From a virus, in IMG/VR virus record IMGVR_UViG_3300017750_000142, positions 1 through 21,724 of that record: a DNA stretch of 21,724 bases; one strand, written 5' to 3'. Made by a program: the position numbers and the translations under genes. The notes beneath the pieces were generated by a model that was not told the origin of the DNA, ran no database searches, and saw only the letters and a list, made by a program, of their open reading frames with translations. Of this stretch, positions 1-21,724 are shown piece after piece. The first letter of the stretch is position 1. Each line of letters starts with the position of its first letter.

Positions 1-1
1 C

Positions 2-124
2 CTGTATGAACACAGGGGTGATGATGAAGGCAGGCAGCTACAACCAAGCCCAATGCTGTCCAGCTTGCTACAGCCTTATGTAATCATGCGATATGGCAAG
101 AGTGCTTTTGGTGGGGGATACTGA
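2..124 (+). CDS. Head-tail connector protein, C-terminal fragment
   Basis: The window opens inside a gene read in the second frame, whose last 40 residues run to a TGA at 122-124. The fragment starts LYEHRGDDEG and ends with a proline-leucine segment followed by PYVIMRYG. An LYEH(R) block followed by a short LLxPY-(R/V) tail is typical of the gp6-like head-tail connector family (HK97 gp6 type), which forms the ring under the portal. The next gene starts on the last base of this stop codon (TGATG), as expected for translationally coupled head-tail joining genes, and that gene is itself a head closure protein, which supports the call. The 5' end lies outside the window. Confidence 0.7.
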   Translation: MYEHRGDDEGRQLQPSPMLSSLLQPYVIMRYGKSAFGGGY

Positions 125-471
125 TGGCAATAGGCAAGATGCAACATCGTCTAGCCTTACAGAACCGTAGCACCACGGCGGATGGTGGGGGTGGAACTGA
201 TACAGATTGGTCAACTGTTGATACCGTGTGGGGCCGCATAGAAAACAAGGGCGGCAGTGAGCGGTTCTTTGGTGATCAAAATGAGGGCAGGACAAGCCAC
301 CTTATCACAATTAGGTTCCGGCGCGGCCTGACAACCGCCTATAGAATACTATACAGCTTCACCACGGAGGGCGTCACCTACACCCGCACATTCAATATCA
401 AGCGCATTGAGAACAAGGATGAGCGAGACAAGTATCTGGAACTCCTGTGTGAAGAAGGGGTCGCTACCTGA
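124..471 (+). CDS. Phage head closure / head-tail joining protein
   Basis: This 115-residue protein has the length and pattern of the SPP1 gp16-like head closure family (Phage_H_T_join). It has an N-terminal MAIGKMQHRLALQNR strand, then a W-GRIENKGGSE segment, then IRFRRGLTTAYRI and a C-terminal FNIKRIENKDERDKYLELLC. In the family the protein stacks under the connector ring, closes the DNA exit channel and forms the docking surface for the tail. It overlaps the connector by one base and the next gene by one base (TGATG at both ends), so the four head-tail genes are probably translated as a coupled block. Nothing looks damaged. Confidence 0.85.
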   Translation: MAIGKMQHRLALQNRSTTADGGGGTDTDWSTVDTVWGRIENKGGSERFFGDQNEGRTSHLITIRFRRGLTTAYRILYSFTTEGVTYTRTFNIKRIENKDERDKYLELLCEEGVAT

Positions 472-899
472 TGGCAAGAGTGAACGTAAAAGTAACGCGG
501 AGTAAAAGCAGATATGATGCCGCTGTCAAAGATTACACTGGTGATCTTAAGCAGTTAGTTGGTCGTGCGGCAAACCTTGTTCGCAATACGGCTGTAAACA
601 GCATCAACCAAGGGGCCAAGAGTGGCGTAGTCTATGAGAAATATAACCCGCGCCGGACACATAAAGCATCAGCGGCAGGGGAGCCGCCAGCGACAGATAC
701 TGGATTTCTGGTTAGCAATATCTTCACAAACATTGACACAGATGGTCTGGGTGCCAGCGTAGAAAGCCGCGCTGAGTATTCATCATTCCTTGAGTTTGGC
801 ACATCTAAAATGGCGGCTAGGCCATTCATGCAACCGGCACTTGAAGAAAACAGGCCAAAGATACGACGCCTTGAGCGTGAGATGGTGAAATTCAAATGA
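471..899 (+). CDS. HK97 gp10-like head-tail protein
   Basis: This 142-residue protein carries the most recognisable stretch of the HK97 gp10-like family: a central AGEPPATDTGFLVSNI block and a C-terminal YSSFLEFGTSKMAARPFMQP block near residues 103-122. In siphoviruses this gene sits between head closure and tail terminator and acts in head-tail joining or tail completion. The order here (connector, closure, gp10-like, terminator, tail tube) is the standard one. The start shares one base with the upstream stop, and its own stop overlaps the next start in ATGA. The long N-terminal part is basic and helical in character. Confidence 0.85.
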   Translation: MARVNVKVTRSKSRYDAAVKDYTGDLKQLVGRAANLVRNTAVNSINQGAKSGVVYEKYNPRRTHKASAAGEPPATDTGFLVSNIFTNIDTDGLGASVESRAEYSSFLEFGTSKMAARPFMQPALEENRPKIRRLEREMVKFK

Positions 900-1306
900 C
901 GGTGCATTCATGGGAGCTACAGAAAACAGTATTCTCAGCCCTAAATAGCGGGAATATAACAGATTATGATAGCACAGCCATCACTGGCGTATTTGATGAT
1001 GTGCCATCTGGGACAGCTTATCCGTACATAGTGGTTGGAGAAGAAACGGCAATTGATGTATCATCAAAAGACAAGGATATCTTTGAGCATACCTTGACTG
1101 TGCATGTATGGTCGCAATATCGTGGAAGGCGTGATATAAAAGTAATCATGAAACAAGTACATGACATTCTGCATGATAGCTCATTGACTGTTTCTGGTGG
1201 TTCAATGGTGAATATGAGACAAGAGTTTCAGACGACACTGTTGGAAGGTGATGGAATAACACGGCATGGGGTTATACGATTCCGTGCTGTTGTGTCGGAT
1301 ACATAA
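896..1306 (+). CDS. Tail terminator / completion protein, DUF3168-like
   Basis: This 136-residue protein fits the DUF3168 family of tail terminators. It has an N-terminal LQKTVFSALNSG helix, a FDDVPSGTAYPYIVVGEE strand pair near residues 33-50, then HTLTVHVWSQYRG near 66-78 and a C-terminal HGVIRFRAVVSD strand. Terminators cap the tail tube at the final length and present the surface that meets the head. The gene starts four bases before the upstream stop ends (ATGA overlap). It is followed by a 12-base gap holding a strong ribosome binding site for the tail tube gene. Confidence 0.82.
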   Translation: MTVHSWELQKTVFSALNSGNITDYDSTAITGVFDDVPSGTAYPYIVVGEETAIDVSSKDKDIFEHTLTVHVWSQYRGRRDIKVIMKQVHDILHDSSLTVSGGSMVNMRQEFQTTLLEGDGITRHGVIRFRAVVSDT

Positions 1307-1318
1307 AGGAGAAAAGAC

Positions 1319-1732
1319 ATGGCGGCACAGAAGGGTTCGTCCCTACTTCTGAAAATCGGCAACGCAGGTTCGCCGGAGACTTTTACGACTATCGGTGGCC
1401 TGCGGTCCACATCAATCACTATGAATGATGAGGCTGTGGACATCACTAACAAGGATAGCTCTGCTATCCGTGCCTTGCTGGCGAATGGCGGGGTGCAATC
1501 AACAAGTATCTCTGGTTCTGGAGTTTTCACAGATGCAGCATCAGAAACCACACTAAGAGGAAAGTTTGGAGCATCCAGCTTCTCAAACTTCCAAGTTATT
1601 GTGCCAGATTTCGGCACTTATACCGGAGCCTTCATGGTTGCCAGCCTTGAGTATGCGGGTGAGTACAACGGTGAGGTCACCTATTCCGTAACTCTGGAAT
1701 CAAGTGGCACGATTACGTTTGCCACGGTCTAA
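1319..1732 (+). CDS. Major tail tube protein
   Basis: This 137-residue protein begins MAAQKGSSLLLKIG and has the alternating beta-strand pattern of siphovirus tail tube proteins: TFTTIGGLRSTSITMNDEAVDIT near residues 20-43, then a QSTSISGSGVFTD strand, and a C-terminal GEVTYSVTLESSGTITF strand. This is the TP901-1-like major tail family, whose hexamers stack to form the tail tube. It is the only gene in this block preceded by a near-ideal ribosome binding site (AAAGGAG, 7 bases before the ATG), as expected for a protein made in large amounts. Position directly after the terminator and before the tail chaperones agrees. Confidence 0.85.
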   Translation: MAAQKGSSLLLKIGNAGSPETFTTIGGLRSTSITMNDEAVDITNKDSSAIRALLANGGVQSTSISGSGVFTDAASETTLRGKFGASSFSNFQVIVPDFGTYTGAFMVASLEYAGEYNGEVTYSVTLESSGTITFATV

Positions 1733-1734
1733 TC

Positions 1735-2007
1735 ATGGCTTGGGAACTTGTTGAAGTATCCATCAAAAAAAAGAGTTGGTTGGCTCATAAAAAGTCAACT
1801 GACTCTGGACTTGAGTGGACTATACCGTGTGCTACTGGCTTAAAGGCTGGTGGCACATTTACATGCGGTGATGAAACGCTCACCGCTCAAACTTGCGTGG
1901 ATGTCGCCCAACGTGGCGAGGTGTTCATTGTGACGACACAGGAGACAAATGATGTCAAATCCAAAGCGCGGAGAGCTAAAGATAGCTCTGGGGAAGAAGA
2001 CACATAA
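1735..2007 (+). CDS. Small unknown protein in the tail block
   Basis: I do not recognise this 90-residue protein. It starts two bases after the tail tube stop without its own clear ribosome binding site, so it would depend on re-initiation. The body is beta-rich with three cysteines (CATG, TCGDE, QTCVDV) and a GEVFIVTTQE strand. The last 20 residues are charged and overlap the start of the tail chaperone by 56 bases in another frame. The gene order suggests a tail-related role, but nothing in the sequence proves it. The overlap with the next gene could also mean that the true C-terminus matters little. Confidence 0.55.
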   Translation: MAWELVEVSIKKKSWLAHKKSTDSGLEWTIPCATGLKAGGTFTCGDETLTAQTCVDVAQRGEVFIVTTQETNDVKSKARRAKDSSGEEDT

Positions 2008-2299
2008 CGGAAAGGTTACCCTAGATGTTGTGATGCGTATTGAGCAATCTTGTGGCAAGGGTATTGTCCAGATTGCTCAGTCATTACAAGCTGGTGAGCT
2101 TACAACATCACAGATGGTTGCCATTCTCACGCCGGTTATCAAAGCAGGCGGCAATGATGTGGATGAGAAAGCAGTTGGTGCTATGCTCTGGGAAGGTGGC
2201 CTAGCTGAAGGAATGAAGGTAATTGCAGAGGTTGTCTCTGCGGTTCTTACAAGCGGCGGCGATGAGGGAAACGTAGACGAGGCGGAAGTGTCAGCATAG
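1952..2299 (+). CDS. Tail assembly chaperone (GTA gp10 / TAC_11-like)
   Basis: The product (115 residues) starts MSNPKRGELKIALGKK and continues through a MRIEQSCGKGIVQIAQSLQ helix and an LTTSQMVAILTPVIKAGG helix. This matches the small GTA-family tail chaperone (Phage_TAC_11), which binds the tape measure protein during tail assembly. Two ATG codons lie side by side at 1949 and 1952. AGGAG at 1940-1944 is better spaced from the second (7 bases), and the family usually starts M-N-RGE, so I chose 1952. Near the 3' end the gene holds a canonical -1 slippery heptamer (2266-2272) that would join it to the following frame. Unshifted reading ends at TAG 2297-2299. Confidence 0.8.
   Translation: MSNPKRGELKIALGKKTHNGKVTLDVVMRIEQSCGKGIVQIAQSLQAGELTTSQMVAILTPVIKAGGNDVDEKAVGAMLWEGGLAEGMKVIAEVVSAVLTSGGDEGNVDEAEVSA
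2266..2272 (+). promoter_or_regulatory. Candidate -1 ribosomal frameshift site GGGAAAC
   Basis: In the chaperone frame the codons read GAG GGA AAC, giving the X XXY YYZ heptamer G GGA AAC. The -1 frame is closed by a TGA at 2263-2265 and opens exactly at 2266, so the slippery site sits at the first base where a shift becomes productive. Lambda gpG/gpGT uses the closely related GGGAAAG at the same place in the tail gene order. I did not identify a downstream pseudoknot. Confidence 0.72.
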
Positions 2300-2493
2300 A
2301 AGAACTCCCGTGGGATGTCTGGATGCAGACAGCCTTGGGCAAAATGGGGATGTCCCCTTCTGTTTTCTGGGATATGAGCTTCTACGAGTTATACGCGGCC
2401 ATTGAGGGTTTCGCGGAGTTTCATTCAGGTGGTAAACCGCCGCCACTAGGTAAGGATGAACTTGAGGACTTGATGGAGAGGTATCCTGACTAA
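2266..2493 (+). CDS. Tail chaperone extension, TIGR02216/TAC_6-like, -1 frame
   Basis: This frame has no good start of its own. The first ATG is at 2323, has no ribosome binding site and would cut off conserved residues. The reading is (RRRGGS)VSIEELPWDVWMQ, then ALGKMGMSPSVFWDMSFYEL, then a short spacer and a final LEDLMERYPD. This is the pattern of the small GTA tail chaperone TIGR02216 (W-LM, G-LG-SP-FW, TP-EL and a final LM-R-PD). The W-DVW residues of the family lie before the ATG, so production by a -1 shift from the upstream chaperone is the best explanation. The fusion would have about 180 residues. The TAA stop overlaps the tape measure ATG by one base. Confidence 0.75.
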   Translation, partial: GKRRRGGSVSIEELPWDVWMQTALGKMGMSPSVFWDMSFYELYAAIEGFAEFHSGGKPPPLGKDELEDLMERYPD

Positions 2494-4763
2494 TGGCTAC
2501 TACAGTTGATACCCTATTAGTCCGCATTGAAGCGGATATGCGTGATGTCAGGCGTGATCTAGCGTCATTGGAAAAGCGCACAGAAACAGCATCACGCAGC
2601 ATTTCTAAAAGTATGAACAGGATTGGCACAGTAACCCAAGCGGTTATTGGCGGTGTCCTTGTGCAGCAATTTGCCCGTGGAATCATGTCGCTGACGAACT
2701 TTGCTTCAGACATGGAAGAAATGTCAGCGATGTCAGAGGCTGTGTTCGGTGGTTTTGTCACATCTGTTAGAAATCAATTAGAGGAATTTGGCACCGCTGT
2801 TGGCCGTTCTAGCTTTGAGCTAGAAGCTATGGCGGCAAGCGTTCAAGACACGTTCGTGCCTCTAGGGTTCGCGCGAGGAACGGCGGCTGATTTATCAGTG
2901 CAGCTTACCAAGCTAGCGGTTGACGTTGGCTCATTCAAGAATGAGCTTGAGACAGATGTCATGGCTTCTTTCCAATCAGCGTTGGTCGGCAACCATGAGG
3001 CTGTGCGCCGGTTTGGAATAGTAATTACAGAAGCAGAACTCAAAAATGAGTTGTTGCGGATGGGCATTAAGAAAGCAGCAAAAGATGTAGATGCTCAAAC
3101 TAAAGTTCAGGCTCGTTTGAATCTAATTCTGGCTGGCACGGTTGATGCACAAGGGGATGCCGCAAAAACAGCGGATAGTTATGCGAACTTAACTCGCGCT
3201 TTGGACGCAGAAGTGAAGTTACTTGCAAAGGATTTGGGCGATCAACTACTGCCGATTATGAAAAGCCTAGTCATAACCACTACCGCTGTTATCAAAGAGT
3301 TCAGACAGTTCTTCCGTGCAATCGGATTCATCAGCACAGCCCATGATGATTTTGTGAAAAATCTCAAAAGGGTTAAAGAGGCTGAAGAGGACGTTGCAAA
3401 AGCACAGGAAAAACTCGCAAAATCTCCTAATTATATGCCGCATATCGTGGCGGCAAGGAAAGCAAATGATGAACTGACTGCCGCGCTGAAGGAGCAAGAT
3501 GAAATTCTTGATCCACTTATAAATGCCCGTATAGAGGCATCAAAGGCCACAAACGACAATGCGGCGGCAACGTCAAACTTAACTGAAGAGGAAACAAAAG
3601 CTGAGAAAGCTCTCAAGAGCCTGCGCCTTGAATTGGCGATGCTCAAAACAGGGAGAGAAGATCAAACTGGTGTATCCGCTGATTTGTTAAAATTAGAGGC
3701 AGAGCTAGGTGATGAATATTTCGTGATCAGCAAAAAATTAAAATCTCTTCTGATCATGATTAATAATGAAAAGGAAGCGCAGGAAGCCGCCGCTGAAGCG
3801 GCAGAAAAACATGCGGATAAGCTCAAAGAAGTAGCTGATGCTTCTGAAGAAGTCACCAAACTCATAAAAAAGGCGGCACAAGCCCAACGCAATGAGATGA
3901 CTGCCGCCTTTTTAGAAGGCAATGAGGAAATCAAAACATATCGTGATCTTGTTAAAAGTTTGCAGCATGAGAATGAATTGCTTCAGCAAAGTATAGACGG
4001 CGTTTCTGAAGCAGAAATGTTGGCAAACAAAATCATTAGAGATAACAACCTTGAACACACAACACAGCAAAAGACGATAAGAGAACTTATCAAGACATAC
4101 TTTGAGTTACAGGATTCTATTCAATTATCAAATGAGGCCATCGATCAGGCCGCAAAAGATACTATTATCATGGCTGATTCCTTTGGTTTGATTACTGAAG
4201 AAATTGAAAAGTTTAATAAAAAAGCTAAAGAAATTGATCCCATGACCAAAGAAATGAACTCAGCACTGGCATCAATGTCTAGGGGCATCAGTGATTCATT
4301 TGCTGATATGGTAGTCAGCGGCAAGATGAACTTGGATTCCCTGCGTGATGTCTTCAGTAGCTTTGTGAGAACGATGATATCCAAAGCCATTGAGCTTGCA
4401 GTGATTAACCGTATTATGAATAGCGTGTTCAATTTGAGAGGCACATCAGGAGAGCTTCCAGAAATTGGCGCGAAGGCGGGCGGCGGCAGAATTAGCGGGC
4501 CAACGATTGTAGGCGAGAGAGGCCCAGAGTTATTCGTTCCATCCAGCGCGGGCGTGATCAAGAACAATATGGATACAAGAAACATACTCGGCGGTGGAGG
4601 CGGGGCGGTGGTCAATCAGGTAATAAACATTGATGCGGGCGTTTCCCAGACTGTGCGGGCAGAGATGATGACCATGTTGCCTATGTTTAAATCGTCAGCT
4701 ATGGAAGCTATCATTGACAGTCGCAGGCGAGGTGGTCAGGTAGCCACAGCATTTGGAGCATAA
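2493..4763 (+). CDS. Tape measure protein
   Basis: This 756-residue protein sets tail length and is delivered with the DNA. The first 60 residues form a helical MRDVRRDLASLEKR segment. Residues 60-260 match the phage tail tape measure core, with SSFELEAMAASVQDTFVPLG and GNHEAVRRFGIVI blocks. Long alanine- and glutamate-rich coiled coils follow near 290-370 and 430-580. The C-terminal GRISGPTIVGERGPELFVP block near 668-690 is nearly universal in tape measures of this kind. At about 1.5 angstrom per residue, the established rule, the tail would be near 110 nm. The ATG overlaps the stop of the chaperone extension. No lysozyme or peptidase domain was seen in it. Confidence 0.93.
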   Translation: MATTVDTLLVRIEADMRDVRRDLASLEKRTETASRSISKSMNRIGTVTQAVIGGVLVQQFARGIMSLTNFASDMEEMSAMSEAVFGGFVTSVRNQLEEFGTAVGRSSFELEAMAASVQDTFVPLGFARGTAADLSVQLTKLAVDVGSFKNELETDVMASFQSALVGNHEAVRRFGIVITEAELKNELLRMGIKKAAKDVDAQTKVQARLNLILAGTVDAQGDAAKTADSYANLTRALDAEVKLLAKDLGDQLLPIMKSLVITTTAVIKEFRQFFRAIGFISTAHDDFVKNLKRVKEAEEDVAKAQEKLAKSPNYMPHIVAARKANDELTAALKEQDEILDPLINARIEASKATNDNAAATSNLTEEETKAEKALKSLRLELAMLKTGREDQTGVSADLLKLEAELGDEYFVISKKLKSLLIMINNEKEAQEAAAEAAEKHADKLKEVADASEEVTKLIKKAAQAQRNEMTAAFLEGNEEIKTYRDLVKSLQHENELLQQSIDGVSEAEMLANKIIRDNNLEHTTQQKTIRELIKTYFELQDSIQLSNEAIDQAAKDTIIMADSFGLITEEIEKFNKKAKEIDPMTKEMNSALASMSRGISDSFADMVVSGKMNLDSLRDVFSSFVRTMISKAIELAVINRIMNSVFNLRGTSGELPEIGAKAGGGRISGPTIVGERGPELFVPSSAGVIKNNMDTRNILGGGGGAVVNQVINIDAGVSQTVRAEMMTMLPMFKSSAMEAIIDSRRRGGQVATAFGA

Positions 4764-4765
4764 CG

Positions 4766-5392
4766 ATGGCGGCACCAACCTATCCATTGAACCATCCATC
4801 AACGCCAGCCTTCACCAATTCATCATGGCGGCTTGTCAGATCAAATGGCATTTCTGAATCGCCGTTCACAGGCAAGCAACAGGTATATGAGTATGATTAT
4901 GCGCTGTGGGAAGCAGAGATCAGCCTGCCGCCTATGTTGCGTTCGCAGGCGGCGGCGTGGTGTGCATTTTTCATGAAGCTACACGGACAGCGTGGCACTT
5001 TCCTTCTGGGTGATCCAGATGCCGAATCAGCACAAGGCACAATCACTGGATCAAATACACTAAGCGCGAATGCAAGTGTCGGTGACTTCACGCTGACGAT
5101 TAGCTCTGGGCAAAACAGCATCACAGGCATATTCAAGGCTGGGGATTATGTACAGTTAGGCACAGCGGCCACCTCAAAGCTATACATGGTCGTGGACGAT
5201 GCAGATAGTAATAGCTCCGGTATTGTATCAGTCCAGATTGAGCCGAAGGTAAAGACAGCCGTATCAAGTGGAGGTTCTGTAGTGGTTGCCAACCCAAGAG
5301 CATTGATGAGGATGTCAGGAGATGAGCTTGATTGGAGTACAGACCAAGTATCCAAATACGGCATCACATTTGCGTGTAAGGAAGCGTTCTGA
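4766..5392 (+). CDS. Minor tail protein, distal-tail-like
   Basis: This 208-residue protein has an N-terminal domain with SSWRLVRSNGISESPFTGKQ, then YDYALWEAEISLPPMLRSQA, then AWCAFFMKLHGQRGTFLLGD (near residues 65-84). It is followed by a beta-rich insert of about 90 residues (TLTISSGQNSITGIFKAGDY) and a closing DQVSKYGITFACKEAF strand. Proteins of this layout sit right after tape measures in phages of Proteobacteria and are usually called minor tail proteins. The split outer domain with a central beta insert resembles a distal tail ring subunit, but I cannot prove that. It has a ribosome binding site (GGAG, 7 bases before ATG) inside the end of the tape measure gene. It is the only tail tip candidate before the lysis genes. 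Confidence 0.65.
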   Translation: MAAPTYPLNHPSTPAFTNSSWRLVRSNGISESPFTGKQQVYEYDYALWEAEISLPPMLRSQAAAWCAFFMKLHGQRGTFLLGDPDAESAQGTITGSNTLSANASVGDFTLTISSGQNSITGIFKAGDYVQLGTAATSKLYMVVDDADSNSSGIVSVQIEPKVKTAVSSGGSVVVANPRALMRMSGDELDWSTDQVSKYGITFACKEAF

Positions 5393-5637
5393 TGGGTGTT
5401 GATTTAGTACACATAATAGATGGGTTGATTGGGGTAATTGTTTTGGGCGGCGGCTGGTTCCTTGGCACTCAATCCAAAGAGTTGAAGCGAGTTGAGATAT
5501 TGCTCAATCGTACCCGCGAGGATTACGCCACAAGAACAGATATGCGCGATGATATGCGAGCTGTAATGGAAGCCTTGCACCGCGTTGAAGATAAATTAGA
5601 CCGCGTGTTGGGACGTGGAGAAAAGGCATCACAATGA
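5392..5637 (+). CDS. Small membrane protein with C-terminal coiled coil
   Basis: This 81-residue protein has one hydrophobic helix at about residues 7-25 (IIDGLIGVIVLGGGWFLG). It is followed by a charged helix with regular leucine and isoleucine spacing (KELKRVEILLNRTREDYATR ... VEDKLDRVLGRG). Small genes of this kind are often found just before phage endolysin genes. It could be a one-helix (pinholin-like) holin partner or an inner membrane spanin, since the single helix plus coiled coil fits a spanin layout. The sequence alone cannot decide. It shares one base with the gene before it and four bases (ATGA) with the lysozyme gene. Confidence 0.6.
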   Translation: MGVDLVHIIDGLIGVIVLGGGWFLGTQSKELKRVEILLNRTREDYATRTDMRDDMRAVMEALHRVEDKLDRVLGRGEKASQ

Positions 5638-6062
5638 ACAAGACAAGGTTCATCACACAACTACGCTTCCATGAGGGCGTAAAAAATATCGTTTATAAGG
5701 ATCATCTCGGCATTGAAACTATTGGCGTCGGGAGAAATCTCAAGGACAGGGGACTTTCAGATGAAGAAGTGGATTTTCTGCTTTCTAACGACATAACTCT
5801 AGTTGAGACAGAGCTTGATAAGGCCATGCCGTGGTGGCGTGATCTTGATGAGGTGCGCCAGCGGGCCTTAGCTGATCTGTTGTTCAATATGGGTCTCAGT
5901 CGTCTTCACGGGTTCGTAAAGTTCCTTGATGCCCTAAAGCGTAGGGATTACCACACTGCCGCCGACGAACTTCTTGACAGCAAGTATGCGCGTCAAGTCG
6001 GCCAACGCTCTCAACGGATTGCACAAATGGTGCGGACGGGAGAAGACTCTATGGACTTCTGA
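5634..6062 (+). CDS. Endolysin, T4-type lysozyme (GH24 muramidase)
   Basis: This 142-residue enzyme cleaves the glycan strands of peptidoglycan to release phage. The catalytic triad is visible with T4 lysozyme spacing: Glu14 in FHEG, Asp23 in YKDHLG and Thr29 in IETIGVG (T4: 11, 20, 26). The second lobe holds LADLLFNMGLSRLHGF near residues 80-95 and ends SQRIAQMVRTGE, the usual RR-E-LY-like helix region of the family. There is no signal peptide or N-terminal anchor, so it needs a holin to reach the wall. The 3TM holin at 7182-7568 is the likely partner. It is somewhat shorter than T4 lysozyme (164 residues) but otherwise intact. Confidence 0.92.
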   Translation: MNKTRFITQLRFHEGVKNIVYKDHLGIETIGVGRNLKDRGLSDEEVDFLLSNDITLVETELDKAMPWWRDLDEVRQRALADLLFNMGLSRLHGFVKFLDALKRRDYHTAADELLDSKYARQVGQRSQRIAQMVRTGEDSMDF

Positions 6063-6760
6063 TGGTTGATCCCGCATCGGCGATGGCTATCGCCTCTGCC
6101 TCATTTGCCACGATCAAAAAAGGCTTTGCCATAGGTCGTGACGTTGAATCCATGATGCAGGACATCGGGAGGTGGATGGGTGCGCTCAGTGATCTTGACC
6201 AAGCTGAGAAGGAAGCAAAGAACCCGCCTATCTTTAAAAAGCTGTTTAGTGGCAAGTCAGTTGAAGAAGAGGCGATGTCTATATTCGCCTCAAAAAGAAA
6301 GGCTCAAAAACAGCGTGAGGAACTCAGACAATTCATCCAGCTTACTCTTGGTCAAAAAGCATGGAATGATTTGATTTCAACTGAAGCAAAGATAAGAAAG
6401 CAAAGACAGGAGACACTTTACAAACAACGAGAGAAGCGTCGTAAGTTTGTAGAAATACTTGCTTGGGTTGTATTAGTCAGCGTTGGTGCATCTGTCTTGA
6501 TAGGTTTCGTTTTGTTGCTCAAGGCTCATACGGCCCACGCAGAGCAAATGGTTACTTGCCGAAAGGCAAAGTGTGAGAAGATCAACAAAGATGAGATTGT
6601 GTGTATATTCAAAGGTGCAAACAACACGATAGAGTCGCAGTTCTTCAAACGTAGTGATTACATACCGTCAGAATATCAATGCAAGTATGATCCTAACGCA
6701 AAGAAAGAGATGACAATCAAAGAGACGTTAAAAGCCATCAAAGATGGTTTGGATGACTAA
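6062..6760 (+). CDS. Membrane protein with coiled coil and four-Cys periplasmic tail
   Basis: This 232-residue protein has an unrecognised function. Residues 1-45 are small and alanine-rich (MVDPASAMAIASASFATIKK). A KNPPIFKKLFSGKSVEEEAM block lies near 53-72, and a highly charged helical region runs to about 128. One membrane helix spans about 131-154. The last 75 residues hold four cysteines (166, 171, 181, 207), which could form two disulfides if exported. A related layout (alanine-rich start, KNPPxFKKLF-like block, coiled coil) occurs in unannotated genes of marine phages as I remember them. Its place between endolysin and holin suggests a role in lysis or membrane remodelling, as inference. 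It shares one base with the lysozyme stop. Confidence 0.65.
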   Translation: MVDPASAMAIASASFATIKKGFAIGRDVESMMQDIGRWMGALSDLDQAEKEAKNPPIFKKLFSGKSVEEEAMSIFASKRKAQKQREELRQFIQLTLGQKAWNDLISTEAKIRKQRQETLYKQREKRRKFVEILAWVVLVSVGASVLIGFVLLLKAHTAHAEQMVTCRKAKCEKINKDEIVCIFKGANNTIESQFFKRSDYIPSEYQCKYDPNAKKEMTIKETLKAIKDGLDD

Positions 6761-6979
6761 ACCTATAATCAATAGTGGTATATCAATCACCAAGAAGAAG
6801 GCTACGGTCAAAAAAAAAGAGAAGATTGGAGATTCATCAAAGATATGCAGAAAGGCCAGAGTTTTTCTGTAGCAACTGAAAGGCAGGCGCGGAATGCGTA
6901 TCATGCAGGCAGAAACAGGGGCTTTACAATGCGAATACGTCAAACATCAGAAGGCGGTTACAGGGTGTGGCGTTTATGA
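6753..6979 (+). CDS. Small phage protein split by -1 shift at a run of nine A
   Basis: An ATG at 6753 (overlapping the previous stop) opens a frame of 39 codons that ends at TAG 6870-6872. The frame one base back is open from 6776 to the TGA at 6977-6979 and reads like a real protein: DWRFIKDMQKGQSFSVATER, then a helix of NAY-AGRNRGF type, then a strand and a closing GGYRVWRL. That frame has no ATG before 6845. The two halves join through a -1 step at AAAAAAAAAG (6810-6819), giving 75 residues. Either the ribosome slips, as at A-rich sites in dnaX, or the A run is miscounted by one. A minimal product could start at ATG 6845 (44 residues). Confidence 0.6.
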
Positions 6980-7155
6980 CTACTGTATGGGTGGTAATAT
7001 TGGTTACGGCGGTATCACCCTTTAATTACACAGTATCGCCACTTACTGACGCTGATACAGAAGAGGATTGCCACCGGAAGGCTGTTTATATAGAGCAAGA
7101 TATCATACGTCAGGACAACCAAGAGATGATGTGTATAAGGGTTGACTACGAATGA
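6976..7155 (+). CDS. Small exported or membrane-anchored protein
   Basis: This 59-residue protein starts with a hydrophobic stretch, MTTVWVVILVTAVSPF, that could be a signal peptide or membrane anchor. A polar domain follows with two cysteines (DCHRKA and MMCIRVDYE) that could pair outside the cytoplasm. I chose ATG 6976 over the GTG at 6967 because it forms the ATGA overlap with the preceding stop, as do other genes here. Function is unknown. Its place between the endolysin and the holin and its small exported form make a lysis accessory (spanin-like) role possible, but there is no lipobox. Confidence 0.6.
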   Translation: MTTVWVVILVTAVSPFNYTVSPLTDADTEEDCHRKAVYIEQDIIRQDNQEMMCIRVDYE

Positions 7156-7170
7156 CAAGGAATGACAAGG
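7151..7170 (+). repeat. Tandem direct repeat, 10 bp x 2
   Basis: AATGACAAGG occurs twice in a row. The first copy contains the stop codon of the small exported protein, and the AAGG of the second lies upstream of the holin ATG at 7182, so the repeat may serve as its ribosome binding region. Replication slippage is the simplest origin. Confidence 0.7.
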
Positions 7171-7181
7171 ATTGATTAGCA

Positions 7182-7568
7182 ATGATACAGGCATTGATAC
7201 CAGCAATCACTGAGCTTGCAGGCGGGTGGCTCAAGGGCAAGGCAGAAGAAAAAGCCGCTACGGCCAAGGCCAAGGTCGCACGGGCTGAAGCGGAAGCTGA
7301 GGTGATGCGCGTTGCCGCTACACATGAGGCTGGATGGGAAAAGATTATGGCGCAGGGTACTGTCCATAGTCTCAAGGATGAGTGGCTTGTGCTTCTGTTC
7401 TCAATCCCACTAATCCTCGCGTTCTGCGGCCAATGGGGCAGGGCCATAGTGGCGGATGGCTTTGCGGCCTTGCAGACTATGCCGGAGTGGTATCAGTATA
7501 GTTTGGGCGTTATCGTAGCAAGTAGCTTCGCGGTCAGATCAGCAACAAAGTTTTTTACAAAAAAATGA
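7182..7568 (+). CDS. Holin, 3TM GTA-release type
   Basis: This 128-residue protein has an amphipathic N-terminus, a long alanine- and glutamate-rich helix (residues 18-48, KGKAEEKAATAKAKVARAEA), then HSLKDEWLVLLFSIPLILAF near 62-81, a second hydrophobic part, and MPEWYQYSLGVIVASSFAVR near 100-119. The KDEW, MPEWYQ and SFAVR blocks are the signature of the 'holin of 3TMs, for gene-transfer release' family (GTA_holin_3TM), known from alphaproteobacterial gene transfer agents and phages. It would open the inner membrane so that the cytoplasmic lysozyme reaches the wall. The next gene starts within its last four bases (ATGA). Confidence 0.85.
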   Translation: MIQALIPAITELAGGWLKGKAEEKAATAKAKVARAEAEAEVMRVAATHEAGWEKIMAQGTVHSLKDEWLVLLFSIPLILAFCGQWGRAIVADGFAALQTMPEWYQYSLGVIVASSFAVRSATKFFTKK

Positions 7569-7879
7569 GCAACCGCAAACGAAGAACATTATCAAAGCCT
7601 CAGAATATACGGCTTGCTGGCCTTATCACCGTTTTAAGCGGCAGGGAGCCGTATGAATGGATTTTAGCCCCTCTTGTACAGGAAGGGTTCGTCATACGCC
7701 TTGATCACGCTCTATGGCTCACCAAAAGCGGTATTGAAGAGAAGGACAGGCTTGCCGCAATGGCAGGGCTTATTGTCAACAAGGATGATGCCCGTGCTGT
7801 CCACACTCTGTTTGATGATTTCCATTATGAAAAGAGATTACCGTTAACAAAACGGATGTCCGTGAACCCAACAGACTAA
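7565..7879 (+). CDS. Unknown protein at the end of the late operon
   Basis: This 104-residue protein starts in an ATGA overlap with the holin gene. It is basic at the N-terminus (MSNRKRRTLSKPQ). The central part (NIRLAGLITVLSGREPYEWI ... LVQEGFVIRLDHALWLTKSG) reads like a small helical domain with a winged-helix flavour, but I see no definite motif. Its 3' end converges with the oxygenase gene on the other strand and overlaps it by 36 bases. It is the last gene of the plus-strand late block. Confidence 0.6.
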   Translation: MSNRKRRTLSKPQNIRLAGLITVLSGREPYEWILAPLVQEGFVIRLDHALWLTKSGIEEKDRLAAMAGLIVNKDDARAVHTLFDDFHYEKRLPLTKRMSVNPTD

Positions 7880-8425
7880 AGCCCATCTCTCGCCTGTTGT
7901 TACAGGCTTTACCCTGTGAGGCATGAATGAAGGGAAGGCGGCTATCAATCCCTGCGTCAGTTTAATGGATGTTTCACCTCGCGCAAACATGCACAGTTCT
8001 CCGCCCTCATAATCACCATCTGGATTGAGAGCGATGCTGATACTTATCTTGCGCGTTGAGTTATCGCCGTTGCCAATATCAAGGTGCCAATCATAGCCAT
8101 GTGAAGGGCTTTGGTATTGCAACAATTGAGGTCTCTCAATTAAGCCTGTTAGGTCAAAACTGAAATGAGTGTTGGCTTCTTGTGCCGCTTCAATCAACAG
8201 GGCATCAACCCAATCATGGGTTTCATGGATAACCCACACATTGACATCACGGACAATCTTGTTGGCTTTGAAAGATTTTTCCTGTTGTATCCTGCCCTCT
8301 CTGAAAGGGTTCTGCGAATCCTTGTGAAGGTTGATAATATCCTGACATTGGGATGCGGTTAGCTCCCCCGCTCCAACGACCCCCAGTTCTGTTGTCCGTG
8401 GGGTTGGCGGTATCGCGATAGCCAT
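7844..8425 (-). CDS. 2-oxoglutarate/Fe(II)-dependent dioxygenase
   Basis: This 193-residue protein has the double-stranded beta-helix pattern of the prolyl 4-hydroxylase-like group. The iron ligands are visible as His114 and Asp116 (YDWHLDIG) and His170 (FMPHRVKPV). Arg180 (GERWALVCW) sits ten residues later, where the family binds 2-oxoglutarate. GDYEGGELCMF near 138-147 and AAFPSFMPH near 162-170 are further family marks. Enzymes of this type hydroxylate proteins or small substrates, and the phage substrate is unknown. Its ATG shares one base with the stop of the upstream gene. It is the last gene of the minus-strand unit and overlaps the last late gene. Confidence 0.88.
   Translation of the reverse strand: MAIAIPPTPRTTELGVVGAGELTASQCQDIINLHKDSQNPFREGRIQQEKSFKANKIVRDVNVWVIHETHDWVDALLIEAAQEANTHFSFDLTGLIERPQLLQYQSPSHGYDWHLDIGNGDNSTRKISISIALNPDGDYEGGELCMFARGETSIKLTQGLIAAFPSFMPHRVKPVTTGERWALVCWVHGHPFC
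7892..7910 (+). terminator. Possible weak terminator after the late operon
   Basis: A perfect 6-bp stem GCCTGT / ACAGGC with a TGTT loop starts 13 bases after the last plus-strand stop and is followed by only three T. It lies inside the 3' part of the opposing oxygenase gene, so the sequence is also under coding constraint. The short T run makes it a weak candidate. Confidence 0.3.
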
Positions 8426-8688
8426 CAGTACACCGGAGTATTGTTACGGTCACGAAGTACCAGCTTCATGATACGTTGTTTGAATGGGGTGAACAGTCCA
8501 TCTTTGCGGGTGCTGTTCATTTCCAGCCAGCTATCGGGCTGTAGATTATAAAGATTATACCAATCTCTTTTTGACATATTAGCGTTCTCCATAATCGCTT
8601 CCAGCGTGGTCTGCCAGAAATTATAAGCCCAAGTATCAGGTTTACACCAACTTCTGGCTTGGATGCAGTTCATCATTCTCTGTTGCAT
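8425..8688 (-). CDS. Unknown small protein
   Basis: I do not recognise this 87-residue protein. It begins MQQRMMNCIQARSWCKPDTW and has many aromatic residues (WAYNFWQTT, RDWYNLYNLQPDSWLEM) before a basic tail. The open frame extends further upstream to 8751, but that stretch would read through a GC-rich hairpin. The ATG at 8688 has a clear ribosome binding site (AGGGAG, 6 bases away), so I start there. Its stop overlaps the oxygenase ATG by one base, which suggests the two are made together. Confidence 0.6.
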   Translation of the reverse strand: MQQRMMNCIQARSWCKPDTWAYNFWQTTLEAIMENANMSKRDWYNLYNLQPDSWLEMNSTRKDGLFTPFKQRIMKLVLRDRNNTPVY

Positions 8689-8709
8689 TATGCGCTCCCT
8701 GCAATAAGG

Positions 8710-8735
8710 GGATGCCCCCCAGAGGGGGGCTATCC
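8710..8735 (-). other. Strong intergenic hairpin
   Basis: GCCCCCC (8714-8720) and GGGGGGC (8724-8730) pair perfectly around a three-base loop. Outside them GGAT (8710-8713) pairs with ATCC (8732-8735), leaving one bulged T. This 11-bp stem lies between two minus-strand genes. There is no T run on either strand, so it is not a standard terminator. It could be an RNA stability or processing element. Confidence 0.65.
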
Positions 8736-8737
8736 TG

Positions 8738-8980
8738 TTAGTCATGGTCATGCAACTGTTCAGCGAGGTGAAGTCCGTGCATACAAGCCTGTGCTGGCGT
8801 CACATCAAACCCGATGTGGTCGCTCATCAGCTTGGCGATGATTTCAGCGCGTACCCGCAACTGCCGTTCTTCCATCGGCGTGGAGCCAATCATGTGGCCG
8901 TTTACCTTGGTGATTGGCTTATCAACTAACGCCTTGGGGCGTCCAACGGGCTTCTTGGTCGTAGTCGTGGTCTTAGACAT
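8738..8980 (-). CDS. Unknown protein with basic GRPK N-terminus
   Basis: This 80-residue protein starts MSKTTTTTKKPVGRPKALVD. The basic, threonine-rich start with PVGRPK resembles an AT-hook-like DNA-contacting tail, though a single GRP is weak evidence. A helical part follows, with MEERQLRVRAEIIAKLMSDH and then VTPAQACMHGLHLAEQL. A GTG lies directly before the ATG, and I chose the ATG at 8980, 8 bases after AGGGAG. It lies downstream of the lipoprotein gene in the same direction. A DNA-associated role is possible but unproven. Confidence 0.55.
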   Translation of the reverse strand: MSKTTTTTKKPVGRPKALVDKPITKVNGHMIGSTPMEERQLRVRAEIIAKLMSDHIGFDVTPAQACMHGLHLAEQLHDHD

Positions 8981-8994
8981 CACTGTGTCTCCCT

Positions 8995-9225
8995 TTAGTT
9001 AAATGTTAGGACGGAATGTCCCCTGCCCTCTAGGCATTTCACCAACATCGGGTCCATACCTAAAAAATGTGCGTGAATAATGCCCCGTGATTGGTCAATC
9101 AACATCTGGCATTCATTTAGATCACGCTGATAATATTGAGCATTTTCCGCTGAGCCTCTCAAATCTACGATGGGCGTTTGTGAGCAAGCGGTAAGCCCGA
9201 ACAATGCTATCACTAAGAGCCTCAT
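8995..9225 (-). CDS. Small lipoprotein
   Basis: This 76-residue protein has a type II signal peptide: MRLLVIALFGLTAC with lipobox L11-T12-A13-C14. The mature part is about 62 residues and contains DLRGSAENAQYYQRDLNECQ and a second cysteine in LVKCLEGRGHSVL. A similar YQRDLxECQ ... CLxGRGxxVL pattern is known in small alphaproteobacterial lipoproteins, so the gene may be host-derived. A phage lipoprotein could act as an outer membrane spanin or in superinfection exclusion. It is far from the lysis genes and in an early-type unit, which favours exclusion or host modification, as inference. Its start overlaps the upstream stop by four bases. Confidence 0.7.
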   Translation of the reverse strand: MRLLVIALFGLTACSQTPIVDLRGSAENAQYYQRDLNECQMLIDQSRGIIHAHFLGMDPMLVKCLEGRGHSVLTFN

Positions 9226-9440
9226 GATCTGACCCTCACCATCATATCCACAAACTCATTGAACTCATTTTGTGTCATCCAATGGTACGGGGTGTGCGGA
9301 GATAGCATTACGTCATTAGGGTCAATTCTATTCACACATCTGTGACTTGCTTTGCGTATGCCTTCTTCATCTTCATGAATTTCGGGCTTGTAGAGATAGC
9401 CCTTCCGTGAGTATTCCGGTGCGTTATGCCAACTGATCAT
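9222..9440 (-). CDS. Unknown small protein
   Basis: This 72-residue protein begins MISWHNAPEYSRKGYLYKPE and ends NEFVDMMVRVRS. I do not recognise a family. The frame is open to 9536, but a start there would overlap most of the XRE gene. The ATG at 9440 has AAGGA 9 bases before it and overlaps the XRE stop by only 17 bases, so I start there. The protein is acidic in the middle (EIHEDEEG) with a single cysteine. It lies between a regulator and a lipoprotein. Confidence 0.55.
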   Translation of the reverse strand: MISWHNAPEYSRKGYLYKPEIHEDEEGIRKASHRCVNRIDPNDVMLSPHTPYHWMTQNEFNEFVDMMVRVRS

Positions 9441-9624
9441 CGGTATCCATCCTTCTGAGTAGCATTGCCAATCTTGGCGGCACTCTAGTGTAGCCGGTTT
9501 CCATTTGGGAAATTCTGGACTTGCCAGCGTACCCAAGTTTGTCAGCTAGTTGTGTTTGCGTAAAACCTAGACGCCTTCTGATAGCTACTAGGTCTTGAGG
9601 TTGCATTTGCTTAGGCTCCGCCAT
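9424..9624 (-). CDS. XRE-family HTH transcriptional regulator
   Basis: This 66-residue protein is little more than one Cro/CI-type helix-turn-helix: LVAIRRRLGFTQTQLADKLG followed by SRISQMETG, residues 12-44. The FTQTQLA turn and the SRISQMETG recognition helix are typical. It binds DNA, probably as a dimer, and acts as a repressor or activator. It is the second gene of its unit, about 280 bases from a promoter that carries two inverted repeats (9895-9910 and 9905-9923), so autoregulation is plausible. It overlaps the upstream gene by 14 bases and the downstream gene by 17. Confidence 0.85.
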   Translation of the reverse strand: MAEPKQMQPQDLVAIRRRLGFTQTQLADKLGYAGKSRISQMETGYTRVPPRLAMLLRRMDTDDQLA

Positions 9625-9883
9625 GATAATCTAGTCCTTGCTCAATCTGATCCTGTACAGGAGCAAGGGTATCAGCCAGAACGTCATCTAACTTCTCAAT
9701 CATGTCCTCAAAGAAATAATCGTTGTATGCCATAGCACCTTGGTCTTGGTGCTTCTTGGCGAAGTTGATTGCGTCATGCATCAGAGTTCGCATCTGTGCA
9801 ACGAGGTGGTAGTCGTTGTCACAATCTTGGATGATGCCTTGCTCAATGTATGGGTTACGGTTATCGGTCACTTTGGTCTCCAT
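9611..9883 (-). CDS. Unknown acidic protein, first gene of the unit
   Basis: This 90-residue protein is helical and acidic, with DYHLVAQMRTLMHDAINFAK and DYFFEDMIEKLDDVLADTL segments. I do not recognise a family. The ATG at 9883 would leave a 5' leader of only about 14 bases without a ribosome binding site. A GTG four codons later (9871) has GGAG six bases before it and may be the real start. It is the first gene after the promoter at 9904-9932 and overlaps the XRE gene. Confidence 0.55.
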   Translation of the reverse strand: METKVTDNRNPYIEQGIIQDCDNDYHLVAQMRTLMHDAINFAKKHQDQGAMAYNDYFFEDMIEKLDDVLADTLAPVQDQIEQGLDYHGGA

Positions 9884-9894
9884 TGGTCGTGGTC

Positions 9895-9932
9895 GTTTAG
9901 ATCTTTAAACCATATTGGTTTAACTTTGTCAA
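9895..9932 (-). promoter_or_regulatory. Sigma70-type promoter with two operator-like inverted repeats
   Basis: On the minus strand TTGACA (9927-9932) and TTTAAA (9904-9909) are 17 bases apart. Two inverted repeats overlap it: GTTTA-GATCTT-TAAAC at 9895-9910, the element shared with two other promoters in this window, and TTAAACCA-TAT-TGGTTTAA at 9905-9923, a perfect 8-bp arm repeat covering the -10 and the spacer. This is what a tightly repressed early promoter looks like. It would drive the unit ending at 7844. Confidence 0.72.
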
Positions 9933-10096
9933 CTCAGAAAGAAACGAAAGAACTGTTTTTGCGCTTCTTCCATAATAGTTTGGTTATCTGTGGTTTCATC
10001 TGAGTCTTGGTCAAACTCACGCAAACAGTCTTCACAGAACCTACTGCCTTCTGCTCTCTCATCTAAGGTGCAGTATTCACACATCATTTCTGCCAT
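9929..10096 (-). CDS. CxxC microprotein, zinc-ribbon-like
   Basis: This 55-residue gene starts at ATG 10096 with a strong ribosome binding site (GGAGGAG, 4 bases away). The product has two CxxC pairs, Cys6-EY-Cys9 and Cys21-ED-Cys24, separated by 11 residues, which is a plausible zinc site. An acidic, glutamine-rich tail ending KQFFRFFLS follows. Many phage zinc-ribbon microproteins bind host polymerase or other host proteins, so such a role is possible. The start overlaps the upstream gene by 13 bases, and the TGA stop lies within the -35 box of the next promoter. Confidence 0.7.
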   Translation of the reverse strand: MAEMMCEYCTLDERAEGSRFCEDCLREFDQDSDETTDNQTIMEEAQKQFFRFFLS

Positions 10097-10818
10097 TGTC
10101 TCCTCCTGCCCTCAGACCGCATTTGGCCCCTCTGTATCATTTGATCTTCACGCTGTAATTCTTTCTCCACCACGGTGTCACCTTGCTTTAAGGAATGTCG
10201 GCTGTGGCTTCGGATCATCTCACGGGTTATGCGTCTCCCTCCTTGAGTGCGCCGTCCAACCAACTGCCTTTCACTGTGCAACTCACGGCTTAGTTGTCGC
10301 TTTGCTTGTTCTTTGTTGAGGTTGAACTCTGAGATCAATATGTTGATCTGCGTCACAAACTCTTTCGCGCCGCCAAGCATTTGTGACATTTCAGATACGC
10401 TCAACTGCTCTCCCGCAGACTGAGCCTTGTACTGTTCAGAAAGGCGCATCTGCTCAGTCTCGCTAGTCATAGGTATGTCACGGTAAAGTTCAGCAGGGAC
10501 TAGCCAGCATTGCCCCTTTGGTGCCTTGCAATTCTGTCCTGATTTCCAAAAAGATTTACCCGCCCAAGCCTCATGGTCATGGTCAACCACAATGCGACCC
10601 CTGTCAGTGATAGCAACAATCTTGGTGATGTGTGGCTTCATCATCGTGTTATGTGAAGCCGTACGAAGCACCACAACGATGTCTTCAACTTTCGGCGGGT
10701 TGTGTATGTGATACTCGCGGGTAGCTTCCATATCCGCATCCTTGTCGCGCATTTTGTAACGCCAAGTCAGCCAATCATCACCGCCCTGTAATCCCCTGAT
10801 CTTTTCAAGCTCCAGCAT
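10084..10818 (-). CDS. Unknown protein with SH3-like N-terminal part and basic tail
   Basis: This 244-residue protein starts at ATG 10818, where GGAG lies 6 bases upstream and the overlap with the previous gene is 14 bases. Residues 1-115 contain PPKVEDIVVVLRTASHN, PHITKIVAITDRGRIVVD and CKAPKGQCWLVPAELY, a beta-rich pattern like a small SH3/KOW-type barrel. The next upstream gene has a similar KVVATH ... VYIVDF pattern, so the two may be related. Residues 125-185 are helical (LSEQYKAQSAGEQLSVSEMS). The last 70 residues are strongly basic (RQLVGRRTQGGRRITREMIR), which suggests nucleic acid binding. No family recognised. Confidence 0.6.
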   Translation of the reverse strand: MLELEKIRGLQGGDDWLTWRYKMRDKDADMEATREYHIHNPPKVEDIVVVLRTASHNTMMKPHITKIVAITDRGRIVVDHDHEAWAGKSFWKSGQNCKAPKGQCWLVPAELYRDIPMTSETEQMRLSEQYKAQSAGEQLSVSEMSQMLGGAKEFVTQINILISEFNLNKEQAKRQLSRELHSERQLVGRRTQGGRRITREMIRSHSRHSLKQGDTVVEKELQREDQMIQRGQMRSEGRRRQWQK

Positions 10819-11008
10819 GTTGATCTCCGTGCAGATGTTTGGTGATTTGCTCATCAGTCACCAGACAGTTTCCTATGTCATCAAAGTCTACAATGTAAAC
10901 AGGGTGTCCGTTTGTACTTGTATGGGTGGCGACCACTTTACCTCGACAGTGGTGAAACTTGTTCACGACGGGGTCTATGCCCCAGACCTCATCGTTAAGT
11001 TCAAACAT
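10805..11008 (-). CDS. Small SH3-like unknown protein
   Basis: This 67-residue protein begins MFELNDEVWGIDPVVNKFHH and continues CRGKVVATHTSTNGHPVYIV. The pattern of short strands (NDEVWGI, GKVVAT, PVYIVDFDD, CLVTDEQI) suggests a five-strand SH3-like barrel of the sort often found in small phage proteins. The frame is open further upstream, but ATG 11008 has AAAGGAG 8 bases before it and overlaps the metallopeptidase stop by only 8 bases. It comes directly before a larger gene with a comparable strand pattern. Confidence 0.6.
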   Translation of the reverse strand: MFELNDEVWGIDPVVNKFHHCRGKVVATHTSTNGHPVYIVDFDDIGNCLVTDEQITKHLHGDQHAGA

Positions 11009-11381
11009 CAGCGAATCTCCTTTGCCAGATATTCTTCTGGCGGTCAGTCCAGCCGTAGCTGTCCATTGCGCGGCGCATGATACGCTCCGCTGTATCAGTC
11101 CATACCAGCGCGTTCTGTCTGGCCCATATCCAAGCATACAGTTCTTTGGTAAGGGTGCTGATGCTTGGCCCCTGACGTTCACCTACGATATGCCCAATCT
11201 CATGTAAGGCGGAAACGTAGTATCCGGTGTTCTTGGTTGGTCGTATCTGAATGACTCGGCTCTGAGGCTGTGCGTAGTATCGCGGCACCTCATCAGTCAG
11301 TCGCTGGTATTTGACTGTGATACCATGGGCGGCGCACAACCCTTGAACGTGTAACGCCATATCAATCCTCTTAACGGGCAT
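11001..11381 (-). CDS. ImmA/IrrE-like zinc metallopeptidase
   Basis: This 126-residue protein contains the zinc metallopeptidase motif HExxH at His60-Glu61-His64 (SALHEIGHIVGE). A likely third ligand is Glu80 in LTKELYAWIWA, which matches the E-x-x-A helix of the ImmA/IrrE group (DUF955). ImmA-type peptidases cut phage or mobile element repressors, and IrrE regulates a DNA damage response. Two XRE regulators encoded nearby (9424-9624, 14980-15192) are candidate targets, as inference. ATG 11381 has AAGGAG 6 bases upstream and overlaps the upstream gene by 11 bases. It carries no HTH domain of its own. Confidence 0.78.
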   Translation of the reverse strand: MPVKRIDMALHVQGLCAAHGITVKYQRLTDEVPRYYAQPQSRVIQIRPTKNTGYYVSALHEIGHIVGERQGPSISTLTKELYAWIWARQNALVWTDTAERIMRRAMDSYGWTDRQKNIWQRRFADV

Positions 11382-11697
11382 ACTCAACTCCTTCAACCAT
11401 GCGGTCCAGAACTTGGATCAACTGGTCAGCGTACACATCAGATTGGGTATCACATACCTTGGCCTCACCCTTCCGGATTTTGACAGCCTCAATAGTGTAG
11501 GTGTCATTGAAGGCAAGATTGATAGCTACCCATCCCTTGTGCTTATAGCCTTGGACTTTGAATTGCAGTCCGCCATGACGTTCATCAGTTTCAGTCAGGC
11601 TGGTGAATGTGTTCGCGCCGTAGCTCATAAGTGCCATTGGTGATTGAGCAACAATCTGTTGTTTGATTGTGTTGGCTATTTCAATTGTGTGGGTCAT
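11371..11697 (-). CDS. Conserved unknown phage protein
   Basis: This 108-residue protein is the first gene after the promoter at 11739-11767. The central part reads HGGLQFKVQGYKHKGWVAIN, then LAFNDTYTIEAVKIRKGEAK, and the end is SDVYADQLIQVLDRMVEG. A GGLQFKV-G-K-KG ... F-D-YT-E--KIRKGE ... D-Y-DQL pattern recurs in unannotated early genes of diverse phages, as far as I remember, but no function is known to me. It overlaps the metallopeptidase start by 11 bases. A ribosome binding site (GACGAGG) lies just before the ATG. Confidence 0.65.
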   Translation of the reverse strand: MTHTIEIANTIKQQIVAQSPMALMSYGANTFTSLTETDERHGGLQFKVQGYKHKGWVAINLAFNDTYTIEAVKIRKGEAKVCDTQSDVYADQLIQVLDRMVEGVEYAR

Positions 11698-11734
11698 TTG
11701 CCTCGTCCTCGGTAAGGGTTGTTTCTCTCTATGT

Positions 11735-11767
11735 GTTTAATATAGTAAACCTATGACGCAGGGTCAA
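11735..11767 (-). promoter_or_regulatory. Sigma70-type promoter with shared 16-bp operator-like element
   Basis: On the minus strand TTGACC (11762-11767) and TATATT (11739-11744) are spaced by exactly 17 bases, a near-consensus promoter about 40 bases before the gene at 11697. The imperfect palindrome GTTTAATATAGTAAAC (11735-11750) covers the -10. It matches the element at 18021-18036 in 15 of 16 positions. An A- and T-tract region (11770-11788) lies just upstream and could act as an UP element. Confidence 0.75.
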
Positions 11768-11788
11768 GTAAAAAATTAAACTTTTTTT

Positions 11789-11816
11789 ACAAAGAAAGAC
11801 CCCGCCGAAGCGGGGT
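11789..11816 (-). terminator. Rho-independent terminator of the recombination operon
   Basis: On the minus strand ACCCCGC / GCGGGGT form a perfect 7-bp stem closed by a TTCG tetraloop (C-UUCG-G, an unusually stable loop), followed by TCTTTCTTTG. It lies 16 bases after the stop of the AlpA-like gene at 11832, so it ends the unit that starts at 14872. The next promoter begins about 20 bases further on. Confidence 0.85.
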
Positions 11817-11831
11817 AAGTTGGGGAGGAAA

Positions 11832-12035
11832 TTAGAAGCCGCTTAGAGAGTCAATGAACTCATCAAGCTGCTTCCTATCCCAGACTAACCTTTTTTCTGT
11901 GATGCGGATAGGGGTCGGTACATCACCGCTTTTCACCATCTTGCGGAAGGTGCTTTGACTGACGCCAATATAAGAGGCGGCTTGTCGGAGTGACAGGCAC
12001 CTGACCTCCTTGGCGGTTACCTTGTCATTAGCCAT
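11832..12035 (-). CDS. AlpA/excisionase-like HTH protein
   Basis: This 67-residue protein has the MerR-like winged HTH seen in excisionases and AlpA (HTH_17): LSLRQAASYIGVSQSTFRKM at residues 15-34, then KSGDVPTPIRITEKRLVWDR and a closing helix LDEFIDSL. Members bind DNA as small architectural or regulatory proteins. With no integrase in view, a regulatory role or an excisionase for an integrase outside the window are both possible. It is the last gene of the recombination unit, overlaps the upstream gene by 19 bases and is followed by a terminator. Confidence 0.8.
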   Translation of the reverse strand: MANDKVTAKEVRCLSLRQAASYIGVSQSTFRKMVKSGDVPTPIRITEKRLVWDRKQLDEFIDSLSGF

Positions 12036-12448
12036 TGCTCATAACTCCCTTTAATCCGATTGAAGGCCATAACGATATCAGGGTCATTATGGAACTCTGT
12101 GCGGCTCTTGATACCAAGCAAGGCTCTGAGGGCGTTGGTGATATCATCCGGCACATTGGGCCTGATCTCTGGATTGCCTGTCTCTTTCAGAAACTGACCG
12201 AAGCTCTCTGTGTTGCAGAGCATACCCGCCTGCTTAACTGCATTAACGGCATCCTGATTCTGTGTGACGGTAGCCTTGTGTAAGGCTGCTACAGCCACCC
12301 ATTGCTCATATGAGGGGTTTGGCACCCCGAACATCTCCACCGCCGCCTGTGCGCTTTCTATGGGGATTTCAATGATGATTTGAGCGACCGCCCTGCTTTT
12401 GACAATCTTGAAATCAGCGTATGTCCCCTGCATTACCGTGTTACTCAT
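12017..12448 (-). CDS. Conserved unknown protein of the recombination operon
   Basis: This 143-residue protein starts at ATG 12448, where AAGGAG lies 7 bases upstream inside the end of the HNH gene (8-base overlap). The N-terminal part reads GTYADFKIVKSRAVAQIIIE, then IPIESAQAAVEMFGVPNPSY and EQWVAVAALHK. A strand-rich 'K-V-SR-V-Q-I-EVP-E-A' opening followed by a W/PVAIA-L block is seen in phage proteins located next to recombination genes, as I recall, but no activity is known to me. The C-terminal 60 residues are helical. The context suggests a DNA transaction. Confidence 0.6.
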   Translation of the reverse strand: MSNTVMQGTYADFKIVKSRAVAQIIIEIPIESAQAAVEMFGVPNPSYEQWVAVAALHKATVTQNQDAVNAVKQAGMLCNTESFGQFLKETGNPEIRPNVPDDITNALRALLGIKSRTEFHNDPDIVMAFNRIKGSYEQWLMTR

Positions 12449-12761
12449 ATTTGAACTCCTTGAACGCAGGGCTTCTGTACCAGAGTGATTGTGATGTCGC
12501 TCTGCCCCAACTTGGGCTTCCCTGCTTTTCCTCAAAGAACGCTTCCTCATCGCCTCGCTTGTGGAGCATGATGTGATGTCTCTGACATAAAGGCATGGCG
12601 TTTTCATCCCCTGCCTTCATGCCCATACCGCGCTTGCCACTCCAAGGTCGCATTAGGTGATGCGCCTCAATGGACCCGAAACAATCCCGATGAAGACTCA
12701 AGGCGCAAGGCCATGTCCGCACCCATTCAAGATGTTTCGGGTTCTTGTGGTTCTTGCTCAT
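12441..12761 (-). CDS. HNH-fold protein (DUF968/Ref-like)
   Basis: This 106-residue protein has a treble-clef HNH pattern. Cys19 and Cys27 (PCALSLHRDCFG) are followed by IEAHHLMRPW (His34, His35), then DENAMPLCQRHHIMLHKRGD near residues 52-71 with Cys59 and three histidines. The AHH ... D-MPLC--HH---H-G arrangement fits DUF968 and the P1 Ref group, which are RecA-dependent or recombination-linked nucleases. The C-terminal part (SPSWGRATSQSLWYRS) has the expected W/LW residues. The start shares a base with the stop of the SSB-like gene. It probably cuts DNA intermediates in recombination, as inference. Confidence 0.8.
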   Translation of the reverse strand: MSKNHKNPKHLEWVRTWPCALSLHRDCFGSIEAHHLMRPWSGKRGMGMKAGDENAMPLCQRHHIMLHKRGDEEAFFEEKQGSPSWGRATSQSLWYRSPAFKEFKYE

Positions 12762-13192
12762 CAGAACGGGATATCCTCAACGCCATCAAGATCAGGTGTA
12801 GAGGCAACAGTAGGAACCTTATTATCTGACTCACTATGCTGGTCGGGCAACGGAGTGCTAGCTTGCCTATGTTCTGGTGGTGAAAGGTTAATAGCTGTCA
12901 TAGGCATTCCATTGCGGCTGGTTTTCTTCCTGCCCCATACTTTGTATTCACCGAAGTCCGTTATCATCTCACCGCTCATATCAGGCGACTTCTCGCTCTT
13001 TTTCTCTGTCACCGGAAAGACCGCGCCTACCTTTTTGTAGACCTCAAATACGGTCTTGCCCTTTGGGGTGATGCGCTTGCAGATGACCATTTCATGATCC
13101 TCACCCTCAATATCAATCTTACCTTGGCGGAAAACCTCCATCTGTCCCGCAGGGAACATGAGGCCACTGTTGGTGTTGTCGTACTCAGTCAT
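12761..13192 (-). CDS. Probable single-stranded DNA binding protein with SSB-type tip
   Basis: This 143-residue protein has a strand-rich N-terminal part (GQMEVFRQGKIDIEGEDHEM, ITPKGKTVFEVYKKVGAVFP), a second strand group MSGEMITDFGEYKVWGRKKT near residues 72-91, and a disordered proline- and serine-rich linker. The last residues are DLDGVEDIPF. An acidic tail ending D-D-I-P-F is the hallmark of bacterial SSB, where it docks repair and replication proteins. The body does not look like canonical SSB, so this is an SSB-like protein by tail and context. It sits between the ERF annealing gene and the HNH gene. Confidence 0.65.
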   Translation of the reverse strand: MTEYDNTNSGLMFPAGQMEVFRQGKIDIEGEDHEMVICKRITPKGKTVFEVYKKVGAVFPVTEKKSEKSPDMSGEMITDFGEYKVWGRKKTSRNGMPMTAINLSPPEHRQASTPLPDQHSESDNKVPTVASTPDLDGVEDIPF

Positions 13193-13406
13193 TAGCTTTC
13201 ATCCTCAGTTTGTAGCTGGCAAAGTTTTTGCCATTAGCGGACTTTGTGTCGATGGTATCAATGTCCCATCCCTCTTGGCGCAGATCAAAAATTACAGTCG
13301 CCAATCTGAGGCACCCAAACATATTGAGTGCATCAATCGGTGTGATCATCTTACCGGCTTGCAGGAAGCGCAGTATGCCATCCCGTTGTGAACCCTTTTT
13401 TGGCAT
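13185..13406 (-). CDS. Small helix-turn-helix protein (HTH_39-like)
   Basis: This 73-residue protein reads SQRDGILRFLQAGKMITPID, then ALNMFGCLRLATVIFDLRQE and GWDIDTIDT, ending FASYKLRMKAND. The 'IL-L--G-IT--DAL--FG--RLA--I--LR--G--I-T ... YKL' pattern is the helix-turn-helix family HTH_39, common in phages near recombination or replication genes. A GTG directly precedes the ATG. I chose ATG 13406, which is 7 bases after AGGAG. The 3' end overlaps the SSB-like gene by 8 bases. Its DNA target is unknown. Confidence 0.8.
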   Translation of the reverse strand: MPKKGSQRDGILRFLQAGKMITPIDALNMFGCLRLATVIFDLRQEGWDIDTIDTKSANGKNFASYKLRMKAND

Positions 13407-13408
13407 CA

Positions 13409-14113
13409 CTATTCTCCTGCTAGTAGGCCATTAATTGAAGTGAGCATTGCTGCTTTTGCACGATCATTCATATCCTGTGTATCGCTCACATCCTTTCGTA
13501 TTCTTTCAATCTCTTGGCGGTTGGGTTCTTTGAGTTCCGGCATCTTTTTAATGCGGCTCTTGATCATAGCTCCCCAAGGTTTGATCTCACTGAACTCTTG
13601 TATCAGGCCCATGTCCGCTCCGAAGATGCGGTATGGTGGACCAGAGTAGTCATAGTCTACTGGCTTTGCCTTGCGTGGCTCACTGATTGTGTTTGTGTTC
13701 CTGCCGCTGGCTTGGTTGCCGTCATCCTCAAAGTCAGCTTCAAGGTTGAGCATGGCTTGAATATGATACCGCCTCATGTATGTGATCGAAGAACCCATAG
13801 CTTGCGGATTGGATGTAGCATCACCGATAGCGGTCACGCTCTCTAGCCATTGTGCGCTATCAATGTGGAACAGCTTGGTCACAATATGATTGTACCCATC
13901 CACAAATCTCGTTCCGTAGATCACCTCAATCTTGTTAGCGCGTAGTGCGTCCTTACAGGCGTTGAAGATATCATCCAATGTTGAGAACAGGTGAGGCTCA
14001 TTCCTCTTGTTCTTGAAGTACCAATTCTCTCCGCTTTTCTCCAACTCTTTGAAGCTGGCTTTGGCTTCATACAAAGCGTTGAGCAGTTGGTCAATTTGCT
14101 GGCTTTGATTCAT
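13409..14113 (-). CDS. erf: ERF-family single-strand annealing protein
   Basis: This 234-residue protein belongs to the ERF superfamily (P22 Erf type), which anneals complementary single strands in phage recombination. The core motif is NPQAMGSSITYMRRYHIQAM near residues 102-121 followed by LEADFEDDGN, equivalent to QA-GSA-TYARRY--A--G---DDDDDGN of the family. The N-terminal region (FSTLDDIFNACKDALRANKI) is also typical. The C-terminal 80 residues are linker and charged helices. The start directly abuts the exonuclease stop (TAAATG), so the nuclease and annealing protein are probably translated together as a two-component recombinase. Confidence 0.92.
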   Translation of the reverse strand: MNQSQQIDQLLNALYEAKASFKELEKSGENWYFKNKRNEPHLFSTLDDIFNACKDALRANKIEVIYGTRFVDGYNHIVTKLFHIDSAQWLESVTAIGDATSNPQAMGSSITYMRRYHIQAMLNLEADFEDDGNQASGRNTNTISEPRKAKPVDYDYSGPPYRIFGADMGLIQEFSEIKPWGAMIKSRIKKMPELKEPNRQEIERIRKDVSDTQDMNDRAKAAMLTSINGLLAGE

Positions 14114-14872
14114 TTAACCCTCCATTTTCCAGATGTCTTTGGCCGCTTGCCTTGTCGTTTCACCCCATTTCCAGTGGTCAAGGTCAGGGTATACAAGCTG
14201 ACAACACTCAAGGGTGTTATCAGAAAATGACAGCACCCGTTCCAATGATTGTGTGGCCAGTTCTACTTGCCGCACCCAATAAGGCACATTCTCAACCCTG
14301 TAGGCGCGAACTTCTTTTTTGCCGACGTAATCAATCCAAGGTTCACGGCCCATAGCCAATGCGTAGATTGATGCCTGTCTGCAATGTGCTTGCGTTAGTT
14401 TTGATACCATCCTTCCCGTGGTCTTGGTGTCTCGTACCGTATCAGCATACAGTAAATCATAATACCCTATATAAGGCACAGATGCACCATCCAGTTTGAC
14501 AATCACCCTGCCTTGTGTGGATTCTAACGGCTCCTGCAAACTGCGATAGAACTTGGCACCGGATGTGACATACCTCTCAATATCCGCTCGTTCTTGCTCA
14601 ATCTTCTCATCCCTGTGCGGGTCAATAGCTGATTGCTCTTGGTCGTTGTATACTTGCAGCGCGTGGATGATGGCGTCCCTGTCAGTTATGTTTGGGTTCT
14701 GTGCTACAGCCCCCAATGCTCTGTCAGCCGCTGTGCCACGCCATGCAGCAGGGCCAGCCCTACCATCATTGATGCCAGCTATCTTCAACAGACAGAGGGC
14801 GGGTTGTTCAATCCAAAGATTGATAGTCGAGGGGCTAAGATTCATGACCCCGTGTTTTTCAAATGTGTTCAT
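14114..14872 (-). CDS. PD-(D/E)XK exonuclease, RecB/Cas4-like
   Basis: This 252-residue protein begins with NLSPSTINLWIEQPALCLLK (residues 11-30), the opening helix of the RecB/Cas4-like nuclease group. The active site is visible as Asp139 (IGYYDLLY) and Asp148-Thr-Lys150 (VRDTKTTGR). A QxxxY motif follows at Gln166-Tyr170 (RQASIYAL), typical of RecB-family nucleases. It would resect double-strand ends to give the single strands that the ERF protein anneals, like lambda Exo with Beta. The ribosome binding site of ATG 14872 is weak, and ATG 14845 is an alternative that keeps all motifs. It is the first gene of the minus-strand recombination unit. Confidence 0.87.
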   Translation of the reverse strand: MNTFEKHGVMNLSPSTINLWIEQPALCLLKIAGINDGRAGPAAWRGTAADRALGAVAQNPNITDRDAIIHALQVYNDQEQSAIDPHRDEKIEQERADIERYVTSGAKFYRSLQEPLESTQGRVIVKLDGASVPYIGYYDLLYADTVRDTKTTGRMVSKLTQAHCRQASIYALAMGREPWIDYVGKKEVRAYRVENVPYWVRQVELATQSLERVLSFSDNTLECCQLVYPDLDHWKWGETTRQAAKDIWKMEG

Positions 14873-14979
14873 AATAACACCTATTGCTACTCTTTACATC
14901 GCATACACTACTCTATCCAGACAAGATTGCAAACCCGTAATGGGATAGACGCTCAAATAATATGATGGTAATTTTGGGC
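14873..14979. promoter_or_regulatory. Divergent control region between recombination operon and XRE gene
   Basis: This 107-base region separates a minus-strand and a plus-strand unit. It contains a perfect 7-bp inverted repeat TCTATCC (14912-14918) / GGATAGA (14943-14949) with a 24-base spacer, a TTGCAA at 14927-14932 and a TATGAT at 14961-14966 that could be a plus-strand -10 box giving a nearly leaderless XRE message. I see no consensus promoter for the minus strand. It does not carry the GTTTA-N6-TAAAC element found at the other minus-strand units. Confidence 0.5.
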
Positions 14980-15192
14980 ATGAGGTTGAAAGATTACTTG
15001 CATAAGAACCGGATTTCATATGAGGCTTTTGCTGAACGCATAGGGTATTCATATGGCGGAGTTCTAAAATGGATCAGGGGAGACAGGTTCCCGCGACCTT
15101 CTGTGATTGCGAGAATCAGTGAGGCGACTAATGGCGCGGTTACCGCGAATGACTTCGCGAAGCAAATACAAGAACATCAAAACAATCGTTGA
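14980..15192 (+). CDS. XRE/Cro-like HTH regulator
   Basis: This 70-residue protein reads MRLKDYLHKNRISYEAFAER followed by IGYSYGGVLKWIRGDRFPRP and SVIARISEATNGAVTANDFA. It is a full Cro/CI-type helix-turn-helix with the common 'KW-RG-R-PRPSVI--I---T-G-VT--DF' ending. The frame is open to ATG 14962, but family members begin with MRLKDYL-like residues, so I use ATG 14980. No clear ribosome binding site precedes either start, consistent with a short-leader message. It is divergent from the recombination unit, so it may control that unit. It overlaps the next gene by about 60 bases. Confidence 0.82.
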   Translation: MRLKDYLHKNRISYEAFAERIGYSYGGVLKWIRGDRFPRPSVIARISEATNGAVTANDFAKQIQEHQNNR

Positions 15193-15472
15193 CGGCATTA
15201 CGTTTGCGTCAAAGAAAGAGGCGTCGCGTTACGCGCAACTTATTACTCTACAAAAGGCTGGCAAGATAAAAGGTCTACAGCTACAGCCTCGTATCGCTCT
15301 CATGGTCAACGGCCACAAAATCGGATACTATGTTGGCGACTTTCAATATGAACTGAATGGTCAGGTCATTCTTGAGGACGTGAAAAGCACCGCCACCAAG
15401 ACGCCGGTATACAAGCTCAAGAAAAAGATACTCGCTACTTATGACCCGCCTGTTCATATCAGTGAGGTATAA
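15131..15472 (+). CDS. DUF1064 nuclease-like protein
   Basis: This 113-residue protein matches DUF1064: SKYKNIKTIVDGITFASKKE (residues 11-30), ASRYAQLITLQKAGKIKGLQ, LQPR, then YYVGDFQYELNGQVILEDVK (66-85) and YKLKKKILATYDP near 94-106. Glu30, Asp70 and Asp83-Val-Lys85 form a PD-(D/E)XK-like set, so it is probably a DNA endonuclease, perhaps a junction or repair nuclease. I chose ATG 15131 (GAGG 6 bases upstream) because earlier starts are rare codons inside the regulator gene. Two adjacent palindromes overlie its first codons. It ends just before the EF-hand gene. Confidence 0.82.
   Translation: MARLPRMTSRSKYKNIKTIVDGITFASKKEASRYAQLITLQKAGKIKGLQLQPRIALMVNGHKIGYYVGDFQYELNGQVILEDVKSTATKTPVYKLKKKILATYDPPVHISEV
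15135..15162 (+). repeat. Two adjacent palindromes at the start of the DUF1064 gene
   Basis: CGCGGT-T-ACCGCG (15135-15147) and CTTCGCGAAG (15153-15162) are each perfect inverted repeats, five bases apart, within the overlap of two reading frames. They could form RNA hairpins that affect initiation at 15131, or be protein binding sites. Confidence 0.5.
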
Positions 15473-15473
15473 A

Positions 15474-15791
15474 ATGCCAAAGAAACTACAGAAGGCGTCA
15501 GCCTATGATAAATATGACATGGATGGTGATGGTATCGTCACAGATGAAGAATTAGAACACGCAAAAGAAATCAGGCAAACTGAAAGAGATTTGAGGAAAA
15601 GTCTCGCTCAGTTACGCATGGCACGATATACGCTTATCGGCATGGGTCTTTTCACAGCGGCAATGTTCACGCCTTGGATGTCGATAGAACGTATCCAAGC
15701 ACTAAGTGAGATTAGCAATCTGTTTTACATTTCTGGCTGCGGTATTGTCGGAGCCTACATGGGTACGACGGCGTGGATGAGTAGGAAATAG
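15474..15791 (+). CDS. EF-hand protein with two membrane helices
   Basis: This 105-residue protein has a complete calcium-binding EF-hand loop at residues 15-26, DMDGDGIVTDEE, with Asp15, Asp17, Asp19, Gly20, Thr23 and Glu26 in the canonical positions. A charged helix (30-47) follows, then membrane helices near 51-68 (YTLIGMGLFTAAMF) and 83-101 (LFYISGCGIVGAYMGTTAW). The same layout, including 'KEI-ETE--LRK-LAQLRMARYTL', is, from memory, common in marine phages. Its role is unknown; calcium sensing at the membrane is a guess. ATG 15474 has GAGG 6 bases upstream. Confidence 0.82.
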   Translation: MPKKLQKASAYDKYDMDGDGIVTDEELEHAKEIRQTERDLRKSLAQLRMARYTLIGMGLFTAAMFTPWMSIERIQALSEISNLFYISGCGIVGAYMGTTAWMSRK

Positions 15792-15982
15792 GTGTTCCGT
15801 GCATTAGCCATTGCAAACTTTAAGCGGAGTCTGGCTTTGCCCATCTAATTAATGATGTTACCTCGGGGCCATCAGTTAGTAGAGATGCACGGCATTGTAT
15901 TAAGGACGAGGACAAACCTATTGCTCCACGCCCTATGAAGGAATATCCGCACCCCTATCCTTTCTTACCTCGCAATTCATAA
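15792..15982 (+). pseudogene. Possible broken or frameshifted small gene
   Basis: A GTG at 15792, five bases after AGGA and directly after the EF-hand stop, opens 18 codons (VFRALAIANFKRS...). The frame one base back is open from 15824 to TAA 15980-15982 and reads ESGFAHLINDVTSGPSVSRD, then HCIKDEDKPIAPRPMKEYPH, then PYPFLPRNS. The second part has no start codon before ATG 15926 but looks like natural protein. A -1 change near 15820-15826 would join the halves into about 62 residues. It could be a damaged gene, a sequencing error or chance. The last 28 bases overlap the convergent gene. Confidence 0.3.
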
Positions 15983-17265
15983 TCATGCTCAATCATGCCG
16001 TTGGCAGGGTCACCGACTAACTGTGGTTCAATCCAAACCCGCTTGGTTTCATTCCCCTTGGCATCACGGTAGACACGCTGATGTCCACGCCGCCAGTGCT
16101 GGCGTTTTGAAGTGCCGGTTCCGGTGAGGATGCCGCGCCGTGCTACGACGCAACGCTTCGGCAAATCAATGCTAACCGTCTTGAACTCATTCTCTGGTAC
16201 GCGACGTCCGTGCCGGATGTGCTTGACCTTTGGCTTGCTAGAGTCCTCGTAGATTACATAATCATAATTGAGGAAGGCAAACACCGTAATCAGGAAACGC
16301 AGATCACCAATCATCGCGGTCATGTTCATCTCCAATGAACGCGCCATCTGCTCAGGGTGCCACCCAAGCTTCCATTCCTCATCTGATGTCATCATGCCGA
16401 AGTTTGCTTGTGCTGGCAGGATGCGTGAAGCAAGGAAGTCCATCTCAAATCCAGCCTTGTAGCTTGTCTGAGCGGGGTAGTCCTCTGGGACTGTGATCTG
16501 ATAGTTGTCTTCCTCATCAAAATACTCAGGCATATATTTGAACACCCAAGGGAATCCCATTAAACGTATCCAGCTTTCAAACTGGTGGCGGAAAAACTCT
16601 TGCTCATCTCCGTCCTCTAGCCCGTTTGCAGCCATCTGATTTGACCACGCTAGTGTGATCGCCTCATCAGGGTCAAAGTAAAAACCATGACCAATGAAGG
16701 CTATCTTGTTTGGGGGCATCTTGCCTACAGGCATACAAAGATATTTGCCATTTAGCTTCTTGATGAGGTAGCCGACCTTGATCCCATTATTGGTGGTATC
16801 TGCAACCGGCTCACCGAGCCACTTGGGGTAGACTTTATTCATGTGATCAATCTTGATCCAATCATCCCATTCAACCCACATAAGATCAAAGCAGGGCTTG
16901 GCGTTCTGGCACATCTTCACAAGGTTGGCTGGTGTATCCAGCCCAGCCTCAACACAATGGCGGGTTAGGCTATCATCAATGAAGAACTTCTGTGCCGCAA
17001 CAAGATCAGTCTGTAGTGAGCGGCGGTTGAAGTCAGAAGCCTTGCCTTTCTTGTAAGACATGACGCCGCGTTCTGGATTTGCCAGTGCCGCGAGTGCCTC
17101 ATTGATGAGTGCTGGCTGCTCTGTAAAACGCTGCTGCTCATACCAGTCCGCCCACATATGAGCTTCATCTGATGTTGAATTTGCATATGCGTAGTAGTCT
17201 GACTTCTCCACTTTCGGAGTATAGCCGTCTACTACATCACGAGTGGTTTCTTCTTTCTTAGCCAT
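15955..17265 (-). CDS. Large unknown protein with AcrVA2-like C-terminal motif
   Basis: This 436-residue protein is the largest of the minus-strand early genes. The N-terminal 60 residues are acidic. Residues 60-130 hold ERGVMSYKKGKASDFNRRSL. The middle contains LMWVEWDDWIKIDHMNKVYP and a long helical section LARSLEMNMTAMIGDLRFLI-like up to about 335. The end reads SKRQHWRRGHQRVYRDAKGN (from 386) and RVWIEPQLVGDPANG. From memory, AcrVA2, the Cas12a inhibitor, ends with a RPHxRRGHWH--W-G ... W-P-FVN element after a similar helical part. The resemblance is limited to motif and order, so an AcrVA2-related fold is a hypothesis. ATG 17265 has GGAGAG 5 bases upstream. Confidence 0.6.
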   Translation of the reverse strand: MAKKEETTRDVVDGYTPKVEKSDYYAYANSTSDEAHMWADWYEQQRFTEQPALINEALAALANPERGVMSYKKGKASDFNRRSLQTDLVAAQKFFIDDSLTRHCVEAGLDTPANLVKMCQNAKPCFDLMWVEWDDWIKIDHMNKVYPKWLGEPVADTTNNGIKVGYLIKKLNGKYLCMPVGKMPPNKIAFIGHGFYFDPDEAITLAWSNQMAANGLEDGDEQEFFRHQFESWIRLMGFPWVFKYMPEYFDEEDNYQITVPEDYPAQTSYKAGFEMDFLASRILPAQANFGMMTSDEEWKLGWHPEQMARSLEMNMTAMIGDLRFLITVFAFLNYDYVIYEDSSKPKVKHIRHGRRVPENEFKTVSIDLPKRCVVARRGILTGTGTSKRQHWRRGHQRVYRDAKGNETKRVWIEPQLVGDPANGMIEHDYELRGKKG

Positions 17266-17274
17266 ACCGCTCTC

Positions 17275-17355
17275 CTACCAAACTAGAAGGATGGGCAGTG
17301 AGATGACCATCGCCATCCCAAAGCCACCCAGAATGATTTTGATTGCCAACAACAT
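17275..17355 (-). CDS. 26-residue hydrophobic membrane micropeptide
   Basis: An ATG at 17355 shares one base with the upstream stop (TGATG) and has a strong ribosome binding site, GGAGG, 7 bases away. It encodes MLLAIKIILGGFGMAMVISL followed by PILLVW and TAG at 17275-17277. Almost the whole peptide is one hydrophobic helix with a single lysine near the N-terminus and a glycine pair in the middle. The close fit between two genes supports that it is translated. Function is unknown. Phage peptides of this size can be membrane effectors. Confidence 0.62.
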   Translation of the reverse strand: MLLAIKIILGGFGMAMVISLPILLVW

Positions 17356-17660
17356 CACACTGCCTCCGGTGCGTAGAATTTTACCTTGGCCTTCATCTCT
17401 GCAACGGTCTTGCAGTCTGCAAGAACGCTCCGTGCGTGAGACTTAGATGTGCGATCAGAGATGATCTCATAGGCGTCGCAGTGATAAAGGTAAGCCTCAT
17501 ATTGCTCCACGTTGTAGATGTCGTAGTCAGCCCAATGCTGTAGATCATCAGTCATCATGCTAATCCAAAGACCCTCAGTCTCTTCCATCTGTTTACGGCT
17601 CTGCTCATTCTCAGCTTGGATATGAGCTTTTAGTGCCATCTGTTCTTCTGTGTAAGTCAT
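17355..17660 (-). CDS. Unknown helical protein
   Basis: I do not recognise this 101-residue protein. It starts MTYTEEQMALKAHIQAENEQ and is rich in acidic and aromatic residues (WADYDIYNVEQYEAYLYHCD). The C-terminal part is basic (SHARSVLADCKTVAEMKAKV). It is predicted by eye to be mostly helical. GAGAGGAA lies upstream of the ATG. Its stop overlaps the micropeptide start, and the gene lies second in the unit that ends with the 436-residue protein. Confidence 0.6.
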   Translation of the reverse strand: MTYTEEQMALKAHIQAENEQSRKQMEETEGLWISMMTDDLQHWADYDIYNVEQYEAYLYHCDAYEIISDRTSKSHARSVLADCKTVAEMKAKVKFYAPEAV

Positions 17661-17689
17661 TTTCTGCGTTCCTCTCCTACGCGGGGCCG

Positions 17690-17986
17690 TTAGGCCACCG
17701 CGCTGTGGTTGTCCCAGAATTGATCAATCTGGCGCACAATCTGCCGGAGGCGGTTGGCGCTTACTCTTTTCATACTACCGTTGCCTTCCGTATCGCCTTC
17801 GATGAATAGAGTGCCGTTGAATGAGCCATACGGATTGCTGCTGTAGCATCCCTGCACTTGGCTCCAGATTGTGAAGCCGCGATAGCTGTAGGCAGTTTGA
17901 TTACGATATGGACGCTCTAAATCCTTGCGGCGGACAGGCTTTTCATCACGGGTATCCAGTTGCTTGATGGGGTCATTCTTTTGCAT
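17690..17986 (-). CDS. Unknown protein, first gene of the unit
   Basis: This 98-residue protein begins with a charged segment (MQKNDPIKQLDTRDEKPVRR) followed by a strand-rich middle (TAYSYRGFTIWSQVQGCYSS, NGTLFIEGDTEG) and a C-terminal helix (VSANRLRQIVRQIDQFWDNH). No family recognised. The ATG has GGAAAG 4 bases upstream and is about 35 bases from the GTTTA-N6-TAAAC element. It is the first gene of a four-gene minus-strand unit. Confidence 0.6.
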   Translation of the reverse strand: MQKNDPIKQLDTRDEKPVRRKDLERPYRNQTAYSYRGFTIWSQVQGCYSSNPYGSFNGTLFIEGDTEGNGSMKRVSANRLRQIVRQIDQFWDNHSAVA

Positions 17987-18020
17987 TTTGCTTTCCTTGG
18001 TTGGTGTTGTCTCTGTCTAT

Positions 18021-18036
18021 GTTTAATAAAGTAAAC
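18021..18036 (-). promoter_or_regulatory. Shared operator-like element at an early minus-strand promoter
   Basis: GTTTAATAAAGTAAAC is the same imperfect palindrome as at 11735-11750 with one change. It lies 35 bases before the minus-strand gene at 17986. A -10-like TTTATT (minus strand, 18025-18030) lies inside it, as at the other two promoters. No good -35 box is seen at 17 bases, so this promoter may need an activator. A T7-AAAC-T8 tract lies upstream at 18070-18088. Confidence 0.6.
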
Positions 18037-18097
18037 TGACTAAATCAGGATTACAAGCTCCAAAGTGCATTTTTTTAAACTTTTTTTTCTTATCGCC

Positions 18098-18124
18098 TTG
18101 CCTGTCAGATTCCATAGCTATAGT
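18098..18124 (+). promoter_or_regulatory. Possible promoter of the replication operon
   Basis: TATAGT at 18119-18124 is a fair -10 box about 35 bases before the initiator ATG. TTGCCT at 18098-18103 is the best -35 but is only 15 bases away. The region lies between two divergent units, so a plus-strand promoter is expected here, but this one is not strong. Confidence 0.35.
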
Positions 18125-18158
18125 GTTCTTGTGCGACCAACCAGAAGGAGGCCAACCC

Positions 18159-18791
18159 ATGAGCTTTGAAGCTATGGCTTGGGCGGCGAAGCAGCCGTGC
18201 AAGAACTCGTTGCGTAAGCTGGTTTTATTGATGCTTGCCAACTACTGTGATGACAACCACAGCACCTACCCATCCTATAAGCACCTAGCCAAATTGTGTG
18301 AGTGCAATGAGCGTTCTGTAATGCGGGCGGTTACCGGCTTGGTTGAGGCGGGCTTGATTGAGATTAGGCCACGGTTCACAAGCGATGGTAAACAGACCAG
18401 CAATAGGTTTGTGCTGTTGGTTAGGGGTGACAGAAATGACAGGGTGGGGGTGACAGAAACGACACCCGATACAGTTAGAGTTATACAATCTAATAAACAA
18501 ACTAAGGGGGGTGACAGAAACGCATACCCTAAAGAGTTTGAAGAATGGTGGAACCTATACCCCAGAAAGGATGGGTCAAAACGCAAAGCCTTTGAGAATT
18601 GGAAACGCGCAACCGATAATGACATTGGTGTGCAAGAATTGTTCTTGGCTACGGCTAGGTTCAAACAGACCTGTCATGGTAAGGATAAAAAGTTCATCCC
18701 ACACGCGACCACTTGGTTGAACCAAGGACGTTGGGAGACTGTGCAAGAAGCGCAGGAACAGGCTACAACTAGAAACATGCTTGCGGGGTAG
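18159..18791 (+). CDS. Replication initiator / helicase loader, lambda O-like
   Basis: This 210-residue protein has two domains. Residues 1-75 form a winged helix of the HTH_36 type: MSFEAMAWAAKQ, LVLLMLANYCDDNHSTYPSY, LAKLCECNERSVMRAVTGLV. Residues 122-195 (PKEFEEWWNLYPRKDGSKRK, then KKFIPHATTWLNQGRW) match the C-terminal domain of phage replication proteins that recruit helicase, with FxxWWxxYPRK and FIPxxTTWLNxGRW. The linker between them (residues 89-122) is encoded by three iterons, as in lambda O. ATG 18159 has an excellent ribosome binding site (GAAGGAGG). A frame to 18123 is open but lacks one. The primase-helicase gene follows two bases after the stop. Confidence 0.85.
   Translation: MSFEAMAWAAKQPCKNSLRKLVLLMLANYCDDNHSTYPSYKHLAKLCECNERSVMRAVTGLVEAGLIEIRPRFTSDGKQTSNRFVLLVRGDRNDRVGVTETTPDTVRVIQSNKQTKGGDRNAYPKEFEEWWNLYPRKDGSKRKAFENWKRATDNDIGVQELFLATARFKQTCHGKDKKFIPHATTWLNQGRWETVQEAQEQATTRNMLAG
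18424..18524 (+). other. Putative replication origin: three iterons and AT-rich spacer
   Basis: GGGGTGACAGAAATGACA (18424-18441), GGGGTGACAGAAACGACA (18447-18464) and GGGGTGACAGAAACGCA (18508-18524) are near-identical direct repeats. Between the second and third lies an AT-rich stretch (18468-18505). The repeats are read in different frames (RGDRND, GVTETTP, GGDRNA), so the DNA and not the protein is conserved. Their position inside the linker of the initiator gene mirrors ori-lambda within gene O. Confidence 0.75.
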
Positions 18792-18793
18792 AT

Positions 18794-20581
18794 ATGGAGC
18801 AGTTGATTGAACAAGGTATTCGTTTGCGTAGTTGGAGAGAGGGCGATCACAAGACGGTATGCCCTAAATGTTCTGACCAACGCAAAAACAAGAAAGACCC
18901 ATGCCTTTCGGTAACTATTGAGACAGATGGCGCGGCAGTATGGAAATGCCACCATTGTGATTGGAGGGGCGGCTTAGGCGGCAGCAACAGGGGTGATGGG
19001 TACAGGACGCCACCAGCGAAGAAGAAGCCACCAGTGAGGCTTGTAGAGCCCTCCAACCCTGTGGCCTCAGATGAGATTTTGCGCTGGCTAGAGGGTCGGG
19101 GCATATCCAAACTGACCGTGGAGCATTTTGGACTATACCGTTCTGAACGCAGCTTTGGCGGCAATCCGGAGGGGTGCATTGCTTTTCCATATCGCGTTGA
19201 TGGCGAGTTGGTTAATTGCAAGTACCGCACCAAGGACAAGCGGTTTAGGCAAGAGAATGGCGCACAGCGAACCCTTTACAACATTGATTCAGTGCGTAGG
19301 CATTGGGATGTGACCGGCCAGAAAGAAGTGATATTCGTTGAGGGTGAGATGGATGTTCTCACGATGCATGAGGCTGGCTTTGCCAATGCCGTCACTTTGC
19401 CAGATGGTGCGCCACAGGAAGCCAAGTTCCAAGATGACGACAAGCGGTTCCAAGCCCTAGCCCAGCATGAATGGTTAAATGATGCTGAGAAGGTAATTAT
19501 CGCTGTGGATGGTGATGGTGCTGGACAGGCGTTGCAATTAGAGCTTTTGCACAGGTTCGGTAAGGACAGGTGCTGGACGGTAGAGTGGCCATCCTTGCAC
19601 GACATTGTGACCAAGGATGCGAATGATGTTTTGGTGGCGCATGGCTATGAACTACTGCAAGAGGTAATGAGCCTAGCCAAGCCTTGCCCGATAGATGGAT
19701 TATTCAGCGTTGGGGACTACCAGCGTGATGTTATTAATATCTACAGGGGCAACGTTCAGAAGCCGGTGCCTACTGGTTTTGCCAATCTTGATAGCATCTA
19801 CCAAGTGATGCCATCCACGTTCAACCTTGTGACCGGCATACCAAACCACGGCAAGTCAAATTTTATAGACCAGCTTGCGGTAAACCTGTGCCGCGATCAT
19901 GGGTGGAAGTTTGCCGTGTTCAGCCCAGAGCATAGCACGGCTAACCACATAAGACGGCTGGCGGAGAAGGTGGCAAAGAAGCCATTTGATGTGGGGCCAA
20001 ATGTTCGCATGACTGAGGCAGAGTTGGTTGATGCCATGTTGTTCTTGGACAATCACTTTCACTTCATTGAATGTGAGGACAATGTGCCGACTATTGATTG
20101 GCTCTTGGGTAAGGCAAGGGCCGCTTGTATGCGGTTCGGTGTGAAGGGGATTATAATTGACCCATACAATGAGATTGACTCAAGCAGGGACGGCAACAAG
20201 CGTGAGGATGAGCATATCCGTGACCTGATATCTATGTGCAAGCAGTTCTGCCGCAAGCACAATATTGCTATGTGGATGGTAGCACACCCTGCCAAGATGC
20301 AGCGGCAAGCTGATGGCAGCTATCCACCACCAAGCCTGTATGATGTAAGTGGTTCCGCTCACTGGAACAATATGTGTGATGTGGGCATCGTGGTGCATAG
20401 GGATTTTGATGAGAATGAAACAAGGGTCATTACTCGCAAGGTTAGGGAGCAGGGTTTGTATGGCTCTATTGGTGAGGCGTTCTTCCGCTATAATCTTGCT
20501 ACGCACTGCTATGAAGAGGCGGTTACTGTGCATAGCGGCACCAATACGTTCCGGTCATATCACTGGACAGAGAACGACTAG
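18794..20581 (+). CDS. Primase-helicase, T7 gp4/Twinkle-like
   Basis: This 595-residue protein unwinds DNA and makes primers at the phage fork. The N-terminal zinc ribbon has Cys23-Cys26 (CPKC) and Cys52-Cys55 (CHHC). A Toprim domain follows, with VIFVEGEMDVLTMHEAGFAN (Glu183, Asp187), VIIAVDGDGAG (Asp239, Asp241) and KDANDVL. The helicase domain begins near 320, with Walker A GIPNHGKS at 348-355, a Walker B-like KGIIIDPYNEID and a MWMVAHPAKMQ block. T7 gp4 is 566 residues, so the length fits. With both primase and helicase in one protein, the upstream initiator probably loads this enzyme or a host helicase at the iterons. Confidence 0.93.
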   Translation: MEQLIEQGIRLRSWREGDHKTVCPKCSDQRKNKKDPCLSVTIETDGAAVWKCHHCDWRGGLGGSNRGDGYRTPPAKKKPPVRLVEPSNPVASDEILRWLEGRGISKLTVEHFGLYRSERSFGGNPEGCIAFPYRVDGELVNCKYRTKDKRFRQENGAQRTLYNIDSVRRHWDVTGQKEVIFVEGEMDVLTMHEAGFANAVTLPDGAPQEAKFQDDDKRFQALAQHEWLNDAEKVIIAVDGDGAGQALQLELLHRFGKDRCWTVEWPSLHDIVTKDANDVLVAHGYELLQEVMSLAKPCPIDGLFSVGDYQRDVINIYRGNVQKPVPTGFANLDSIYQVMPSTFNLVTGIPNHGKSNFIDQLAVNLCRDHGWKFAVFSPEHSTANHIRRLAEKVAKKPFDVGPNVRMTEAELVDAMLFLDNHFHFIECEDNVPTIDWLLGKARAACMRFGVKGIIIDPYNEIDSSRDGNKREDEHIRDLISMCKQFCRKHNIAMWMVAHPAKMQRQADGSYPPPSLYDVSGSAHWNNMCDVGIVVHRDFDENETRVITRKVREQGLYGSIGEAFFRYNLATHCYEEAVTVHSGTNTFRSYHWTEND

Positions 20582-20624
20582 GAGCCTATGATTCTGATGC
20601 ATCTACCTCAAGATGCACTCCACT

Positions 20625-20667
20625 GGTTTGGTCGCCAGTAGTGGTCAAGGGGGGTGGGTTTGGTCGC
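20625..20667 (+). repeat. 11-bp direct repeat in the gap before the ParB-like gene
   Basis: GGTTTGGTCGC occurs at 20625-20635 and 20657-20667, 32 bases apart. The whole gap (20582-20733) lacks a convincing gene. The repeat could be a binding site for the neighbouring ParB-like protein or another regulator, but two copies are few. Confidence 0.5.
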
Positions 20668-20711
20668 TCACTCCCCATACCTCTTTTCAGGCCATATCTA
20701 CTGTGATAATC

Positions 20712-20729
20712 TATCCCAAAATGGGGATA
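20712..20729 (+). promoter_or_regulatory. Hairpin covering the ribosome binding site of the ParB-like gene
   Basis: TATCCC (20712-20717) and GGGATA (20724-20729) can pair around AAAATG. The GGGGA that serves as ribosome binding site for ATG 20734 lies in the second arm, so folding would hide it. An extended -10-like TGTGATAAT lies just upstream (20702-20710). Confidence 0.4.
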
Positions 20730-20733
20730 CCAA

Positions 20734-21336
20734 ATGGACGTCATAGAAGTTCCAATATCAGATATAAAGCCATACACAGCAAACCCTCGCGTCATTTCTG
20801 AGCAAGCTGTGAGTTCCGTGGCAAATAGCATTCAGACATTCGGGTGGCAGCAGCCAATCGTGGTTGATGCTCATAACTTCATAATAGCAGGGCATACAAG
20901 GTTTCTAGCAGCAAAGCATATAGGCATGGATACTGTGCCAACGCACAAGGCGGTTGATCTCACACCGGAGCAAGTGCGGGCATATAGAGTTCTTGATAAC
21001 AAATTGAATGAGCTTTCAGATTGGGATGAGGAGCTTTTGGATAAGGAGCTTCAGTCTCTTGAGGGCATATATGAGCTTGAGTCTTTGCTCGCGCTTTTCG
21101 CGGAAGATGCCTCCAGTAATAATGACGCCTCATTTCTGAATGACATGATTTCTGGTGAGCCTAATATTGAGGGCAAGGAAATCATAGGCGGCACAGGTGA
21201 ATATGTGACCATGAGTTTCGTTATGACGCCAATAGACCGTGATATGTGTCTATCAGCGTTACGGACTATCCAGAATCAAGAAGGAATGGATAATACAACC
21301 CAAGCACTGCTCAAACTTTTAAAGGAGATCAACTGA
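20734..21336 (+). CDS. ParB/Srx-fold protein
   Basis: This 200-residue protein has a ParB-like N-terminal domain: IEVPISDIKPYTANPRVISE, VANSIQTFGWQQPIVVDAHN, then IIAGHTRFLAAKHIGMDTVP near residues 49-68 with the GHTR motif, followed by AYRVLDNKLNELSDWDEELL. In many phages this domain is fused to a DNA adenine methyltransferase, but here the C-terminal 90 residues (EYVTMSFVMTPIDRDMCLSA, LRTIQNQEGMDNTTQALLKL) contain no DPPY motif. ParB-like phage proteins can bind or nick DNA, or use nucleotide cofactors. Its exact role here is unknown. The stop shares one base with the next ATG. Confidence 0.83.
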   Translation: MDVIEVPISDIKPYTANPRVISEQAVSSVANSIQTFGWQQPIVVDAHNFIIAGHTRFLAAKHIGMDTVPTHKAVDLTPEQVRAYRVLDNKLNELSDWDEELLDKELQSLEGIYELESLLALFAEDASSNNDASFLNDMISGEPNIEGKEIIGGTGEYVTMSFVMTPIDRDMCLSALRTIQNQEGMDNTTQALLKLLKEIN

Positions 21337-21724
21337 TGGATATTATATATGAGCCATCAAACCAAGAGGGCCTCAAGGCTCTGGAAACCATGTACCCGAC
21401 ATATGCCATGTTCTTTGATGGCAACATCAATTACCAAGGCGTCAAACACGCAACCACATTCGGGTATGTGGTGAAAGGCTCATGTTCTATTCACGCTAAT
21501 GAACAATACTGGAATTTGCGTGAGGGCAACTATTTTGCCTTCCACGGTGAATATGACATTGAAAGCTCTGAGGGTCTCAACCTTTGGACGGTGACGAAGC
21601 TCGGCTATCGCTGTATGCCCATAATGGGCCAGATTGAGAGCAACGGGCGGCTGTCATATATTGATGGCTGTTCAGATAGTGTTCTGGTTTCAATGCCTCG
21701 TATGGGTGACCCTGTGCTTAATTA
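21336..21724 (+). CDS. Cupin-fold protein, N-terminal part
   Basis: The gene runs off the window after 129 codons. The start has AAGGAG 8 bases upstream and shares a base with the ParB-like stop. The visible part has the strand pattern of a cupin barrel: HATTFGYVVKGSCSIHANEQ, then YWNLREGNYFAFHGEYDIES, and later LSYIDGCSDSVLVSMPRMGD followed by PVLN. That last block, before a second histidine-bearing cupin motif, is known to me from cupin proteins in marine phages and bacteria. No metal-binding histidine pair is visible in the part shown. It is probably a bicupin enzyme or sensor, function unknown. Confidence 0.65.
   Translation, partial: MDIIYEPSNQEGLKALETMYPTYAMFFDGNINYQGVKHATTFGYVVKGSCSIHANEQYWNLREGNYFAFHGEYDIESSEGLNLWTVTKLGYRCMPIMGQIESNGRLSYIDGCSDSVLVSMPRMGDPVLN

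Follow-up and report, generated by a model that had tools for sequence, protein, structure and literature searches.

A probable lambda-type -1 frameshift joining TAC_11 and TAC_6 tail chaperones in a marine phage, with likely counterparts in gene transfer agents

Introduction

A conserved frameshift in tail-chaperone genes has been described for lambda gpG/gpGT (Xu, Hendrix and Duda 2004, cited by PMC5009743 and PMC3711429), and work on phages of Rhodobacter capsulatus treats such a shift as the norm for the tail chaperone genes of phages (PMC8601537). The archaeal viruses HCTV-1, -2 and -5 also use -1 frameshifting in tail g-t, with G_GGA_AAC as the reported shift site in HCTV-1 (PMC5009743). 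In the gene transfer agent (GTA) RcGTA, g10 and g10.5 are given as tail chaperones 1 and 2, and frameshifting is not mentioned (PMC11409702). Tail-chaperone frameshifting is already well known, and the GTA part of this study is the more surprising result; no report of frameshifting for PF11836/PF09550 pairs or for GTA g10/g10.5 was found in the literature searched, most subscription papers lying outside it.

The DNA analysed here (the window, 21,724 nucleotides) is an IMG/VR viral record of a marine phage with a siphophage-type tail module. Like the lambda locus, this one lies between tail tube and tape measure genes, has a putative -1 shift close to the end of its first chaperone gene and a GGGAAA-type heptamer, and is predicted to give a short product and a fusion. 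It differs in that position Z of the heptamer is C where lambda, whose heptamer is G_GGA_AAG, has G; in that no stimulator was found for the window heptamer; and in that the window families are PF11836 and PF09550, the likeness being one of arrangement and heptamer type. Both Pfam families and the gene order are common to the window and RcGTA; RcGTA is described with two separate genes, whereas other GTA lineages appear to share the frameshift arrangement of the window. The heptamer is the same as that of HCTV-1, although HCTV-1, -2 and -5 are likened to the window by the frameshift and not by protein family.

The tail module and its two reading frames

The features on which the argument rests are as follows.

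1319..1732, + strand: tail tube gene, GTA g9 homologue (PF06199, E 1e-40)
1940-1944, + strand: AGGAG upstream of the TAC_11 gene, in the upstream sequence
1952..2299, + strand: TAC_11 tail assembly chaperone gene, 0 frame, G-like product of 115 aa (PF11836); alternative ATG at 1949
2263..2265, + strand: TGA in the -1 frame, which is open only past it (sequence)
2266..2272, + strand: putative slippery heptamer G GGA AAC (sequence and conservation)
2266..2493, + strand: -1 frame with the TAC_6 domain, the T-like part of the predicted fusion (PF09550, domain match 2305-2490)
2297..2299, + strand: TAG stop of the 0 frame, TAC_11 (sequence and ORF list)
2493..4763, + strand: likely tape measure gene, 756 aa (position and length; weak PF09718 match, E 0.003, below cut-off)

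The gene order is thus tail tube, a small ORF, TAC_11/TAC_6 and the likely tape measure gene, the last overlapping the TAC_6 stop as TAATG. The tail tube product has 48% identity to the g9 product of a GTA locus (L235). By tblastn, GTA-protein matches in the window were confined to g7, g8, g9 and TAC_6, in place of the full g1-g15 chromosomal cluster of a GTA, and the window represents a phage whose tail genes are related to those of GTAs. The small ORF (90 aa, 1735-2007, + strand) lies between tail tube and TAC_11 and overlaps the TAC_11 start by about 59 bases; it had no match in Pfam or NCBIfam and was recovered by tblastn in many related loci (153 matching pieces).

It had been predicted from the letters alone that G GGA AAC sits in frame near the end of the TAC_11 gene, exactly where the -1 frame opens, and this is what is seen: GGGAAAC at 2266-2272, directly after the TGA, is split as G GGA AAC by the frame of the gene at 1949/1952-2299. 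Since that TGA shuts the -1 frame just upstream, entry from TAC_11 is possible only within 2266-2299; from 2266 the -1 frame (GGG AAA CGT...) is open to TAA at 2491-2493. The claim that this frame lacks a usable start, its conserved W residues preceding its first ATG, also held, as W at 2311 and 2320 precede ATG 2323 and no ATG, GTG or TTG lies upstream of the conserved PW motif in the -1 frame of the window. A fusion counted from ATG 1952 would have 180 aa.

The upstream product matched PF11836 (Phage_TAC_11) with 49.6 bits (E 4e-13), above the gathering score of 27.8. The search of the -1 frame against PF09550 (Phage_TAC_6) that the original prediction had proposed gave a match above the gathering score as well (44.4 bits against 23.4; E 2e-11), and the PF09550 match of the -1 product in the record had E 5e-13. 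The -1 product had further been called TIGR02216-like: it did match TIGR02216 (rcc01693 family, GTA g10.5) with E 3e-9, yet its 36.9 bits fall below the NCBIfam cut-off of 56.1, and the TAC_6 of the window is a relative of that family and not a member.

Conservation among related viruses

In the window alone the chance of such a heptamer is about 4%, a rough estimate from some 10 in-frame positions times 1/256. Viral contigs were scanned twice with the two proteins and once with an alignment, which gave about 200 loci, 113 of them distinct. TAC_6 lay in the -1 frame in every one of the 113, and the heptamer stood at the same place in all of them, as GGGAAAC in 107 and GGGAAAG in six; GGGAAA-type heptamers, proposed earlier as something to look for in homologous phages, are therefore present throughout these relatives. 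The 55 representatives (<85% identity) were picked for having GGGAAA, which the 113 loci were not; in them GGGAAA is 100% identical and the seventh base is C in 96%, while adjacent positions vary. For 34 of the 55, the heptamer is exactly the point from which the -1 frame is open.

Codon preference does not favour this sequence: in these genes Gly is encoded by GGA in only 18% of cases and Asn by AAC in 32%, and a G ahead of the two codons is likewise a minority choice, the three together having a joint frequency of 1.4%. Because the related loci have a common ancestry, multiplying such probabilities gives no p-value; the evidence is the invariance itself. A single heptamer could be chance; its conservation across relatives argues decisively for a real signal.

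The same arrangement was found in more distant named phages. It occurs with GGGAAAC in MW202777, Desulfofustis phage OP947159 and Rhizobium phage RHph_Y3_1 (MN988490), with GGGAAAA in MW202897 and with CCCTTTA in MW202613; all five records annotate two separate, unlinked genes. An alignment-based scan of named genomes also gave two Rhizobiales loci with this arrangement and GGGAAAC, from which the GTA genomes were then reached. In a virus assigned to Methanosarcinales (BK063672.1, 17905-18177) there is a TAC_6-like stretch at which no gene is annotated. In Rhizobium phage 16-3 (DQ500118.1, 8740-9040) the -1 frame past p015 is open into TAC_6-like sequence upstream of the annotated p016, and a clear XXXYYYZ heptamer was not found in that interval.

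Proposed frameshifting and alternative readings

We propose that the TAC_11/TAC_6 pair of the window is, very probably, a -1 programmed frameshift of the lambda G/GT type that would give a short product and a fusion. The central claim of the original prediction, that such a shift joins the two chaperones in the lambda manner, is strongly supported by comparison: the domains, the missing start and the conserved heptamer are observed, while slippage itself, its efficiency and the roles of both products are inferred. Most ribosomes would read TAC_11 to the TAG at 2297-2299 and make the G-like protein of 115 aa. In a minority, the Gly- and Asn-decoding tRNAs on G GGA AAC would re-pair one base back, on GGG AAA, and these ribosomes would go on in the -1 frame to make a GT-like TAC_11-TAC_6 fusion. 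By analogy with lambda (review, PMC5009743), the part common to both products may bind the tape measure protein and that encoded by TAC_6 may recruit the tail tube protein, with the short form in large excess over the fusion.

Stimulators were sought in the phage family with negative results: RNAalifold on 23 sequences gave no consensus pair, folding energy downstream of the heptamer was no lower than in neighbouring stretches, and upstream Shine-Dalgarno (SD) sequences were not enriched (5/55, against a background of 7%). This fits a low shift rate, without proving it. G_GG.A_AA.C is reported to be a low-efficiency motif in Escherichia coli, yet widely used, including by IS elements (PMC4066793). 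GG.GG is also conserved, at positions +15 to +19 relative to the heptamer; considered as an RNA signal, it is accounted for by Gly-Gly codons of the -1 linker.

Another explanation for the data is that TAC_6 is a separate gene whose start lies within the -1 frame (ATG 2323, or a near-cognate codon such as ATA 2296) and which is translationally coupled to TAC_11. An ATG is indeed present at 2323, related GTA genes do have a start of their own that overlaps the stop of g10, and the named phage records follow this reading in their annotation; we nevertheless regard it as very unlikely. A start at 2323 would remove the conserved PW motif, and only 36 of 54 representatives have an ATG there, with near-cognate codons scattered. 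Between the heptamer and the conserved W, neither ATG nor GTG occurs in any of the 54; TTG occurs in 16 of them and is the Leu codon of LPW in the loci inspected. In one of the 113 loci, L205, the -1 frame contains an ATG 39 nt before the heptamer. The stretch from heptamer to W (13-17 codons) is kept in the -1 reading from its first codons onwards (CG of Arg, GG-GG of Gly-Gly), and because the linker is conserved in this reading right after the heptamer, an internal start farther on provides no explanation. Such a start would also leave the invariant heptamer unexplained.

Transcriptional slippage on GGGAAA would likewise draw two products from one gene, through a fusion mRNA in place of ribosomal frameshifting, but it is known for runs of more than 7 A or 8 T (PMC3711429) and the runs here are of three, while the strict X XXY YYZ register is a requirement of tandem tRNA re-pairing; it is highly improbable. 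Less probable still, to the point of being negligible, is that the frame change is a sequencing artefact or the mutation of a broken gene. Frame changes near short runs of identical bases are a common type of error; however, the same sequence was present in contigs of other metagenomes (L001, L014), and the idea is refuted by the 113 distinct relatives, all of which show this frame relation, with the -1 frame intact to its stop. Ribosomal frameshifting at the heptamer would add TAC_11/TAC_6 to the tail-chaperone pairs made in this way; the phage records examined annotate the two as separate genes.

Gene transfer agents

Alphaproteobacterial genomes were searched for g10/g10.5 loci, and extended regions had RcGTA-like g4-g15 synteny in most cases; 58 loci were counted, four of which (L216, L227, L230 and L273) may be prophages and not GTAs. 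Two modes of g10.5 expression can be distinguished. In the own-start mode, g10.5 has its own ATG or GTG, usually overlapping the g10 stop (ATGA/GTGA), and no heptamer; GTA-like loci with a GLDWP-type g10.5 (L255, L256) have their own ATG. In the no-start mode, 16 loci have a g10 frame that continues past the PF.W motif, whose Pro-Phe codons CCC TTT give C CCT TTC/T/G in the g10 frame. Two further loci of this mode, L215 and L216, have GGGAAAG, and L218 has AAACCCT only and is a weak candidate. Across the 58 loci, 19 have a heptamer only, 36 a start only, two both and one neither, so that heptamer and start are near-mutually exclusive (Fisher p = 4e-12, the loci not being independent).

Codon usage accounts only partly for CCC TTT (joint 0.18 per locus). 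Only at the CCCTTT sites of GTAs was an SD-like stretch seen: 12 of these 16 loci have one ahead of the heptamer, mostly 13-16 nt away, compared with 9% elsewhere in g10. C_CC.U_UU.C is reported to give high-level frameshifting in E. coli (PMC4066793). Both modes are present within one order, and on a g9+g12 tree, a quick tree with many open forks and a very long branch for L216, the heptamer/start trait changes at least 8 times.

It is likely that several alphaproteobacterial RcGTA-like GTAs express g10.5 only via a -1 frameshift (C CCT TTC on PF.W, or GGGAAAG), in most cases helped by an SD-like stimulator upstream, and that the mode has switched at least 8 times on the tree, the chaperone pair being made as a fusion or as separate proteins. 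The view that GTAs have two separate genes here, and that the phage differs from them, applies to the many GTA loci in which g10.5 has its own start and probably fails for the several lineages that lack one and carry CCCTTTC or GGGAAAG. Homologues with their own start and no heptamer, which had been named as the case that would count against a frameshift, do exist in other GTA lineages and are absent among the relatives of the phage. The results suggest that domesticated GTAs keep, lose or regain recoding, so that fused and separate chaperones can be compared as they occur in nature and the importance of the fusion, and of its ratio, for tail assembly can be tested directly.

Several individual loci add to this picture. 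In L210 (G072:C50), g10.5 has neither a start codon nor a heptamer before its PFPW motif. L216 (G161:C3) has three GGGAAAG heptamers upstream of 54383, all in one frame, their positions relative to the TAC_6 match being -57, -45 and -21. The own-start GTA loci L283-L303 and L260 (order of G011) mostly have TTT for the F of FPW; TTT is found at this F in 15 of 24 counted motifs, all from non-frameshift loci, compared with 5 of 42 Phe codons downstream, and may be left over from a CCCTTTC site that has been lost.
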